64,000 nucleotides of DNA from positions 3,410,001-3,474,000 of the forward strand of contig NZ_AP027368.1 of the NCBI RefSeq assembly GCF_030296015.1, given 5' to 3'. Under the pieces are notes generated by a model, which saw only the letters and a program-made list of their open reading frames with translations, ran no database searches and was not told the DNA's origin. This document shows, in pieces, positions 1 to 64,000 of this stretch. Both the position numbers and the translations under genes were made by a program. Positions within the stretch are counted from its first letter, which is position 1. Each line of letters starts with the position of its first letter. The stretch is from Ferrimonas sp. YFM. Its GTDB lineage: Bacteria > Pseudomonadota > Gammaproteobacteria > Enterobacterales > Shewanellaceae.

Positions 1-1152
1 TCTCGCCGACACCACAGGCACCGTGGTCAAGGACACAGCCTCACCGCTGTTTACCAATAATGGCGCGGGCTGCACATCAAACACCAACTGAGTCGCAACC
101 ACATCGGCAGTCACGCTGTTGGCATCGGCGCTGGGCAGATTACTGCCAACGTCATCCTGATCATTGGCGCTCAACACAACGGTTTGCTGATCGGCCGTTG
201 CTGTGTAACTCAATGCAGTAAATGTCGCCGTGCCACTGACCGCGGCCACACTGTTGTTGCTCAGGCTCCCAGGGGCCGAGGTGCTCAGGCTGACAATTTC
301 ACTGAAGTCATTATCAAGGTTTCCTGCGTCATCTTGAGCACGTACAACAGGTTGAGTGGTCATGGCGCTACCTGAGGTGACCCCTGCAGGTTGAGTCACC
401 CATACTAGCTGGGTTGCGGAGATCTCAACCTCGGTGCCTGCCCCATTGGCTACCGCAGAAGTGCTGCCCATCTGAGTGCCTCCGGAACCGACGCTCAGGT
501 GGGTATCTCCATCAACACTCAGCACCAAAGTTTGACCTTCGGTCAGGCCGCTGCTGTCACTAAAGTAGCCGCTAAGTGTATAGACCTCGCTTCCTCCATC
601 GGCCACCGAGATATTAAGACCACTGAAGGTCAGGGTATTGGCCCCTGCACTGTAAACCCCAGACGCGTTGCTGACATCGTTACCGTTTAAACGCCACACC
701 ACCTTGGAGAAGTCCGCCGAGCCGCTGGTTTGCAACACGATTTGAGTAATTTCCAAGGCCAAGCCATCACCGCCGCCGCCATCACTCAGAGTAAAGTCAA
801 ACAGGTCGACGGCTTCTCCTGCTGAGTCTGCACTGCTGCTCAGGGCCACCGGCTCACTGACTGACGCCGATGCGGTTAGGTTGCCATCGCTGTTAGCCGC
901 TGGACTGTCGTCGCAATCAGCATCGGTTTCGCAATATTGACCCACCTTAGGGCCGCTGTCGCAAAAGTTAAAATCGCACACGGCCACGGTATGCAAGGCG
1001 TAATCTGTCGCATCTGATGAAGGCTGGAGGACAGCTGGCGAGGCTGGCATTGGCGGTAACTTGAATGGCGACCGCGCCTCAGCCTCGACAACTTGACTGC
1101 AAAACAGGGTAAAGAGCCCAATGCTGGTTAGGGCAGTACGTTGAAACATCAT
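1..1152 (-). CDS. Secreted multi-domain repeat surface protein (adhesin-like), N-terminal part only
   Basis: The frame is open from an ATG pair (1152/1149) to the window edge, so 384 residues are visible and the C-terminus is missing. A signal peptide is evident (basic start, hydrophobic core, Ala-Glu-Ala near residue 26). Four Cys lie at 59, 64, 74 and 80. The rest is Ser/Thr/Gly/Asp-rich. Two segments starting ATQLVWVTQPAG (about 247) and ATQLVFDVQPAP (about 353) open successive Ig-like repeats about 105 residues apart, and the first carries a typical AQDDAGN motif. This layout fits a large secreted or cell-surface adhesin. It is the last visible gene of a leftward train of tail-collar proteins and a subtilisin-like protein, 32 bp after the latter. 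The function is inferred from architecture only. Confidence 0.7.
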   Translation of the reverse strand, partial: MMFQRTALTSIGLFTLFCSQVVEAEARSPFKLPPMPASPAVLQPSSDATDYALHTVAVCDFNFCDSGPKVGQYCETDADCDDSPAANSDGNLTASASVSEPVALSSSADSAGEAVDLFDFTLSDGGGGDGLALEITQIVLQTSGSADFSKVVWRLNGNDVSNASGVYSAGANTLTFSGLNISVADGGSEVYTLSGYFSDSSGLTEGQTLVLSVDGDTHLSVGSGGTQMGSTSAVANGAGTEVEISATQLVWVTQPAGVTSGSAMTTQPVVRAQDDAGNLDNDFSEIVSLSTSAPGSLSNNSVAAVSGTATFTALSYTATADQQTVVLSANDQDDVGSNLPSADANSVTADVVATQLVFDVQPAPLLVNSGEAVSLTTVPVVSAR

Positions 1153-1184
1153 AGTTACTCATCCATGAGTCAAAAATCGTCAGT

Positions 1185-2459
1185 TTATTGCCTGGTGGCG
1201 TGCACCTGGCGTCCAGAAGAGCACTCTGGACTGCTGTCCAGCCAAGCCAGAATATTGACGGCATCAAGCAACACCTGCTGCCTGGCGCGACAACGTTCAT
1301 AGCGATGCAGCCCGGCTTTCAATTGCCTAACCGTTAACTGTGGTCTGGCACGCCGAATAAGAGTGATCACTCCGGCGGCGATGGCAGTGGAAGCCGAGGT
1401 TTTAGAAAACGTCTTAAGGTCATTGCCCTGATAATTGATGATGGGCAGATAGCTGGGAGCCGACAGACTGACGGCCTTATCCCAACTGACGTTGGCAAGC
1501 TTCCCAGAATGATCGGTGGCGCTAATGACGATCACGTCCGGATGCGCCGCCAGACCGATATTGGCAATGGGATCGGGATGAGCCGCCGCCACAAGGGCAA
1601 TGCCCTTGTCGTGATTGGCACGCTGGGCCAAATAGTGGAGGTAGTCACTCAGCACGGGGGACACCTCCGCCAGCAACCAGGAAAGATTTATCACATCCGC
1701 TCCCTGCTGCTCAGCCAGAAACAGGGCATGCAACAGATTGGAGGTCCAAGGCTGATGAACACTCAGCGCCACTAACTCGGCACGAGGTGCGACCCCTTGC
1801 ATCGGCGGTTGATTGCCCGGCGCTTTGGCCCAGATGAGGCTGACCACGTCATCGCCGTGACGCCTGACCGGAGCCGGGCCTGGAGATTCGAAACCGATGT
1901 GCTGCCTAAATTTGATGGACACATCAGACAGGGCGGGATGACTGAGATCGAAGCGGTTGTCGATCACCGCTGTAACCGCACCCTCGCCTTGGCCACGAAA
2001 CTCTGGATGGGCTAAACCCAGGCGCTGGGCAGATTGCCAGCGCCCCGGGGTAATCACCAAGGGCTCAACGTCGGCAGCATTGCGGTTCCTATTCGGATGA
2101 GCACCATCAACGGCCCAGGTTGCATGTCGACGGTCTCGGGCAGGTACCCTATCCCACTCCATAGCCAGCAACGAATCGGCGTGTCGCAATGTACGTTCAA
2201 TGGCCTCTCGTTCACGGGCATCCTCAGGACTCAACAGAATCACACTGCGCTGATCGTAACGCGCCAAGACACGAGGTTTAAACGCCCTCCAGCGCTCAAG
2301 CCAGCTCTGTTCCGATTGCGACTCTACTGTGCACAGTAGCCGCTGCACCGATACCAATGCTGCCGCCTGGCCAGGTCTGAAGGTGTCGTGCTCGCTGGCA
2401 ATCGCTGTAACAGTGAACAACAGGGTCAGAAGCACCACCAAAGCAGTAAAACCGCGCAT
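1185..2459 (-). CDS. Exported S8 (subtilisin-like) serine protease homologue
   Basis: 424 residues with an N-terminal signal peptide. The subtilisin triad can be traced: Asp167 in AVIDNRFDLSHP, His201 in RHGDDV and Ser355 in KTSASTAIAAG. The conserved strand DVINLSW lies near 255-261. The usual oxyanion-hole Asn (AAGN motif) appears to be replaced by His294 in LVAAAHPDP, and the motifs around the His and Ser are degenerate. It may therefore be a weak or specialised protease, perhaps a maturation enzyme for the adjacent secreted repeat protein. Its ATG lies 4 bp after the stop of the upstream collar gene, so co-expression is likely. Family assignment is fairly secure; activity is uncertain. 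Confidence 0.7.
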   Translation of the reverse strand: MRGFTALVVLLTLLFTVTAIASEHDTFRPGQAAALVSVQRLLCTVESQSEQSWLERWRAFKPRVLARYDQRSVILLSPEDAREREAIERTLRHADSLLAMEWDRVPARDRRHATWAVDGAHPNRNRNAADVEPLVITPGRWQSAQRLGLAHPEFRGQGEGAVTAVIDNRFDLSHPALSDVSIKFRQHIGFESPGPAPVRRHGDDVVSLIWAKAPGNQPPMQGVAPRAELVALSVHQPWTSNLLHALFLAEQQGADVINLSWLLAEVSPVLSDYLHYLAQRANHDKGIALVAAAHPDPIANIGLAAHPDVIVISATDHSGKLANVSWDKAVSLSAPSYLPIINYQGNDLKTFSKTSASTAIAAGVITLIRRARPQLTVRQLKAGLHRYERCRARQQVLLDAVNILAWLDSSPECSSGRQVHATRQ

Positions 2460-2463
2460 AACG

Positions 2464-3024
2464 TCAATTTCGGCTGGGAAACGTGCCGTCTAGGCAGAGA
2501 CAGAAATTCATTGCTAAGAAAGGCTGCCGATTCTCATGGGGAGCACTTCTGCCCGCCAAAGCCAGGCTATCTGAATCCAGAGGCTGAGTGGGTGTGTCCT
2601 CCTTACTGTAGGCAAAGATGGCCGTTGGGTCTGGCGTGGAGGTGATACTCAGCAGCGACTGCTCTTGTGCCACCTGAGTTGAGCTTTCTCCGGGAGAAAA
2701 GAAGCTATGCAGTTCATGCCTATGTTGTGGAATCTCCTCTTCCGTTAAGGCGATACTTGCAACCCCAGGCTGTTGCCCCAGCCGATAAGGTGACAATCCG
2801 GGGCCTGACACCCACCCAGTGCCCCCCACATGCATAGGGGAGCGCCCCCTTAGATCGGGTGCCCCGAAGGTGGTTCTGCCATCTCCACCAAAAGAGGTGC
2901 CTAAGATGGCAAAGGTCGATGAAAACTGGTTGATGGACATCAATTGCCCCAGACACTGTGTCCAGAGTCTGGGGGCATAATTGAATCCAAAAGCGCGAAC
3001 TTCACCAAGAAATGGATCAGCCAT
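2464..3024 (-). CDS. Phage tail collar domain protein (microcystin-dependent-protein family), copy 3
   Basis: 186 residues. The N-terminus (MADPFLGEVRAFGFNYAP) and the segment ILGTSFGGDGRTTFGAPDLRGR are the hallmark of the tail-collar domain, which is used both in phage tail fibres and in bacterial microcystin-dependent proteins. The C-terminal GRSAPHENRQPFLAMNFCL is the conserved ending of that family. There is no signal peptide. It is the third of three consecutive paralogues, about 10 bp after the previous one, and precedes the S8-like gene by 4 bp. No other phage structural genes are near, so this is not an obvious prophage. The cellular role of such non-phage collar proteins is unknown. 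Confidence 0.8.
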   Translation of the reverse strand: MADPFLGEVRAFGFNYAPRLWTQCLGQLMSINQFSSTFAILGTSFGGDGRTTFGAPDLRGRSPMHVGGTGWVSGPGLSPYRLGQQPGVASIALTEEEIPQHRHELHSFFSPGESSTQVAQEQSLLSITSTPDPTAIFAYSKEDTPTQPLDSDSLALAGRSAPHENRQPFLAMNFCLCLDGTFPSRN

Positions 3025-3034
3025 GATCAGCTCC

Positions 3035-3559
3035 TTAATTACGAGAGGGATAGATGCCTTGCAGGCAGATAATGAAGTTCACCCCCAGAGAGGGCATGCG
3101 ATTTTCATGGGCCTGACCACCTCCTTCACTGCTTACACTCTCTTCGTTCATGGTGGCGTACTGGCCACCTCCGGAGCTTGAAGGCGTTTGGAAAAAATGC
3201 CCGTTGGCCAGCATAGAACCGGGACCCGCGATGGTTTGGCTGGGGTTGGACTCCGAAACCACCAATGGATGATTGTGGCTCGGTATCTCGGCCGTCGTCA
3301 GGGTGACATCCTCCCACCCCCCTATCTGGCCGAGAAGGTAGTTGCCAAGACCAGGCCCTTGTCCTGCCCCGACCGGCAGTCGGCCCCGCATCTCGGGCAG
3401 GCCGAAACTGGTGCGGCCATCTCCCCCAAAATTAGTGCCAAGTAAGGAAAACAGCGCCTGATTGGTGGAAATTGACAGCAAGGTACCGCTGCAAAATGCG
3501 AAATGAACGGGCGCAAAGGTGCCGGCAAAAATACGAATCTGACCAGTAAATGAGTCCAT
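3035..3559 (-). CDS. Phage tail collar domain protein, copy 2
   Basis: 174 residues and the most canonical of the three paralogues: FTGQIRIFAGTFAP, then SLLGTNFGGDGRTSFGLPEMRGR, then an LGQIGGWEDVTLTTAEIPSHNH segment in two adjoining blocks, and the terminal AHENRMPSLGVNFIICLQG. The family is built around a collar domain (roughly residues 1-70) and a variable centre. Spacing to both neighbouring copies is only 10-13 bp, so the three proteins are probably made together. The centre differs strongly between copies, which suggests divergence of ligand or partner after tandem duplication. Confidence 0.82.
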   Translation of the reverse strand: MDSFTGQIRIFAGTFAPVHFAFCSGTLLSISTNQALFSLLGTNFGGDGRTSFGLPEMRGRLPVGAGQGPGLGNYLLGQIGGWEDVTLTTAEIPSHNHPLVVSESNPSQTIAGPGSMLANGHFFQTPSSSGGGQYATMNEESVSSEGGGQAHENRMPSLGVNFIICLQGIYPSRN

Positions 3560-3572
3560 AATTCATCCCTTA

Positions 3573-4133
3573 TCAATTACGTGGCGGGTAGATGCCATCC
3601 AGTGCAATGGCAAATTGGATAGCCAGGTAAGGCTGAACATTGACGTGTGACAGCCCTCCCCCCACAGAACTGGAGCTCTGGGGTGCGAGCACCAGATGAG
3701 TTCCGCTGTAAGGTGCGAAGGCATCTGCGGCGATAAACCCCTGGGCCGGCAAAACCGGTGTTTGGGCGAGGGCAGAGTTGTCCCTCGGCACATGGGTATC
3801 GCCGTCAACCGCTGCGCATTTAAGGGCGTGAGTATGCTGACCAAGCTGACTTTGGCTTAAATTGACCTTCTCAACGCCGCCACGCTCTCCCCATCGATAG
3901 TCGTGAACGAAACCTTCGTAGCCCTGGTATGTCCCCATACCTACGGGCACCCTGCTCCGTAGATCCGGTAACGCAAAGTTCGTTCGACCATTGCCACCGA
4001 AGGTGTCACCGAGCAAAGAGAAGAGCGCTTGATTATCCGACACGGTCAAAAATTGACCCTGGCAGAACGCATAGTCCTTTGGGGCAAAGGTGTAAGGCAT
4101 CTGGGTAATTTCACCCATGAATGGATCAGACAT
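3573..4133 (-). CDS. Phage tail collar domain protein, copy 1
   Basis: The start is taken as the ATG at 4133, giving MSDPFMGEI. This matches the starts of the sister copies and has an AGAGGTG ribosome-binding site, whereas the longer frame from 4172 adds 13 unrelated residues. The 186 residues contain the collar signature SLLGDTFGGNGRTNFALPDLRSR and end in HVNVQPYLAIQFAIALDGIYP. The first codons overlap the end of the GNAT gene by 8 bp, showing translational coupling. Same family caveats as for the two copies downstream. Confidence 0.82.
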   Translation of the reverse strand: MSDPFMGEITQMPYTFAPKDYAFCQGQFLTVSDNQALFSLLGDTFGGNGRTNFALPDLRSRVPVGMGTYQGYEGFVHDYRWGERGGVEKVNLSQSQLGQHTHALKCAAVDGDTHVPRDNSALAQTPVLPAQGFIAADAFAPYSGTHLVLAPQSSSSVGGGLSHVNVQPYLAIQFAIALDGIYPPRN

Positions 4134-4665
4134 AGGTAGCACCTCTAAGCTGAGAGGAAGGAAGAGATTCACGAAGGGAGAGGGGTAACCAACGCATCAG
4201 GATGTGCGCTCCCCGTTGCTCCATGGAGGCAAAGCCCAACCGGCGATACCACTGAATCAGCTGACTGTCTTGAGAGAACACAGATAGGGTCAGTGGCACG
4301 TTCAATCTGGCCGCGATCTGCTGGATAGATTGCAAAACCACCTGGCCATGCCCTTTGCCGCAATAGGCCGGAATAAAGGCAATGTCGACCAGGTGAATGC
4401 GTTCCCCGCTGAAATCTATGGTGACTTTGCCGACGGAGGTGTGCAGATGCTCAACAATGAAGTACCAAGCATCTGGGCATTGATCGCCATAACCTTGGGT
4501 TTGGGCACGATACTGCAGGTCGAGAATCTGCCGATGCAACTCAGGAGTGTGTTTTAAGGCATCCAAATCGCTTCGTACAGCATCGTGCAGCGACTGCAAA
4601 AACGGTCCATCACTGGGGCGGCTGGGACGAAGCGTCAACCCGTTATCAAGGCTCTGTTTGATCAC
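4126..4665 (-). CDS. GNAT-family N-acetyltransferase
   Basis: GNAT fold: N-terminal LRPSRPSDGPFLQSLHDAV, central strand HLVDIAFIPAYCGKGHG (acetyl-CoA pyrophosphate loop, R/Q-x-x-G-x-G/A type, here CGKGHG) and C-terminal IQWYRRLGFASME. I prefer a GTG start at 4665 because it forms a GTGA overlap with the stop of the upstream gene and has GAGAGG ten bases ahead. The ATG at 4701 would overlap that gene by 40 bp. Position between the DUF6916-like gene and three collar genes implies it modifies a product of this operon, perhaps a collar protein. The substrate is unknown. Confidence 0.75.
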   Translation of the reverse strand: MIKQSLDNGLTLRPSRPSDGPFLQSLHDAVRSDLDALKHTPELHRQILDLQYRAQTQGYGDQCPDAWYFIVEHLHTSVGKVTIDFSGERIHLVDIAFIPAYCGKGHGQVVLQSIQQIAARLNVPLTLSVFSQDSQLIQWYRRLGFASMEQRGAHILMRWLPLSLRESLPSSQLRGATYV

Positions 4666-4967
4666 GTTTCGCTTGCCTCTCGAGTGCGACTGACCAGCCA
4701 CTGCAGTTGCTGCTTGCCGATTTGCACCATAAAAAAAGGTGCAGAGCCTAGCTCATGGTGGCTGATATGAAGCTCACCTTGCCCGTCACTGAGTTGAAAC
4801 GGTTGCGGGCAATCGAAAACGGCGGAAAATCCCTCGAAAAGCTCGGGAGCACAACGATTGGGAGACAACTCAGAAAGCGACACTTCCATCTTTGTGCCGG
4901 CAGGATCCGTCAGGCAAAAAATATCGCCTATGTGAGGCTTTAGGGCCTCGTAGGTAATGGCATGCAA
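4662..4967 (-). CDS. DUF6916-like small protein
   Basis: 101 residues, no signal peptide or membrane segment. The pattern of an early LKPHIGDIFCL motif followed by SAVFDCP, GELHISHHELG and APFFMVQIG resembles the DUF6916 family, whose members are often encoded beside collar-domain proteins. The assignment is from memory of the pattern and was not searched. It overlaps the following GNAT gene by 4 bp (GTGA). No enzymatic residues are apparent, so a structural or chaperone-like role for the collar proteins is only a guess. Confidence 0.55.
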   Translation of the reverse strand: MHAITYEALKPHIGDIFCLTDPAGTKMEVSLSELSPNRCAPELFEGFSAVFDCPQPFQLSDGQGELHISHHELGSAPFFMVQIGKQQLQWLVSRTREASET

Positions 4968-5042
4968 TGCAACTCTCCTTGTTTACATTGTCCATGAAAT
5001 TGAGAGGGCACTAACGACCCGACTCTGCTAACTCAACATGAT

Positions 5043-6038
5043 TCACCGAACTCCTATGGCAGTATTGGGTAAATCCACGGGAGTAAATTCAAACCTGGGC
5101 TCAGGCCCCCACGCATAGCGAAAGTCAAAAGCACTCGATGGCAAAGCTTCATTCAGAGGTATGCACTCAATTCTGTTGAGGCTGCACTGTCGCCCAGACA
5201 GTTCGATGTCATCGTAAATCTGAATCCTGGTGTGCAGCTCCAGCCGCTCAGCTACGCCATTCACCGGGAACCTCAATTGCCCCTGAATCTGTTGACACTC
5301 TCTCAGAAGCTCTGCTGTCTCCCTGTTGAGTACAAAAAAAGGCCCCAAGTCTGTAACGGCCAGGTGTCTGCCTTGGCGCTGATAAAAATAGGCTCTTAGC
5401 TCTATTGCCCGTGGAATCAGGCTGCCATCAGGGCTGAGAAACTGCTCAAGGTTGGCAAAGATCCGCACCTGAGGCTCCTGTTCCAACATGGCCTTCATGG
5501 TTTCGGACACAATCAGATCGAAGCGAGATTCAGTCTGCCAATGGATCGCATCTGCCAATATGAGGTCGTCAATAAAATCCCAAAGATTCAGCAGGTCTAG
5601 AATCTGTTTCAGGCTATCGAGTGACTCCTGATGAATATCCAGCAACGTGACCCTGACTTGGCCCGGTTTCAGCAGCAACAAAAGCGGTAGAACTAAGGAG
5701 CCAAGAGGCCCGGTACCTGCGTATAGAACTCGCACCGGCTGCGAACGCTCATTAATGGCCTTGAGGATCCCAAGCTGAAACTGATGTACCCGCATGTACT
5801 CCTTGGCACACATTGCCGCAACCAGAGGCGACACCGCCTTACCTGCATCTGTAAAGCTGTACCCGGAATCAACAAATTGGGTTGGATTAAGGTCCATACC
5901 AAGTTGCTCACACAGGGTATCCAGATATTTGTCTTGTAACACTTTGACCTGGCCAGGCTGATCTTGCGGAACCTGTTGCAGCAGCTTCATGACCTGGCGA
6001 AGAGTTTGTCGCAGTAGCTCGTTGTTGGCTGTTCTCAT
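5043..6038 (-). CDS. SAM-dependent methyltransferase, PRMT-like
   Basis: Class I methyltransferase core: motif I VLYAGTGPLGSLVLPLLL near residues 125-140, motif II VTLLDIHQESL with the acidic SAM-ribose ligand, and FDLIVSETM, which resembles the double-Glu loop region of protein arginine methyltransferases. The N-terminal 100 residues are helical and the C-terminal 130 form a beta-rich region like a PRMT barrel. The start is set at the ATG at 6038, preceded by AAGGGA. A TTG at 6098 would add 20 residues and has no clear ribosome-binding site. It is first in the leftward collar-protein train, so one of those proteins may be its target. Substrate unknown. Confidence 0.65.
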   Translation of the reverse strand: MRTANNELLRQTLRQVMKLLQQVPQDQPGQVKVLQDKYLDTLCEQLGMDLNPTQFVDSGYSFTDAGKAVSPLVAAMCAKEYMRVHQFQLGILKAINERSQPVRVLYAGTGPLGSLVLPLLLLLKPGQVRVTLLDIHQESLDSLKQILDLLNLWDFIDDLILADAIHWQTESRFDLIVSETMKAMLEQEPQVRIFANLEQFLSPDGSLIPRAIELRAYFYQRQGRHLAVTDLGPFFVLNRETAELLRECQQIQGQLRFPVNGVAERLELHTRIQIYDDIELSGRQCSLNRIECIPLNEALPSSAFDFRYAWGPEPRFEFTPVDLPNTAIGVR

Positions 6039-6098
6039 CAGAGTCCCTTGCTGATGGGAAAAGGAGTACAAGACCCCTTTGAGCACGTCATCTTCCAA

Positions 6099-6646
6099 TA
6101 AAGTCTATGCAAAGAGGTGGCAGATCAATACGGTGCCAATCCACTGACATCTCTTTTTGGAAAAGCGCGCTGACATACACCGATTCACTAAACGGCAGGC
6201 AGAACCAAGGAGTCCTACCCCGGTATTTCACCTTCTGATCCTTGCCATTGTGCTTACCATGGGTGATCTCAGTCTTTTCAAATCAGAGACTCAGCGGCGG
6301 GATTGAGGGGGCAATCATCAAGACGAAACCAGATCCTTTTCATCCATTTCCTACGACAAAGTAGGCGATCTTCCCTAGCTCAACGGATGAATTCTCTTGC
6401 GAGTGCAAACCAAAAGGCAGATAACGAATCACACACCCGCTCATTATCAGTTGCGGCCGAACCGACCTCATGGGTTGGATCAAAGGGAATTTACACCTCA
6501 CCAGCCCCAGGACACCAGTGAATCAAATCAGCTTATTGTCATATTAAGGTCATATTGACTGGGTTTGAGTTCCAACTCGCGTACCAGCTCCCAATTCTTG
6601 AGCTGCGGACCCGGATATTATTGTCTTTTGCCAGACCCGTTGGTAC
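6099..6646. other. Intergenic stretch between the methyltransferase gene and the ribA leader
   Basis: About 550 bases with no convincing gene on either strand. It presumably holds the promoter of the leftward collar operon and the ribA promoter. Visible details are a short direct repeat GTCATATT at 6539-6546 and 6549-6556, and small inverted repeats near 6563-6605 (GAGTT-cc-AACTC and CAGCTC/GAGCTG). Nothing else is supported. Confidence 0.4.
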
Positions 6647-6703
6647 TCTGTCGGCCCCTCTCGGCAGGGCCGGACAGGGATTCACGGCGGCATTTGGCCG
6701 TGA
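6647..6703 (+). promoter_or_regulatory. Two strong hairpins in the ribA 5' leader
   Basis: Hairpin one pairs CTGTCGGCCC (6648-6657) with GGGCCGGACAG (6667-6677), leaving one bulged base. Hairpin two pairs CACGGC (6683-6688) with GCCGTG (6697-6702). The second ends about 30 bases before the ribA ATG and is followed by a T-rich run. The conserved FMN-riboswitch (RFN) boxes are not recognisable, so this may be another kind of leader control or simply structured RNA. Confidence 0.4.
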
Positions 6704-6732
6704 TTTTAGATTTGAGAGTTGGAGAGTCACAG

Positions 6733-7329
6733 ATGATTAAGGTTAGGCAAACGGTTCCACTGAAAGTGGGCAGGTCACAGGTGGAAGCGGAGCTCAGCTC
6801 ATTTCACGGCCTGGAATCAGGCAAGGAGCATGTGGCCATGCGCTTCGCCGGAACCGGTCCCGCCAGCGGCGCCCCCCTGGTACGGATGCACTCCGAGTGC
6901 CTGACTGGAGATGTTTTCCACTCCTCCCGCTGCGACTGTGGTGAACAGCTCAATGAGGCCATCGAGCGACTGCACGTTGCTGGCGGCGTGCTGCTGTACC
7001 TGCGCCAGGAGGGCCGCGGCATCGGCCTGTACAACAAACTGGATGCCTATGCCCTGCAGGACACCGGTCTGAACACCTACGAAGCCAACGTTAAGCTGGG
7101 TTTTGGCGAAGACCAGCGCGACTTTGCCGAGGCCGCCGGCATGCTCAAGGCGATGGGCATCGACCGCATCCGCCTGATCACCAACAACCCCCGCAAGGTG
7201 AAACAGCTGACCGACTATGGCATCGAAGTGGAATCCATGGTCAACACCTCGGTGCACATGAAGCCGGGTAACGAGTCCTACCTGAAAGCGAAGAAGTGCC
7301 ACGGCAACCACCACCTGGCCATCGACTGA
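6733..7329 (+). CDS. ribA: GTP cyclohydrolase II
   Basis: Catalyses the first step of riboflavin synthesis, GTP to 2,5-diamino-6-ribosylamino-4(3H)-pyrimidinone 5'-phosphate plus formate and pyrophosphate. The 198 residues match stand-alone RibA in length. Zinc ligands are seen in [19 protein letters not shown], the substrate loop in [20 protein letters not shown] and the C-terminal [10 protein letters not shown]. The ATG at 6733 is chosen because GGAG lies 8-10 bases ahead and the protein then begins like the family; an in-frame extension to 6565 is non-coding leader. It appears monocistronic and is followed by a GC-rich hairpin at 7334-7363. Confidence 0.95.
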
Positions 7330-7579
7330 CAGGGCTTTGCGCCGGCCTCAGATGAGGACCGGCGCACATCATCCCCACCGGCAACTGCGCGCCGAGGCCT
7401 ATTCCTGGCCGTCATTTGACCCCTTTCTCAGCCCCTCTGTTGTTCTGCATCATCTTTTTTCCAAATGGGGCAAAATTTCCCTGTTCCCGTCACAAGGTTT
7501 TGGATAGAATCGCCGCCCAATAAATTTTCATAAGTGCTTTCAGCGACGCTCTTCGCTGTCTTATCGAGGTTATTGGATC

Positions 7580-8035
7580 ATGAGTAACAAGTTCATCATT
7601 ACCTGGGACAACATGCAGATGTACTCCCGCCAGCTGGCCGAACGCCTGCTGCCCGCTGACCAGTGGAAGGGGATCATCGCCGTCAGCCGAGGTGGACTTG
7701 TACCCTCCGCCATTCTCGCCCGTGAACTGGGCATCCGCCACGTCGATACCGTGTGCATCTCCAGCTACGATCACAACCACCAGCGCGATCTGACCATACT
7801 GAAGAAAGCCCCAGGCGACGGCGAAGGCTTCATCGTCATCGATGATCTGGTGGACACCGGCGGCACCGCCGAAGTGATTCGCGAGCTCTACCCCAAGGCC
7901 AAATTCGTTACCGTCTGTGCCAAGCCCGCGGGCAAGCACCTGGTGGACGACTATGTGGTGGACATTCCTCAGGACACCTGGATTGAACAGCCCTGGGATA
8001 TGGCGGTCACCTTCGTCGAGCCTCTGTCCAAGTAA
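7580..8035 (+). CDS. gpt: Xanthine-guanine phosphoribosyltransferase
   Basis: Salvages guanine and xanthine with PRPP to GMP and XMP. The 151 residues align essentially end to end with the enterobacterial enzyme: [20 protein letters not shown] near the N-terminus, the PRPP-binding motif [14 protein letters not shown] at about 87-100, and the C-terminal [14 protein letters not shown]. The ATG at 7580 follows a weak GAGG-type site. It stands alone between ribA and the rubrerythrin operon. A hairpin at 8053-8080 (AAGGCGGG/CCCGCCTT) follows, without an immediate T-run. Confidence 0.95.
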
Positions 8036-8273
8036 CAAGGCCTGCGATGCTAAGGCGGGGGACAGACTCCCGCCTTAACCCTCTCATCTTCTTTCTCTTT
8101 TTCTCTCCGCCAACCTCATCACCAGTCAGATCATCCAGATCTACGATATATCCAATCTATTTATTCCATCATTCTTCGTTGGTGTAACGGTTTTCCCTTA
8201 ACTACCTTTTCCTGATATGGCCGCGCCCTTTGCGCGCGTCCGGCGTCCCTATCTCAACCGTGAGGACATGCTG

Positions 8274-8693
8274 ATGTCACTGAAAGGATCGAAAACCGAA
8301 CAGAATCTGAAAGACGCCTTCGCCGGTGAATCCCAAGCTAACCGTCGCTACCTCTACTTCGCCGCCAAGGCCGACGTGGAAGGCTACAACGACGTGGCCG
8401 CCGTGTTCCGCTCTACTGCCGAGGGGGAAACCGGCCACGCCCATGGCCACCTGGAGTATCTGGAGGAGGTGGGTGATCCCGCTACCGGCCTGCCCATCGG
8501 CGGTACCTCAGACAACCTCAAGGCCGCCATCGCCGGCGAAACCCACGAATACACCGACATGTACCCAGGCATGGCGAAGACCGCCCGGGATGAAGGTTTT
8601 GACGAGGTCGCCGACTGGTTCGAAACTCTGGCAAAGGCGGAGCGCAGCCACGCCAACCGTTTCCAGAAAGCCCTGGATAACCTGGACGACTGA
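8274..8693 (+). CDS. Rubrerythrin-family diiron protein lacking the rubredoxin domain
   Basis: 139 residues. Two ferritin-like Glu/His helix pairs are visible: [18 protein letters not shown] with [12 protein letters not shown], and [11 protein letters not shown] with [11 protein letters not shown]. The C-terminal rubredoxin Cys knot of classical rubrerythrin is absent. The start at 8274 (MSLKGSK) is used because GAGG lies eight bases before it; the longer frame from 8217 starts in an unrelated sequence. It lies 14 bp upstream of a CCG-type Fe-S protein and then DUF3501. This trio recurs in proteobacteria and is associated with peroxide reduction; the partner protein may deliver electrons. Confidence 0.9.
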
Positions 8694-8707
8694 CGGGGAG
8701 CGGCACC

Positions 8708-10036
8708 ATGGCCCATAGGGAAGGCAGTCTGGAGGCGCCCACGCGTCATCCACTGGAATGGCGCAAGCCAGAGTTTTACGACAGAGACGCCCTCAACCAG
8801 GAATTGGAGAGGGTGTTCGATGTCTGTCATGGCTGCAGGCGCTGCGTCAGCCTGTGCCACTCCTTCCCTACCCTGTTTGATCTGGTGGACGAGTCGGACA
8901 CCATGGAGGTGGATGGGGTCGACAAGGCCGATTACGCTCAGGTGGTGGATCACTGCTACCTGTGCGATCTCTGCTACCTGACCAAGTGCCCCTATGTGCC
9001 CCCCCATGAGTGGAACATCGACTTTCCCCACCTGATGCTCAGAGCCAAGGCGGTAAAGTTCCATGAGAGCGGCGCCCGCTTCAGGGACAAGCTGCTCACC
9101 AGTACCACCACCGTCGGCCGGCTCGCGTCTTTGCCTGGGGTGAATTCCGTCGTTAATGCCCTCAACGATACCGCAAGCTTTCGCAACCAGCTGGAATCCA
9201 CCCTAGGCGTTCACCATCAGGCCCCGTTGCCCAAGTACCACAGCAAGACCATACGTCACCGCACCCGTCCGTTGCAGGAGGTGCTCGAACCTGTGCCCGC
9301 CGGGGAAACCACGGGCAAGGTCGCCCTGTTCTCCACCTGCTATGGCAACTTCAATGCCCCTCATCTCGGGGAGGACCTCTACAAGGTGTTTCAGCACAAC
9401 GGCATCCACATCGAACTGGTGCCGGGCAATCTCTGCTGTGGTATGCCCAAGCTGGAGCTTGGAGATTTGGAATCGGTTCAGACCCTGATGGAGAAGAGCC
9501 TGCCAGTGCTGACTGAGATGGTGGATGAAGGGTTCGATATTATTGCCCCGGTGCCCTCCTGTGTGCTGATGTTCAAACAGGAACTTCCCTTGATGTTCCC
9601 GGAAGATCACGCCCTGGCAAGGGTACAACGCGCCTTTTTCGATCCCTTTGAGTATCTGGCCCTGCGTCATAAAGCCGGGTTGCTCAACACCGACTTCCCT
9701 GCACCTTTGGGGAAGGTCTCCTACCAGGTGGCCTGCCACCAACGAGTGCAGCGCATCGGCATGAAAACCAAAGAGATACTCAGCCTAATCCCCGGCAGCG
9801 ACGTGACCGCCATCGAGCGCTGCTCCGGTCACGACGGCACCTATGCGGTCAAGGAGGAGACCCACGCCAACGCGGTAAAGATCGCCCGCCCTGTGGTACG
9901 AAAGCTGGACCAGTTACAGGGGGATCACCTGGTGAGCGACTGCCCCATGGCCGCCACCCACCTGGCCAATCTGGCCGAAGGCGAGGCGCTCCCTACCCAC
10001 CCCATCACCCTGCTGAGGCAGGCCTACGGACTATAG
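8708..10036 (+). CDS. Heterodisulfide-reductase-related Fe-S oxidoreductase (GlpC-like, CCG domains)
   Basis: 442 residues. The N-terminal ferredoxin region has [11 protein letters not shown] at about 38-48 and [12 protein letters not shown] at about 85-96, giving two [4Fe-4S] sites with GlpC-like spacing. Two CCG-type cysteine domains follow: NLCCGMP near 245-250, and CHQRVQR with [10 protein letters not shown] in the C-terminal third. No transmembrane helix is seen, so it is probably a soluble or peripheral electron carrier. In this operon the likely acceptor is the rubrerythrin upstream. The gene ends 8 bp before the DUF3501 gene. Confidence 0.88.
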
Positions 10037-10044
10037 GAGTTCCC

Positions 10045-10644
10045 ATGAGCAAGCTGACCCGACACCAGCTCTGGTCCCTGGAGGAGTACGCCGAGCAGCG
10101 CCCGGCCTTTCGCCACCAGGTGATGGAACATAAAAGATTTCGGCAACTGATGCTGGGAGACCACCTTAGGCTGACCTTTGAAGACGAGATGACCGTCCGC
10201 TACCAGGTGCAGGAGATGCTGCGCATCGAACGCATCTTCGAGGGACCGGCCATTCAGGAGGAACTGGACGCCTACAACCCGCTGATCCCCGACGGCACCA
10301 ACCTCAAAGCCACCATGATGCTGGAGTACCCCAATGCCACCGAGCGGCGACAGCGCCTGGCTCAGTTGGCCGGTATTGAGCACAAGATATGGCTGCAGGT
10401 TGGTGAGAACTGGTGCTGCTATGCCATCGCCGATGAAGACCTGGACCGCAGCGACGAACATAAGACCTCCAGTGTCCACTTCCTGCGCTTCGAACTGTCA
10501 CCGGAGGCGATACTGGAGCTCAAACAGGGCGCCGCTCTGGTGATCGGGGTTGACCACCCTCAGATGGACACCGGCCCCATCCCGGTTCCAGACTCGGTTC
10601 GGGATGCCCTGGCAGAGGATCTGTCCATTACCTACGCCAGCTGA
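10045..10644 (+). CDS. DUF3501 family protein
   Basis: 199 residues, soluble, beginning MSKLTRHQLWSLEEYAEQR, with the conserved block DHLRLTFEDEMTVRYQVQEMLRIERIF and a C-terminal EDLSITYAS. This family is repeatedly encoded after a rubrerythrin and a CCG Fe-S protein, as here. No catalytic motif is known to me. The preceding AGGAG and 8-bp spacing indicate co-translation with the Fe-S protein. Its last 13 bp overlap the convergent bufC gene. Confidence 0.85.
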   Translation: MSKLTRHQLWSLEEYAEQRPAFRHQVMEHKRFRQLMLGDHLRLTFEDEMTVRYQVQEMLRIERIFEGPAIQEELDAYNPLIPDGTNLKATMMLEYPNATERRQRLAQLAGIEHKIWLQVGENWCCYAIADEDLDRSDEHKTSSVHFLRFELSPEAILELKQGAALVIGVDHPQMDTGPIPVPDSVRDALAEDLSITYAS

Positions 10645-11360
10645 TCCCGGCTGACCAGCCACTGCCTGACCATCAGCGTCGCCAGGTGGAGAGGCTCCAG
10701 CGCCAGGGCCCGGTGGGGATGACGCACCGAAGTGAGAGCCAGACGCAGTGACGGGGTAACCTCCTCCCAGGACAAATCCCGTTCTGTTGGCCAGATGGCC
10801 CACAGTTTCTGAGGCCGCTGAGTCAGCGTCAGCTCCCGCTCTTCACCGCGGCTGAGAGCCAACAGGGTCTGCCAAATAGCCTCCACGGGATAGGCGCTGG
10901 CCACCAGAGTCAGCCCCGGATTCAGCTGCCAGGGCACAGGACCACCATGCTCCAGCCAAAGGGCGCACTCCTCGGCGGTGACCGGCTTCTGCCGGTGAGC
11001 GTAGTAAGCCTTGTGAATCCCCCACTCCCAGCGCATCAAGGCGCTTAAGAAGGGAAAATCTCGCCACAAGCCGCTGGCTCTGGACTGAGCCTGCAACCAG
11101 GGAAGCAGAGAGGCTCCGGCCCAGTCCAGAGACTCTTCGGGCTGCCACTGGAGGGCGAACTCACGGATCATCGCCAGAAACAGCGACTCCCCCAGCAGCT
11201 GCTCCGTGGCCGGAAAACTCTTGCGCACGGCAGAGATGGCGGCGCCGTCACGGTTCTGCCGGTACACCGCCAGGGCGTCCTCCAGAGGTGACAGGGTCAC
11301 CTTGAAGCCGCCGCTGCCGTGGTGTTGGTAGAAATTGAGCGGATCCCTTACCCCTTTCAT
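10632..11360 (-). CDS. bufC: BufC-type bufferin maturation partner (DUF2063, putative DNA-binding fold)
   Basis: 242 residues. The N-terminal LEDALAVYRQNRDGAAISAVRKSFPATEQLLGES block and FAL/WLQAQ helices are typical of DUF2063 proteins, which accompany DUF692 enzymes. The family is thought to recognise the precursor peptide and present it to the MNIO enzyme. Its ATG overlaps the bufB stop, and it is the third gene of bufA1-bufB-bufC. There is no membrane segment. Confidence comes from operon context as well as sequence. Confidence 0.8.
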   Translation of the reverse strand: MKGVRDPLNFYQHHGSGGFKVTLSPLEDALAVYRQNRDGAAISAVRKSFPATEQLLGESLFLAMIREFALQWQPEESLDWAGASLLPWLQAQSRASGLWRDFPFLSALMRWEWGIHKAYYAHRQKPVTAEECALWLEHGGPVPWQLNPGLTLVASAYPVEAIWQTLLALSRGEERELTLTQRPQKLWAIWPTERDLSWEEVTPSLRLALTSVRHPHRALALEPLHLATLMVRQWLVSRDQLA

Positions 11361-12184
11361 CAGGCTACCCTCCCTTGCATCATGGTGGCCGCCTTGGCCG
11401 CCTCCTCCAGCAAAACCGGCAGCTCAGGAATGGCGTTGTCCCACTCGATCACCAGCGGTCTGGGTCCCATGCGCACCAACACCTGTTCCAGAAGCTGCCA
11501 CACCTGAGGGGACACCCGGCTGCCATGGGTATCCACCAACAGGCGATTTCGCTGCTCGTAGCCGGCCAGGTGGCAGTAGTGCACCGCTTGCAGTGGGAAG
11601 GACTCCAGCAAAGCGAGAGGGTCCTGATCCAGATTCTGAGCGGTCACATAGAGGTTGTTGACGTCCAGCAGCACACCGGCGCCGGTGCGGCGGTGCATCT
11701 CACTGAGCATCTCGCCCTCATCCAGGCTGTCATCTCGATAGGCGAGATAGCGGGAGATGTTCTCCACCGCCATGGGCAGCCCTGTGACGTCCTGAACCCG
11801 CTCCACCTGCTGGCACAGTCGCTCCAGGGTGTCCGGGGAGTAGCTGACCGGAAGCAGGTCATGAATATGACCATCGGGCAGGCGACACACCGCCAGGTGG
11901 TCGGAGACAGCTATGGCCTCCAGCTCATCGGCCATGATCTTCAGCCGCTGCAGATACGCCTCGTCGGGGCCAGAGGAGGCCAGGGACAGGCCGACACAGT
12001 GGAGAATCACCGGATAGCGCTCGGCAACCTGACGAAGCAGATGGTAGTGGGGGCCACGCAGGGCCATGAAGTTGTCTGCCAGGATCTCAACGAAAGGCAG
12101 CGGCTCGCGCCGCTGCAGCAGTTGTGCCATATGCCCTTCGCGCAAGCTGATGCCGGCGTCGGTGGGGGCCAGGCCAGGGATCAT
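11360..12184 (-). CDS. bufB: MNIO-family (DUF692) iron-dependent oxidase, BufB type
   Basis: 274 residues with the TIM-barrel DUF692 signatures: [66 protein letters not shown] and VIEWDN. The His, Asp, Asn and Glu in these motifs ligate a multinuclear iron centre in the family. Such enzymes modify Cys residues of small peptide substrates; in bufferin systems the product is a copper-sequestering RiPP. The gene overlaps bufA1 by 4 bp (ATGA) and touches bufC, which supports a dedicated substrate-enzyme pair. Confidence 0.9.
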
Positions 12185-12480
12185 GACTTCTTCATTCCCT
12201 TGGCAGGCTTCACCTTGGCGACCTTGCCGCCCAGTTTTTTACAGGTTCCCTGGGGCACATAGACCCACTCATTGGGGCTGTTGTCGGACTTTGCCTGACC
12301 GGCACAACCATGACTGCCGTCCAAGGCACCACAGTCATTCATCCCTTTCTTGGCGACCCCGGCACACTTTTCCCAGGCTTCGGGCTGATCAGGGACGGCG
12401 TTGGCCTGGCCAGACGCCAACAGGAATCCAGCAGACACCATGCCGGCCAGGGTTGCTTTCAGAGTGTTGTGCTTTTCCAT
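12181..12480 (-). CDS. bufA1: BufA1-type bufferin precursor (DUF2282), exported RiPP
   Basis: 99 residues. A Sec-type signal peptide ends around Ala28 (GQANA). The mature part carries four Cys at 39, 50, 59 and 80 in the conserved contexts [20 protein letters not shown] and [10 protein letters not shown], the DUF2282 signature. In characterised bufferins these Cys are modified by the MNIO enzyme to bind copper in the periplasm. The lysine-rich tail ([14 protein letters not shown]) is typical. It is the first gene of the operon; the promoter region lies between it and the TetR gene. Confidence 0.9.
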
Positions 12481-12543
12481 TGCCTATCTCCAGTTGCTCA
12501 CGAAGTGTTCAACTAGAAGATAGGTGTTTGAGCGAATGTATTT

Positions 12544-12573
12544 CCCCGCACTTCATATCATTAAAGTGCAGGG
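12544..12573. promoter_or_regulatory. Inverted repeat upstream of the bufferin operon
   Basis: CCCCGCACTT (12544-12553) and AAGTGCAGGG (12564-12573) form a 10-bp dyad with one mismatch and a 10-base spacer, about 64 bp before the bufA1 ATG and 23 bp after the TetR stop. There is no T-run, so an operator is at least as likely as a terminator. No known metal-regulator consensus was recognised. Confidence 0.45.
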
Positions 12574-12595
12574 ATATACCAAAAAGGAATATGGT

Positions 12596-13234
12596 TCAGG
12601 CTGCTTCACGCATCTGATGCAGCCACTGGCCCAGCTCATCCCGGCTGGGAATGCGCTTGTCGGAGTGGCCCATCAGTTGGGTCAGGGCATAGCAATACTG
12701 ATGGTAGACGCCCAGGTCGCAACACTCAGCATCACCGTCATCGATGTTGATCAGGCTGCCGCGCACAAAGCTGCGCACCAGGGTGCCTCTGTCGTAGCCT
12801 TCGACAGGGCCGATGGCGTCCATCACCTTCTGATTCCAGTCGTTGTAGTCGGCAAAGGCCTTGTTGAAGGCGGCGCGGTAGAACTCTCCGGCCTGCTCCA
12901 GTACTTCCGTGTTGGGCATCACCCGGGAGATCACGAAACGGTCGTTGCACAGCACTTCGCGCATGCGCCAGCAATGGTGGTATAAAAAAAGCTGAAGAGG
13001 ATTCGCGTGCACCTTCTGATCCTCCTGGGCCTGAGCCAGGAAGTCGCGGAATTCTGCGGTAGCCACGGCCACCACCAGGTCCGCCTCAGAGGGGAAATGG
13101 TTGTAGACGGTCCCCTTGGAGATCTGGCTGGCCTTGACCAGATGAGAGCGGCAGAGACCGAAGGTCTTATGACCTTTCAGACAGCGTTGTGCCACGGATA
13201 CCAGGTAGTTTGCCCTTTGTTCCCAGCTGCTCAT
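12596..13234 (-). CDS. TetR-family transcriptional regulator
   Basis: 212 residues. The helix-turn-helix is LVKASQISKGTVYNHFPSEADLVVAV at about 32-57, a clear TetR motif. The C-terminal ligand domain carries HCWRMREVLCNDRF and ends SRDELGQWLHQM. It lies upstream of the bufferin operon in the same direction (116 bp) and divergent from a LysR gene. Ligand and targets are unknown. The C-terminal end resembles that of the TetR-like protein at 14273-14944, suggesting paralogy. Confidence 0.85.
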   Translation of the reverse strand: MSSWEQRANYLVSVAQRCLKGHKTFGLCRSHLVKASQISKGTVYNHFPSEADLVVAVATAEFRDFLAQAQEDQKVHANPLQLFLYHHCWRMREVLCNDRFVISRVMPNTEVLEQAGEFYRAAFNKAFADYNDWNQKVMDAIGPVEGYDRGTLVRSFVRGSLINIDDGDAECCDLGVYHQYCYALTQLMGHSDKRIPSRDELGQWLHQMREAA

Positions 13235-13344
13235 CTCAATCCCCCAAATCTCTGTTGTATGAATTCACACTCTCAAGGTATCAGCCTTTGGTTCAAGCGG
13301 ATATTGAGTAATACTTGGGGCACCATTAGCGGAGTGAATACCCC

Positions 13345-14205
13345 ATGCTCAAAGTCGAACTTTTGGAGAGTTTCATCGCCGTTGCCGAGTGCGGCAACAT
13401 GTCCAAGGCGGCCGAAAAGGTATGCCGGACCCAATCGGCGCTGAGCTTGCAGATTAAGAAGCTCGAAGAGAGTGTCGGCCAGGTGCTGCTGGACAGAGAC
13501 AACCGTGGCGTCACCCTCACCGAAGCCGGTGAGAAGCTGCTGAACTACGCCTATAAGATGGTGCAGCTCAATATGCAGGCACTGGATGATCTCAAAGAGG
13601 AAACCAAGCAGATCATCCGCCTCGGTGTGCCCACTGATTACGTAAAGTGGTATCTGGAGTCCGGCCTGATTGAGTTCATTCGGGAGTTCACCAACCTGCA
13701 GCTGGTGATCGACACCGACGTGTCAGGCAACCTGTTCAAGCGGCTGGGCAATGGCGAATTCGATGCCATCATCGCCACCCACTGGCACCCCCAGGCACAC
13801 GGCGAACTGCTGTTTGAGCGCCGCTTCGTCTGGGCCGCCGCCAAAAACGGCAACTCTCACCAGCGCAGCACCATCCCCATGGCACTGTATCCGGAGAACT
13901 GCCCCATCCGCGCCCAGGTGTTTGCCAACCACAACATCTCCATGCGCCCCATCAACGTGCTGCTGTCGACCCCGTCGCCCCAGGCGCTGTGCATGGCGGT
14001 GGAGGATGATCTCTGCGTCGCGCCCATCGCCGAGTTCCGGGTCAGCGATAAGATGCAGGTGCTGGACGCCGAAGAGCACAAGTTGCCCAAGCTGCCGATG
14101 TTCAACGAGTCTTTCTACGTGAACCCATCCGCAGAGTCCAAGGCACTGGAACAGTTACGTGGCCTGCTGAAGGCCAACCTCAGCAAGATGGTGATTCAGC
14201 ACTGA
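13345..14205 (+). CDS. LysR-family transcriptional regulator
   Basis: 286 residues. The winged HTH is MLKVELLESFIAVAECGNMSKAAEKVCRTQSALSLQ, split over residues 1-36, followed by the long linker helix and an effector domain. Transcribed away from the TetR gene with a 110-bp shared promoter region, and ended by a strong terminator. Effector unknown; the nearest structural genes on its strand are far away, so it may act on the divergent TetR/bufferin side or distantly. Confidence 0.88.
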   Translation: MLKVELLESFIAVAECGNMSKAAEKVCRTQSALSLQIKKLEESVGQVLLDRDNRGVTLTEAGEKLLNYAYKMVQLNMQALDDLKEETKQIIRLGVPTDYVKWYLESGLIEFIREFTNLQLVIDTDVSGNLFKRLGNGEFDAIIATHWHPQAHGELLFERRFVWAAAKNGNSHQRSTIPMALYPENCPIRAQVFANHNISMRPINVLLSTPSPQALCMAVEDDLCVAPIAEFRVSDKMQVLDAEEHKLPKLPMFNESFYVNPSAESKALEQLRGLLKANLSKMVIQH

Positions 14206-14219
14206 CACTGAACAACAGA

Positions 14220-14252
14220 AAAGGGCCGGTGGAGACACCGGCCCTTTTTTAT
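14220..14252. terminator. Bidirectional rho-independent terminator
   Basis: AAGGGCCGGTG and CACCGGCCCTT pair around a 5-base loop, followed by TTTTTT on the plus strand and by an A-run on the other side. It serves the LysR gene ending at 14205 and the convergent gene ending at 14273. Confidence 0.9.
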
Positions 14253-14272
14253 TGAATCCGAAAAGCTGTCGG

Positions 14273-14944
14273 CTACAGCCCCACAGCCAGAGTGCTCTCA
14301 TAGGGATCGGCGGCGGAAAACTCACTGATGAGCCACTGGGCCAGTTCCTCCCTCGAAGGACGCGACTCGGATTCCAGCTCCAGCAGGCTGGACACAGACT
14401 CCACCAGGGAAACGTAGCCCTGGAGCGCATCCAGGCTTCGGTTTTTCTCCTGTAACGAGAAATCTCCGGCCATCCACTTATAGAGCTCCAGCACCCCGGC
14501 CAGTTTTGGCGACACCAGCATCTTCATCAGATTGGTCAGATAATCGTTGTAGTTGGCCAGGGAGCGCAGGTAACGCCTGGAGGTCTCCGCGGAGGCGGAG
14601 AAGATCAGCGCTTCACCGGGCACCAGTTTGTGCAGAGGAAAACGTCCCATCACCTGAGCTTCATAGGCTATCCAACAGGCATGATAGAGCAGCGCCTTAG
14701 CTGGCTGGCGATGCAGCCGGTAGCTGTACTCCAGGTGCTTAAAGTGGGAATAAAGCTCACTGTCGGCGATGGAGAGGCGCAGGTCGTGGTCACAGAGGAA
14801 GACCCGCTCCACCCGATGCTCGGAAACACCAGGCTGGGCAGACAGCGTCTTGCGACTGAGGTCATACTCCCCCTGCCCCTGAATCAGCTCACGGGCGACG
14901 GCGCACAGCGCCCTTCTCTCTCGCAGTCCAGATAACATACCCAC
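14273..14944 (-). CDS. Divergent TetR-like protein
   Basis: 223 residues, soluble and helical. The C-terminal end SREELAQWLISEF matches the TetR gene at 12596-13234 (SRDELGQWLHQM), and the middle has a similar pattern (LLYHACWIAYEAQVMGRF against LYHHCWRMREVLCNDRF). The N-terminal HTH is poorly conserved (RKTLSAQPGVSEHRVERVF). It may be a TetR with altered DNA binding or a regulator that has lost it. A GGAA-N4-TTCC element lies 84 bp upstream. Annotation rests on internal comparison. Confidence 0.55.
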   Translation of the reverse strand: MGMLSGLRERRALCAVARELIQGQGEYDLSRKTLSAQPGVSEHRVERVFLCDHDLRLSIADSELYSHFKHLEYSYRLHRQPAKALLYHACWIAYEAQVMGRFPLHKLVPGEALIFSASAETSRRYLRSLANYNDYLTNLMKMLVSPKLAGVLELYKWMAGDFSLQEKNRSLDALQGYVSLVESVSSLLELESESRPSREELAQWLISEFSAADPYESTLAVGL

Positions 14945-15027
14945 CTCTTGGCAAAGGAAAATGGCGCTCCATGCAGAACCTGGGGCCGCTCCAGGGCCCT
15001 GATGACAATACCGCTCAGCTTATCCGA

Positions 15028-15065
15028 GGAATTGTTTCCAAAAAAAAGTCACAGCCACGTTTTGG
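15028..15065. promoter_or_regulatory. GGAA-N4-TTCC element, copy 1
   Basis: GGAATTGTTTCC at 15028-15039 followed by an A-run and, from 15054, GCCACGTTTTGG. The same arrangement recurs at 15272-15308, and the core recurs twice in the dadY-side intergenic region at 20117 and 20234. It is upstream of the TetR-like gene and just beyond the terminator of the second twin RNA. Confidence 0.45.
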
Positions 15066-15091
15066 CAGGTTAACTCCCTGGAAACACCAGA

Positions 15092-15200
15092 TAAAAAAAG
15101 CCCCCACATCTGTGGGGGCCACCTAAGCAATTGGACACGATGCCTCATAGTCAATAAGCAGGGAGACGATGATGAAACCATGGCCTCGCGTCCGTTTCCG
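15092..15200 (-). ncRNA. Candidate small RNA, twin copy B, with terminator
   Basis: Read leftward: a closing stem GGACGCGAGGCC (15193-15182) with GGCATCGTGTCC (15144-15133), 11 of 12 positions paired, a 37-base loop with TTTCATCATCG, then a terminator (GGCCCCCAC/GTGGGGGC, 15120-15099) and seven T (to 15092). The second copy at 15337-15438 has the same layout. Differences between the copies fall in the stems as G-U or compensating pairs only when read on this strand; on the other strand they would be A-C mismatches. No protein is encoded leftward. Homology to a named sRNA was not recognised. Confidence 0.6.
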
Positions 15201-15271
15201 AAATGCGCAGGAGCACCCCAAAAACACTCAGAAAACTTTATTCAAACGACAATCATGCACACCATACCGAA

Positions 15272-15308
15272 GGAATGAGTTCCAAAAAAAAGTCGGGACC
15301 ACGTTTTG
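15272..15308. promoter_or_regulatory. GGAA-N4-TTCC element, copy 2
   Basis: GGAATGAGTTCC at 15272-15283, then AAAAAAAGTC and CCACGTTTTG (15299-15308), the same order as in copy 1. It lies about 80 bp ahead of twin RNA B in the leftward direction. Confidence 0.45.
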
Positions 15309-15336
15309 ACAAACTGGCTACCAATAAACAACAAAC

Positions 15337-15438
15337 AAAAAAAAGGCCCCCACAATGTGAGGGCCACCTAAGCAATTAAACACGAAGCCTCAGAGTCGAT
15401 AAGCAGAGAGACGATGATGAAACCATGGCATCGTGTCT
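15337..15438 (-). ncRNA. Candidate small RNA, twin copy A, with terminator
   Basis: Leftward RNA directly downstream of the porin gene. Closing stem AGACACGATGCC (15438-15427) with GGCTTCGTGTTT (15389-15378), 11 of 12 positions pairing if G-U is allowed; loop containing the conserved TTTCATCATCG; terminator GGCCCTCAC/GTGGGGGCC (15365-15345) and a T-run to 15337. It could be transcribed from its own promoter or be released from the porin 3' end. A GC-rich hairpin (15443-15467) separates it from the porin stop codon. Confidence 0.6.
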
Positions 15439-15442
15439 GATT

Positions 15443-15467
15443 CCTGGGCGGCACAAGGCCGCCCAGG
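15443..15467. repeat. Hairpin after the porin gene
   Basis: CCTGGGCGGC and GCCGCCCAGG flank a five-base loop, a perfect 10-bp stem 8 bp after the porin stop codon. There is no T-run, so it may protect the mRNA 3' end. On the leftward strand it also contains a GG-N10-GC spacing. Confidence 0.6.
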
Positions 15468-15474
15468 AAGTCCC

Positions 15475-16590
15475 TTAGAAGTAGTATCCAAAGTTGATGT
15501 TGATGCGGTTGTCCCAGCCGCTGTCGGTCTGAGCCAGACCCACGTGATCGTTCACCCCGGCGGCGTACATGTTTTCGCCGGCAATAAAGTCGATGTAGGT
15601 GTAGGTGGCACCGGCGGAGATCGCCATACCGGTAACGTTCATCAGGCTGTCGTCGTAGCTGGCATCATCGGTGTCCGGTGTCAGCATGCCGAAGTCGTTG
15701 TAGACGGTGATGCTGCCCCAGGAGGTGGGGAAGCTCTTTGCCAGGTTGACGGAGTAGATCTGAGCCTTTGAGGCCACTTCGTACTGCCAGGCGTAGGCAG
15801 ATACGGCAATCTTGTTGGCATCGGCCGGGCTGTCGGCGTCGTACTCATACTGCATCGCCTGCAGCTGAAGCTTCCAGTCACCGAACTTGGCGTCCATGTG
15901 CACGGCAACGGCATAGCGATCGCCGTTGTCACCGGTCTTGCTGTTGTAGATCTGACCCCACTCCAGAGAGCCACCCAGGGTTGCGCTGCCGCCGTCATAA
16001 TCCATGACGTACACCTGACGCAGGTTGATCTGATTGGTCTCTTCGTTGTTGTACTCGGTGCCGTTTACCGTGCCCTTGTACAGATCGGTGGAGTAACGCT
16101 CGTTTCGGGAAGCACTGTACTCGGCGTTCTTGAACAGGCCGATGTCGGTCTTCCACTGGCCGCCGTTGTAGTGGAAGGTGGCGCCCATGTCGTAGTCATC
16201 TTCAAAGCCCAGGTAGTAAGGCAGGCCGAACCAGAAGCTGTTGGAGATGTAGCCAGGGTTGCCGAAAGGCACGTTGGTCAGGCCGAAGCGGCCCTGCCAC
16301 TGATCATTGAAATCGTAGTAGGCGTAGGCATAGCGCAGGCTCTCCCAGCCATCGAAGAAACGGTACTCAGACGCCAGGCCAATGCCGTTGATCTCACCAT
16401 TGAATTTCAGGGCCAGCATGTCGAACTTGAAGTCGCCCATCTTGTCTTCAGAGGCGTCGCTGTAGCTCTTGTACTGGTAGTTGGCGCGAACGGTGCCGCC
16501 CACATCGATGCCGTCTTCCGCCAGTGCCGCAGCGGAGCTGCCCGCCATCATGGCCGCAATGGCCATAGTCAACGCAGTATTATATTTCAT
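15475..16590 (-). CDS. Outer-membrane porin-like protein in the DMSP locus
   Basis: 371 residues with a clear signal peptide (cleavage near AALAED, residue 25), many alternating aromatic/polar strands typical of a beta-barrel, and a terminal Phe (NINFGYYF), the usual outer-membrane assembly signal. No Cys. It resembles putative porins of Shewanella-like bacteria rather than a specific named channel. It follows dddY by 147 bp on the same strand, which suggests it admits DMSP or releases products across the outer membrane. The substrate is inferred from context. Confidence 0.8.
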   Translation of the reverse strand: MKYNTALTMAIAAMMAGSSAAALAEDGIDVGGTVRANYQYKSYSDASEDKMGDFKFDMLALKFNGEINGIGLASEYRFFDGWESLRYAYAYYDFNDQWQGRFGLTNVPFGNPGYISNSFWFGLPYYLGFEDDYDMGATFHYNGGQWKTDIGLFKNAEYSASRNERYSTDLYKGTVNGTEYNNEETNQINLRQVYVMDYDGGSATLGGSLEWGQIYNSKTGDNGDRYAVAVHMDAKFGDWKLQLQAMQYEYDADSPADANKIAVSAYAWQYEVASKAQIYSVNLAKSFPTSWGSITVYNDFGMLTPDTDDASYDDSLMNVTGMAISAGATYTYIDFIAGENMYAAGVNDHVGLAQTDSGWDNRININFGYYF

Positions 16591-16737
16591 CGTTTCCTGT
16601 CCTATTTAATTTCAGCAGGACACAGGAACCCCTGCCCTCTGCGGAGCATGTAAGTCACCTGGTCCATTTAATTAGCCGCCAAGGCAGCCTTAGAATCTGG
16701 GCCGGTCTGGCGCCGGCCCATTTTTATCAGCTGGTTA

Positions 16738-17997
16738 TCAGTACTTGGTCTTGGTCAAGTCGCAGCGGAACTTCTCACCACGCATGGCTGGCGTGTTGGG
16801 ACGGTCGGCGGACTCACACAGACGGGTCGTACCGTAGTCATTACGCTTATCGTGGGCATTGGAACGCGCCCAGACGGTAACGATCGCCTTCTCTTCGGGT
16901 TTGGCGTGACAGTTGGCACCGTTATAGTTAAAGGCATGGATGGTGTTCTGGTGGAAGTAGGCCAGATCATCATGCTGGGGAGAGGTATTGGCCCAGAACC
17001 AGGGTTCGTTAGGCATGCCGGCATCAAACTCCACCTCACGAATGGTGTCGTTTTCGCTGACGGTCTTCACCAGGGGGCTGTCCTCGCGCACGGCGAAGTT
17101 CTGGAACTCGTCGGCACAGGCAGGTTCACGCATGGTGTAGTAGATCTCGGAGATCGCGTGGTTGTGGTAGGGGTAGAAGGAGTCGATGCGCTGGGCCACC
17201 ATGCCCACTTCGGCACCCACCTTCTCATTGTTGATCTCATCGATGCGCAGCAGGCCCCAGTGGCCAAACACTTCGGCGTAAGCGTAGTTGCCCCGGGTCT
17301 TGGTGAAGTTACGCTTGTTACGCTCGCTGTCTTCGGCGTACATGGGGAACCAGCCCACAGAGGCCCACAGGTTTGGCAGGGCGTTGGCGCTGATGTCGAA
17401 CGGGAAGGCATCCGGCAATTTGATGTCGTCACCGGTCACCATCTTGGAGAAGTTCTTGGTGAACTCACCACCGTACTCCTTCACCTCTTTGTTGGTGACC
17501 TTCTTGTCGAAAAACTCCTGGAAGGTGGTGCGCTTCAGCCATTTGGCCACAGGAGAGTTCTTCTCCAGCTCGCCGCCCGGGCTGTAGATCCAGTTGACGT
17601 CTTCTCGGGCACCGAAACAGGCCTTGGCTTTGTCCGGATTGTTGATTACCGCATAGATGTGCTTAACCATCAGCTTCATGTCGCGACGGTCCATAATGCA
17701 CATGTACTGTGGACCCGCCAGATCATGGGTGTTGGTCTGGAACATGCTGCGGTCGGAGTTACGGCAGTTGCCGTCGCTGGTGCTCAGCGCCACGGCGTAA
17801 CCTTCCAGATATTTCAGGGTCTCATTCCACAGAATGTCGACGTACTTCTGGTCTTTTTTGGAATAAGTGGCAGTTTCGCCGAGACATTTGAACTCAGCGT
17901 TCAGAATTTCATCTTTATCCAGGAAATCGGGAATGGTCGCGGCCATGGCTGAATTGGCAGCCAGCAGCCCCGCTATCAAAGCAGAGTATTTCATCAT
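16738..17997 (-). CDS. dddY: Periplasmic DMSP lyase DddY
   Basis: Cleaves dimethylsulfoniopropionate to dimethyl sulfide and acrylate. The 419 residues match the DddY size, with a signal peptide ending at Ala19-Ala20. The C-terminal cupin shows the metal motif YPYHNHAISEIYYT (His278, His280, Glu284, Tyr286) and a distal His354 in FHQNTIHAFN, the expected H-x-H-x3-E ... H ligand set. Six or more Cys in the N-terminal half and after the cupin may form periplasmic disulfides. Start ATG-ATG-AAA at 17997. It sits between a porin and a cytochrome/flavoprotein pair that can use acrylate. Recognised by motif and context, not by search. Confidence 0.85.
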   Translation of the reverse strand: MMKYSALIAGLLAANSAMAATIPDFLDKDEILNAEFKCLGETATYSKKDQKYVDILWNETLKYLEGYAVALSTSDGNCRNSDRSMFQTNTHDLAGPQYMCIMDRRDMKLMVKHIYAVINNPDKAKACFGAREDVNWIYSPGGELEKNSPVAKWLKRTTFQEFFDKKVTNKEVKEYGGEFTKNFSKMVTGDDIKLPDAFPFDISANALPNLWASVGWFPMYAEDSERNKRNFTKTRGNYAYAEVFGHWGLLRIDEINNEKVGAEVGMVAQRIDSFYPYHNHAISEIYYTMREPACADEFQNFAVREDSPLVKTVSENDTIREVEFDAGMPNEPWFWANTSPQHDDLAYFHQNTIHAFNYNGANCHAKPEEKAIVTVWARSNAHDKRNDYGTTRLCESADRPNTPAMRGEKFRCDLTKTKY

Positions 17998-18023
17998 TAG
18001 TTGTCCAGAGATCTTAATTTTAT

Positions 18024-18082
18024 AAAAAAAGCGGGTCTGGCCGTTAAGTGTTTTTTAACCTTATTTAGCCGGAACCCGCTTT
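18024..18082 (-). terminator. Terminator/attenuator between cytochrome c and dddY
   Basis: Leftward, AAAGCGGGT (18082-18074) pairs with ACCCGCTTT (18036-18028), with an inner GGC/GCC, and is followed by TTTTT. It separates the cytochrome/flavoprotein unit from dddY, so dddY is either partly terminated or has its own promoter in the remaining ~30 bp. Confidence 0.75.
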
Positions 18083-18118
18083 ATAGATATTATTATTTTT
18101 AATTAAGCCAGCAGTTTA

Positions 18119-18517
18119 TTACTGCTTGTGCTTGGTGAACTTGAAGGTGTGGCAGTCATTACACAGAGGCTGCTTGGCTTCGTGCTCACCGTGACAAACG
18201 GTACAAGGTACCTCTTTGCCGTAGTGCAGGTTGTTGTGAGGGTTCTGCCACAGCTCGTCACCCTTGCGAGCGGTCTTCTTCGCCAGCTTGTCCGCTTTGT
18301 GACACTTCAGGCAGGCGTCGTCCGCAGGGCGGTGAGAAGGCGCGTTGGTGCCGTGACAAACCTTACAGTTGTCCTTTTTGTAGAACTTCTGGTGGTAGCT
18401 GCGACCGTCCATCATGCCTTGGTCGGTCAAAGAAGCATCCGCCTTGATCTCGGCAGCAACGTTAGTGCTTGCCAGTACTGCAGCAACAGCAGCCAGGGTC
18501 ATTAACTTTTTCATCAT
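18119..18517 (-). CDS. Periplasmic tetraheme cytochrome c (cytochrome c3 family)
   Basis: 132 residues: signal peptide ending near Ala22, then four CxxCH heme sites (CKVCH, CLKCH, CTVCH, CNDCH) with additional His for bis-His ligation. Size and spacing resemble the heme domain of Shewanella flavocytochrome c fumarate reductases, here as a separate protein. It is encoded 27 bp after the flavoprotein gene and very probably donates electrons to it, fed from the quinol pool through a CymA-like protein outside this window. The start codon context GATGATGAAA is complementary to the loop of the twin RNAs. Confidence 0.92.
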   Translation of the reverse strand: MMKKLMTLAAVAAVLASTNVAAEIKADASLTDQGMMDGRSYHQKFYKKDNCKVCHGTNAPSHRPADDACLKCHKADKLAKKTARKGDELWQNPHNNLHYGKEVPCTVCHGEHEAKQPLCNDCHTFKFTKHKQ

Positions 18518-18544
18518 CTAATCCTCATTAATTCCGTTACTGAC

Positions 18545-20071
18545 TCAGGCGCCCATGATGCTGCGAGCAGCGGTCATGCCCATTACCATACAATCTGGAA
18601 TGGAGCAGCTACCCAGACGGCTCACGCCGTGCATACCACCGGCCACTTCGCCCGCGGCGTACAGGCCTTCGATGCGCTTACCGGTAAAGGAATCCTTAAC
18701 CTCGGCCTTGGTGTTGATCTGAACACCGCCCTGGCAGTAGTGAACCTTGGGCCACAGACGAACCACGGTGAAGGGGGCTTTCAGGTACTTACCTTTGGCT
18801 TTACCCATGTTCTTACCGAACTGCTCATCGTTACCGGTCTTCACGTAGCCGTTGTACTCTTCGATCTGCTCCTGCAGAGGCTTCAGAGGCACGTCGAAGT
18901 GCTTGGCCAGCTCTTCCAGAGAGTCGAACTTCCAGCCCACACCGTACTTCAGTACTTTCTTGCAGTTGGGGTGCTGCTTGGCATGCTCGTAGCTGGTGAT
19001 CATGATGGGAGGCAGAGGCTTGCCCTGGGCATCACGACAAGCCAGTTCGGCGTCGGCACGGGTCTTACGGTCAGCGATTTCGTTCATGAAACGCTTACCG
19101 GTCATGCGGTTAACCGCAATGGAGTGAGGGAAGTTGAAGATGGAGTAGTTGGACACATAGCCGAAACCACCTTCATCTGGGGACGCCCAAGGACCGGACT
19201 GGATGTGCGCCATGTGCACAGGGATGGCACCCAGACGGAACATCTCGAACATACCTTCACCGGTCGCACCCTTGGCGTTGGTACAGCCTACTTCGGCGGT
19301 CAGGGTAGGATCCTGAGCCATACGCAGGTCAACGTTCTGAGCGAAACCACCGGTGGCCATGATCACGCCGCGGGTAGCGCGTACGTTGATCTCTTCTTCC
19401 AGCTCTGGGTTTTCGTCTTCGAAGTAGTAGCCTTTGTTCAGACGCACACCGACAACCTTGCCAGCGTCATCCAGGATGAAGCCGTTGAACTTGGTGCGAG
19501 GGACCATGTTCACGCCCATCTTGCGGCACTCACGCAGCAGAGGCTGGGTGATACCGGCGCCACAGCTAACGGTGGTCTGGTAGGTACGAGGTACGGAGTG
19601 ACCACCCAGCTGTTGCAGGTAGGGGTGGAATTCGGCACCGGCGTCCATGGTCATCTGCAGAGCTTCCATGGCGTGAGAGGCCACGTGACGCAGCAGAGCT
19701 TCGTCGGCAATACCACGACCGGCTTTCAGCTGGTCGTTCACCATGCGCTCGACAGAGTCTTCAACACCCTTCTCTTTCTGCATGGGAGTCTGAGGCGCTG
19801 CAAACAGACCGCCGTTAATGGCGGAGTTACCACCGAAAACAGGCATCTTTTCGAAGATGGTGACTGACTTACAGCCTTTGCGGGCCGCTTCGATGCCAGC
19901 GGCCAGGCCGGCGAAGCCGGAGCCGATAATGGCGATTTCTACAGTCTCGTCCCACTTCACACCTTTGGCACTGACAGAGGTCGCCATAGCAGCAGGAGCC
20001 GCCATAACTGCACCGGCTGCACCCAGCCCTTTAATGAAGTTACGGCGTCCTAGCAGATTAACTTTACTCAT
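18545..20071 (-). CDS. Tat-exported FAD reductase of the fumarate reductase family; probable acrylate reductase
   Basis: 508 residues. Tat signal with GRRNFIKG at 8-15; FAD dinucleotide motif IIGSGFAGLAAG at 48-59. The family substrate site is partly kept: His444 in PKVHYCQGG and Arg485 in HGVSRLGS match the residues that bind one carboxylate and orient FAD. The usual His of the IQAHPT motif is missing; here it reads HIQSGPW (289-295). Loss of that second-carboxylate ligand argues against fumarate and fits a monocarboxylate such as acrylate. There is no FMN or heme domain; the adjacent tetraheme cytochrome supplies hemes. The acrylate assignment rests on this and on dddY/acuI context. Confidence 0.8.
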   Translation of the reverse strand: MSKVNLLGRRNFIKGLGAAGAVMAAPAAMATSVSAKGVKWDETVEIAIIGSGFAGLAAGIEAARKGCKSVTIFEKMPVFGGNSAINGGLFAAPQTPMQKEKGVEDSVERMVNDQLKAGRGIADEALLRHVASHAMEALQMTMDAGAEFHPYLQQLGGHSVPRTYQTTVSCGAGITQPLLRECRKMGVNMVPRTKFNGFILDDAGKVVGVRLNKGYYFEDENPELEEEINVRATRGVIMATGGFAQNVDLRMAQDPTLTAEVGCTNAKGATGEGMFEMFRLGAIPVHMAHIQSGPWASPDEGGFGYVSNYSIFNFPHSIAVNRMTGKRFMNEIADRKTRADAELACRDAQGKPLPPIMITSYEHAKQHPNCKKVLKYGVGWKFDSLEELAKHFDVPLKPLQEQIEEYNGYVKTGNDEQFGKNMGKAKGKYLKAPFTVVRLWPKVHYCQGGVQINTKAEVKDSFTGKRIEGLYAAGEVAGGMHGVSRLGSCSIPDCMVMGMTAARSIMGA

Positions 20072-20116
20072 CTGGTTCTCACCCTTGTTTGGTTATCTCA
20101 GGGCCAGTGTAAAAGT

Positions 20117-20248
20117 GGAACCAGTTCCAAAACGGGAGATTCTGTTATTTCTTACTAAAAGAGTTTGAACCTTTTGGAAAATAGAGAGACCAATCAAATT
20201 TATAGAGGGAATATATATATTCCACCCCCTTTTGGAATTCATTCCAAA
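20117..20248. promoter_or_regulatory. Divergent promoter region with GGAA-N4-TTCC operators
   Basis: Between the flavoprotein gene and its divergent LysR regulator. GGAACCAGTTCC (20117-20128) is followed by AAAA; a half-site TTTTGGAA lies at 20172-20179; TTTGGAATTCATTCCAAA (20231-20248) is an 8-bp-arm palindrome compatible with a LysR T-N11-A site. Both full sites share the GGAA-N4-TTCC core found near the twin RNAs. Confidence 0.6.
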
Positions 20249-20343
20249 CTTAATTTCAGCTCATGTTTTTTCCCCCGGAAAGAATCATTACTTTCTGTCC
20301 CCTGTTATTGTGTCGTTAACACGAGTCAAGATAACGGAAGACA

Positions 20344-21270
20344 ATGGAACTAGAAGAGTTGTATCGGCGCGACCTCAGTCTGCTTGTCGCCCTTCAGGTA
20401 TTGATTGAGGAGGGCAGCGTTACCCGAGCGTCCAAACGGCTGCATCTGAGTCAGTCCGCCACCAGTCGGGTACTGTCCAGGTTAAGAGAGATGCTCGGAG
20501 ACCCGCTGTTCACCCGAGTCGGCACCCGGCTTCAGCCCACACAATTCGCCCTGGATTGCCAACAGAAGCTGCAGGCCCCCATCGCCGAGCTGAGTCATCT
20601 GCTCTCCCCGAGGATATTTGATCCGGCCCAGTGCACTCAAACCTTTACCATTGCGGTGACCGACTTCGCCCTGCAGGCTTTGATGCCCGCCATCCTGGAA
20701 CGACTCTACTCCCAGGCTCCCGGGGTCAACCTGGAGGTGCTGCCGGTTCAGCACAGGGATCTGAAAACCCAGTTGGGCAGCGAAGGGGTGGACCTGGCCA
20801 TCTGCCGGGCACCGGGAAAAAGCGCCCCCCTGATGAGCCGCAACCTGGGGCTGGTCGGCTTACGGGCGGTGATGGCCAAGGAACACCCCCTGGCCGAGAC
20901 CAACCTCGAACCGGACCACTTCAAAGAGTACCCCTCAGCCGTGGTCGCCGTCAGTGATGGTGTGAAAGCCTTGATGGACGACGCCATGGCAGGGCTGGGT
21001 GGACACCGAATGCTGCTGCGTACTCCCAGTCTGGGCAACGCCCTGGTGCTGCTGAAACATCAGCCACTGCTGCTGACCCTGCCCTCGGGCCTGGCCGAAC
21101 AGGCAGGCGAGCAGCACAACCTGGTGGTCAAGCCCCTGCCCTTCCCCCTGCCGCCCATCGACTATCACCTGTTCTGGCACTCCCGTACCGGCGAGGACCC
21201 GGCCCAGCGCTGGCTCAGAGAGCTGATCACCGATGCCACCTCTCCCCTGCTCGATGGGCAGCTGAGCTAA
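20344..21270 (+). CDS. LysR-family regulator of the DMSP/acrylate locus
   Basis: 308 residues. N-terminal HTH with LLVALQVLIEEGSVTRASKRLHLSQSATSRVLSRLREMLG split over residues 11-50, followed by an effector-binding domain. It is transcribed divergently from the flavoprotein/cytochrome genes, the classic layout for a LysR that controls its neighbour in response to substrate, here presumably acrylate or DMSP. The palindrome at 20231-20248 is the best candidate site. A hairpin at 21284-21301 (CCTCCCG/CGGGAGG) ends the gene against the convergent neighbour. Confidence 0.88.
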   Translation: MELEELYRRDLSLLVALQVLIEEGSVTRASKRLHLSQSATSRVLSRLREMLGDPLFTRVGTRLQPTQFALDCQQKLQAPIAELSHLLSPRIFDPAQCTQTFTIAVTDFALQALMPAILERLYSQAPGVNLEVLPVQHRDLKTQLGSEGVDLAICRAPGKSAPLMSRNLGLVGLRAVMAKEHPLAETNLEPDHFKEYPSAVVAVSDGVKALMDDAMAGLGGHRMLLRTPSLGNALVLLKHQPLLLTLPSGLAEQAGEQHNLVVKPLPFPLPPIDYHLFWHSRTGEDPAQRWLRELITDATSPLLDGQLS

Positions 21271-21290
21271 TCATCCATGCGCTCCTCCCG

Positions 21291-21950
21291 TTAGCGGGAG
21301 GGGCCTTGGCCCTGCTGGGTCATCATCATCAGAAAACCACAAAATGCGGCATTGTTGGATTGCAGCGATGGGGAGACCTTCTCTTTCATCGCCAGAATCT
21401 GATTCCGATAGTTGATGTAAAACTGATAACTCGGTGCTGGCTTATATTCCAGCCCTTCAAGGTCAAAATAACGGATGATCCCTTTGGCGGTGGTGGGTTT
21501 TACAAACACTTCATCGTGGGGAGCGTAATAACAGGGCAGTATGGTCATCAACGACCATTTGGCCAGTTTCGCCGGCCTGAGCAGATCCAGCATGATGTTA
21601 AAGCCATACTCCATGTCGCCATGGAGCATGTCCCGCAGCGCCAGAGCATAACTTTCCCGCTCCTGATGGGTCATCCCCTTCACCCAGTCACGCAGGCGAG
21701 GTTTTTCGAACACCGACACCATGGAAGAACGGCCGATGGTCTTGACCATATTCTCTGCCACCAGCTGAGGCTGAGCGAAACACTCCGGGGCGAAGAACTC
21801 CTGGGATTGTCTGACCCTGAGCTCCACCTGATGTTTTTTCCCCAGCTTCACCAACTCGGGATCCGCAAACCCATCCGGGTAGACGGAGAGAAACTCGCTC
21901 TCCACTGCCTTTAATCTCTGCCTGTTCACCGATACCGTCTCCCTCTTCAT
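21291..21950 (-). CDS. Conserved-looking hypothetical protein within the DMSP locus
   Basis: 219 residues, predicted soluble and without signal peptide. Mostly helical, with two Cys-containing segments (FFAPECFAQPQ and TILPCYYAPHDEVFV) and a basic, Tyr-rich C-terminal third. I do not recognise the family. It starts near 21950 after a weak ribosome-binding site and is transcribed toward the LysR gene, upstream of nothing else, and downstream of acuI by 112 bp past acuI's terminator. Its place between two acrylate-related genes is the only clue to function. Confidence 0.6.
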   Translation of the reverse strand: MKRETVSVNRQRLKAVESEFLSVYPDGFADPELVKLGKKHQVELRVRQSQEFFAPECFAQPQLVAENMVKTIGRSSMVSVFEKPRLRDWVKGMTHQERESYALALRDMLHGDMEYGFNIMLDLLRPAKLAKWSLMTILPCYYAPHDEVFVKPTTAKGIIRYFDLEGLEYKPAPSYQFYINYRNQILAMKEKVSPSLQSNNAAFCGFLMMMTQQGQGPSR

Positions 21951-22012
21951 AGAGTTTTACTCTATACCATTCAGGAGATTAAACACCGGCGAAGGCCCGG
22001 GAGCCAGACATA

Positions 22013-22038
22013 AAAAATCCGCCCCGAGGGGCGGATCA
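22013..22038 (-). terminator. Terminator of acuI
   Basis: Leftward GATCCGCCCC and GGGGCGGAT pair around a tight loop and are followed by TTTTTT (plus-strand A-run at 22013-22018). It lies 24 bp after the acuI stop. Confidence 0.85.
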
Positions 22039-22061
22039 CGATCTCTGGACGGAGATCAAAA

Positions 22062-23042
22062 TCAGAGGGTGATGATCACCCTACCGGTCACCTGGCCACG
22101 CACAATCTTATGGGCGTAATCGGCAACCTGTCCCAGGCCAATGCTGTGGCAGGCCTGCTCATAGAAAGACTCGGGCAGAATCTCCAGGGCCTTGTTCCAG
22201 GCGGTCAGGCGCTGCTCATAAGGGCAAGCCACGGAATCCACACCCTGAAGGCGAACATTGCGCAGGATGAAGGGCATCACTGTGGTTGGCAGCAGGTGGC
22301 CACCGGCCAGGCCACAGATGGCGGCGGTACCGCCGTAGTTCACCTGGGACAGGGCATGAGCCAGCACCTGGCTGCCCACGGTGTCCACCACACCGGCCCA
22401 GCGCTGACGCTCCAGGGGACGGGACTGAACTTCCAGCTCACTGCGCTCGATGATCTCTTCGGCACCCAGCTGACGCAGCAGCTTGGCGTTCTCTTCAACA
22501 CGGCCGGTGGACGCGGCCACCTTGTAACCCAGCTGAGCCAGCAGGGTCACCGCCACAGAGCCTACGCCGCCGCTGGCACCGGTCACCAGTACTTCGCCAT
22601 CTTCGGGCTTGACGCCGCCATCGAGCAGAGCCTGGACACAGAGCATGGCGGTGAGGCCTGCGGTCCCGATCATCATCGCCTTGTGAGCATCGCAATTGGC
22701 GGGCATGGGTACCAGCCAGTCGGCCTTGACCCGGGCACGCTCGGCCATACCACCCCAGTGGCGCTCACCCACACCCCAGCCGGTCAGAATCACCTGGTCA
22801 CCGGCCTTGTAGCGCTCATCGCTGGACTCAATCACCCGGCCGGCAAAGTCGATACCCGGCACCATGGGGAAATCACGAATGATTTTGCCCGTACCCGTAA
22901 CGGCCAGACCATCTTTGTAGTTAAGAGAAGAGGCTTCCACTTCAACCAGCACATCACCTTCAGGCAGATCACTCTCCTGCAGCTGCTGAATCTGGGCTTT
23001 GGTGGTTTTCTCCTCCTGAGTCAGGACAAGCGCATTAAACAT
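22062..23042 (-). CDS. acuI: Acrylyl-CoA reductase (NADPH), AcuI
   Basis: 326 residues of the quinone-oxidoreductase-like MDR family. Features: SSLNYKDGLAVTGTGKI near 38-54, PMVPGIDFAGRV, and the NADPH-binding GASGGVGSVAVTLLAQLGYKV, close to the YhdH/AcuI subgroup, which reduces acrylyl-CoA to propionyl-CoA and detoxifies acrylate. Zinc-ligand Cys residues of alcohol dehydrogenases are absent, as expected. Genes of this type are regular companions of DMSP lyases. Here it is a separate leftward unit with its own terminator, 5 kb from dddY. Orthology to E. coli YhdH cannot be excluded, but both share the activity. Confidence 0.88.
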   Translation of the reverse strand: MFNALVLTQEEKTTKAQIQQLQESDLPEGDVLVEVEASSLNYKDGLAVTGTGKIIRDFPMVPGIDFAGRVIESSDERYKAGDQVILTGWGVGERHWGGMAERARVKADWLVPMPANCDAHKAMMIGTAGLTAMLCVQALLDGGVKPEDGEVLVTGASGGVGSVAVTLLAQLGYKVAASTGRVEENAKLLRQLGAEEIIERSELEVQSRPLERQRWAGVVDTVGSQVLAHALSQVNYGGTAAICGLAGGHLLPTTVMPFILRNVRLQGVDSVACPYEQRLTAWNKALEILPESFYEQACHSIGLGQVADYAHKIVRGQVTGRVIITL

Positions 23043-23395
23043 AATGGGATTCCTTTGAGAAATAAGATCGCTTTCGACGATGTTTGGATAAGCTTAAGAC
23101 AGATATAGGCTCAAAAAAACTGAATTCACTGCATATCTCCCATGCATCTAACGCCAATCTTTCAGGTCGTGATCCCGATGGCAATGGGACTTTAGCCGCA
23201 GAGACCTTGCTCACACCTTGAACCGGATTCCACCCTGCCGACCCGCTCACAAATCAAAATCATCGAGGTTGAATTTCATTCCGTTCAGACAACCTTTCTC
23301 TGTGCCGCCATCTCTTGGTTTCCTTCAACCCACCGCAGTGATGCCGGATGCAGCAAAGATGATCAGATATTAAGCAATACAAATGAATGACATAG

Positions 23396-23589
23396 TTGGA
23401 GACTTGCCAAACCAAGTGTAATATTAGGTTGAAACTTTTAGTGGTTGGTCACATTTTTCATCCACCTGAGCAGGTTAGACTTCACTCAAGCCGAACAAAG
23501 TCTGAACGACGGCTCGGCCAAGAACCCATCTCATATCAGGTTGTTTCGAACGCCGGGGCCGACTCCCTGCAGCTCCGGCGCTTTTTTTC
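23396..23589 (+). promoter_or_regulatory. Leader with promoter and attenuator upstream of the NHL-repeat gene
   Basis: A possible promoter (TTGGAG 23396, 17-bp spacer, TAATAT 23419) precedes a leader of about 170 bases. AGACTT (23477-23482) pairs with AAGTCT (23498-23503); its loop contains GCCGA (23490-23494). TCGGCC (23514-23519) can pair either with that loop or with GGCCGA (23557-23562). The latter lies in the left arm of a terminator (CGCCGGGGC 23551-23559 with GCTCCGGCG 23572-23580, then seven T). The terminator ends 13 bases before the ATG, the geometry of a transcriptional switch. No named riboswitch class was recognised. Confidence 0.5.
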
Positions 23590-23601
23590 AGGACCAATGC
23601 C

Positions 23602-24696
23602 ATGCCCGCCATCATCTCTCCCCGCGCATTTTTCACCTTTTCCGTTCTCAGTCTGGGCGCCTGCCTGTCCGCCACCCTGTCGGCGGACAACCACAAGTAT
23701 GGCGGCTATGCGGAATTTGCCGATGGCTTCGGTGAGCTGTCCACCCTGGCCGGACGCGGCCAGATCCGCGCCAAGTATCGAAATGGCTGGGAAACCCGCT
23801 TCGAAGGGATGCCTGCCAGCCAGGCGGAGCTCTCCCGCCCGCATCACGCCATGGACGACGGCAGGGGCAACATCCTGGTAATCGACAAAGACGCCCATGC
23901 CTTAAGGCGGATCAACACAGACGGCAGCATTCAGACCATCGCCGGCACCAACCGTTGTGGCGATGGCGAAGATAAGCTTGGTCAGGCAACGGAGATCAGC
24001 CTGTGTTACCCCAATGGCCTGTGGGTGTCTGGCAATGGCACCAGTTACATCCTGGATACCGGCAACGGTAAGGTGCGCCGCCTTACCCGGGACGGGCAGA
24101 TCACCACCCTGTTTAAGGACCCTGACGGAATAGAGACTGGCCGCGGCCTTTGGGTGAGCGACGATGAGACCCTGGTGTACTACAGCAGTGGTCAGAGGCT
24201 GATGAAGTGGCAGCCCGATAAGGGCTCCGAGGTGATGGCCGACGGGTTCAGGGAGCTGGCCAACCTGGCGGTAAGCCCGACTGGCGAGCTCTTTGTCACC
24301 GACCGCAAAGCCAGTCGGGTCTACGCCATCAGCGCCAACGGAGAGAAGAGGACGGTCGCAGGCAATGGCAAGGCCACCGGTGGCGGTGATGGCTATCCTG
24401 CGACAGAGACCGGCCTGTATGAGGTGCGCGGCATCTGGTTTCACCCCAATGGCGGCTATTTTCTGGCCACCCACAAGGGAGGGCAGATCTGGTTTGTTTC
24501 CCCTTCAGGCATCATCCACCGCTTTGTGGATGGCGGGCGTGACCATCAGCACAGCGGAGACGGCCTGCCCTTCTACCTGCCCGGAGAGAAGATCAGTGAG
24601 CCCCGCTCCGTTGCCCTGGACTCCCAGGGCAACCTGATCATCACCGAAAGCGACTTCGGCTTCATACGCCGGGTGGCGCACAAAGGGGCTAATTAG
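23602..24696 (+). CDS. Exported NHL-repeat (beta-propeller) protein
   Basis: 364 residues. Signal sequence of about 28 residues (LGACLSATLSAD; the Cys could also be a weak lipobox). About six repeats follow of the NHL type, such as GNILVIDKDAHALRRINTDG, TSYILDTGNGKVRRLTRDG, GELFVTDRKASRVYAISANG and GNLIITESDFGFIRRV, which would build a six-bladed propeller. No catalytic residues are obvious; such proteins bind ligands or proteins in the periplasm. ATG at 23602 has AGGA eight bases upstream, right after the leader terminator. It overlaps the convergent DUF885 gene by 8 bp. Confidence 0.8.
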   Translation: MPAIISPRAFFTFSVLSLGACLSATLSADNHKYGGYAEFADGFGELSTLAGRGQIRAKYRNGWETRFEGMPASQAELSRPHHAMDDGRGNILVIDKDAHALRRINTDGSIQTIAGTNRCGDGEDKLGQATEISLCYPNGLWVSGNGTSYILDTGNGKVRRLTRDGQITTLFKDPDGIETGRGLWVSDDETLVYYSSGQRLMKWQPDKGSEVMADGFRELANLAVSPTGELFVTDRKASRVYAISANGEKRTVAGNGKATGGGDGYPATETGLYEVRGIWFHPNGGYFLATHKGGQIWFVSPSGIIHRFVDGGRDHQHSGDGLPFYLPGEKISEPRSVALDSQGNLIITESDFGFIRRVAHKGAN

Positions 24697-26521
24697 CCGC
24701 CAGGGCTCGCTCCCGGGCAATGTAGTCATTCACCAGACGATCGAGAATGTCCAGCGGCAGGGCGCCATTTCGCAGCACCACGTCGTGGAACGCTGCCAGG
24801 TTGAACTGCTCGCCCAGGGCCTGCTGGGCACGCTCGCGCAGCTCCAGAATCTTCATCATCCCCACCTTGTAGGCGGTCGCCTGCCCGGGCATCACGATGT
24901 AACGCTCCACCTCGGCAATGACATCAGACTCAGCCATGCCGGTGTTGGCCAGCATGTAGTCGATGGCTTGCTCCCGGGTCCAGCGTTTGGCATGCAGCCC
25001 GGTGTCCACCACCAGACGTACGGCGCGAAACAGCTCTGCCTGCAGCCTGCCCAGGTTATCCAGGGGCTGCTGCTGGAACCCCATCTCCCAGGCCAGGTGC
25101 TCCGCATACAGGGCCCAGCCCTCCACATAGGCGGTAAAGGGAGAAACGCGGCGGAAGAAGGGCAAGCCTTCCAGCTCCATGGCGATGGCAATCTGGAAGT
25201 GATGGCCGGGAATGCCCTCATGGTAAGCCAGGGTGCGCATGGAGTAGGTGGGGGTGGCCTTGATGTCATAGAGATTGGCATAGAAACGGCCTGGACGGCT
25301 ACCATCCAGCGCCGGTTGCTCATAATAGGCACCGGGAGAGGTCTTCTCCTTAAACGCCGGAATCCGCTTCACCTCCATACCCACGCCGGGACGCAGGTTG
25401 AACGCCTGGGCGATGCCCTCATCGATCTCATCCAGGATTCGCTGATAATCCTCCAGGATCTGCTGACGCCCTTGGTCGGTGTCAGGATAATAGAAGCGGG
25501 GATCGGAGGAGAGCGCCTCCATGGCCGGAGCAAAACCGGCAGTTGTCTCGATCCCCTCTGCCGCCAATATCTCCAGCATCTGCGACTGAATGCGATCCAC
25601 TTCGGACAAACCCAGGTTGTGAATCTCCTCGGCGCTGTAGTCTGTGGTGGTAAACAGCCTCAGTGCCGCGTCATAAGCCTGCTCTCCTTGAGGCAGGCGC
25701 CACAGCCCGGCGTCCTCTCCCGCCTTGGCATGAAGCTGTTCGAAGTAGGCGATAAAGCCGTGGTAGGCGGGGTACACCCGACTTTCGATGCGCTGCTCGG
25801 CCCCCGCCAGCAGGTCCTGTTTCTCCTCTTCTGCCAGCCCCTCCACCTCACTGAGCTTCTGGGCCAGGGAGGTGTAGAGGATGTTCTGGGTCGTCGGGGT
25901 ATCCACGAATCCCCGCATCTCCGTCAGCACCCGGTCGATGACAAAACGAGGAGGGACGATCCCTTTCTCTTCCCGCAGCTTCAGCCCCTCCAGATATTGG
26001 AGAAACTTACGCTCCACCTGGTCCAACCGGGCCAGATAATGCTCAGCGTCCTCGACGCTGGTCACCTGGTGCTTTGACTGCATGAAGCTTGGGAAAGCAC
26101 TCTGCACCCCAAACATCTGGTTGACCGGGTAGTTGTGATGACGAAACGCCTTGGCTTCATCCATGAAGTTCAGCAGATAGAGGGCCACCTCCTTGGAGAG
26201 GCGATCCTCCTCGCTGAGATCCGCATCTTCGTAGGTCATCAACACCCGCCTGGCGTCCAGCAGGGTATTCAGTTGCTCATCGCTGCGGGCGGGACTGGCG
26301 TCATCCAGCCTGGCGTTGTGACCCTTGATTCCTGCGGACTCAAGGAAGCCCAGGGAGGTGAGAGTTTCGGGACTCTCAAAGGCCATCTTGACCAGGGTGC
26401 GGTCGACGAAGTTACGGAAGAAAAAGGGCTTCTCTGCATACCACTCGTGGGCGGCAAAGGCCCCGCCCAACACGGTGATCGACAGCAGGCCTATTCCGGC
26501 CCGCTTCAACATTTTTTTCAT
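24689..26521 (-). CDS. DUF885 family exported (metallo)hydrolase
   Basis: 610 residues from the ATG at 26521, which is preceded by AGGGATG; the frame to 26557 adds 12 residues. An N-terminal hydrophobic segment (GIGLLSITVLGGAFAAHEW) acts as signal or anchor. The family motif TLAYHEGIPGHHFQIA near the middle resembles a gluzincin HExxH-like metal site, followed by EGWALYAEHLAWEMG with a possible Glu ligand. DUF885 proteins are widespread, usually periplasmic, and are suspected peptidases. It stands alone, convergent with the NHL gene. Confidence 0.82.
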   Translation of the reverse strand: MKKMLKRAGIGLLSITVLGGAFAAHEWYAEKPFFFRNFVDRTLVKMAFESPETLTSLGFLESAGIKGHNARLDDASPARSDEQLNTLLDARRVLMTYEDADLSEEDRLSKEVALYLLNFMDEAKAFRHHNYPVNQMFGVQSAFPSFMQSKHQVTSVEDAEHYLARLDQVERKFLQYLEGLKLREEKGIVPPRFVIDRVLTEMRGFVDTPTTQNILYTSLAQKLSEVEGLAEEEKQDLLAGAEQRIESRVYPAYHGFIAYFEQLHAKAGEDAGLWRLPQGEQAYDAALRLFTTTDYSAEEIHNLGLSEVDRIQSQMLEILAAEGIETTAGFAPAMEALSSDPRFYYPDTDQGRQQILEDYQRILDEIDEGIAQAFNLRPGVGMEVKRIPAFKEKTSPGAYYEQPALDGSRPGRFYANLYDIKATPTYSMRTLAYHEGIPGHHFQIAIAMELEGLPFFRRVSPFTAYVEGWALYAEHLAWEMGFQQQPLDNLGRLQAELFRAVRLVVDTGLHAKRWTREQAIDYMLANTGMAESDVIAEVERYIVMPGQATAYKVGMMKILELRERAQQALGEQFNLAAFHDVVLRNGALPLDILDRLVNDYIARERALAAN

Positions 26522-26833
26522 ATTGTCATCCCTGAACTGAACCAAGTTTTTTCTCATCCAGCAAGCTATCAGGCCAGGAAGTCCGCTACAATTTGTTTAC
26601 GTTTCAAAATGCTACAGCGTGCCATCAATCAAATCAGTCACAGAATCGGGCGCCGGTCAGTGAGAAAGACCCGAATCACCGACAAACGCGCGCCAGGGCC
26701 TTAGCCGAAACTTTAGGCGGAATCTAGGAATATCCGTTGAAATAATAAGTGCTTAAGCTCTAGTATGAGGGTTACATTCTCGCCAACGATTTTGGCTGGC
26801 GACACTCCAAAAAAAAGACATTTGCAGGATGCA

Positions 26834-28060
26834 ATGATGGCTACTCGCTCCCCCCTTTCGCTGACGCTGCTCTCTCTCGCCGCTCTTGCCCTGTTCGGCT
26901 GCCAGAAACCCCAGATCACCATCGAGCCCAAACTGGTGGTGGTGGAGGCGGTGCAGACCGCCACTGTGCCTCTGTACGGCAACTATGTTGGGGTCACCCG
27001 GGCCTCGCTGGATGTGGAAGTACGAGCTCGAATCAACGGCTTCGTGGAGGAGCGCATCTTCGTCGAGGGCAGCGCGGTCAAGGCGGGCGACCCGCTGTAC
27101 CAGATTGATGACAAGCCCTATCTGGCGGTGGTCAACCGCCTCAAGGCCAAATTGGCGTCCCAGCGCAGCATCCTGGAAAAGGCCCAGCGTGACGCCGACC
27201 GGCTGCGCCCCCTCTATGAGCAGGACGCCGCCAGCCAACTGGACTACGACAACGCCCTCTCCGCCCTGTCCCAGGCCAAATCCAACCTGGCCGCTTCCAA
27301 GGCGGAGCTGGAAGAGGCCGAACTGGAGCTGAGCTACACCAAAATTCAGGCCCCCATCGATGGTCTGGTGAGCCGCTCCGAGGTGGACATCGGTGCCCTG
27401 GTGGGCAGCCAGGGACAGTCACTGCTGACCCGGGTGCGTCAGGTGGACCCCATTTACGTCAACTTCAACATGTCGGCCCTGGACTACCTCAACGCCCGGC
27501 GGCGCATCGTCAGTGAGCGGGCCAAGCGGGAAGCGGAAACCGAAGGCAAGACCGTCGAAGGCTTCGTGCGCATCACCCTGCCGGACAACAGCGAATACCG
27601 CTACTGGGGAGACGTCAGCTTCACCGACCCCTCGGTGAATCCGGACACCGGCACCTTCGAGGTTCGGGCGGTACTGCCCAACCCGGACCGGGAACTGCTG
27701 CCCGGCCAGTACACCAACGCCCGCATCAAGCTCTCCGAGCTGGAGAACGCCATCGTCATTCCCCAGAAAGCCACCCGGGTGGACCAGGGGGGCGTCTACG
27801 TGATGGTGGTGCTGCCGGACAACAAGGTGGAACGCCGCTTTATCGTCATCGAACATCAGGGTGAGGAGGGCGTGGTGGTCAAGAGCGGCCTGCGCGCCGG
27901 TGAGTTGGTGATCATCGAGGGGATGCATAGGGTGCAGCACGGCCAGCTGGCCGAGCCTCTGACCGCCGAGGAGTACCAGTCCAGGGAGGATGCCAAGGAG
28001 AAGGCCCAGGCCCTGGAGCAGCAACAGATTGAGCAGCAACAGGCACAGGAGCAGGAGTGA
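26834..28060 (+). CDS. RND efflux periplasmic adaptor (membrane fusion protein), lipoprotein
   Basis: 408 residues from ATG 26834, selected for the GCAGGA site six bases ahead. Lipoprotein signal with lipobox LFGC. Then the HlyD/AcrA layout: barrel-sandwich half INGFVEERIFVEGSAVKAGD, a coiled-coil hairpin (about 110-170) and the second half SYTKIQAPIDGLVSRSEV, followed by the beta-barrel and C-terminal domains. A Gln/Glu-rich tail is unusual (residues ~385-408). It is the first gene of a complete tripartite pump; its stop overlaps the pump start (TGATG). Confidence 0.92.
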   Translation: MMATRSPLSLTLLSLAALALFGCQKPQITIEPKLVVVEAVQTATVPLYGNYVGVTRASLDVEVRARINGFVEERIFVEGSAVKAGDPLYQIDDKPYLAVVNRLKAKLASQRSILEKAQRDADRLRPLYEQDAASQLDYDNALSALSQAKSNLAASKAELEEAELELSYTKIQAPIDGLVSRSEVDIGALVGSQGQSLLTRVRQVDPIYVNFNMSALDYLNARRRIVSERAKREAETEGKTVEGFVRITLPDNSEYRYWGDVSFTDPSVNPDTGTFEVRAVLPNPDRELLPGQYTNARIKLSELENAIVIPQKATRVDQGGVYVMVVLPDNKVERRFIVIEHQGEEGVVVKSGLRAGELVIIEGMHRVQHGQLAEPLTAEEYQSREDAKEKAQALEQQQIEQQQAQEQE

Positions 28061-31000
28061 TGGCCCAGTTCTTCGTCAATCGGCCGGTCTTTGCCAGCGT
28101 CATCTCCATCGTCATCGTCCTGCTGGGACTGGTGGCCATGTTCCAGCTGCCCATCGACCAGTACCCCTACATCACCCCGCCCCAGGTGAAGATCTCCGCA
28201 TCCTACCCAGGGGCCACCTCGGTGACCGCCGCCGAGTCGGTGGCCACCCCGCTGGAGCAGGAGGTCAACGGGGTGCCCAACATGATCTACATGAGCTCCA
28301 AGAGCACCAACTCAGGCAGCACCAACGTCACCATCACCTTCGATGTGGGCACCAGCCCGGACCTGGCGGCGGTGGATGTGCAGAACGCCACCCAGCAGGC
28401 GTTCGGCAGTCTGCCCATCGACGTGCAGACCGAAGGGGTGTCTGTGTCCAAGGAAGCCTCGGTGGAGCTGCTGAAGCTGGCGTTGACCTCAGACGATGAA
28501 CGCTTCGATGAGATCTACCTGAGTAACTACGCCACCATCAACATCACCTCGGCCCTGAAACGGATCCCCGGAGTGGGCCGCACCCGTAACACCGGCTCGC
28601 GCAGCTACTCCATGCGCATCTGGCTCAAGCCGGACATGATGGCCGGCTACGGCCTGACCACCTCGGACGTGATAGGCGCCATCAAGGCGCAGAACAAGGA
28701 GAGCCCGGCGGGCACCATAGGCACTCAGCCCAACAGCGACCAGTTGTCACTGACCCTGCCCATTACCGCCGCCGGCCGCCTCTCCAGTGTGCAGCAGTTC
28801 AATGAGATCATCGTCCGCGCCGACGCCGATGGCTCGCTGATCCGCCTGAGGGACATCGCCCGCATCGAACTGGGCTCCTCCGCCTACACCCTGCAATCCC
28901 AGCTCAACGGCGCCAACGCCACCATCGTCCAGGTCTACCTGCTGCCCGGCGCCAACGCCCTGGAGGTCACCCGCAAGGTGAAGGAGACCATGGCGGATCT
29001 GGCCACCAAATTCCCCGCCGGCGTGGAGTGGCAGGTGTTCTATGACGCCTCGGAGTTTATCGAGGACTCCATCTCCGAGGTGGTCAAAACCCTGATCGAG
29101 GCGCTGATCCTGGTGGTGGCCGTGGTCTACCTGTTCCTGCAGAACTGGCGCGCCACCCTGATCCCCGCCGTCGCCGTGCCCGTCTCCCTGGTGGGCACCC
29201 TGGCGGCGATGCTGGCCTTCGGATTTACCATCAACACCGTCAGCCTGCTGGCCCTGGTGCTGGCCATCGGCATCGTGGTGGACGACGCCATTGTGGTGGT
29301 GGAGAACGTCGAGCGACTGATGAAGGAGAAGGGCCTAAGCGCGGCGGCAGCCACCCGGGCCGCCATGAAGGAGCTCTCCGGTGCCCTGGTGGCCACCAGC
29401 CTGGTACTGGCGGCGGTGTTTGTTCCCGTCTCCTTCCTGGCGGGGATCACCGGCATCATGTACCGGGAGTTCGCCGTGGCCATTACCGTGTCGGTGCTGA
29501 TCTCCACTGTGGTGGCCCTGACCCTGAGCCCGGCCCTGTGCGCCATTTTGCTCACCGCCGAGGAGAGCAAGCCCAATGCCCTGTTCCGCTGGATCAACCG
29601 GGTCCTGGACTCCGCCACCAACCGCTATGTTTCCCTGGTGGGGCTGACCCAGTCTCACGCCAAACGCAGCTATCTGGCCTTCGCCATCATGGTGGGCGGG
29701 GTCTACCTGATCATGAACCAACTGCCCGCCAGCTTTATGCCGGACGAGGATCAGGGGCGCTTCTTCATCGACATGACTCTGCCCGACGGCTCCACGGTCA
29801 ACCGCACCCAGGAGGTGCTGAAGAAAGCCGAGCAGTATGTGATGGCCCACCCGGCAGTGGCCTACTCCTTTACCCTGGCGGGGGAGAACCGCCGCTCCGG
29901 CTCCAACCAGGCCAACGGCCAGTTTGAGGTGATTCTCACCCCCTGGGAGCAGCGCAAAGGCGAGGGGCACACGGTCAAGAGGGTGATGCACCAGTTGCAG
30001 AAGGATCTGAACCAGGTGCTGGAGGCGGAGTTCAGCCTCTACCTGCCTTCTGCAGTACCTGGCCTGGGCAACGGCTCCGGGGTGGAGATGGAACTGCAGG
30101 ACACCTCAGGCACCAACTTCGAGGGTCTGATTGAGAACGCCAAGGAGCTGGTGGAGCAGCTCAAGCGCCAGCCGGAAGTTGCCCGGGCCGGACTCTCCCT
30201 GCAGTCGGCCATTCCGCAGCTGAGGCTGTCGGTGGATGAAGCCAAGGCGATGGCCATCGGCGTCACCGTGTCCGACATCTACAGCACCATCAAGACCTTC
30301 ACCGACTCCTCCACGGTCAACGACTTCAACCTGTTTGGCCGGGTGTACCGGGTGAAGATCCAGGCTGAGCAGGAGTACCGCCAGTTCCCGGATCAGATCA
30401 AGGACTTCTATGTGCGCTCCAGCAGTGGTGCCATGGTGCCCATCGGCGTGCTGGCCGAGTATGACTACAGCGTCGGGCCGGCGTCGGTCACCCACTACAA
30501 CATGTTCTCCAGCGCCTCCATCAACGTCACCCCGGCACCGGGCTACGCCACCGGCGACGTGATCAAGGCGATCGAACGGGTGGCCAAGCCACTGCTGCCC
30601 AACACCTTCCGCTACGAGTGGAGCGGCCTGACCTATCAGGAGGTGCAATCCGCCAACCAGACCGCCGTCGCCGTTACCCTGGCCCTGGTGTTCGTGTTCC
30701 TGTTCCTGGCAGCCCTGTATGAGAGCTGGACCATCCCGGTGGCGGTGCTGTTGATCGCCCCGGTGGCCATGCTGGGGGCGGCATCCGCCACCATGGTCAG
30801 CGGCATGGAGAGCAACCTGTTCTTCCAGATTGCCTTTATTGCCCTCATCGGCATGGCCGCCAAAAACTCCATCCTGATTGTTGAGTTTGCCAACCAGCTG
30901 CATAAGCAGGGCCGCTCCCGGGTGGAGGCTGCTCTGGAGGCGGCGGCGTTGCGTTTCCGTCCCATCCTGATGACCTCCATGGCCTTCATTCTCGGGGTGC

Positions 31001-31200
31001 TGCCACTGGTGCTGTCCACCGGACCTGGCGCGGTCAGTCGTCAGTCCATCGCCATCCCTATTCTCGGCGGCATGATTCTGGCCACCAGCATCGGCATCGT
31101 GCTGGTGCCCCTGTTCTTTATCACCTGCGCTGGCTGGCTGAGATCCCGCAACAAACCGCCACTGCCAGAGCAGACCCAAACCGAGGAGGCACGCCCATGA
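28060..31200 (+). CDS. RND multidrug efflux pump, HAE1 (AcrB/MexB-like)
   Basis: 1046 residues, the full size of an HAE1 transporter. N-terminal TM1 with MAQFFVNRPVFASVISIVIV, porter domains, and the proton-relay motif GIVVDDAIVVVENVERL (paired Asp) in TM4. The second half repeats the fold, ending with IALIGMAAKNSILIVEFAN. Exports hydrophobic or amphiphilic compounds together with the lipoprotein adaptor upstream and the outer-membrane factor downstream. No local regulator is adjacent. The substrate cannot be read from sequence. Confidence 0.95.
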   Translation: MAQFFVNRPVFASVISIVIVLLGLVAMFQLPIDQYPYITPPQVKISASYPGATSVTAAESVATPLEQEVNGVPNMIYMSSKSTNSGSTNVTITFDVGTSPDLAAVDVQNATQQAFGSLPIDVQTEGVSVSKEASVELLKLALTSDDERFDEIYLSNYATINITSALKRIPGVGRTRNTGSRSYSMRIWLKPDMMAGYGLTTSDVIGAIKAQNKESPAGTIGTQPNSDQLSLTLPITAAGRLSSVQQFNEIIVRADADGSLIRLRDIARIELGSSAYTLQSQLNGANATIVQVYLLPGANALEVTRKVKETMADLATKFPAGVEWQVFYDASEFIEDSISEVVKTLIEALILVVAVVYLFLQNWRATLIPAVAVPVSLVGTLAAMLAFGFTINTVSLLALVLAIGIVVDDAIVVVENVERLMKEKGLSAAAATRAAMKELSGALVATSLVLAAVFVPVSFLAGITGIMYREFAVAITVSVLISTVVALTLSPALCAILLTAEESKPNALFRWINRVLDSATNRYVSLVGLTQSHAKRSYLAFAIMVGGVYLIMNQLPASFMPDEDQGRFFIDMTLPDGSTVNRTQEVLKKAEQYVMAHPAVAYSFTLAGENRRSGSNQANGQFEVILTPWEQRKGEGHTVKRVMHQLQKDLNQVLEAEFSLYLPSAVPGLGNGSGVEMELQDTSGTNFEGLIENAKELVEQLKRQPEVARAGLSLQSAIPQLRLSVDEAKAMAIGVTVSDIYSTIKTFTDSSTVNDFNLFGRVYRVKIQAEQEYRQFPDQIKDFYVRSSSGAMVPIGVLAEYDYSVGPASVTHYNMFSSASINVTPAPGYATGDVIKAIERVAKPLLPNTFRYEWSGLTYQEVQSANQTAVAVTLALVFVFLFLAALYESWTIPVAVLLIAPVAMLGAASATMVSGMESNLFFQIAFIALIGMAAKNSILIVEFANQLHKQGRSRVEAALEAAALRFRPILMTSMAFILGVLPLVLSTGPGAVSRQSIAIPILGGMILATSIGIVLVPLFFITCAGWLRSRNKPPLPEQTQTEEARP

Positions 31201-32597
31201 GACTGCTGCCCCTGACCCTGGCCCTGATGCTCAGCGGCTGTGCCGTCGGCCCCGACTACCAGCGCCCGGAGCTGCCCCTGCCGGAACACTTTGACGCCAC
31301 CCCTGGGGTCAGTGCCCATCTGGGCACCCTGCCCTGGCGCCAGTTCTTCCTCGACCCTCAGCTGCAGCTGTTGATTGACCGGGCCCTGGCGGACAACCTC
31401 AGCCTGGAGGTCACCCGTTCCCGGCTTCAGGCGGCAAGGGAGCAGACCACGGTCACCGACGCCGCCCTCTATCCGGAGCTCAGCCTGGGCCTGTCCGCCG
31501 AGCGGGAGAGCGACAGCGGCCTGACCAACAGCGACCCGGAGATCGCCGACACCTTCAACCTGGACGGCATGGTGAGCTGGGAGGTGGATCTCTGGGGCGC
31601 CAACCGCCGCCGCAGTGACGCCAGTTACGCCCAGTTGCTCAGCAGCAAACAGCAACTGAACCTGGCCACCCTAAGCCTGGTCAGCGACGTGGCCAGCCGC
31701 TACTACGAATGGCTGGACATCGAGCAGCGCTACCGCATCTCCAAAGACACCGCCCGCGTGAGACTGGAAGAGTTGAAGCTGGCGCGACTGCGCAAGGAAA
31801 ATGGGGTGATCTCCGGACTGGAAGTGCGTCAGGCGGAGGTGGAGTACCAGTCCGCCCGCACCACTTTGCCAGCCTTGGACTTTGACCGTCATCAGAAGCA
31901 GAATCAGCTGAAGCTGCTGCTGGGCAGCTATGAACTGGAGACCCAGTATCAGGCCCCTCAGGGTCTTTCCGCCCTGGGGATCACCGACGTATTGGCCATC
32001 GGGGTGCCGTCTGACATGCTCAGTCAGCGGCCCGATGTTGCGGTGGCCGAACAACAACTGATCGCTGCTAATGCCTCTCTCGGAGTGGCGGAAGCCGCCC
32101 TGCTGCCCAGCTTCACCATCAGCGGCAGCTACGGCATAGAGAGCGAAAAATTGGGAGACATTCTCGACAGCGAAGGGGTGACCTGGAGCCTGCTGGGAGG
32201 TCTGACCCAGCCGCTGTTCAATTCGGGCAAGCTCAATGCCCAGAAACGCATCGCGACCGAAGAGCTGAAACAGGCGGAGCTGGCCTATCGGGAGGCGGTG
32301 CTGACCGCCTACACCGAGGTCAGTGATGCCCTGGCCAGTGTCCGCCGCGCCCAGAGCGCCATGGAAGCCCAGCAGGAGCTGGTCAACGCCTCACAGGAGT
32401 ATGTGCGCCTGGCCAGACTCAGGTACCTGAACGGCGTAGCCACCTCCCTGGATCTGCTGGACGCCCAGCGGCAACTGTTCAGCGCCCAGCTGGCCCTGAG
32501 CCAGCTGCAAAGGGACCAGTTGCTGGCCCACATCAACCTCTACCGCGCCCTGGGTGGCGGCCTGACCGCCGATCCGCCAGACAGTCAGGCGGGCTGA
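31197..32597 (+). CDS. Outer-membrane efflux factor, NodT family lipoprotein
   Basis: 466 residues with lipobox LMLSGCAVGPDYQRPE and two OEP repeats with long helices (for example LQAAREQTTVTDAALYPELS and LLDAQRQLFSAQLALSQLQ). It forms the outer-membrane duct of the pump encoded immediately upstream; its ATG overlaps the pump stop by 4 bp. The 3' end overlaps the convergent MFS gene by 13 bp. Confidence 0.95.
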   Translation: MRLLPLTLALMLSGCAVGPDYQRPELPLPEHFDATPGVSAHLGTLPWRQFFLDPQLQLLIDRALADNLSLEVTRSRLQAAREQTTVTDAALYPELSLGLSAERESDSGLTNSDPEIADTFNLDGMVSWEVDLWGANRRRSDASYAQLLSSKQQLNLATLSLVSDVASRYYEWLDIEQRYRISKDTARVRLEELKLARLRKENGVISGLEVRQAEVEYQSARTTLPALDFDRHQKQNQLKLLLGSYELETQYQAPQGLSALGITDVLAIGVPSDMLSQRPDVAVAEQQLIAANASLGVAEAALLPSFTISGSYGIESEKLGDILDSEGVTWSLLGGLTQPLFNSGKLNAQKRIATEELKQAELAYREAVLTAYTEVSDALASVRRAQSAMEAQQELVNASQEYVRLARLRYLNGVATSLDLLDAQRQLFSAQLALSQLQRDQLLAHINLYRALGGGLTADPPDSQAG

Positions 32598-33796
32598 GGC
32601 TGCAGCCTGACCACTGGCCGGGCGTCGATGGGCAGGTGCAGCAGCGCGGCGGCAAAGGCCAACACTATGGTGCTCCACCAGATGGGCTCATAGGTGCCGT
32701 AGTGGTCGTAGATGCGGCCACCGGCCCAGGCCCCCAGGAAGCTGCCCACCTGATGGGTAAAGAACACCAGCCCATAGAGGGTGGAAAGGTAGCGGGCGCC
32801 GAAGATCTGCCTCACCAGACCTGAGGTCAGAGGCACGGTGCCCAGCCAGCAGAAACCGATGGCGGCGCCAAACAGGGACGCGGTAGCGTCGGTCACCGGC
32901 AGGGTCACGAAGCCAGTAATCACCACGGTGCGCACCAGATAGAGGGTGGTCATCACATAGCGCTTATCGAAGTGGTCTCCCATCAGGCCCCAGAAGTAGG
33001 AGCCGAAGATATTGAAAATCCCCACATAGGCCAGCGCCAGGGCAGCCACCTGAGCCGTCAGCCCCTTGTCCGCCAGGTAACTGGGGAGATGGGTGGCGAT
33101 AAACATCACGTGGAAGCCGCAGACGAAGAACCCCGCATGAATAAACCAGTAGCCGCGATGGCGAAACGCCTCGCTCAGGGCCTGCTTCAGGGTCTGGTTG
33201 TCCTGAACGTCCCTGGTCGCAGAACTCTTCGCTGACGCCGGCTTAATGAAGGAGGCAAAGGCCACCATCAGGGTACAGGCCACGGCAAACAGCTCCATGG
33301 TGACCCGCCAGTCGAAGTGAGTCAGCATCGCCTGGGCACCGGGGATCACCGCAAACATGCCGAAAGACCCCGCCGCCGTCGTCAGGCCAAAGGCCTTGGC
33401 CGCGTGCTCCGCAGGCACCGCTCTGGCCACCGCTCCCAGAATGATCACATAGCTGGTGGCACTGAGTCCCAGGCCCACCAGGCCACCCAAAGAGATGTAA
33501 AGCCAATCCGGCTGAGTGGTCAACGCGGTCAGCAACAGGCCGGAGCCATAAGCGATGGAGCCGGCAACGATGATGCGGCTGGGCCCGAACCGGTCTGCCG
33601 CCATGCCGACGAAAGGCTGAAACACCCCAAACAGCAAGTTCTGCAGGGCGATGGCGAAGGAGAAGAACTCTCGGCCGGTGCCAAAGTCCATCACCATGGG
33701 AGAGAGGAAGATGCCGAATGACTGGCGAATGCCCAGACTGATGATCAGCACACCGATGCCCAGCCACACCAAGGGGGGGAAACGGAAAATACTCAT
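32585..33796 (-). CDS. MFS transporter
   Basis: 403 residues, twelve predicted TM helices. Start ATG 33796 gives MSIFRFPPLVWLGIGVLII with GGAG upstream; a longer frame to 33931 lacks support. MFS signatures: GMAADRFGPSRIIVAG (loop 2-3 motif A) and LMGDHFDKRYVMT in the second half. It resembles oxalate/formate-antiporter-like or NreB-like MFS members, but substrate is unknown. A small His-rich membrane protein is encoded 22 bp upstream on the same strand and may be a partner. Confidence 0.88.
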   Translation of the reverse strand: MSIFRFPPLVWLGIGVLIISLGIRQSFGIFLSPMVMDFGTGREFFSFAIALQNLLFGVFQPFVGMAADRFGPSRIIVAGSIAYGSGLLLTALTTQPDWLYISLGGLVGLGLSATSYVIILGAVARAVPAEHAAKAFGLTTAAGSFGMFAVIPGAQAMLTHFDWRVTMELFAVACTLMVAFASFIKPASAKSSATRDVQDNQTLKQALSEAFRHRGYWFIHAGFFVCGFHVMFIATHLPSYLADKGLTAQVAALALAYVGIFNIFGSYFWGLMGDHFDKRYVMTTLYLVRTVVITGFVTLPVTDATASLFGAAIGFCWLGTVPLTSGLVRQIFGARYLSTLYGLVFFTHQVGSFLGAWAGGRIYDHYGTYEPIWWSTIVLAFAAALLHLPIDARPVVRLQPQPA

Positions 33797-33818
33797 GTTG
33801 ATTCTACTCCGGGATTGC

Positions 33819-33995
33819 TCAGTGACTGTGGTGGTGGGCGTGATGGTCGCTGCCACCTGTGGAGTGACACCCAGAGCCCATTGCCTGGCTGGCGAACGCC
33901 TCCAGCAGCGGATCGCAGCGGTTGACCGCAAACAGTACGATGACCAGCACCAGTACCATTCGCAGCAACTGCATCAACAGGGATTGAGAGCCCAC
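33819..33995 (-). CDS. Small membrane protein with His-rich tail
   Basis: A 58-residue reading frame: one TM helix (LLRMVLVLVIVLFAVNRC), then a short loop with two Cys and a terminal HHAHHHSH. The proposed GTG start at 33995 has AGGTGG just upstream; an ATG at 33974 has none. It is co-oriented with the MFS gene, 22 bp before it. The His tail suggests metal (zinc, nickel, copper) binding at the membrane. Too short for a firm assignment, but composition and spacing argue that it is real. Confidence 0.5.
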   Translation of the reverse strand: MGSQSLLMQLLRMVLVLVIVLFAVNRCDPLLEAFASQAMGSGCHSTGGSDHHAHHHSH

Positions 33996-34195
33996 AACAC
34001 CACCTAGTCCAAAAAAAGTTGGCAAATTCTACGCCTCAGGTCCGAGGCGGGCCATAGGGGAAAGGAGTGAAAATTATGCAACTTAGGTATGCATCACGCG
34101 CATGGTTGCACAGGTGTTAATGCGCCACTGACAACTGTTTCACCTATCCATCTGATTTTGTTAAACCATTCCAGACAGGTTCACATTTACGCTGC

Positions 34196-35317
34196 TCAAT
34201 TAAGGCACAGATCCAGCCACACCAGCCGATGATCTGAAGAGGCACCCCGGCCATTGACCAGATAAGCGAGTTCGCTGGCCGGCTCGGGCCAGAACACGCC
34301 GCTGTCGACCACCTCAATGCCCGCGGCAGACGGCAGCAGGTAATCCACCCTGGCCCGCCAGTCGGCGGTGTGGCTGTCGCCATGAGGGTTGCCAGGCGAA
34401 TGCTGAGCGCCGCCCAAACTGGTGGCTGGCTGCCCAGATTCGATCAATGGATGAGCCAGCAGCTGTTCGATGGCCCCAGTCAGGGAGCGCCCCTCAACCG
34501 GCGAGGCGTTGTAGTCGCCGGCGATGACAAAAGCCTCACCCTCTGCCAGCCCGCCGGTAACGCCCCGATCATCCTGCAGATAACCACTGCGTTCAGAGTC
34601 CACATAATCCGCCCACAGCCGAATCTCATCGAAGTTACGGGCGGCATTGCGCCGTTCCGGCCCGTCAAACACTGGTGGTGTCGGGTGAGCCGCCAGCAGG
34701 TGCACTCGCTTACCCCGGATCCGAATGGGCAGGTCCCAATGGCTCTTGGAGGAAAGTCTCAGCCGGCGCCAGGTCTGTTCGTCATAGAAGGGAGACCCAT
34801 CCGGATACATCGGCTCCAGGGCTCCGGGCATCCTGTGCCAGGGGAACAGCCGGAAACTGCGCACCGATTCGGTGTCGATGGGGAAACGGGACAGCACCAA
34901 CATGCCGTACTGCCCCGGATAGTAACCAAAACCCCAGGCATCGCCGCCGGTGCCGGAGGCAGTGCCATCCCCGTCGATATCCAGGGGGCTGGGCTCGCCG
35001 CTGTTCACCGGCGCCGTATGGAAGTGACGGAAGTGGATGGGCCTCTGGCCATTTTGCGACACCGACAGGTAACGGCGCTGAAACGCCAGCGCCCCGCGGC
35101 GGGGATCCTTGATGTAATCGAACTCATTGAGCAGCAGGATGTCGGGCCGCACCCGCTGGATGATCTCGGCAATGTTGCGAATCTGGCGATTGCGACCCGT
35201 GCGCAGCCGCTTCTCCAACGCCTGGGGATCCAAGGCCTCTTCCCGGCGACGGTAGTTGTCCGCCTCCATGCTGACATTGAAGGTCGCCACCCTCAGGGTG
35301 GGGGTCTTAGCGCTCAT
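34196..35317 (-). CDS. Endonuclease/exonuclease/phosphatase (EEP) family protein
   Basis: 373 residues from ATG 35317. EEP fold signatures: LRVATFNVSMEADN at the start, PDILLLNEFDYI (metal-binding Glu), LLAAHPTPP, VIAGDYNASP (Asp-x-Asn) and the terminal SSDHRLVWLDL with catalytic His. A long acidic insert DIDGDGTASGTGGDAWGF is reminiscent of Ca-binding loops. A TTG at 35407 would add a possible signal peptide, so location (cytoplasm or periplasm) is unresolved. Could cleave nucleic acids or phosphoesters. Divergent from ybiT. Confidence 0.82.
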   Translation of the reverse strand: MSAKTPTLRVATFNVSMEADNYRRREEALDPQALEKRLRTGRNRQIRNIAEIIQRVRPDILLLNEFDYIKDPRRGALAFQRRYLSVSQNGQRPIHFRHFHTAPVNSGEPSPLDIDGDGTASGTGGDAWGFGYYPGQYGMLVLSRFPIDTESVRSFRLFPWHRMPGALEPMYPDGSPFYDEQTWRRLRLSSKSHWDLPIRIRGKRVHLLAAHPTPPVFDGPERRNAARNFDEIRLWADYVDSERSGYLQDDRGVTGGLAEGEAFVIAGDYNASPVEGRSLTGAIEQLLAHPLIESGQPATSLGGAQHSPGNPHGDSHTADWRARVDYLLPSAAGIEVVDSGVFWPEPASELAYLVNGRGASSDHRLVWLDLCLN

Positions 35318-35466
35318 AAGGTGTTGCTGGCCTGCCGGGAGAAAACCCAATGGTAACAAAGTGCTGGTAAAACGATACAGCCAGAGAGGTGCAGAAAACT
35401 TGCACAATCCCCATGGGACGGGTAACCTGCGGCGTTTTTTTAATTTTTCACTGGGAAAGCAGCGCC

Positions 35467-37062
35467 TTGATCATCGCCTCCAACATCACCATGCAGTTCG
35501 GGGACAAACCCCTTTTCGAAGACATCAGCGCCAAGTTTGGCGGCGGCAACCGCTTTGGCCTCATCGGCGCCAACGGTGCCGGAAAGTCCACCTTTATGAA
35601 GATCCTCTCCGGCGAGCTGGAGCCGTCCGCCGGCAACGTCAGCCTGGAAGCCAACACCCGCATGGCCAAGCTGGGCCAGGATCAGTGGGCCTTCGAAGAG
35701 TACACGGTGATCGACACGGTGATCATGGGCCACCAGGAGATGTGGAAGGTGAAAGCCGAGCGCGATCGCATCTACAGTCTGCCTGAGATGAGCGAAGAGG
35801 AGGGGATGCTGGTTGCCGACCTTGAGGTGCAATTTGCCGAGATGGACGGTTACAGCGCCGAAGCCCGTGCCGGTGAACTGCTGCTGGGCCTGGGCATTCC
35901 CGAGGACCAGCATTTCGGCCTGATGAGCGCCGTGGCCCCCGGTCTGAAGGTGCGGGTGCTGCTGGCCCAAGTGCTGTTCGCCGATCCCGACATCATGCTG
36001 CTGGACGAGCCCACCAACAACCTGGACATCCACACCATCCACTGGCTGGAAGAGGTGCTCAACGGGCGCAACTGCACCATGATCATCATCTCCCACGACC
36101 GTCACTTCCTGAACTCGGTGTGCACCCACATGGCGGACATCGACTACGGTGAGCTGCGCATGTACCACGGCAACTACGACGAGTACATGACCGCCGCCGA
36201 GCAGGCCCGTGAGCGGATGCTGGCAGACAACGCCAAGAAGAAGGCGCAGATCGCCGAACTGCAGAGCTTCGTCAGCCGCTTCTCTGCCAACGCCTCCAAG
36301 GCGCGCCAGGCCACCTCCCGAGCCAAGCAGATCGACAAGATTCAACTGCAAGAGGTGAAAGCCTCCAGCCGTCAATCTCCCTTCATCCGTTTCGAGCAGG
36401 AGAAGAAGCTGTTCCGTAACGCCCTAGAGGTGGAGAAGCTGTCCCAGGGCTTCGATGACGGCCTGCTGTTCGACAACCTGGAGCTGCGGGTAGAAGTGGG
36501 CGAGCGCATCGCCATCATCGGTGAAAACGGCATCGGCAAGTCCACCCTGCTCAACACCCTGGTGGGCCGCATGGCGCCCAAATCCGGCACCGTGAAGTGG
36601 TCTGAAAACCACAACATCGGCTACTACGCCCAGGAGCACGCCGCCGACTTCGACACCGACCTGAACCTGTTCGACTGGATGGGACAATGGGCCACCGAAG
36701 GCGCCGATGAGCAGACCATCCGCTCCTTCCTCGGCCGGATGCTGTTCTCTCAGAACGAGATCAAGAAATCCACCCGCGTCATCTCAGGGGGTGAACAGGG
36801 GCGGATGCTGTTCGGCAAGCTGATGATGCAAAAGCCCAACATCCTGGTGATGGATGAACCCACCAACCACATGGATATGGAATCCATCGAGGCGCTCAAC
36901 CTGGCCCTGGAGAACTACGCAGGCACCCTGCTGTTCGTCTCCCATGACCGTCAGTTTGTGTCTTCCGTGGCCACCCGCATCATCGAGCTGAAGGCGGACG
37001 GCATCACCGACTTCCACGGCACCTACGATGAGTACCTGCGCAGCCAGGGCGTCGAAGGCTAA
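35467..37062 (+). CDS. ybiT: ABC-F ATPase, YbiT type
   Basis: 531 codons, near the length of E. coli YbiT, and similar throughout. Two ATPase domains: Walker [13 protein letters not shown] and GENGIGKST, Walker [13 protein letters not shown] and [12 protein letters not shown], joined by the linker with [24 protein letters not shown] proteins bind the ribosome; YbiT is not an exporter. The start is placed at TTG 35467 because it lines up exactly with the E. coli N-terminus ([13 protein letters not shown]); upstream in-frame ATGs would add unrelated residues. A GC hairpin follows at 37071-37090. Confidence 0.93.
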
Positions 37063-37147
37063 AATCCCTTGCCCGGGGCCAGCCCCGGGCATCCTCCTCC
37101 GCTCGGGTCGAGCACCGACCTCAGATCCGACGAATGGCGTACCCGCA

Positions 37148-37609
37148 CTATTTTATGGTGTAACTCCGCCCCTCCATGCAAGCTTTGAATGCCCGCACAT
37201 ATTGGGCCATCTGCCCCTCTTTCTCTGCCTGTTTATCGGCCTGAGCCTGCTGATTGGCGGCTTCAGTCCTGCGTTTCTTGGCACCGCCTCGCATCACGCC
37301 CACCGCAGCGCCGATGGCCGCACCTTCTCCGGTATCACCCGCAATAGCACCAACAGCGGCTCCAGCAGCAGCCCCGCCCAAAGCCCCCCGGGCCCTTTCA
37401 CCACCCGTTTCCGCCTTGGCCGGAGCCGGCTCACTCGCCAGTTTAACCGGGTTCACGCCGGTGTTGTCGGTCGCCCAAGCCTGGCACTCCATGGTGTCTT
37501 GCTTCTGTTGTTCACCACTCTGGCCAGCCGCCGGATAGATAATGTAATCCTCAGCAAGACCACTGACAGAGGGAAGGGTCAATATCAGAACCATGACGAT
37601 GCGTTTCAT
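37148..37609 (-). CDS. Exported glycine-zipper protein
   Basis: 153 residues from ATG 37609 (GGAG ten bases before). Signal peptide to about SGLA, then a region with one Cys, and a glycine zipper ARGALGGAAAGAAVGAIAG plus GAAIGAAVG at about 84-115, then a charged coil (KKRRTEAANQQAQADKQAEKE). Glycine-zipper proteins associate with membranes, often the outer membrane. Specific role unknown. Monocistronic. Confidence 0.75.
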   Translation of the reverse strand: MKRIVMVLILTLPSVSGLAEDYIIYPAAGQSGEQQKQDTMECQAWATDNTGVNPVKLASEPAPAKAETGGERARGALGGAAAGAAVGAIAGDTGEGAAIGAAVGVMRGGAKKRRTEAANQQAQADKQAEKEGQMAQYVRAFKACMEGRSYTIK

Positions 37610-37880
37610 GATCAGCTCCAAAAATAACCAACGCAATGAACAATGATAGCAAGCCACTAAATCTGTCCTGAACCTCTGTCACATGGGGGTACTAAGGCAT
37701 ATCGGCCCTCGGTCGACACCCTTTCCGCAAGAGGAAAACGCACCAAGTCACAAACTATAGAATTGATTTATTGTGATTTTACACCATGACACACGTCATC
37801 TTTCTTACCCCAAAAGCCGATATCCATATCTGTCAATTGGCAGCGACACTTCCTGGCTGGCGGGCAGGGCAATCCCTCCC

Positions 37881-38762
37881 CTAGTCGACCAATAGTCTTT
37901 TAAGGGCCTGCTTCAGCCAGTTCAGGGCTGGGCCGCTTTCCGCTCCCGGGCGAGTCACCAGGTCCACGGGCATCTGCCAGGTTTGAGTATCAAATTCAGG
38001 CTCAACCACCGACAGTCTGTGGCCTAGCACCGGATCCTGCGTCAGGTGCTGGGGAATGTAACCCCAACCAAAGCCTCGACTGGCCAACTCTGCCACCATA
38101 TAGAAGCTGTTGGTGCCCCAGCTGTTGGACGTAATGGCCGGAAAGCCCCCCGCCTGTTCGCCCCCAGTCCCCCTGACCAGGATTTGGCGATGGGCACTTA
38201 GCCTGTCCAGAGTCAAAGGGCTCTCGCCAGTCAAAGGGTGAGAGGGGGCCACAACAGCGACAAAGGGCAGACTGCCAACATAGCTGGCATCCAGCTCCGT
38301 TGGGTAGGGTATTTGAGAGAACATCAGCCCCAAATGCGCCCTGCCGCTACCAACCATATCAGCCACGTCCGGGCTGGCCACCGTAAGAAATTCCAGTAAA
38401 GTTGAGGGGAAGTGCTCAGAGAAACTAGAGAGCACCGATTCCAAGCCTGGCACCATCAACACCTCGTCCAGGGCAATCACCAGTTGGCTCTCCTCGCCCA
38501 GACTCAAACTCTGGGCACTGCTTTGAAACCTCTGATGATGCAACATCATCACCTGTGCCTGCTCGAACAGTGTCAGTCCCTGGTCCGTCAGCACCGGCGA
38601 GCGGCCGCTGCGATCGAACAGGGTAAGGTTCAGGTCGATCTCCAGGTTGGCGATTCCCTGGCTGACCACAGATTGCGCCTTCCCCAACTTACGCGCGGCA
38701 GCAGAGAAAGAGCCCTGCTCCACCGCGGCCACAAACATGCGTAACTGCTCCAAGGTATACAT
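37881..38762 (-). CDS. LysR-family regulator, divergent from a PACE transporter
   Basis: 293 residues. HTH MFVAAVEQGSFSAAARKLGKAQSVVSQG within residues 9-37, and effector domain with VALDEVLMV-type strands. The divergent arrangement with the PACE efflux gene (84 bp between starts) is the usual setting for PACE regulators, which respond to biocides or polyamines. Ligand not deducible. Confidence 0.88.
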   Translation of the reverse strand: MYTLEQLRMFVAAVEQGSFSAAARKLGKAQSVVSQGIANLEIDLNLTLFDRSGRSPVLTDQGLTLFEQAQVMMLHHQRFQSSAQSLSLGEESQLVIALDEVLMVPGLESVLSSFSEHFPSTLLEFLTVASPDVADMVGSGRAHLGLMFSQIPYPTELDASYVGSLPFVAVVAPSHPLTGESPLTLDRLSAHRQILVRGTGGEQAGGFPAITSNSWGTNSFYMVAELASRGFGWGYIPQHLTQDPVLGHRLSVVEPEFDTQTWQMPVDLVTRPGAESGPALNWLKQALKRLLVD

Positions 38763-38846
38763 ATCTAAAAAACCGATAACTTCTAACTTTCAACTATCAT
38801 AATAAAAAATAGAATGGGCGCCATCACCCAATTTCAGGAGCCCAAT

Positions 38847-39290
38847 ATGTCTACCAAAGAGCGCATCCTCCATACCCTGCTGTTCGAAGCCTTTGCCCTG
38901 GCGATCATTGTCGGTCTGGTGCCGCTGTTCATGCAGGTGGAAACCCACACCATTGCCGGCATCTCCATCGCCCTGTCGCTGATCGCCATGGGATGGAACT
39001 ACGCCTACAACCTGATGTTCGACAAGATGTTCGGTGAGGACCGAAACAGCCGCTCCGCTCTGGTTCGCCTGGGTCATGGGTTCGGATTTGAGCTCGGCCT
39101 GCTGCCCCTGACCCTGCCGGTACTGATGTGGGCACTGTCCAAGAGCCTGTGGGAAGTGCTGCTGCTGGACATCGGCTTTATCCTGTTCTTCCTGGTCTAC
39201 GCCATCGTCTTCAACTGGGGATACGATAAGGCACGAGCCGCCTTGATGACCGGAAACATCAGCTGTGAAACCGCTAAAGAGGCAAGTTAA
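38847..39290 (+). CDS. PACE-family efflux transporter
   Basis: 147 residues from ATG 38847 with AGGAG upstream. Four TM helices in two tandem BTP domains: RILHTLLFEAFALAIIVGL and the second repeat RLGHGFGFELGLLPLTLP, each with the conserved Glu in an F/HxxxFE context. The PACE family (AceI type) exports chlorhexidine, acriflavine and short diamines. Divergent LysR upstream. The intergenic region downstream may contain a structured RNA. Confidence 0.9.
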   Translation: MSTKERILHTLLFEAFALAIIVGLVPLFMQVETHTIAGISIALSLIAMGWNYAYNLMFDKMFGEDRNSRSALVRLGHGFGFELGLLPLTLPVLMWALSKSLWEVLLLDIGFILFFLVYAIVFNWGYDKARAALMTGNISCETAKEAS

Positions 39291-39491
39291 GCGAAATTGA
39301 CCCATCCAACCCCGCAATTCTGTCGCTCCGCGTGAGCGACATCACCCCAACCCCGCGAATGCAAGAACGCGCCTCACAAGAACAGAAACTGACCAATTTT
39401 GGCCATTTTGTTTTGTTACTATCCTGTTGTCGTTGTCTGTTTCCAACGATTATGGGCGTCTGTTTTGGACCAGGAATTTCATGCCTGAGCC

Positions 39492-39650
39492 CATCGAATG
39501 ACTCTCCCAGGGGCGATGGAAGTCAGTGAGCCTGATGCCCCGGCACTTTGCCGACCACCATCCTATGTCGTAGGCCAACTTATCATCCACCGGCCGACTG
39601 CATACACCGGCAATCCCTTGTTGCTTAGCGGCACAGGGGATTTTCTTTTT
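39492..39650 (+). ncRNA. Candidate structured RNA ending in a terminator
   Basis: In the 480-base gap between the PACE gene and the CpcT-like gene. Hairpins in order: CCATCG/CGATGG (39491/39514), GGGGC/GCCCC (39510-39541), CGGCA-ctt-TGCCG (39541-39553), CCTA-tgtcg-TAGG (39562-39574) and AATCCCTTGT (39612-39621) with ACAGGGGATT (39633-39642) followed by TTCTTTTT. The last looks like a rho-independent terminator. It may be an independent RNA or a leader of the gene starting 120 bp later. A partial likeness to cobalamin riboswitch strings was not convincing. Confidence 0.4.
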
Positions 39651-39773
39651 CTAATCGCCGGGTTCTGTGCGCCAAAACTCAAAAAATACATCCAGGGCCT
39701 CTCAAGCTCTCTTAATGTTGTCGCATCTATGCAACAATTCCCTTTCAATCCGAAGCGACTCTGTTGGATGGCT

Positions 39774-40385
39774 ATGAGGCTACTGACTACACTGTTTCTG
39801 CTGTTTCACCTGACTCAACCGGCTCAGGCCATTGACGCCAAAGATCAATTGGCTCAGTGGATGTCAGGCAGTTACAGCAGCGAGACCCAGTCAAAGGAGC
39901 TTCGCAACTACTTCAACCTCAATCTGCATATCGTCCCCATCTGGACGGAGCGCAGCGACGGCCCCTGGTTCTACTCGGAACACGCCTCCTCAAAACGACC
40001 TGAACGCCCCTTCCGTCAACGGGTGCTGCGCCTGGAGACCGCCCCCTCAGGCGTTCTGCTCCACCTGTACGAGTTACCCACGCCCCGGCACTTTGCCGGC
40101 GCCTGGCATTCGAGAGCCCCCCTGAAATCGCTATCCCCAGAGCAGCTACTACCCAAACCCGGCTGCAATGTTGAGCTGAGCTATGACCCCAAGACTCTGG
40201 GATACAAGGGGCGCACCAATTCCGGCACCTGCACCAACCGGATGTATGGCGCCAGCTATGCCCAAACCGACCTGGAGATCTACTCGGACCGCATCATCCG
40301 CTGGACCAAGGGGTACGATGACAAGGGACAACAGCTGTGGGGCGCCGCCCTGGGGGGCTACCGATTCGAAAAGAAGAGTTTCTAG
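39774..40385 (+). CDS. Exported CpcT/CpeT-like (DUF1001) protein
   Basis: 203 residues from ATG 39774; ATG 39768 is equally possible. Signal peptide MRLLTTLFLLFHLTQPAQA. The mature protein shows the CpcT/CpeT beta-barrel pattern: LAQWMSGSYSSETQS, IVPIWTERSDGPWFYSEHAS, FRQRVLRLE and CNVELSYDPKTLGYKGRT. In cyanobacteria these proteins attach bilins to phycobiliproteins; in heterotrophic bacteria, where the target is absent, the function is unknown and the protein is periplasmic. Monocistronic. Confidence 0.8.
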   Translation: MRLLTTLFLLFHLTQPAQAIDAKDQLAQWMSGSYSSETQSKELRNYFNLNLHIVPIWTERSDGPWFYSEHASSKRPERPFRQRVLRLETAPSGVLLHLYELPTPRHFAGAWHSRAPLKSLSPEQLLPKPGCNVELSYDPKTLGYKGRTNSGTCTNRMYGASYAQTDLEIYSDRIIRWTKGYDDKGQQLWGAALGGYRFEKKSF

Positions 40386-40454
40386 GGCGGGTTTATCTTT
40401 TCTGTACAGGTCGGAACTAACGCTTAGACATTAAAAAACCTCATGCCAGATACG

Positions 40455-40482
40455 AAAACACCGCCCAATGGCGGTGTTTTCT
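40455..40482. terminator. Bidirectional terminator
   Basis: AAAACACCGCC and GGCGGTGTTTT pair over a short loop, flanked by A- and T-runs. It separates the CpcT-like gene from the convergent RND pump gene. Confidence 0.9.
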
Positions 40483-40507
40483 TTCGTCAAAGTCAGGGTC
40501 AAGAAAC

Positions 40508-43500
40508 TCAGTCTAAGGCAGGCTCCTTCCCGGATTTCCGGGTCATTATCATGTAGAACAGGGGCGTAAACAGCAGGCCGAACAGGGTCACCCCGATCAT
40601 GCCGTAGAACACCGCCACCCCCATGGCCTGGCGCATCTCGGCGCCTGCACCTGTGGCCAGGGCCAGGGGGATCACCCCGGCGGTGAAGGCGATGGAGGTC
40701 ATCAGGATGGGGCGGAACCTCAGTCGGCACGCTTCCAGAATCGCGTCCAGCCGCCCTACCCCGGCCATCTGCCTCTCACGGGCAAACTCCACCATCAGGA
40801 TGGCGTTCTTCGATGCCAGGGCGACCAGAACGATCAGGGCGATGCGGGTGAAGATGTTGTTGTCCCCTCCCACCAGCCAGACGCCGCCCAGGGCGGAGAG
40901 CAGGGTCATGGGCACAATCAGGATGATCGCCATGGGCAAAGACCAGCTCTCATAGGTGGCCGCCAACACCAGGAACACCAGGATCACCACCAGAGGGAAC
41001 ACATAGAGCATGGTGTTGCCAGCCAGGATCTGCTGGTAGGTCACCTCGGTCCACTCGAAGGTCATCCCGGAAGGCAGGGTTTCTCCCAGTACCCGCTCGA
41101 TGGCATCCCGGGCCTGATCCGAGCTGTAGCCCGGCGCAGGGCTGCCGTTAAGCTCGGCGGTGGGGTAGCCGTTGTAGTGCATCACCCGATCGGGACCCAT
41201 GGTGGGCACCACCCGAATCATCGCCCCAAGAGGCACCATCTCGCCCAGGTTGTTGCGCACCTTGAGATTCAGGATCTGCTCAGGGTCCAGGCGGAACTCC
41301 GCCGCCGCCTGGGCATTCACCTGGTAGGTGCGGCCAAAAGCGTTGAAGTCGTTGATGTAGCGGGAGCCCAGATAGGTCTGCAGGGCACCGAACACCTGCT
41401 GCAGGGGCACGCCCTGAAGCAGCGCCTGCTCGCGGTCGATCTCGATGTTCATCTGCGGCACCTGGATACGGAAACTGGAGAACAGTCCCATCAGTTCAGG
41501 CTGCTGCTGTGCCTTGGCCAGGGTTGCCTGCAGTGTATTGAACAGGGCGTCGAAGCCCAGGCTGCGCCTGTCTTCAATCTGCAATTTAAAACCGCCGGTG
41601 GTGCCCAGCCCCATGATGGGCGGTGGCGGGAAGATCCCCACAAAGGCTTCGTCGATGCCGCTGTAGCGACGGTTGAGCTCGGCGGTGATCGCCGGTCCAG
41701 ACAGACGCGGGTCATTACGGTCGGCAAAGTCATCCAAAGTGGCAAACACGATGCCGGCATTGGTGGCATTGGTAAAGCCGTTCACCGACAGGCCGGGGAA
41801 GGAGATGGTGTGCGCCACGCCAGGCGTCGCCAGGGCGATCTCCTCCATCTCGCGGATCACCTCTTCGGTGCGATCCAGACTGGCCGCATCGGGCAACTGG
41901 GCCACGGCCACCAGGTACTGCTTATCCTGGATGGGCACGAAACCGCCGGGCACCATGGTAAACACCTTGCCGGTCATCCCCACCAGTAGCAGGTAGAGGG
42001 CTCCGCTGATCAGCGACATGCGAATCACCCGTTTCACCACGCCCTGATAGCCGCTGGCCACCTTATCGAACATGCGATTGAAAGGGCCAAACACCGGCTT
42101 GGCCAGCAGGCGGTTCATCACCCGGGTCAGCATGTCTGGCTTGGCGTCGTGAGACTTGAGCAGCAGCGCAGACATGGCCGGTGACAGAGTCAAAGAGCAG
42201 AAGGCCGAGATCAGGGTGGAGATGGTGATGGTCAGGGCAAACTGCTTGTAGAACTGGCCGGACAGACCGGTAATGAAGGCAGTGGGAATAAACACCGCAC
42301 ACAGCACCAGGGTGATGGCGATGATGGGGCCGGTCACCTCGGACATCGCCTTGACGGTGGCGTCCACGGGCGACAGGCCGTTGCCGATGTTGCGCTCCAC
42401 GTTCTCCACCACCACGATGGCGTCATCCACCACGATGCCGATGGCCAGCACCAGGCCGAACAGCGACAGGGTATTGATGGACAGTCCCAGTAGGTACATG
42501 GCGCCAAAGGTCCCCACCAGGGACACCGGCAGGGCCACCAGAGGAATGATGGAAGCCCGCCAGGTCTGCAGGAACAGGATCACTACGATCACCACCAGAG
42601 CCACCGCTTCCAGCAGGGTGTGGATCACCGCATCGATGGAGCTGCGCACAAACTGGGTCGGGTCGTAGAAGATGCCGTAGGTCATCCCCTGGGGAAAGTC
42701 CTGGGATAACTCCGCCATCAGGCTGCGCACCTGATCAGACAGTTCCAAGGCATTGGCACCGGGGCGCTGGTTGATTGGCATGGCCACGGCGGTCTTGCCA
42801 TCGAGCATGGCGCGCAGGGCGTAGCTTTTCTCACCCAGTTCCACCTTGGCCACGTCCTTCAGATAGGTCACCGCACCCTGATCGCCCACTTTGACCACGA
42901 TGTTCTCAAACTCCTCGACGCTGGAGAGGCGTCCCTTGACGTTGAGCAGCACCTGGAACTGGCTCTCCAGCAGGGTTGGCTGAGCACCCAGTGAGCCCGC
43001 AGCCACCTGCCGGTTCTGACTCTGTACTGCTGCCACCACCTCATCCGGAGTCAGGCCGCGGGCGGCCATCTCGTCCGGGTTGAGCCACAGACGCATGGAG
43101 TACTTATCGCCACCATAGAGTTGCACCTGACCCACACCGGGCAGGCGGGCGATCTGGTCCTTGATGTTCATGTCGGCGTAGTTGGCCAGGTAGCTGATCT
43201 CCCGGCTGTTGTCCGGCGAGTAGATGTGCACCACCATGGTCAGGTCCGGAGACGCCTTCTGGGCGACCACTCCGAGACGCTGCACCTCTTCCGGCAATCG
43301 CGGCAGGGCGGCATTCACCCTGTTTTGCACCTGAACCTGGGCCCGGTCTACGTCAGTGCCCAAGGCAAAGGTGACGGTGAGGGTCAGGCGACCGTCGGCG
43401 GTGGCCTGGGAGGACATGTAGAGCATGTTCTCCACCCCGTTGATCTCCTGCTCCAGCGGGGTCGCCACGGTTTCACCAATGGTCTCGGGGTTGGCGCCCG

Positions 43501-43654
43501 GGTAGCTGGCCCCCACCACCACAGTAGGAGGCACCACCTCTGGATACTCACTGATGGGCAGCTGGAACAGGGAGATGCTCCCCACCAGCAGAATGATCAA
43601 TGACAGAACCGTGGCAAAGATGGGTCTGTGAATGAAAAACTTGCTGATGTTCAT
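40508..43654 (-). CDS. RND multidrug efflux pump, HAE1 (MexF-like subgroup)
   Basis: 1048 residues. N-terminal MNISKFFIHRPIFATVLSLI; TM4 relay GIVVDDAIVVVENVERNIG; second-half GALGGVWLVGG and LASKNAILMVEFARERQ. The N-terminal residues and the short C-terminus match the MexF/OqxB-like HAE1 branch. It shares a base with the adaptor gene upstream (43654) and has no own outer-membrane factor; it may recruit a TolC-like protein encoded elsewhere, perhaps the NodT-type factor at 31197-32597. Confidence 0.95.
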   Translation of the reverse strand: MNISKFFIHRPIFATVLSLIILLVGSISLFQLPISEYPEVVPPTVVVGASYPGANPETIGETVATPLEQEINGVENMLYMSSQATADGRLTLTVTFALGTDVDRAQVQVQNRVNAALPRLPEEVQRLGVVAQKASPDLTMVVHIYSPDNSREISYLANYADMNIKDQIARLPGVGQVQLYGGDKYSMRLWLNPDEMAARGLTPDEVVAAVQSQNRQVAAGSLGAQPTLLESQFQVLLNVKGRLSSVEEFENIVVKVGDQGAVTYLKDVAKVELGEKSYALRAMLDGKTAVAMPINQRPGANALELSDQVRSLMAELSQDFPQGMTYGIFYDPTQFVRSSIDAVIHTLLEAVALVVIVVILFLQTWRASIIPLVALPVSLVGTFGAMYLLGLSINTLSLFGLVLAIGIVVDDAIVVVENVERNIGNGLSPVDATVKAMSEVTGPIIAITLVLCAVFIPTAFITGLSGQFYKQFALTITISTLISAFCSLTLSPAMSALLLKSHDAKPDMLTRVMNRLLAKPVFGPFNRMFDKVASGYQGVVKRVIRMSLISGALYLLLVGMTGKVFTMVPGGFVPIQDKQYLVAVAQLPDAASLDRTEEVIREMEEIALATPGVAHTISFPGLSVNGFTNATNAGIVFATLDDFADRNDPRLSGPAITAELNRRYSGIDEAFVGIFPPPPIMGLGTTGGFKLQIEDRRSLGFDALFNTLQATLAKAQQQPELMGLFSSFRIQVPQMNIEIDREQALLQGVPLQQVFGALQTYLGSRYINDFNAFGRTYQVNAQAAAEFRLDPEQILNLKVRNNLGEMVPLGAMIRVVPTMGPDRVMHYNGYPTAELNGSPAPGYSSDQARDAIERVLGETLPSGMTFEWTEVTYQQILAGNTMLYVFPLVVILVFLVLAATYESWSLPMAIILIVPMTLLSALGGVWLVGGDNNIFTRIALIVLVALASKNAILMVEFARERQMAGVGRLDAILEACRLRFRPILMTSIAFTAGVIPLALATGAGAEMRQAMGVAVFYGMIGVTLFGLLFTPLFYMIMTRKSGKEPALD

Positions 43655-44823
43655 CAGGAGTCGCCCTCACCCTGACGGGCAGCCTCGGTTGCCGCAGTCT
43701 GTTCGCTGCCGGCGACAGGCCGTAGCACCACGGTGTTGGGGGTGACCGTCATGCCGGGGCCAACGCGCGCCGGGCCATTGACTGCGATGCGGTCGCCAGG
43801 CAGTAGTCCGTCGGTGATCACCCTCAGGGCACCCATGCGGTCGCCCAGAGAGACGGCGCGGTACTGAAGGACATTGCTGTCATCCACCACCAGGACGAAT
43901 CGGCTCTTGAGATCCGTGCCCACGGCGCGATCCGGCACCATCAGTCGCTCCTGGGGCGCTGCCGCAGACAATCTCACCCGGGCAAAGGCACCGGGACGCA
44001 GCTCGGCGCTGTCGGCGTCAAACACCGCCCGCACCCGCAGAGTGCCGGTGGTGGGGTTCACCGTATTGTCGACAAAATCCAATAGACCTGCGTGGACAAA
44101 GCCATCCTCACCGGTCAGTTGGGCCTGGACGGCCACCCCTTTGCGATGCTCCAGGGCGGCAAACTGGCGATTCCAGCTGCGCTCATCCACGTCGAAGTAG
44201 GCGTACACCCTATCGGTGGACATCAGGCTGGTGACCACCGACTGACCTGCGGCTACCGTGTTGCCTGCAGTGATATAGGCTCGGGAGAGACGGCCATCAA
44301 TGGGGGCACGTACTTCGGTAAAGGTCAGATTCAGGCGGGCCGCTTCCAGGGCGGCGTTGATGGCGCCAGCCTCGGCCTGGCGCTGCTGCGCCAGGAACTC
44401 CCGCGCTTCTGCCTGCTCCGTGGAGATCGCCTTGTTGGCCACCAGTTGTTTGGCGCGGCGCGCCTCGGAGCGCGCCTGTTTCAGCGCGGCGCGGGCGCGG
44501 CTGAGCTCCGCCTCGAGGCGATCGACTTCAGCCTGGAAAGGACGGGCATCCAGGCGAACCAGCAGATCGCCCGCCTTCACCTGACCGCCTTCGGCAAATT
44601 CAATACTCTCGATGACACCGCTGACTCTGGGACGCACCTCCACCTGCTCGGGGGCTTCCAGTCGGGTCGTGAATTGACGCCAGTCGGAAATCTGAGCGCG
44701 CACAACGGTAGCCACGTCCACCGGCTGAGGCGCCGGGGCAGTATTGGCCTGCTGTTCCGGCTCGCTCTGGCAACCGGCCAGGGCAGCCACCAGCACCATG
44801 GCGGCAAGAGGGGTATATCGCAT
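43654..44823 (-). CDS. RND periplasmic adaptor lipoprotein
   Basis: 389 residues from ATG 44823; the ATG at 44829 is too close to GGAG. Lipobox ALAGC. AcrA/MexE architecture: RPRVSGVIESIEFAEGGQVKAGDLL, an Arg/Ala-rich hairpin at about 100-150, and NLTFTEVRAPIDGRLSRAYI. It is the first gene of a two-gene pump operon, divergent from the LysR regulator across a 400-bp region. Confidence 0.92.
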   Translation of the reverse strand: MRYTPLAAMVLVAALAGCQSEPEQQANTAPAPQPVDVATVVRAQISDWRQFTTRLEAPEQVEVRPRVSGVIESIEFAEGGQVKAGDLLVRLDARPFQAEVDRLEAELSRARAALKQARSEARRAKQLVANKAISTEQAEAREFLAQQRQAEAGAINAALEAARLNLTFTEVRAPIDGRLSRAYITAGNTVAAGQSVVTSLMSTDRVYAYFDVDERSWNRQFAALEHRKGVAVQAQLTGEDGFVHAGLLDFVDNTVNPTTGTLRVRAVFDADSAELRPGAFARVRLSAAAPQERLMVPDRAVGTDLKSRFVLVVDDSNVLQYRAVSLGDRMGALRVITDGLLPGDRIAVNGPARVGPGMTVTPNTVVLRPVAGSEQTAATEAARQGEGDS

Positions 44824-45228
44824 CGACATTCTCCAGTTGATTATTTGAGTCCCCGAACGGAATCCGGGTTGGTGGAGCGATGATAGAGATGCGGCAGGAA
44901 AAGCAGTAGAAGCGACACGCCTAACTCATTAGTAAGAAATCCTTATCAATAGGCCAAATCCGTTCAGGAAAGAACCAAAGAAAAAACAACTAACAAGCCA
45001 AATTAGAAACGCTTAACACTGTAGGTAAAAAGGACCCTCCACCCGGGCGAGTAGAGGGACAAAGGTTAAATGACGTTGAATGACAAATCACTTCGGCGAC
45101 GCTTCACCTCAAGTGTGGCACGAAGTTTACCTTTCGATACTTCACGAAGTGAATTCGCTCCTTTTAACCATATTGATAAGCAAAAGCTAACAATGCATCA
45201 TAGGCACTCAATATACAGGAGTGCCACC
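44824..45228. promoter_or_regulatory. Divergent promoter region of RND pump 2 and its LysR gene
   Basis: About 400 bases without a gene. A dyad TTCAC-gaa-GTGAA lies at 45141-45153, with a related CACGAAGT string repeated at 45118 and 45144, about 75-110 bp before the LysR ATG. A weak hairpin (CCCTCCAC/GTAGAGGG) lies near 45034-45057. These are plausible LysR sites; nothing further is evident. Confidence 0.4.
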
Positions 45229-46164
45229 ATGAGCCGTTCCATCTTTGGTCAGCTGGAAGTTTTTTTTGCCATCGCCGATGAAGGCAGCCTGCGCGGTGCC
45301 GCCCGCCGCCTGCATGTCTCCCCCCCATCCGTCAGCCAGGCATTAAAAGGGTTGGAGGAACGGGTAGGCCTGCCCCTGTTCAACCGCACCACCCGCTCCA
45401 TCGAGCTGACTGAAGCGGGGCGCAAGCTGTACTCAGAAGCCAATCCTGCCCTGTCGGCCCTGGGCCAGGCGGTGGAGGGGGTCAAGGATCTGGGTAAGGT
45501 GCCCGCAGGCCGGGTACGACTGACTCTGCCCAAGGCCGCCTACGATCTGTTCTTTCGAAAGGTCTACGGGCCCTTTCGCTGCGCCTATCCGGAGATCGAT
45601 CTAGAGATCTCCATCAACGACGCCACCGTCAACATCATTACCGACGGCTTCGATGCCGGCATTCGCCTCGGGGACTCGGTGGACGAAGGGATGGTGGCAC
45701 GCCGCCTGACTCCGCCGGTCAGGGTGGCCCTGTTCGCCACCCAGGCCTACATCGACCGCTGTGGCATACCCAAGACGCCGGCAGAGCTGGCCGCCCACCG
45801 GCTGATACAGTACCGATTCATCAGTTCAAATCAGGTGATGCCCATGGTGCTGCAGGAGCAGGGGCGGGAGTCTCAGGTCGAGGTCGGTCAGGCGGCGGTG
45901 GTGAACAACACCGATGTGATGCTGGACATTGCCCGCAAAGGGTGTGGCATGGGACGTCTGCTCGAACCCCACATCTTCCGGGAGCTGGACAGTGGCGAGT
46001 TCATCCCCATTCTGGAGGAGCACTGGGTAGAGCGCTCAGGACTGCACCTCTACTTTCCTCAGAACAGTCAGAAAGCCAGACGCATCCGGGCGCTCATCGA
46101 CTTTCTGGATGAGCACCGCATCGACGACTGGGACGACGTCAGGCGCAGCGACTACGCCATCTGA
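45229..46164 (+). CDS. LysR-family regulator of the divergent RND pump
   Basis: 311 residues from ATG 45229, with AGGAG ahead; the frame from 45070 is leader sequence. HTH FFAIADEGSLRGAARRLHVSPPSVSQALKGLEE (within residues 10-43), then a CrgA-like effector domain (AGRVRLTLPKAAY). Likely controls the adaptor/pump operon. Its last 13 bp overlap the convergent response-regulator gene. Confidence 0.88.
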   Translation: MSRSIFGQLEVFFAIADEGSLRGAARRLHVSPPSVSQALKGLEERVGLPLFNRTTRSIELTEAGRKLYSEANPALSALGQAVEGVKDLGKVPAGRVRLTLPKAAYDLFFRKVYGPFRCAYPEIDLEISINDATVNIITDGFDAGIRLGDSVDEGMVARRLTPPVRVALFATQAYIDRCGIPKTPAELAAHRLIQYRFISSNQVMPMVLQEQGRESQVEVGQAAVVNNTDVMLDIARKGCGMGRLLEPHIFRELDSGEFIPILEEHWVERSGLHLYFPQNSQKARRIRALIDFLDEHRIDDWDDVRRSDYAI

Positions 46165-46769
46165 TCCAGAGAGTCCAGCAGGGAAGAGTACTTCAGCAGA
46201 CCGGCCATATTGCTGGCCTGGAGCTTCTTCATCACGTTGGAGCGATGCACTTCGATGGTGCGCACCGACACAAACAGGGTGTCCGCCATCTGCTTGTTGG
46301 TGTAACCGTTGATCACCAGGCGGAACACCTGCTGTTCCCGCTCGGTAAGATCCTGGAGCAGGGCCAGTTGAGTCAGATCGTGGTGAAGCTTGTCGCTGTG
46401 GGTCAGCCCTCGCTGTACCGCCTCAAACAGCTCTTTGCCCTGGACCGGCTTCTGGAAGAAATCGAAGGCCCCGTTTTTCAGCGCTTCCACCGCCATGGGC
46501 ACATCCCCATGGCCGGTGAGGAAGATCACCGCCAAGGGACTGTTGGCGTCATTGAGCTTCTGATGCAGCTCCTGGCCGGTCAGCTCAGGCATGCGGCTGT
46601 CGAGGATGACGCACCCGGGCTGACTGAGGTCCACCGCCTCAAGAAAGGCGCCACCACCACTGAAGGCATTGACCTTCAGGCCATAGCCCTCCATCAGGAA
46701 GGTCAACGAATCGAGGATCGCCTCGTCGTCGTCCACCAGGTAGACCATCTCTCCCTGACTCTGGGTCAT
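46152..46769 (-). CDS. Response regulator, FixJ/TtrR-like (REC-LuxR HTH)
   Basis: 205 residues from ATG 46769. Receiver domain with acidic pocket YLVDDDEAI and phospho-acceptor Asp in CVILDSRMPELTG, TG in FLTGHGDVPMAV and Lys in FFQKPV. C-terminal LuxR-type HTH DLTEREQQVFRLVINGYTNKQMAD followed by VRTIEVHRSNVMKKLQ. Divergent from its kinase gene by 130 bp. The kinase type suggests control of the reductase operon downstream. Confidence 0.9.
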   Translation of the reverse strand: MTQSQGEMVYLVDDDEAILDSLTFLMEGYGLKVNAFSGGGAFLEAVDLSQPGCVILDSRMPELTGQELHQKLNDANSPLAVIFLTGHGDVPMAVEALKNGAFDFFQKPVQGKELFEAVQRGLTHSDKLHHDLTQLALLQDLTEREQQVFRLVINGYTNKQMADTLFVSVRTIEVHRSNVMKKLQASNMAGLLKYSSLLDSLDQMA

Positions 46770-46899
46770 ACTCTTTCCTCGAATTAGCCTTTTCTCATAG
46801 AGTGATATCTCAGATCCGACCAATAAGCGATAGCAAAGTCCCTAACTTTGAATCGCTTCACATTGAATCCGGCGCCGACTGGCTTATGTTAAAACCAAC

Positions 46900-48705
46900 A
46901 TGAAATTGATTTTGGATCAAGCCGTGCGCATTGCCACCTTATGGATTGGGCTACTGAGTCTGCTACTGCTGTTGCCCGGCTCCCTTCGGGCGGCCGAGGA
47001 GACCGAACAACACCTGAAGGTCGGTGTCCTGGCCAACTGGGGCTACCTGCAGGCAGAAAAGCGCTGGCAGCCGATGATGGACTACCTCACCGACAAGGTG
47101 GACGGTGCACGCTTCAGCGTGCGCCCCGGCTCCTTCGAGGAGCTCAACGCCGCCCTCGAAGCCGGCGAGATTGAGTTTATCGTCACCAACCCCGGCCAAT
47201 ACCTCTACCTCTCCAACCAGTTTCCCCTCTCCTGGCTGGCGACCATGCGCTCACGCAAACACAATGGCGCCACCTACGCCATCGGCTCCACCATCATAGT
47301 CAGAGCCGACAGCGACTACCGGACCCTGTATGACCTCAAGGGCAAGGTGGTCGCCGCCAGTGGCCGTCACGCCCTGGGTGGCTACCAGGCCACCGTCGGC
47401 CTGATGCAGAAACTGGGCATGACGCCCGAGGAGTTCTTCAAAGAGGTCCATTTCCTTGGCTTCCCCCTGGGGCCACTGATCTTCCAGGTTCGGGACCGCA
47501 ACATCGACGCCGCCATCACCCCCTTCTGCACTTTGGAGGAGATGGTGGAAAAAGGGGTGATCCGCGCCGAAGACTTTAGGGTGATCAACCCCAGCCGCCC
47601 CGCTGGCTACGACTGTCAGGTGAGCACCCAGCTCTACCCCAACTGGTCTTTCGCCGCCAGTGAAGAGGTGAGCTACAACCTCACCAAACAGATCACCCGC
47701 GCCCTGTTTGAACTGACCCCGGAGCACCCCGCGGCCATTGAGGCGGGAACTCAGGGCTGGACCGCCCCCATCAGCCAGCTCAAGGTGATTCAGCTGTTCT
47801 CCAACCTGCATTACCAGAAACAGGAGATGAGCAAATGGGATCTGCTGCTGGAGTGGATGGAAGCCAACCGCAAATGGGGCGTGGTCATCGCCATGCTGTT
47901 TGTCATCGCCACCCTGTACCACTTCTGGATTGAGTTTAAGTTCCGCCAGAAGAGCGACACCCTGGTGGAGACCGAGCGGGAGCTTAAGCGCAAAGCGGTG
48001 CAGCTGGAGCGGCTGCACAGTGCCGCGGTGATAGGGGAGATCGGCGCAGGCCTGGCCCATGAGATCAATCAGCCCATCGCCGCCATCAACAACTACAGCG
48101 AAGGCGGGCTGGTGCGTCTGCGCAGCCAGACCCAGCCGGATACCGAAATGCTGGCGCTGCTGGATAAAATCAATCAGCAATCCCAGCGAGCCGCGTCTGT
48201 AGTGCAGCGGATTCGTGGCCTGCTCAAGCGCCGCGAGACGGTGCTCGAGCGGGTCAATCTGCTGACCCTGGTGGATGAAGGGCTGTCACTGATGAAGCTG
48301 GAGTTGGAGCGCCACAGGGTACAGATTCGCACCCAGGTCAAAGGCGAGCCCTACTTCGCCATGGCGGACAGGGTCGGCATGCAGCAGGTGCTGATCAACC
48401 TGCTGAAAAACAGCGTCGATGCCATGTCCGAGCTCAGTGGCCACCAGGCAGAGATCCTTATCGAGCTGTGGTTCGATGAACAACGGGTTCATTTAAAGGT
48501 CATAGACAACGGGCCAGGCTTTGCCGACGACCCCCAGACCATGATGGCCACCTTCACCACCACCAAGAGCGAAGGCCTTGGCCTGGGTCTGGCCATCTGC
48601 AGTGACCTGGTTAAAGCCCAGGATGGAAGCTTCTCCATTCGCAACAATGAGGATGGTGGCGGTTGCACTGCCGAAATCACTCTGACCAGAGCCAATGAAG
48701 CCTGA
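46900..48705 (+). CDS. Sensor histidine kinase with PhnD-like periplasmic domain (TtrS-like)
   Basis: 601 residues. Signal/TM1 at 8-31; a periplasmic binding domain (about 35-300) of the phosphonate-binding type (VGVLANWGYLQAEKRWQPM, FIVTNPGQYLYL) with Cys210 and Cys239; TM2 at about 327-343. Cytoplasmic HisKA H-box ELKRKAVQLERL then GLAHEINQP with His387, N-box LINLLKNSVDAM, and G-boxes VIDNGPGFAD and GLGLGLAI. TtrS and thiosulfate sensors share this layout. With the divergent FixJ-type regulator it probably senses a sulfur oxyanion for the psr-type operon. Confidence 0.9.
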   Translation: MKLILDQAVRIATLWIGLLSLLLLLPGSLRAAEETEQHLKVGVLANWGYLQAEKRWQPMMDYLTDKVDGARFSVRPGSFEELNAALEAGEIEFIVTNPGQYLYLSNQFPLSWLATMRSRKHNGATYAIGSTIIVRADSDYRTLYDLKGKVVAASGRHALGGYQATVGLMQKLGMTPEEFFKEVHFLGFPLGPLIFQVRDRNIDAAITPFCTLEEMVEKGVIRAEDFRVINPSRPAGYDCQVSTQLYPNWSFAASEEVSYNLTKQITRALFELTPEHPAAIEAGTQGWTAPISQLKVIQLFSNLHYQKQEMSKWDLLLEWMEANRKWGVVIAMLFVIATLYHFWIEFKFRQKSDTLVETERELKRKAVQLERLHSAAVIGEIGAGLAHEINQPIAAINNYSEGGLVRLRSQTQPDTEMLALLDKINQQSQRAASVVQRIRGLLKRRETVLERVNLLTLVDEGLSLMKLELERHRVQIRTQVKGEPYFAMADRVGMQQVLINLLKNSVDAMSELSGHQAEILIELWFDEQRVHLKVIDNGPGFADDPQTMMATFTTTKSEGLGLGLAICSDLVKAQDGSFSIRNNEDGGGCTAEITLTRANEA

Positions 48706-48787
48706 TCACAACTTTAATCCTGTCCCCGGCACACCGGGGACAAAGCTGCTAGCTTGGTAGCTTCAACACCACAGAGAAGAGAGTCCC

Positions 48788-49081
48788 ATGTCCGATTCCA
48801 ACAAGGCGTTTTTCGACCGCGCCAACGCCCATATCCACCTGGCGAATGACCACAACAAGGATCCCCAGGTACAGGCTGGCGAAGTAAGCGCCTCCTTCAT
48901 GTGGGCCCTGGCCCGTTACAACGCCTGGTTCGGCGCTTCCGGCTTCAACAGCGCCGAGGAGATGATCGTTCGCAAAGAGGAGATGATGGAGTACTACATC
49001 GACGAGTATCGCAAGATGCTGGAAGCCAACATGAAGGACTACATCGAAAACTTCGACGGCTACATGAAGAACCAGGGCTAA
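48788..49081 (+). CDS. DUF3144 family protein
   Basis: 97 residues, soluble, highly helical and acidic: NKAFFDRANAHIHLANDHN, then VSASFMWALARYNAWFGA and a long C-terminal helix rich in Glu and Lys. Matches DUF3144 in length and pattern. It has its own GAGAG-type site and a terminator downstream; its link to the flanking kinase and reductase is positional only. No function is known to me. Confidence 0.85.
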   Translation: MSDSNKAFFDRANAHIHLANDHNKDPQVQAGEVSASFMWALARYNAWFGASGFNSAEEMIVRKEEMMEYYIDEYRKMLEANMKDYIENFDGYMKNQG

Positions 49082-49092
49082 GACCCCTCTCT

Positions 49093-49122
49093 CGAAAAGC
49101 GCCCAGTCGGGCGCTTTTTTGT
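49093..49122 (+). terminator. Terminator of the DUF3144 gene
   Basis: AAAAGCGCCC and GGGCGCTTTT with a 4-base loop and a following T-run. Confidence 0.88.
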
Positions 49123-49159
49123 ATCAAGAATCATTCTCTTATCTGCCCCGCCAATATTT

Positions 49160-49267
49160 TGTGGTTTACCACAATAGACAAACCTCAAAACCCCAATCGC
49201 TCAAAAATCGAACTGCGAAAGGGATCACAAAGTGTTAACCCATCAGAGTGATATGTGGTTTACCACA
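49160..49267. promoter_or_regulatory. Two identical palindromes upstream of the reductase operon
   Basis: TGTGGTTTACCACA occurs at 49160-49173 and again at 49254-49267, 94 bp apart (nine helical turns), 115 bp or more before the reductase start. Arms TGTGGT/ACCACA are perfect. They are the obvious candidate binding sites for the TtrR-like regulator encoded nearby. Confidence 0.65.
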
Positions 49268-49381
49268 ATACCGACCCTTGCCTCCCCGTCCGACACTGAC
49301 CCTGACAACTGAGTATCCCTCCCGCTGACCGCCGCACCCGGTGAGCGGGAAGACCCATCAAAATCCAAAAGGGGAATCATG

Positions 49382-51658
49382 ATGAAACTCGATCGGCGAA
49401 CCTTTATGAAAGGGGCCGGGGCAAGCACCGCAGGTTGTGCTCTGGCCAGTCTGCTGCCGGGCACCCTGGGCGCCCTTGAGCAGACCGAGCTCAAGGGATC
49501 AGCAATTGAGGTGAAGAGCATCTGTGAGATGTGCTCCACCCGCTGCCCTATCTCCGCCCGCATCGTCAATGGCAAGAACGTCTCCATCCTGGGCAACGCC
49601 AACGCCAAATCCTTTGGCGGCGCCGTCTGTGCCCGTGGTGGCGCCGGCCACAGCCTGCTGTATGACAAACAGCGCCTGGTGAAGCCTCTGAAGCGCGTCG
49701 GTGAACGCGGTGAAGGGAAATGGAAAGAGATCGAGTGGGATGAGGCCTACGCCCTGATTGGCGAGAAACTTGGCGCCCTCAAGGAGAAGTACGGTCCGGA
49801 ATGTGTTTCCTTCTCCTCCAAGTCAGGCTCCAACCATAAGCACCTGTTCCACCTGGCCAAGGCGTTTGGCAGCCCCAACACCTTCAACCATGGCACCACC
49901 TGTCCCACCGCCTACAAGATTGCCGCCTTTGCCATCTTCGGCACCAAGCTGAAGCGGGATCTGGGCAACTCCAAGTACATCATCAACTTTGGCCACAACA
50001 TCTACGAAGGGATCAACATGTCCGAGACCCGCGGCATGATGAAGGCCCAGGCGGACCGTGGCGCCAAGCTGGTGGTGTTCGAACCTCGCTTCTCCGTGGT
50101 TGCCGACAAGGGCGACGAGTGGCACGCCATCAAGCCTGGCACCGACGTCACCGTGGCTCTGGCCCTGTGTCATGTGCTGATCAAGGACAACCTCTACGAC
50201 AAGGCCTTCATCGAGCGCCACGTGGTGGGCTTCGAAGAGTTTGCCAAAGAGATGGCTGCCTACACCCCTGAGTGGGCCGAGTCCATCAGTGATGTGCCCG
50301 CCGAAGATATCCGCCGCATCGCCCACGAATACGCCGCCGCCGCGCCTCATGCGGTTGTGGACTTCGGCCACCGCGCCACCTTCACCACCGAAGAGTTCGA
50401 GCTGCGCCGGGCCATCTTCGCCGCCAACGTGCTCATCGGCAACATCGAGCGTAAAGGCGGCATCTACGCCGGTAAGAAGGCCAAAACCTACAACAAATTC
50501 GCCGGCGCCGATGTCACTCCCGGCCTGGCCAAGCCCAAAGTGGACGTGCCCAAGCCTACCGCCAAGCGCATCGACATGGTGGACAAGCAGTTCGCCATGC
50601 TGTGGTCCAACGGCGGCATCTACCAGAGCATCCTCGACTCCGCCCTGGACGGTGTGCCCTACAAGACCCGTGGCTGGGTGATGAGCCGCACCAACCCCAT
50701 GCAGACCATGACCGACCGTGCCCGGGTGGTCAAAGCGATGAACGCCATGGACTTCATCGTCTGCTGTGACGTCTACGTCAGCGAAACCGCGGCCTACGCC
50801 GACGTGATCCTGCCTGAGTCCACCTACCTGGAACGCTCCGAGGAGATCTTCGACAAGTCCGGTAAGAACCCGGCCTACTACGTGCGCCAGCCCGTGGTTG
50901 AGACCATTGGCGATACCCGCCCCTCCTGGCTGATCTGGAAACAGGTCGCCGACGCCCTGGGCCTGGGCCAGTACTTCCCTTGGGACAACATCGAAACCCT
51001 GCAACTGCTGCAGGTGAAGAAGGACGCCAAGCTGCTCAATCGCATCAAACAGGAGGGCTACGTCAGTTTCGGCAAGCCTCTGATGTTGCGCGAGCCGGAG
51101 ATGGTGGCCAACTTCGCCGCCCAGTACGACACCGCCCGTCCCCTGGACGCCGATGGCACCTACGCCAGCGCCATGAAGTTCAAGACCCCCAGCGGCAAGA
51201 TTGAGCTGACCTCCGCCAAGGTGGAAGAGATGGCCCCGGGTCGTGGTGTCATCAAGTACCGCGAAGTGAACCTGAAGAAGGCCGACGAGCTGTTCTTCAT
51301 CCAGGGCAAGACCGCCATCCACACCAATGGTGCCACCCATAACGTGCCCTATCTGGCCAACCTGATGTCCGACAACGCCGTGTGGATTCACCCGCTGACC
51401 GCCGGCCTGCTGGGGATCAAGAGTGGCGACGCCATCCGCCTGCACAACGACATCGGCAGCGAAGAGGGCACCGCCCTGGTCACCCCGGGCATTCGCCCCG
51501 ACACCGTGTTTGCCTACATGGGCTTTGGCTCCAAGAACAAAGAGCTGGCACGAGCCTATGGCAAGGGCGTCCACTGCGGCAACTTGCTGCCTCACGTAAC
51601 CTCTCCGGTTGTGGGTATGAACCTGCACACCACCGGGGTCAAAGTGGAAAAGATCTAA
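49382..51658 (+). CDS. Molybdopterin oxidoreductase catalytic subunit, PsrA/PhsA type
   Basis: 758 residues from the second ATG (49382), seven bases after GGGGA. Tat signal DRRTFMKG at 4-11. N-terminal [4Fe-4S] motif C48-x2-C51-x3-C55-x27-C83, and the Mo-ligand Cys174 in FNHGTTCPTAYK. Length is that of polysulfide or thiosulfate reductases (about 750) rather than tetrathionate reductase (over 1000). The C-terminal molybdopterin-binding domain ends MNLHTTGVKVEKI. With PsrB and PsrC below it forms a quinol-linked periplasmic reductase; substrate polysulfide, thiosulfate or a related sulfur species. Confidence 0.9.
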   Translation: MKLDRRTFMKGAGASTAGCALASLLPGTLGALEQTELKGSAIEVKSICEMCSTRCPISARIVNGKNVSILGNANAKSFGGAVCARGGAGHSLLYDKQRLVKPLKRVGERGEGKWKEIEWDEAYALIGEKLGALKEKYGPECVSFSSKSGSNHKHLFHLAKAFGSPNTFNHGTTCPTAYKIAAFAIFGTKLKRDLGNSKYIINFGHNIYEGINMSETRGMMKAQADRGAKLVVFEPRFSVVADKGDEWHAIKPGTDVTVALALCHVLIKDNLYDKAFIERHVVGFEEFAKEMAAYTPEWAESISDVPAEDIRRIAHEYAAAAPHAVVDFGHRATFTTEEFELRRAIFAANVLIGNIERKGGIYAGKKAKTYNKFAGADVTPGLAKPKVDVPKPTAKRIDMVDKQFAMLWSNGGIYQSILDSALDGVPYKTRGWVMSRTNPMQTMTDRARVVKAMNAMDFIVCCDVYVSETAAYADVILPESTYLERSEEIFDKSGKNPAYYVRQPVVETIGDTRPSWLIWKQVADALGLGQYFPWDNIETLQLLQVKKDAKLLNRIKQEGYVSFGKPLMLREPEMVANFAAQYDTARPLDADGTYASAMKFKTPSGKIELTSAKVEEMAPGRGVIKYREVNLKKADELFFIQGKTAIHTNGATHNVPYLANLMSDNAVWIHPLTAGLLGIKSGDAIRLHNDIGSEEGTALVTPGIRPDTVFAYMGFGSKNKELARAYGKGVHCGNLLPHVTSPVVGMNLHTTGVKVEKI

Positions 51659-51670
51659 TCGGAGATGGTC

Positions 51671-52243
51671 ATGAAAAAACGTTATGTAATGGTGCACGAT
51701 GAAAACAAGTGCATCGGCTGCCAGGCCTGCAACGTGGCCTGCCGCAGTGAGAACAGCATCCCAGACTCGGTGACCCGGCTGCAGGTGCGCATCGAAGGCC
51801 CGGTGGGCAACTTCCCCAACCTGGCATTCAAATACCACCGCGTCTCCTGCCAGCAGTGTGAAGACGCCCCCTGCGTCAAGGTGTGCCCCACCGGCGCCGC
51901 CTACGTAGGCGACGATGGCATCATCACCATCAACGACAAGAAGTGCGTTGGCTGTCAGTACTGCATCGCCGCCTGCCCCTACAAGGTGCGCTTCATCAAC
52001 CCGGAAACCCGGGTGCCGGACAAGTGCAACTTCTGTAAGGACACCCGCCTGTCACGGGGCGAGCAGCCTGCCTGTGTCACCGTCTGTCCCACCGATGCTC
52101 TGGTATTCGGCGACGCCGCCGATCCAAGCAGTGAAGTGAGCCGTCTGCTGGACACCCAGCCTAACTATCAAGACAAGGTCCACCTGGGTACCAAGCCCCG
52201 TGTGTACCGCATTCCCGGCAAGAAGGGAGGGATCAACGCATGA
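51671..52243 (+). CDS. Four-cluster ferredoxin subunit, PsrB/PhsB type
   Basis: 190 residues from ATG 51671, six bases after GGAG; an ATG at 51665 is too close. Four Cys clusters: CIGCQACNVAC, CQQCEDAPCVKVC, CVGCQYCIAAC and CNFCKDTRL with CVTVC. This is the electron-transfer subunit between the quinol-oxidising membrane protein and the Mo subunit. Its stop overlaps the next gene (ATGA). Confidence 0.95.
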   Translation: MKKRYVMVHDENKCIGCQACNVACRSENSIPDSVTRLQVRIEGPVGNFPNLAFKYHRVSCQQCEDAPCVKVCPTGAAYVGDDGIITINDKKCVGCQYCIAACPYKVRFINPETRVPDKCNFCKDTRLSRGEQPACVTVCPTDALVFGDAADPSSEVSRLLDTQPNYQDKVHLGTKPRVYRIPGKKGGINA

Positions 52244-53187
52244 ATGTACTCTGGGGATCCATGGAACAATACGATCCGGTAGTGTGGAACTGGATCATCG
52301 CGGTCTACCTGTTTATGGCCGGCCTCTCCGCTGGCTCCATGCTGGTAGCCATCGGCCTGCGCTGGTACAAGCAGAGCCGCGGCCTGCCGGTAGAGGGTTT
52401 GCCGGTGATCAAGGCCTCTGCGGTCATCGGTCCGCTGGCCATCGTGGCGGGTATGGGACTGCTGGTGCTTGATCTGACCAAGCCCTGGGAGTTCTACATC
52501 ATCCTGCTGAACTACAACCTCACTTCGGTGATGGCCTGGGGTGTGCTGCTGCTGCTGGCTTACATCCCTCTGGTGTTCATCTACTCTGCCCTGGTGTTTG
52601 AGAAGTCCCTGGTGTCGGCCATGCCATCGCTGAAGGGGATCATGGGTGTATTTCGAGCCATCGAAGGTGGCCTGAACAAGCTGATCTTCGCTTTGGCCAT
52701 CGGCGTCGGTGTCTACACCGGATTCCTGCTGTCGGCCCTGATCAGCTACCCCATCCTGAACACCGCGGTGCTGCCCGGTCTGTTCCTCGCCTCCTCTCTG
52801 AGCGTAGGCTCTGCGGGTAACATTCTGGTGGCCACCCTGTTCTTCAGCAAGAAGTCCTCCGACTGCATCGAGCAGGTACACCGCATCGAGTACCCGGTGG
52901 CCTTCAACGAGGCGATGCTGCTGGTGCTGCTGTTCGTCGGCCTGAACTTCTCCGGCCCCGCCGCTCAGGCTGCCCTGGCCGCCATCAGCGACGGCACCTG
53001 GGCCCAGGTGTTCTGGGTGGGAGTGGTCGGCGTCGGTCTGGGTGTTCCAGTGCTCTCCAGCGTGTTTGCGCCCAAGTCCTGGAAGCACAGCAAGCCCTTC
53101 CTGGTGACCGTCGCCAGCTGCACCATCATCGGTGTGCTCGCCCTGCGTCACTTCGTGGTGTACGCCGGCCAGATGTACACCAGTTAA
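52240..53187 (+). CDS. NrfD/PsrC-type quinol-binding membrane subunit
   Basis: 315 residues, eight or nine TM helices, for example NWIIAVYLFMAGLSAGSMLVA at the start. The NrfD family anchors the periplasmic Mo/Fe-S pair and passes electrons from menaquinol. The 4-bp overlap with the ferredoxin gene and the following terminator define a three-gene operon. Confidence 0.92.
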   Translation: MNVLWGSMEQYDPVVWNWIIAVYLFMAGLSAGSMLVAIGLRWYKQSRGLPVEGLPVIKASAVIGPLAIVAGMGLLVLDLTKPWEFYIILLNYNLTSVMAWGVLLLLAYIPLVFIYSALVFEKSLVSAMPSLKGIMGVFRAIEGGLNKLIFALAIGVGVYTGFLLSALISYPILNTAVLPGLFLASSLSVGSAGNILVATLFFSKKSSDCIEQVHRIEYPVAFNEAMLLVLLFVGLNFSGPAAQAALAAISDGTWAQVFWVGVVGVGLGVPVLSSVFAPKSWKHSKPFLVTVASCTIIGVLALRHFVVYAGQMYTS

Positions 53188-53206
53188 TCTTCATCCTTGC
53201 ATAAGC

Positions 53207-53235
53207 AAAGGGGAGGCTCATGCCTCCCCTTTTTT
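53207..53235 (+). terminator. Terminator of the reductase operon, split by an insertion sequence
   Basis: AAAGGGGAGGC and GCCTCCCCTTT hairpin followed by six T. The T-run is part of the duplicated 8-bp target of the insertion sequence that follows, so the terminator remains intact. Confidence 0.88.
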
Positions 53236-53236
53236 G

Positions 53237-54258
53237 GGCTGTGTCTGCGTTAATTGTTGAGGTTCTATAATTAGGGTAACTCTTTGATAGAGAGGGCCCG
53301 TTATGGATAGTTCAGCTTTTGCCCGTATCCTGCGTTCCCTGCCTGAGCTTACGCCCAGTCAACGAGAACAGCTCCTTACTCATGTGCGCTTCGATGCTCC
53401 TGCCGTCGTGGCGCTACTCATTGAAAACCATCCTAAAGACTGTCCACATTGCCACGAGGAAGCTCTACGCCCTTGGGGCTCAAGCCATGGTCTGCCTCGA
53501 TTTCGGTGCCGTGCCTGTGGCAAAACCTCTAACCCATTGACTGGCACACCATTGGCACGATTGCGCATGCGCGAACGCTGGTTGGAGTACGCACTTTGCT
53601 TAAACGATGGCTTGACCGTTCGCCGAGCTGCAGCCCAATGCCAAGTTAATAAAAACACTGCGTTTTTGTGGCGACATCGATTTCTGAAATTGATAGCTGA
53701 CATGCGCCCTGAAAAGGAGCACGGCATTGTTGAAGCCGATGAAACCTTCTTTTTGAAATCGTACAAAGGGCAACGCAACCTCCCTGGCCAGCGCGTCAGC
53801 GTGGTGGTGTCAGCAAGACCAAAGGCGGTGGTAGTGAAGACCAGGTATCGGTCCTAATAGTGCGCGATAGGTCGGGTAAGACGGCGGACTACATGCTGAA
53901 AAAACTGGATGCAGCACATGTCACGACGGCTTTGGACTCGATTCTGGACAAGGATGCCTGTCTGTGTACTGACCGTGCTGGCGTTTATCTGTCTTACGCA
54001 AAATCAAAGAGAATCAGACACGAGCCTATCAAGGCATCAGGCCCGCGCAGGCGAGGTCCCTTCCACATCCAGAACGTAAACGCCTACGACAGCCGGTTGA
54101 AAGGGTGGATATCAAGGTTTAGAGGGGTGGCGACCAAGTATTTAGGAAACTACTTGGGCTGGCACAGAATGCTGGACCGGCATAAGTACCGACCCAGCTC
54201 TGAGCAGTGCCTGTTCGAAGCTGTTGGGTGGGGTTCAACAGTTACTTAGGACACAGCC
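53237..54258 (+). mobile_element. IS1595-family insertion sequence
   Basis: 1022 bp. Ends GGCTGTGTC (53237) and GACACAGCC (54250-54258) begin terminal inverted repeats that stay similar for about 25 bases. The flanks carry a perfect 8-bp direct repeat CTTTTTTG (53229-53236 and 54259-54266), the expected target duplication length. It carries one transposase reading frame with a frameshift. The insertion lies in the U-tract of the terminator after the psrC-like gene. Confidence 0.88.
53303..54249 (+). pseudogene. IS1595-family transposase, frameshifted
   Basis: Two frames together make one transposase. The first (to 53857) has a zinc ribbon ([19 protein letters not shown]) and the DDE start [18 protein letters not shown]; the second resumes with [26 protein letters not shown] and continues to HKYRPSSEQC before the stop at 54249. 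The shift lies near 53775-53790: reading through NLP, one missing base would restore RPARQRGG, the usual sequence of the family. Either a true inactivating deletion or a sequencing error. No slippery site typical of programmed frameshifting is seen. Confidence 0.85.
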
Positions 54259-54509
54259 CTTTTTTGTATCCGTGCCGCGAACCTCGCCTGAGGATAGAGA
54301 GGCCGTGGACAGGCCAAATCTCAACCACGGCCCCCAGGCTTCAGTAAAGGCCCCTCTGGTAATGCACAGAAAAAAATCAGGCTCCCGGACACCATAAAGG
54401 TCAAGGCACCCAGCATAAACAGCGCTCAGAAGCCCATCCTGGAGAGAACAGCGGCCGCCACTAGAACGAGCAGAGACGACCGTCAGTACAGAGCAATATT
54501 GGTAAACGA

Positions 54510-55490
54510 CTAAGGCGTCAAAAACTCTCTGAGCCAGGCATCCACCACGGGCCGAACATCCTCGGACACCACCACCCCCATGTGACTGAGGCCAGGCAAC
54601 ACCTCAATGTCCGCGTCGACCAGGGGCTCAAGTGTGGGCTGAAACTGCTCGGCCACGAAGGCTTCATCTTCACTGCCTGCCAGCAGCAGCGTCGGCTGAC
54701 TGATGGCGGCCAGATCCTTGCGATAATCTCTTGGGGCAAAGCCGGTCATCAGCCGGTAGGAGTAGGTCAGGGTTTCAGTGCCATCACGGTAGGGCTCTGG
54801 CAAATCAAACGCGATGGCCGGCAGATGAGAAAACCTGTCTAGTCCAATTTTCTCCAGCATGCTCAGGCCGACAATTCTCAGGGTATAGGGTTGGGCCCAG
54901 CCCCCGGAGTTGGGCCGAACCGTCGGTGCGTCGTACCTTAAAAAGGGCGCCAATAGCAGATAGCCGTCCACCTGATTGCCATACTGGCTTCCGGCGAAGC
55001 GAATCGCCAGGCCGCCGCCCGAGGAGTGTCCTCCGAGCACGATTCTGGCCTCTGGCTGACGTGTGCGGATCTCCGCCAGCAGATCCGCCAGATCATCCTC
55101 CAGCTGATCCACATAATCGATGTCTCCACGGCGCTTGGGGCGCTCTCCATGGCCGCGAAGGTCCGGCGTCACCACCTGGGCGGTGCCGCTGTCACTCAGA
55201 TGACGGGCCATGGGATAGAGGTAGCGACTGTGCCAGCCTGAGCCGTGCAACAGCACCAGTACCAGGTCGGAGTCTGCTGGGTAGTGACGGTAGCTCAAAC
55301 TGCTTCCGTCTCTGGCGTTATAGTGCTGCAGTTGAGGCAAGCCCCCATAATCCAGCCTGAGCTCATCGAAATGCAGGGTCTCTGCTTCGGAGTCAGTTAC
55401 CGAGGAGGTGCCAAAGGCCACCAGCAACCCAGCGACTATCAGATAGCCACCGATGAAGGTCGCCACAATTCTCACCGTCATACCCGACAT
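54510..55490 (-). CDS. Alpha/beta hydrolase, membrane-anchored
   Basis: 326 residues. N-terminal hydrophobic segment (VRIVATFIGGYLIVAGLLVAF). Hydrolase_4/lysophospholipase pattern: LVLVLLHGSGWHSRY (oxyanion), VVTPDLRGHGERPKRRGD, nucleophile elbow LGGHSSGGGLAIRFAGS, acid in LLAGSEDEAF and His in LPGLSHMGVV. It could be an esterase or monoacylglycerol-lipase-like enzyme facing the periplasm. Divergent from the YqfO-like gene. About 240 bases between it and the insertion sequence hold no gene. Confidence 0.85.
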   Translation of the reverse strand: MSGMTVRIVATFIGGYLIVAGLLVAFGTSSVTDSEAETLHFDELRLDYGGLPQLQHYNARDGSSLSYRHYPADSDLVLVLLHGSGWHSRYLYPMARHLSDSGTAQVVTPDLRGHGERPKRRGDIDYVDQLEDDLADLLAEIRTRQPEARIVLGGHSSGGGLAIRFAGSQYGNQVDGYLLLAPFLRYDAPTVRPNSGGWAQPYTLRIVGLSMLEKIGLDRFSHLPAIAFDLPEPYRDGTETLTYSYRLMTGFAPRDYRKDLAAISQPTLLLAGSEDEAFVAEQFQPTLEPLVDADIEVLPGLSHMGVVVSEDVRPVVDAWLREFLTP

Positions 55491-55554
55491 CTCGCTGCCC
55501 CCTAGGCGTATGCTTTACGCTAAAGTAACAAGATAACCCCAAGCGAGAAAGACA

Positions 55555-55863
55555 ATGAAGAAACTGGAGTTTTACGTTCCCAAGCCCCACCTTGAATCGG
55601 TGCTGGAGGCACTGTTTCATGCTGGAGCCGGACGCATAGGCAACTACGACAGCTGCTGCTGGTACACCAGTGGCATGGGCCAGTTCCGGCCCCTGGAGGG
55701 GGCCGACCCTTATGTACACAGCGGCGAGCAGGTTCACCGGGAGGTGGAGTACAAGGTGGAACTGGTGTTTCAGGCGTCGCTGCAGACCGAGGTGATCTCG
55801 GCACTGAAGCGGGCCCATCCCTATGAAACCCCGGCGTATCAGGTACTCAGCATAGAGACCTGA
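55555..55863 (+). CDS. YqfO/NIF3-insert-like small protein
   Basis: 102 residues: MKKLEFYVPKPHLESVLEALFHAGAGRIGNYDSC in the first 34 residues and the ending RAHPYETPAYQV. This matches the PII-like insertion domain of NIF3 proteins (YqfO), here as a stand-alone protein lacking the dinuclear metal domain. Such single-domain forms are common in gammaproteobacteria; function unknown. It converges with the CBS protein gene 6 bp downstream. Confidence 0.85.
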   Translation: MKKLEFYVPKPHLESVLEALFHAGAGRIGNYDSCCWYTSGMGQFRPLEGADPYVHSGEQVHREVEYKVELVFQASLQTEVISALKRAHPYETPAYQVLSIET

Positions 55864-55869
55864 CCGTAG

Positions 55870-56373
55870 TTAATGAGCCACACTGCGATAGAGGTGGCGC
55901 AACGCTCCCACCAGATCCCGGCGGCTCACCATGCCCACCAGATGGCCGTTATCCACCACGGGAAAATGACGCGGATGCCAGGAACGGCCCTCCCGGGCCC
56001 GCTCCTTCATAGGCATATTGCTCAGGGTCACGGCGCTGCCGTTGCCATCGATGGGGTAGAGGGTGTTGGGATCCACGCAGATGCGTTCTGCCAGGGCCAG
56101 CAGATCATCTTTGGGGGTCAGCACGGTCACCTTGCGCTGCATCAGCTCGCACACCTGAGCACACTGCTCAGGCTGGTAATCGTGGAGCCAGAGGTCCAGC
56201 AAGAGATCATGCTCGCTGAGCACCCCCACCAGACGGCCATGGGCATCGATGACGGGCGCCGCGCCGAGGCGGGCCTCCATCAGTTTATCCAGGGCCTCGC
56301 CGGCATCGGTATCGGGGTGAAGCACGACTTCAGGTTCGTGCATGACGTTGGCGACAGTCAGAGATTGGGGCAT
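55870..56373 (-). CDS. CBS-domain protein
   Basis: 167 residues made of two CBS motifs: VANVMHEPEVVLHPDTDAGEALDKLMEARLGAAPVID at the N-terminus (given in pieces: residues 8-44) and LMQRKVTVLTPKDDLLALAERI with HFPVVDNGHLVGMVSRRDLV in the C-terminal half. Between them an unusual insert around residues 110-130 separates the second repeat. CBS pairs bind adenine nucleotides as energy sensors. No fused catalytic domain. Confidence 0.88.
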   Translation of the reverse strand: MPQSLTVANVMHEPEVVLHPDTDAGEALDKLMEARLGAAPVIDAHGRLVGVLSEHDLLLDLWLHDYQPEQCAQVCELMQRKVTVLTPKDDLLALAERICVDPNTLYPIDGNGSAVTLSNMPMKERAREGRSWHPRHFPVVDNGHLVGMVSRRDLVGALRHLYRSVAH

Positions 56374-56594
56374 AGGGCACCTCCTGTTGCAGGCGGCGCC
56401 GCAACTTTCAGCTAGGACGCCGCATCCTTTACGACAAATCTCTTTCTATTAACTCTTGTTTTCCCACATATTGGCTCTCATGTGGAGGAATTTATTGATG
56501 TGCCCTCCAGTTTTATTCAGTGAAATTTATAAAGCCAGTTAACTGTGGTTCAATGCTTGCAGAACTGGATTAACTTCGAACCGGAGCCATCAAG

Positions 56595-57500
56595 GTGCGT
56601 TTCTCTCTCAAGCAGCTGGCGGTATTCAATGCCGTTGCCGATTTCGGCAGTGTCAGTAAGGCCGCTCAGACCCTCTCTTTGACTCAGTCGGCCACCAGCA
56701 TGTCCCTGTCTCAGCTTGAGAAGTCCTTGGGAAGGCCGCTGTTTGAGCGCCAGGGCAAACGCATGGTCCTCAGCCACTGGGGCAACTGGTTGCGCCCGCG
56801 GGCCAAGCAGCTGCTGCACGATGCCCGCCAGATTGAGCTGGGCCTCTATGACCAGCATCTGATCAGCGGCGAGATCCAGCTCGGCGCCAGTCAGACCGCC
56901 GCGGAACACCTGGTCCCAGAGCTCATCAGCCGCATCGACGGCGACTTCCCCGAGATCCGCATCGAACTGACGGTACACAACACCCAGAAGGTGATCGAAG
57001 GCGTCCTCAGTTACCAGTACGACATTGGCATCATCGAGGGGCGCTGCGACGACAGCCGCATCTGTCACGAGGTGTGGTGCGACGATCACCTGGTGATCAT
57101 TGCCGCCAAGCACCACCCCTTCGCCCGCCAGAAGCAGATCAGCGCCGCCCAGCTGGAGCAGGCCAAGTGGGTCCTGCGGGAACAGGGGGCCGGCACCCGG
57201 CGCATCTTCGACAGCGCCATCCATGGCCTGGTCTCAGAGCTGGATGTGTGGCGAGAGTATGAGCATGTACCCGTTCTTCGCACCATGGTCACCAAGGGCT
57301 ACTACCTCAGCTGCCTGCCCTATCTGGATGTGGCGGCCCAGCTGGAGAGCGGCGAACTGGTGGCGCTGGAGGTCCCCGGACTGGACATGACCCGAACGCT
57401 CTCCTTCGTCTGGCGTGCCGACTCCGCAGACAATCCGGTCCGTGAGTGCATCCGTCATGAGGCCAAACAGCTGCTCTCGCGCCTGCCCAGCGCCCGATAA
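56595..57500 (+). CDS. LysR-family regulator
   Basis: 301 residues with GTG start at 56595. HTH LKQLAVFNAVADFGSVSKAAQTLSLTQSATSMSL at residues 5-38 and a CysB-like effector domain with LGASQTAAEHLVPELI. No divergent structural partner other than the CBS gene (about 220 bp apart); it could regulate a distant locus. Stands alone before nadE. Confidence 0.87.
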   Translation: MRFSLKQLAVFNAVADFGSVSKAAQTLSLTQSATSMSLSQLEKSLGRPLFERQGKRMVLSHWGNWLRPRAKQLLHDARQIELGLYDQHLISGEIQLGASQTAAEHLVPELISRIDGDFPEIRIELTVHNTQKVIEGVLSYQYDIGIIEGRCDDSRICHEVWCDDHLVIIAAKHHPFARQKQISAAQLEQAKWVLREQGAGTRRIFDSAIHGLVSELDVWREYEHVPVLRTMVTKGYYLSCLPYLDVAAQLESGELVALEVPGLDMTRTLSFVWRADSADNPVRECIRHEAKQLLSRLPSAR

Positions 57501-57749
57501 CCCAGTAAAACCCTTGATAAGGCGCATCAATTTTCCTGATGTGCCACCACCCACTTTTGTGACCAGCATCACATTGCACCACCTCAAAAATGCGCAACAA
57601 CGCCCAAGAATCCGCCTTTGAACGGCGGGTAACAGAGCCGCGTTCAACTTCCTGGTTAAATCCCCCACTTACTGCAGCACCGACCTTTCACCCCCAGGGT
57701 GGCAATGTTAAATTATCTAGCTACTACCAGCCTGCCAACGGAGCACACA

Positions 57750-58580
57750 GTGAAAGGACAGATCCTACGAGAGATGAAAGTACTTGCGGCCATCGAACCT
57801 GAGTTTGAGGTTCAGCGCCGAGTCGCCTTTATCCAGGGGAAACTCAGGGAATCAGGATGTAAGAACATCGTTCTCGGGATCAGCGGCGGCGTGGACTCCA
57901 GCGTCACCGGTCGCCTGTGTCAGCTGGCTGTCGATGGCCTCAACGAGGGTAAGGAAACGCCAGAGTATCGCTTCATCGCCGTACGTCTGCCCTACGACGT
58001 GCAGAAAGATGAAGATGAGGCGCAGATGGCCTGCCGCTTTATCCAGCCCAGCAAACAGGTAGAGGTGAACATCAAGGCCGGTGCCGACGGCATTCACGCC
58101 GAGACCCTGGCCGCCGTGACCGCTGCCGGCATCGATCTGCCCAGTGAAGACAAGGTGGACTTCGCCAAGGGCAACGTCAAAGCCCGGATGCGCATGGTGG
58201 CCCAGTACGAAATTGCCGGCCTGGTAGGCGGCCTGGTGGCCGGCACCGATCACAGCGCCGAGAACGTCACCGGCTTCTACACCAAGCACGGCGATGGCGC
58301 CTGCGATCTGGTGCCGATCTTTGGCCTGAACAAACGCCAGGTGAGGCAGATGGCCACCTATCTGGGAGCCCCGGAACGTCTGGTGGTCAAGGCACCCACC
58401 GCGGATCTGGAGTGCGACCGCCCCGGCCTGGAAGATGAAGTGGCCCTGGGACTGACCTATGACCAGATTGACGACTTCCTCGAGGGCAAACAGGTGTCCC
58501 CAGAGGTGGAAGCCCGCATCATCGGCATCTACAAGTCCACCCAGCACAAGCGCCAGCCGATTCCCACCATCTACGACTGA
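57750..58580 (+). CDS. nadE: NH3-dependent NAD+ synthetase
   Basis: Catalyses the last step of NAD synthesis, amidation of deamido-NAD with ATP. 276 residues, the size of single-domain NadE with no glutaminase domain. P-loop-like SGGVDSS in [18 protein letters not shown] near residue 40-57, [20 protein letters not shown], and [20 protein letters not shown] start at 57750 chosen for GGAG nine bases upstream and alignment with E. coli NadE; the in-frame ATG at 57699 lies ahead of this. A terminator follows. Confidence 0.94.
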
Positions 58581-58583
58581 TAC

Positions 58584-58613
58584 AGAAAAGCCCGCGGACA
58601 GCGGGCTTTTTTC
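58584..58613 (+). terminator. Terminator of nadE
   Basis: AAAAGCCCGC and GCGGGCTTTT with a short loop and TTTTTT. It also serves the convergent MFS gene from the other side only weakly. Confidence 0.9.
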
Positions 58614-58636
58614 TTCGGCTGTTCAGACCCAGATGG

Positions 58637-59821
58637 CTACGCGGCCCGGCATAGGGCCCTCTCCTCTCTGCTGTCCAGATAACCGCTAAATCGGGTCAGT
58701 GCCAAGGCAATCATGACAATGGCCGCACCCACCCAAGGGGTGTCCATCAGGCTGCCATTGTCCACAATCAGCCCCCCTGCCCAGGCACCGAAGGCGATGC
58801 CCAGGTTAAAGGCGGCGATATTCAGGCCAGATGCCACATCCACCGCATCAGGGCGGAATCGCTGAGCCAGTTGCACCACGTACACCTGCAGGCCAGGCAC
58901 GTTACCGAAGGCGAAGGCACCCCACACCAAGATGGTGATGGCTATGGCCACCGGATGATAGGCGGTCTGACTGAAGATAAGCAGCACGGTGGCCAGGCCG
59001 ATGAACATCACGGTCAGGGCAGGGATCGGGCCTTTCTTGTCCGCCAGCTTACCGCCCCAGATGTTACCGAAGGCCACAGACACGCCGTAGAGCAGCATCA
59101 TCGGGGCCACCCAGGCGCTGGGCACCTGAGTCACCTCCTCCAGGATGGGGGTGAGGAAGGTGAACAGCACGAAGTTACCGCCGTAACCGATGGCAGTGAT
59201 CAGATACACCAGAATCAGGCGCGGCTCGGTCAATACTTTAAGCTGAGCCGAAATAGGCGCCGCCTTACTCTGCTTCAGGCTATTGGGCACCAGAGCCGCA
59301 CTGCCAATCAAAGCAACTACACCCAAAGCGGCCACCACCAGGAAAGTGGCGCGCCAGCCCCACTCCTGGCCGATGTAGGTACCCAGGGGCACACCAGTCA
59401 CTAGAGCCACGGTCAGACCGGTGAACATGATGGCGATGGCACTGGCTTCCTTCTCCTTGGGCACCAGGCTGGTGGCAATGGTGGACCCTATGGAGAAGAA
59501 CACCCCGTGGGCCAGGCCGGTGAGCGCTCGGGCCACAATCAGGGTTTCATAACCCGGAGACTGCCAGGCAACCAGGTTGCCCACAGTAAACAGAGCCATC
59601 AGGCTGAGCAGCAAGCTCTTACGGTTCCACTTCTGGGTCAGCGCGGTGAGCACCGGAGCCCCAACCGCCACCCCCAGGGCATAGAGGCTGACCAGCAGGC
59701 CAGCGGAAGGCAAGGACACGCCCAGATCCTGGGCAACGGTGGGCACCAGTCCGACAATCACAAACTCGGTAGTGCCGATGGCAAAGGCACTGAGGGTCAG
59801 TGCAAACAGCGCAATGGGCAT
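58637..59821 (-). CDS. MFS transporter, DHA1 (AraJ/YdhP-like) family
   Basis: 394 residues from ATG 59821 (GGAG upstream). Twelve TM helices; the N-terminal MPIALFALTLSAFAIGTTEFVIVGLV is the signature of the AraJ/YdhP/SotB-like sugar-efflux and drug-efflux subgroup, followed by LTQKWNRKSLLL as motif A. Exporter of unknown substrate. Divergent LysR regulator 100 bp upstream. Confidence 0.9.
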   Translation of the reverse strand: MPIALFALTLSAFAIGTTEFVIVGLVPTVAQDLGVSLPSAGLLVSLYALGVAVGAPVLTALTQKWNRKSLLLSLMALFTVGNLVAWQSPGYETLIVARALTGLAHGVFFSIGSTIATSLVPKEKEASAIAIMFTGLTVALVTGVPLGTYIGQEWGWRATFLVVAALGVVALIGSAALVPNSLKQSKAAPISAQLKVLTEPRLILVYLITAIGYGGNFVLFTFLTPILEEVTQVPSAWVAPMMLLYGVSVAFGNIWGGKLADKKGPIPALTVMFIGLATVLLIFSQTAYHPVAIAITILVWGAFAFGNVPGLQVYVVQLAQRFRPDAVDVASGLNIAAFNLGIAFGAWAGGLIVDNGSLMDTPWVGAAIVMIALALTRFSGYLDSREERALCRAA

Positions 59822-59921
59822 AATCAACTCCACACAACATTCGATTCAGTGAGGACAGTATCCGCCCGAAGACTTTTGTGATAAATATGACAATCAACAA
59901 ATCATATTTGTGGAATCAACA

Positions 59922-60803
59922 ATGAAAACCCGTTCCGACGATCTGGCGATCTTCCTGGCGGTAGTGGATCAAGGCAGCTTCAGCGGCGCCGCCACCCTAC
60001 TGAACGAACAGGTGGCCAAGGTGTCCCGCTCTGTCAGCAAACTGGAGAAGCAACTGGGGATCACCCTGCTCAACCGCACCACCCGGCGAGTGGAGCTGAC
60101 CGACGAGGGCCGCACCTTTGAGACCCGGGTTCGTAAGGGGCTGTGCATCCTTGAGGAGGCGGAAGAGCAGCTGCTGGTGAGTAAGGACAACCCCAGTGGC
60201 ACCCTGAGAGTGGACGCCGCCAGCCCGCTGCTGATCCATCAGATCGCCAAGCATATGGGAGAATTCCGCGAGCTCTACCCCAACATCAAGGTGGAACTGA
60301 CCAGCAACGAAGGCTATGTGGATCTGCTGGAGAAGCGCACCGACCTAGCGTTTCGCATCGGCCCTTTGAGCGATTCCACCCTCCATGCCCGCCTGCTGGG
60401 CACCAGTGCATTGCACATGCTGGCCTCCCCCGGTTATCTGGATCGTTACGGCGTGCCCGCCACCCCGGAGGAGCTGAGCAAGCACAGGCTGATTGGCTTT
60501 ACCGATATCCCCTCCCTCAATCGCTGGCCCATCAAGGGACTGAAAGAGGTGGAACTGCATCTCTCCAGCACCAATGGTGAGGTCATTAGGCAGATGGCCC
60601 TCAACGATGGCGGCATCACCTGCCTGTCCAACTTCATGGTGAAAGAGGACATCGCCCAGGGACGGCTGATCCCGATACTGACCGGCCTGATCGACCCCAT
60701 GTCAGACCGCAGACTGGTAAACGCCGTCTACTATCGAAGCTCCTCCATCTCCAGCCGCATCAGCGTATTCCTCGACTTTATCCAGCAACGATTGAAGCTA
60801 TAG
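59922..60803 (+). CDS. LysR-family regulator of the divergent MFS exporter
   Basis: 293 residues from ATG 59922. HTH FLAVVDQGSFSGAATLLNEQVAKVSRSVSKLEKQLG at residues 8-43, then a CrgA-type effector domain (GTLRVDAASPLLIHQIAKHM). The AT-rich 100 bp between the divergent genes, with AAATATGACAATCAACAAATCA-like repeats (in short pieces), hold both promoters. Followed by a weak hairpin near 60818-60838. It is the last gene with the typical GC content of the window. Confidence 0.88.
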   Translation: MKTRSDDLAIFLAVVDQGSFSGAATLLNEQVAKVSRSVSKLEKQLGITLLNRTTRRVELTDEGRTFETRVRKGLCILEEAEEQLLVSKDNPSGTLRVDAASPLLIHQIAKHMGEFRELYPNIKVELTSNEGYVDLLEKRTDLAFRIGPLSDSTLHARLLGTSALHMLASPGYLDRYGVPATPEELSKHRLIGFTDIPSLNRWPIKGLKEVELHLSSTNGEVIRQMALNDGGITCLSNFMVKEDIAQGRLIPILTGLIDPMSDRRLVNAVYYRSSSISSRISVFLDFIQQRLKL

Positions 60804-60839
60804 CGAAAAATCAAAAAGCCCGCAGTTACGGGATTTTTA

Positions 60840-61425
60840 CTTCGACGATTCCTCTTAAGCGGCAGGGTAGTCGGTATAGCATTCGGGGCCGTCGAGCAGA
60901 ACCAAGGACATACTCAGTCGGAGTTAAAGAAAGCGCAGGTCGGTGTGGAAGGGCCGGATTGGCGCCAAAAGCGGTCATTCGTGGCCAATGTCTTACAGCT
61001 TTCTGTGACTATCTCCCTATAAAATATCCACTAAAAGATGTACTTTGATCTCTGTATAAGAATCAGTGATTTACACCATATGTCTGGCAGAGATGATGAG
61101 CGCTCTCGTTCGTCAATGGCGAAGCTTGCCTTAAACCTAAGTCGCCAAATTATAAATGCATTTAATATCAATAGCATAATGGTTGGCATTCACTAACTGA
61201 ACATCACTCATTTAGCTCGATTTGTATACAGTCATGAGGCCGTGCCGCCTTTCCAAGAGCTAGATCCGCCTTGCATGCAAAAGAGCTTTGAAGAAAAGCG
61301 GTAAAGCGGCCACTAACACGTTGACAATTTAGTGATTCTGGTGAGCCCCGGAACTTCGCCTAATGTGAATAAACGGCAAGATTATAATGAGTGATGGGGG
61401 GCGAGTTGACGTAAAATAGGCTGTT
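60840..61425. other. Gene-poor boundary between core-like and AT-rich DNA
   Basis: About 600 bases with no supported gene. GC content falls from the high level of the preceding genes to the AT-rich level of the conflict-system operon. Only small repeats are visible, such as CACTAA/TTAGTG at 61310-61335 and AAATGCATTT at 61155-61164. No integrase, tRNA or clear attachment site is seen here. Confidence 0.5.
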
Positions 61426-61698
61426 ATGTGTATAGAGAAAGTAACGGACGACACTGGTTCCGAAGTAAAGTGCAGTATACACGGTAAAACTCAGGCCACT
61501 TTTGTATGTAGTCACTTGGCGCGAAATGAGAGTAAGCAGTGGTATTCACTGGATCCGATTGAAGAAGAGCCATTCCCAGATGCTTGGTGCGACAAGTGCC
61601 CTGGTCACTTCGAGAAGGAGGGAGAGTGGAATGAGACTTCTGAGGAGGTTGCAGGAGGGTCAGGCTCGATCCTTATCATGTCTACTGGATGTTACTAA
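61426..61698 (+). CDS. Small Cys/His protein of unknown function
   Basis: 90 residues. The pattern CSIHGKTQATFVCSHL, then PFPDAWCDKCPGHFEKEGEWNE and a terminal STGCY, belongs to a small-protein family with paired Cys that I know only as unknown function. The usual final C-x2-C-Y appears as M-S-T-G-C-Y, so one ligand is missing, and the frame stops right after it. It is alone, 207 bp before the next gene start. Codon use is intermediate between the GC-rich neighbours and the AT-rich operon. Confidence 0.6.
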   Translation: MCIEKVTDDTGSEVKCSIHGKTQATFVCSHLARNESKQWYSLDPIEEEPFPDAWCDKCPGHFEKEGEWNETSEEVAGGSGSILIMSTGCY

Positions 61699-61904
61699 AC
61701 TAAGAAATCTACGTGTACAGTGCACATTATCTAATAAACACATAAAAAGTGCCTTAAGACTCGGATGCAAAGACACTTAGCTTGTGCTCGTACTTCTCTG
61801 ATTGTAGCCAAGCTACTACTTTGCGCCGATTAGCCGCGGCGTTAAGTGCAGGTGTTTATATCAAAGTTTCAAATAAAGTTAAATTATTTAAGGAAAAGTT
61901 AATT

Positions 61905-62261
61905 ATGGATTGGAAGAGCACTTTGAAAGTTGCAGGACCATCAGCGATTGCTGCATGGGTTTTTGTCGAGCTGATTAAAAACTATTTGTCGACTTCTGAA
62001 GTTTTTAAAACAAACACGTATTTGAATTTAGTGCTCCTTATCATAATATTCTCTTTTTGTGTAATAATGGGGTGGTTATGGATACGTAGTAGTAATAAAA
62101 AAACAAAAGTAGAACCAAAAGAGAAAAAAGTTCAAAACAATGAAATATGTGACAATGAAGTAGCTAATGACTTGTCAGTTGGCAATAAACACACGAGTGT
62201 TGTCGACAATAAGATTTCCAAAAACAAAGTGAAGGGTTCTTTAAATATTGGTGGACAATAA
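61905..62261 (+). CDS. Two-TM small membrane protein heading the ABC-3C operon
   Basis: 118 residues from ATG 61905, with AAGGA upstream; the frame from 61782 includes non-coding leader. Two hydrophobic segments (about 10-28 and 38-60, the second LNLVLLIIIFSFCVIMGWLW), a basic stretch, and a tail with two copies of an Asn/Gly motif: ICDNEVANDLSVGN and VVDNKISKNKVKGSLNIGG. The same motif starts the next protein. The stop overlaps the next start (TAATG). I do not recognise the family; size and topology suggest a membrane effector or anchor. Confidence 0.75.
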   Translation: MDWKSTLKVAGPSAIAAWVFVELIKNYLSTSEVFKTNTYLNLVLLIIIFSFCVIMGWLWIRSSNKKTKVEPKEKKVQNNEICDNEVANDLSVGNKHTSVVDNKISKNKVKGSLNIGGQ

Positions 62262-62881
62262 TGAGTGTGCCAGGTCAAAATGTAGAGTTAACGCCAATTC
62301 ATTCGAGAGGGATATCTGTTTCTGGCAATGATATTAAACACAATGATATTTCAGGGGACTTAAATATTGGAAGCACGGTGGTTAAGTTACCATCATATGA
62401 CATTTCAGTAGGAGCAGAATCTCTTAAGGTGTTAATAAAAGAGCATGAAAAGTTAAAGGAAGAAAGTCCCATATACCTTTATGTTCTTGAAGAGCTTCAA
62501 AGTAAAATCACAGATAATGAATCTAGAAAAGTGATTGGGTTGGAAAATAAATTAATAAAGGCAAATAAATTAACTTTTTTTGATGAAGCTCTTATATCCA
62601 GTCAGAAAGCGTCAAAAATGATATTAAGGTTTCAAAATGTAAAATCATATCAAATTATATTCAATCATGTTTTAAGCCTGATTATAACGAGATTTCGCTC
62701 GCATGTGGCTCCTTTAATTAAAGATGGCGTGGATGACTTGACGGTTAAAACAATGATTAACACAGTCATTGTTGAGCCTTTAAATCAAGAAGTGAGCTTA
62801 GCTGGAGGCTACATCACTAGTGAGCTAATTGAAGGAATGTTGTATTTCCTTACAGAGAAGTGCCATGTGGAGTGGATATAA
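62261..62881 (+). CDS. ABC-3C system C-terminal-component-like protein
   Basis: 206 residues. Residues 17-38 (GISVSGNDIKHNDISGDLNIG) repeat the Asn/Gly motif of the preceding membrane protein. The rest is helical, with Y-D-I-S-V-G-A-E-S-L, YVLEELQSKI and a C-terminal YFLTEKCHVEWI, resembling CTD components of ABC-three-component systems that sit before the middle component. No enzymatic domain is visible, so the effector may be a separate protein. Overlaps both neighbours by single bases. Family assignment depends on the two genes downstream. Confidence 0.65.
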   Translation: MSVPGQNVELTPIHSRGISVSGNDIKHNDISGDLNIGSTVVKLPSYDISVGAESLKVLIKEHEKLKEESPIYLYVLEELQSKITDNESRKVIGLENKLIKANKLTFFDEALISSQKASKMILRFQNVKSYQIIFNHVLSLIITRFRSHVAPLIKDGVDDLTVKTMINTVIVEPLNQEVSLAGGYITSELIEGMLYFLTEKCHVEWI

Positions 62882-63375
62882 TGATAATTTATCATCCAGC
62901 TCATGATGTAAACCATTGTTCCTATAGGATATTAAATGTCTTATATGCGGTAAAAAGTAATGAATTACATTGTGATATGTTAAAAATTATTAACTTTTAC
63001 TATGTGTACCCTCATTTATTAAAGGATATGGAAAGCTATCCAAGGCCATTAAACTACCAAGCAAAAAAGATTAGAAATATAAGAGATTCATTTGAGTTAA
63101 CACCAAATCCTAGTAGTCTTTTTTTTGAAATGAATCCAACGCACGAAACAGCAATTTCTTCTTTACACCAAAGATCTTTAATTAGTATTGAACGAAATAT
63201 AGTAAGCCTTGAAAGGCAAAAACTACCACATAGCCTAATTCAAGAATTTAAAAATGACAAACTAACAAAAAGTGACCTTTTCAAAATACTTGTTGAGTGT
63301 TTACCTAAAGTTAAGCTGGATGGAGATAATGGCCTTAAAGCAAAGAGCGGATTAATGGAATATAAATATGATTAG
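62881..63375 (+). CDS. ABC-3C system middle component
   Basis: 164 residues from ATG 62881, with GGAG nine bases ahead. The start IIYHPAHDVNHCSYRILNVLYA, followed by LHCDMLKIINFYYVYPHLL, is the pattern of ABC-3C middle-component proteins, small wHTH-containing proteins encoded just before the ATPase. The C-terminal half is charged and helical. It overlaps the ATPase gene by 8 bp. In these systems the middle component is thought to link the ATPase to the effector-bearing component. Confidence 0.75.
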   Translation: MIIYHPAHDVNHCSYRILNVLYAVKSNELHCDMLKIINFYYVYPHLLKDMESYPRPLNYQAKKIRNIRDSFELTPNPSSLFFEMNPTHETAISSLHQRSLISIERNIVSLERQKLPHSLIQEFKNDKLTKSDLFKILVECLPKVKLDGDNGLKAKSGLMEYKYD

Positions 63376-64000
63376 GTCAATTTTTTTCGTAGAACGTCTA
63401 GTAATCATAAAGTCAGGAAAAAGTGTTTATGATGAAGAATTTCACCAAGGAATTAATGTAATTAGAGGTGATCATTCAGTCGGGAAGACAACAATATTAG
63501 AGTTGTTGTTTTATGTTCTAGGTGGAGAGATAAAAGAAAACCAATGGTTGTACCCTGCGGATCGTTGTGATGAAATATATTGTCAAGTTAATGTAAACGG
63601 GACTTCATTTACAATAAAAAGAGAAATTGAAAAAGGTAAGATACCCCCAACACGCATCAAAGATGGCTCATATAGTGATACAAGTTCAGATAATTTAGGT
63701 TGGAAAAAATTTGGGCCAAGAAGAAGTGAATCTGGTGAGCGAGTTTCTTTTTCTCAACAGTTTTTCGATTTATTGGGCTGGGATAACCATAAGTCAGATG
63801 ATTATGCCAATTTGACGATGCATCAAATCCTTAGGTTCTTATATGTAGATCAAGAAACGGGATCAACTAAAATCTTTCGCGCAGAAGATAACCCTCGAGG
63901 GGATAGTGAAGGTATACGAACTGCAATTGCTGAATTTCTATTAGGCTTAGATAATCTTGATACGCACAAATTGAGACAGCAACTTATTCTAGCAGAAAGA
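63368..64000 (+). CDS. SMC/ABC-type ATPase of an ABC-3C conflict system, N-terminal part
   Basis: The frame is open to the window end; 211 residues are visible. The N-terminus has a strand-rich SMC-like start and a Walker A motif GDHSVGKTT (about 36-44) in INVIRGDHSVGKTTILELLF, followed by FTIKREIE and a Gln-loop-like FSQQFFDLLGW. Sequence from about 160 on (LRFLYVDQETGSTKIFR) fits the start of the coiled-coil insertion. Walker B and signature lie outside the window. ATPases of this type power DNA-sensing anti-phage systems. Confidence 0.85.
   Translation, partial: MIRSIFFVERLVIIKSGKSVYDEEFHQGINVIRGDHSVGKTTILELLFYVLGGEIKENQWLYPADRCDEIYCQVNVNGTSFTIKREIEKGKIPPTRIKDGSYSDTSSDNLGWKKFGPRRSESGERVSFSQQFFDLLGWDNHKSDDYANLTMHQILRFLYVDQETGSTKIFRAEDNPRGDSEGIRTAIAEFLLGLDNLDTHKLRQQLILAER

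Follow-up and report, generated by a model that had tools for sequence, protein, structure and literature searches.

A duplicated, structured RNA element behind the dddY operon of Ferrimonas, with a loop complementary to gene start regions

The DMSP lyase locus and its twin RNA units

The window analysed here is a stretch of 64,000 nucleotides from Ferrimonas sp. YFM (RefSeq GCF_030296015.1, NZ_AP027368.1, positions 3,410,001 to 3,474,000), whose genome, hereafter G000, consists of a single contig of 4.66 Mb. DMSP is a marine sulphur compound, and its cleavage releases dimethyl sulphide, a climate-relevant gas. On the minus strand of the window, genes for a flavoprotein reductase, a small multihaem cytochrome, the DMSP lyase DddY and a porin-like protein follow one another (Table 1), and their order and common strand suggest that they form one operon. 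Neither the porin-like gene nor the TetR-like gene beyond it matched any Pfam or NCBIfam model. Between the porin stop and the TetR-like gene, the minus strand carries in order a GC hairpin, a structured unit (B), a 90-bp region, a second structured unit (A) and another copy of the 90-bp region.

Table 1 Features of the dddY locus, in window coordinates.
Feature	Position	Strand	Basis or remark
Flavoprotein reductase, presumed first gene of the operon	18545..20071	-	TIGR01813, 495.3 bits (cut-off 285.45)
Small multihaem cytochrome	18119..18517	-	PF14537, 46.9 bits (cut-off 25)
DMSP lyase DddY	16738..17997	-	NF053571, 706.5 bits (cut-off 650)
Porin-like gene	15475..16590	-	putative porin: initial annotation, N-terminal signal peptide, C-terminal F
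TetR-like gene, downstream of unit A	14273..14944	-	24% identity to TetR-type protein 12596-13234
GC hairpin without T-run, between porin stop and B	15441..15469	-	inverted repeat
Structured RNA unit B, directly behind porin	15338..15447	-	repeat, fold, homologues in G005 and G009
Structured RNA unit A	15093..15202	-	repeat, fold, homologues in G005 and G009
B closing stem, 5' arm (3' arm 15378-15389)	15427..15438	-	alignment columns 10-21 with 59-70
A closing stem, 5' arm (3' arm 15133-15144)	15182..15193	-	alignment columns 10-21 with 59-70
B loop seed, GTTTCATCATCGTCTCTC	15406..15423	-
A loop seed, GTTTCATCATCGTCTCCC	15161..15178	-
B terminator, 9-bp hairpin and T-run	15345..15365	-	first terminator-like site after porin stop
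A terminator, 9-bp hairpin and T-run	15099..15120	-
Cytochrome start region	18509..18518	-	10 nt complementary to loop
dddY start region	17989..17997	-	9 nt complementary to loop
Porin start region	16587..16593	-	7 nt complementary to loop
Palindrome TTTTGGAACTCATTCC, upstream of A	15272..15287	-
Palindrome TTTTGGAAACAATTCC, upstream of TetR-like gene	15028..15043	-
Palindrome TTTTGGAACTGGTTCC, upstream of operon's first gene	20117..20132	-
Second palindrome upstream of operon	20230..20245	+

The initial annotation had described two units 245 bp apart that share a closing stem, a 37-base loop and a leftward terminator with a T-run, and this anatomy was confirmed by repeat analysis, folding and a terminator scan. 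The units form a direct repeat of 107 nt with 84% identity (15093-15199 and 15338-15444, 245 bp from start to start), their loops are identical at 34 of the 37 positions, and the predicted terminators lie on the minus strand in both. The repeated unit exceeds that first description, as about 90 bp more are duplicated beyond the terminator, including a sequence of the type CAAAACGTGG-N4-GACTTTTTTTTGGAA-N4-TTCC. Read leftward, unit A folds at -41.6 kcal/mol (z -3.06) and unit B at -35.7 kcal/mol (z -3.13). The rightward z values were -3.25 (A) and -4.66 (B), so that folding energy does not give the strand. The base pairs do: across 20 stem pairs in five copies from three Ferrimonas genomes, all 100 pair cells hold standard pairs when read leftward as against 90 rightward, and 10 of the leftward cells are G-U and none A-C. 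The leftward orientation of the units is well supported, as is the earlier statement that pairing is kept only in that direction. Covariation proper is weak; one pair changed on both sides, and the observed values were equalled in 206 of 500 column shuffles of the five-copy alignment.

Read rightward, the loop amounts to a ribosome site followed by ATGATGAAA and opens a frame of 46 amino acids in copy A, as might be seen in a duplicated remnant of a gene start or of a small plus-strand reading frame. That origin is extremely improbable, given that the frame shrinks to 8 amino acids in B, 33 in the first G005 copy (G005_A) and 27 in G009, and that terminators and G-U pairs point leftward. A conserved small ORF was rejected on these frame lengths and, for the leftward strand, on the absence by eye of the loop ATG from G005_A and G009.

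No sigma70-type promoter was found in 14900-15600, and copy B showed none of its own. The palindrome GGAAN4TTCC occurs four times in the 16-kb G000 locus (twice before the flavoprotein gene, once before A and once before the TetR-like gene) compared with twice in 400 kb of background, and all six species that carry the element described below have the copy closest to the flavoprotein gene. A longer form of the pattern, allowing one mismatch, has 10 places in the whole genome, no fewer than the 8 of its reversed control, and 4 of the 10 fall in the DMSP locus. By eye, a TAnnnT hexamer stands 5 nt after the palindrome before the operon, A and the TetR-like gene. From these palindrome and hexamer sites, it is most likely that B rides on the operon mRNA and that A has an operon-like promoter. 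The initial proposal of a duplicated sRNA holds for a duplicated, leftward, structured RNA, and is half right as to twin sRNA genes: A follows a promoter-like region, and B, without a promoter of its own, looks like the 3'UTR of the operon. Conserved GGAAN4TTCC palindromes lie at 15308-15028 and 20117-20245, and nearby LysR- or TetR-type genes are candidate regulators.

The position of the terminators was scanned in five loci. In G000, G009, G006 and G010, no terminator-like site was found on the operon strand between the last gene and the element's own terminator; in G001 a terminator-like hairpin precedes the element, and the scan of that strand showed none beyond it. Such a location, together with the missing promoter of B, is what would be expected of a cis-acting 3'UTR element, that is, a structured mRNA tail serving stability or termination, with a loop that touches starts on the same molecule or binds a protein, and with no free sRNA. 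Copy A, however, lies beyond B's terminator and has a palindrome region of its own, and conservation centres on the loop core (18 of 21 columns, 25-45) rather than on the stem arms (8 of 12 each), although the terminator is also conserved (18 of 22). We regard a purely cis-acting role as distinctly unlikely.

Homologues and a loop that persists across changing stems

Sequence homologues were found in three of the 14 genus genomes, with two copies in G000 and G005 and one in G009, always behind the same porin. All 20 stem pairs are kept in the two further species at this same place, and the stem preservation on which the initial annotation had staked its claim is thereby observed. A covariance-model search of the kind it had suggested, run with model R1 over the 14 Ferrimonas genomes, recovered the five known copies at 123-133 bits; the next match scored 30.9 bits, and the weaker alignments (ten among those listed) match mainly through a terminator. 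No Rfam family reached its gathering score in the window or in the loci L127, L114 and L130. At E ≤ 5, the interval 14940-15500 gave 13 sub-threshold matches, the best being OmrA-B (RF00079); membership of copy A was rejected at 26.1 bits versus a gathering score of 40, its likeness lying chiefly in the terminator hairpin.

Eleven of the 14 Ferrimonas genomes encode DddY, and their loci were compared with seven DddY loci of a sister genus (g2), drawn from 11 DddY-bearing genomes among 394 of the order with the more distant locus G142 left out. An element with the loop GTTTCATCATC stands at the operon tail in six of the 11 Ferrimonas loci, on three unlike stems and once without a porin. In all six (G000, G005, G009, G006, G010 and G001), the interval from the last operon gene to the following gene contains TTTCATCATC. 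The whole stretch read for the remaining five (G002, G003, G011, G012 and G013) lacks TTTCATCAT. The element is absent from all seven sister-genus loci; the 9-mer TTTCATCAT occurs in five of these but not behind the operon.

In G006 and G010 the stem is unlike that of the window and folds strongly (z -6.77 and -3.62, respectively). Between the two, 60 pairs were scored, of which 40 are unchanged, 8 changed on one side, 3 changed on both and 9 broken, and 5 more face gaps. No porin was found at the G010 locus, where the element is nonetheless kept; within the interval from dddY to the next gene, the element stretch is the part that aligns by far best with G006. The G001 porin is 42-45% identical, and the element behind it takes a third form, with an 11-bp long-range stem and a weak fold (z -2.11). 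The loop thus persists across the genus while the stem changes, a feature that the initial annotation had missed. The six element-bearing loci are also those with the six highest DddY identities to the window, so they probably represent one clade and one evolutionary event. A survey of porin 3' ends (43 porin matches, 30 with loci) found the seed behind all four DMSP-locus orthologues and, among the other 26, behind one only (L104), itself a DMSP locus.

Two side observations concern gene content. In G010, a 26-codon frame in the porin's stead (L198, 5132-5212) resembles by eye the porin signal peptide, and in G011 two flavoprotein-cytochrome pairs stand in a row before dddY (L199, 3-1096 and 1558-3490).

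Complementarity of the loop to start regions and its wider seed family

The initial annotation had also missed that the loop matches gene start regions, including those of the operon's own cytochrome and dddY. In reverse complement, GTTTCATCATCGTCTCCC reads as a Shine-Dalgarno-like run and then ATGATGAAAC. When as many as three mismatches are allowed, the loop pattern occurs at 33 places in its own genome (the two units included) versus 4 for the reversed pattern, and 12 of 30 inspected places begin a long frame that is signal-peptide-like by eye, encoding lipoproteins, multihaem cytochromes, porins and curlin-like proteins. A generic ribosome site and start codon are part of any such match, so this excess alone proves little.

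For each species, the longest contiguous match between its loop and the start regions of its operon was scored. Listed for G000, G005, G009, G006, G010 and G001 in turn, it spans 10, 10, 10, 10, 10 and 8 nt at the cytochrome start, 9, 9, 8, 10, 9 and 9 nt at the dddY start, and 7, 7, 7, 9, none and 10 nt at the porin start; at the flavoprotein start it is 5-6 nt in the six element loci. As background, 282 genes in 400 kb of the G000 genome were scored generously, with up to six possible starts per gene and both loops, and 26 reach 8 nt, 4 reach 9 nt and 3 reach 10 nt. Against the G000 loop, the five Ferrimonas loci without the element give 5-7 nt at the cytochrome (four scored, G003 left out) and 5-8 nt at dddY, and no ATGATGAAA start is among the starts listed there. 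Cytochrome and dddY starts of the sister genus give 5-8 nt with the same loop, and two of its porin starts reach 9 nt though the element is absent. The co-occurrence of element and matching starts may reflect a single evolutionary event.

Duplex energies were ranked over 339 start regions. With loop A the cytochrome came 58th, the porin 85th, the flavoprotein 188th and dddY 226th; with loop B the ranks were 112th, 100th, 249th and 217th, respectively. The minimum-energy search over these regions did not single out the operon. Complementarity to the operon's own starts is accordingly above background in contiguous length at the cytochrome and dddY, and not outstanding in energy rank. The top trans target of loop A by energy is a curlin-like gene, with 15 contiguous nt, and the site was not found in G005 or G009.

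The seed GTTTCATCATCNTCTCCC, with at most one mismatch, occurs at 43 places in the 14 genomes versus none for the control. Thirty-six of these were classified: 21 have a terminator in the sense of the seed, 13 are antisense to open-frame starts, and two stand apart, namely L141, where a hairpin and T-run are present but below the script's threshold, and L140, which was left unassigned. The RNA-like places are all in the same six genomes as the DMSP element. A search of 84,980 species genomes, which may lack records of the own genome, with the seed extended by CTG gave 23 stretches, of which three in Ferrimonas are RNA-like; the other 20, judged by eye on their flanks, resemble coding sequence, gene starts or chance matches.

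Outside the window, four short RNA-like units at L127 6553-7151 (-) (G000:C1 3308552-3309150) form a tandem array with a spacing of 147-168 bp. Every unit has a terminator and the seed, in full or shortened, and a sigmaE-like promoter stands at a constant distance from both units tested. Similar RNAs occur in G001, G006 and G010. Two more seed-bearing RNA-like units flank the array at about 5235-5300 (-) and 7925-8020 (+), the latter with relatives in G001, G005, G006, G009 and G010. At L128 6312-6400 (G000:C1 about 4356311-4356400), seed and terminator lie directly behind a flavoprotein-multihaem cytochrome pair; this type of unit is also found in G005 (L142) and has no sigmaE-like promoter.

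These relatives bear on whether the window RNA acts mainly in trans, as a member of a seed family that represses signal-peptide mRNAs generally, the operon only adding one more copy under DMSP use and no autoregulation taking place. A sigmaE-like pattern, written after the arrays had been seen, precedes each of the 16 seed RNAs in or flanking the arrays and none of six 3'UTR-type ones, four of which are DMSP-locus copies (control 30/10000). The seed also stands behind another operon (L024, L142), and the antisense open-frame starts among the classified places and the energy rank of the curlin-like gene agree with a general role in trans. The curlin-like site was not found in G005 or G009, however, and the contiguous match lengths at the operon's own starts lie far above background. 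Trans action without autoregulation appears fairly unlikely. The four DMSP-locus copies tested (A, B, G005_A and G009) lack the sigmaE-like promoter and, by promoter, are not sigmaE-dependent sRNAs.

A candidate feedback brake and its relation to known systems

The reading we favour, tentatively and at somewhat less than an even chance, is a 3'UTR-borne sRNA of the dddY operon that was duplicated and would act as a feedback brake on its own operon and on other envelope mRNAs. Copy B would be the 3' end of the operon mRNA and the source of its terminator, and copy A would have arisen by tandem duplication, behind a region resembling the operon's own promoter region. The closing stem presents a largely single-stranded loop, GUUUCAUCAUC-N-UCUC, complementary to the starts of genes that begin with ATGATGAAA. 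The RNA could be freed from the mRNA by processing (B) or transcribed separately (A), probably with Hfq as a binding partner; an hfq gene is encoded in the same genome. It would then pair with the cytochrome and dddY cistron starts of its own operon, blocking translation, and probably also with other envelope-protein mRNAs having such starts, and the brake would leave the first cistron, the flavoprotein, unaffected.

A broader proposal, which we consider speculative and somewhat doubtful, places this brake within a seed network in part of one genus. Tandem sRNAs with sigmaE-like promoters would share the anti-start-codon seed GUUUCAUCAUC-N-UCUCC with RNAs in the tails of catabolic operons, namely the DMSP lyase operon and a second flavoprotein-cytochrome pair, and the same envelope mRNAs would receive one pairing signal during both envelope stress and DMSP use. 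Within the DMSP operon, the seed would have survived the loss of its stem and, in one species, that of the porin as well, and duplication would have let one copy gain an operator-bearing promoter. If true, these proposals would mean that dddY has a brake of its own, that a seed can persist when its scaffold does not, and that operon tails and sigmaE-type sRNAs are linked through one seed.

No report of RNA control of a DMSP lyase, or of such an RNA in Ferrimonas, was found among the open-licence papers listed in the searches made. The closest parallels are OppZ and CarZ of Vibrio cholerae, described as sRNAs from operon 3' ends that pair with their own transcript (PMC7398697). The location at an operon 3' end and a terminator common to the operon are likewise seen for B in G000, and also in G009, G006 and G010, but not in G001. 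OppZ is described as sparing the first cistron (PMC9438474), which would have its counterpart here in the missing match at the flavoprotein start. For OppZ and CarZ, an origin by RNase E cleavage is reported from experiment (PMC7398697, PMC9438474). Unlike either, the element of the window has two copies, one of them behind its own palindrome region, and a seed common to other RNAs of the genome. MalH is described as an sRNA from a catabolic-operon 3'UTR acting on porin mRNA (PMC8081044, PMC9438474), and FadZ likewise as a catabolic-operon 3'UTR sRNA acting on porin mRNAs (PMC10703908); their porin targets are unlinked, whereas the conserved matches here lie within the same operon.

The window RNA also has a partial likeness to a class with dedicated promoters, since a sibling array in the same genome has sigmaE-like promoters, although the window copies lack them. 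The sigmaE-dependent omp-repressing sRNAs of this class include RybB and MicA. Such RNAs are described as using a short pairing region against envelope-protein mRNAs (PMC1804206). The own rpoE gene of G000, which the script's stricter pattern did not match, has by eye GAACTT-N16-TCTA upstream.
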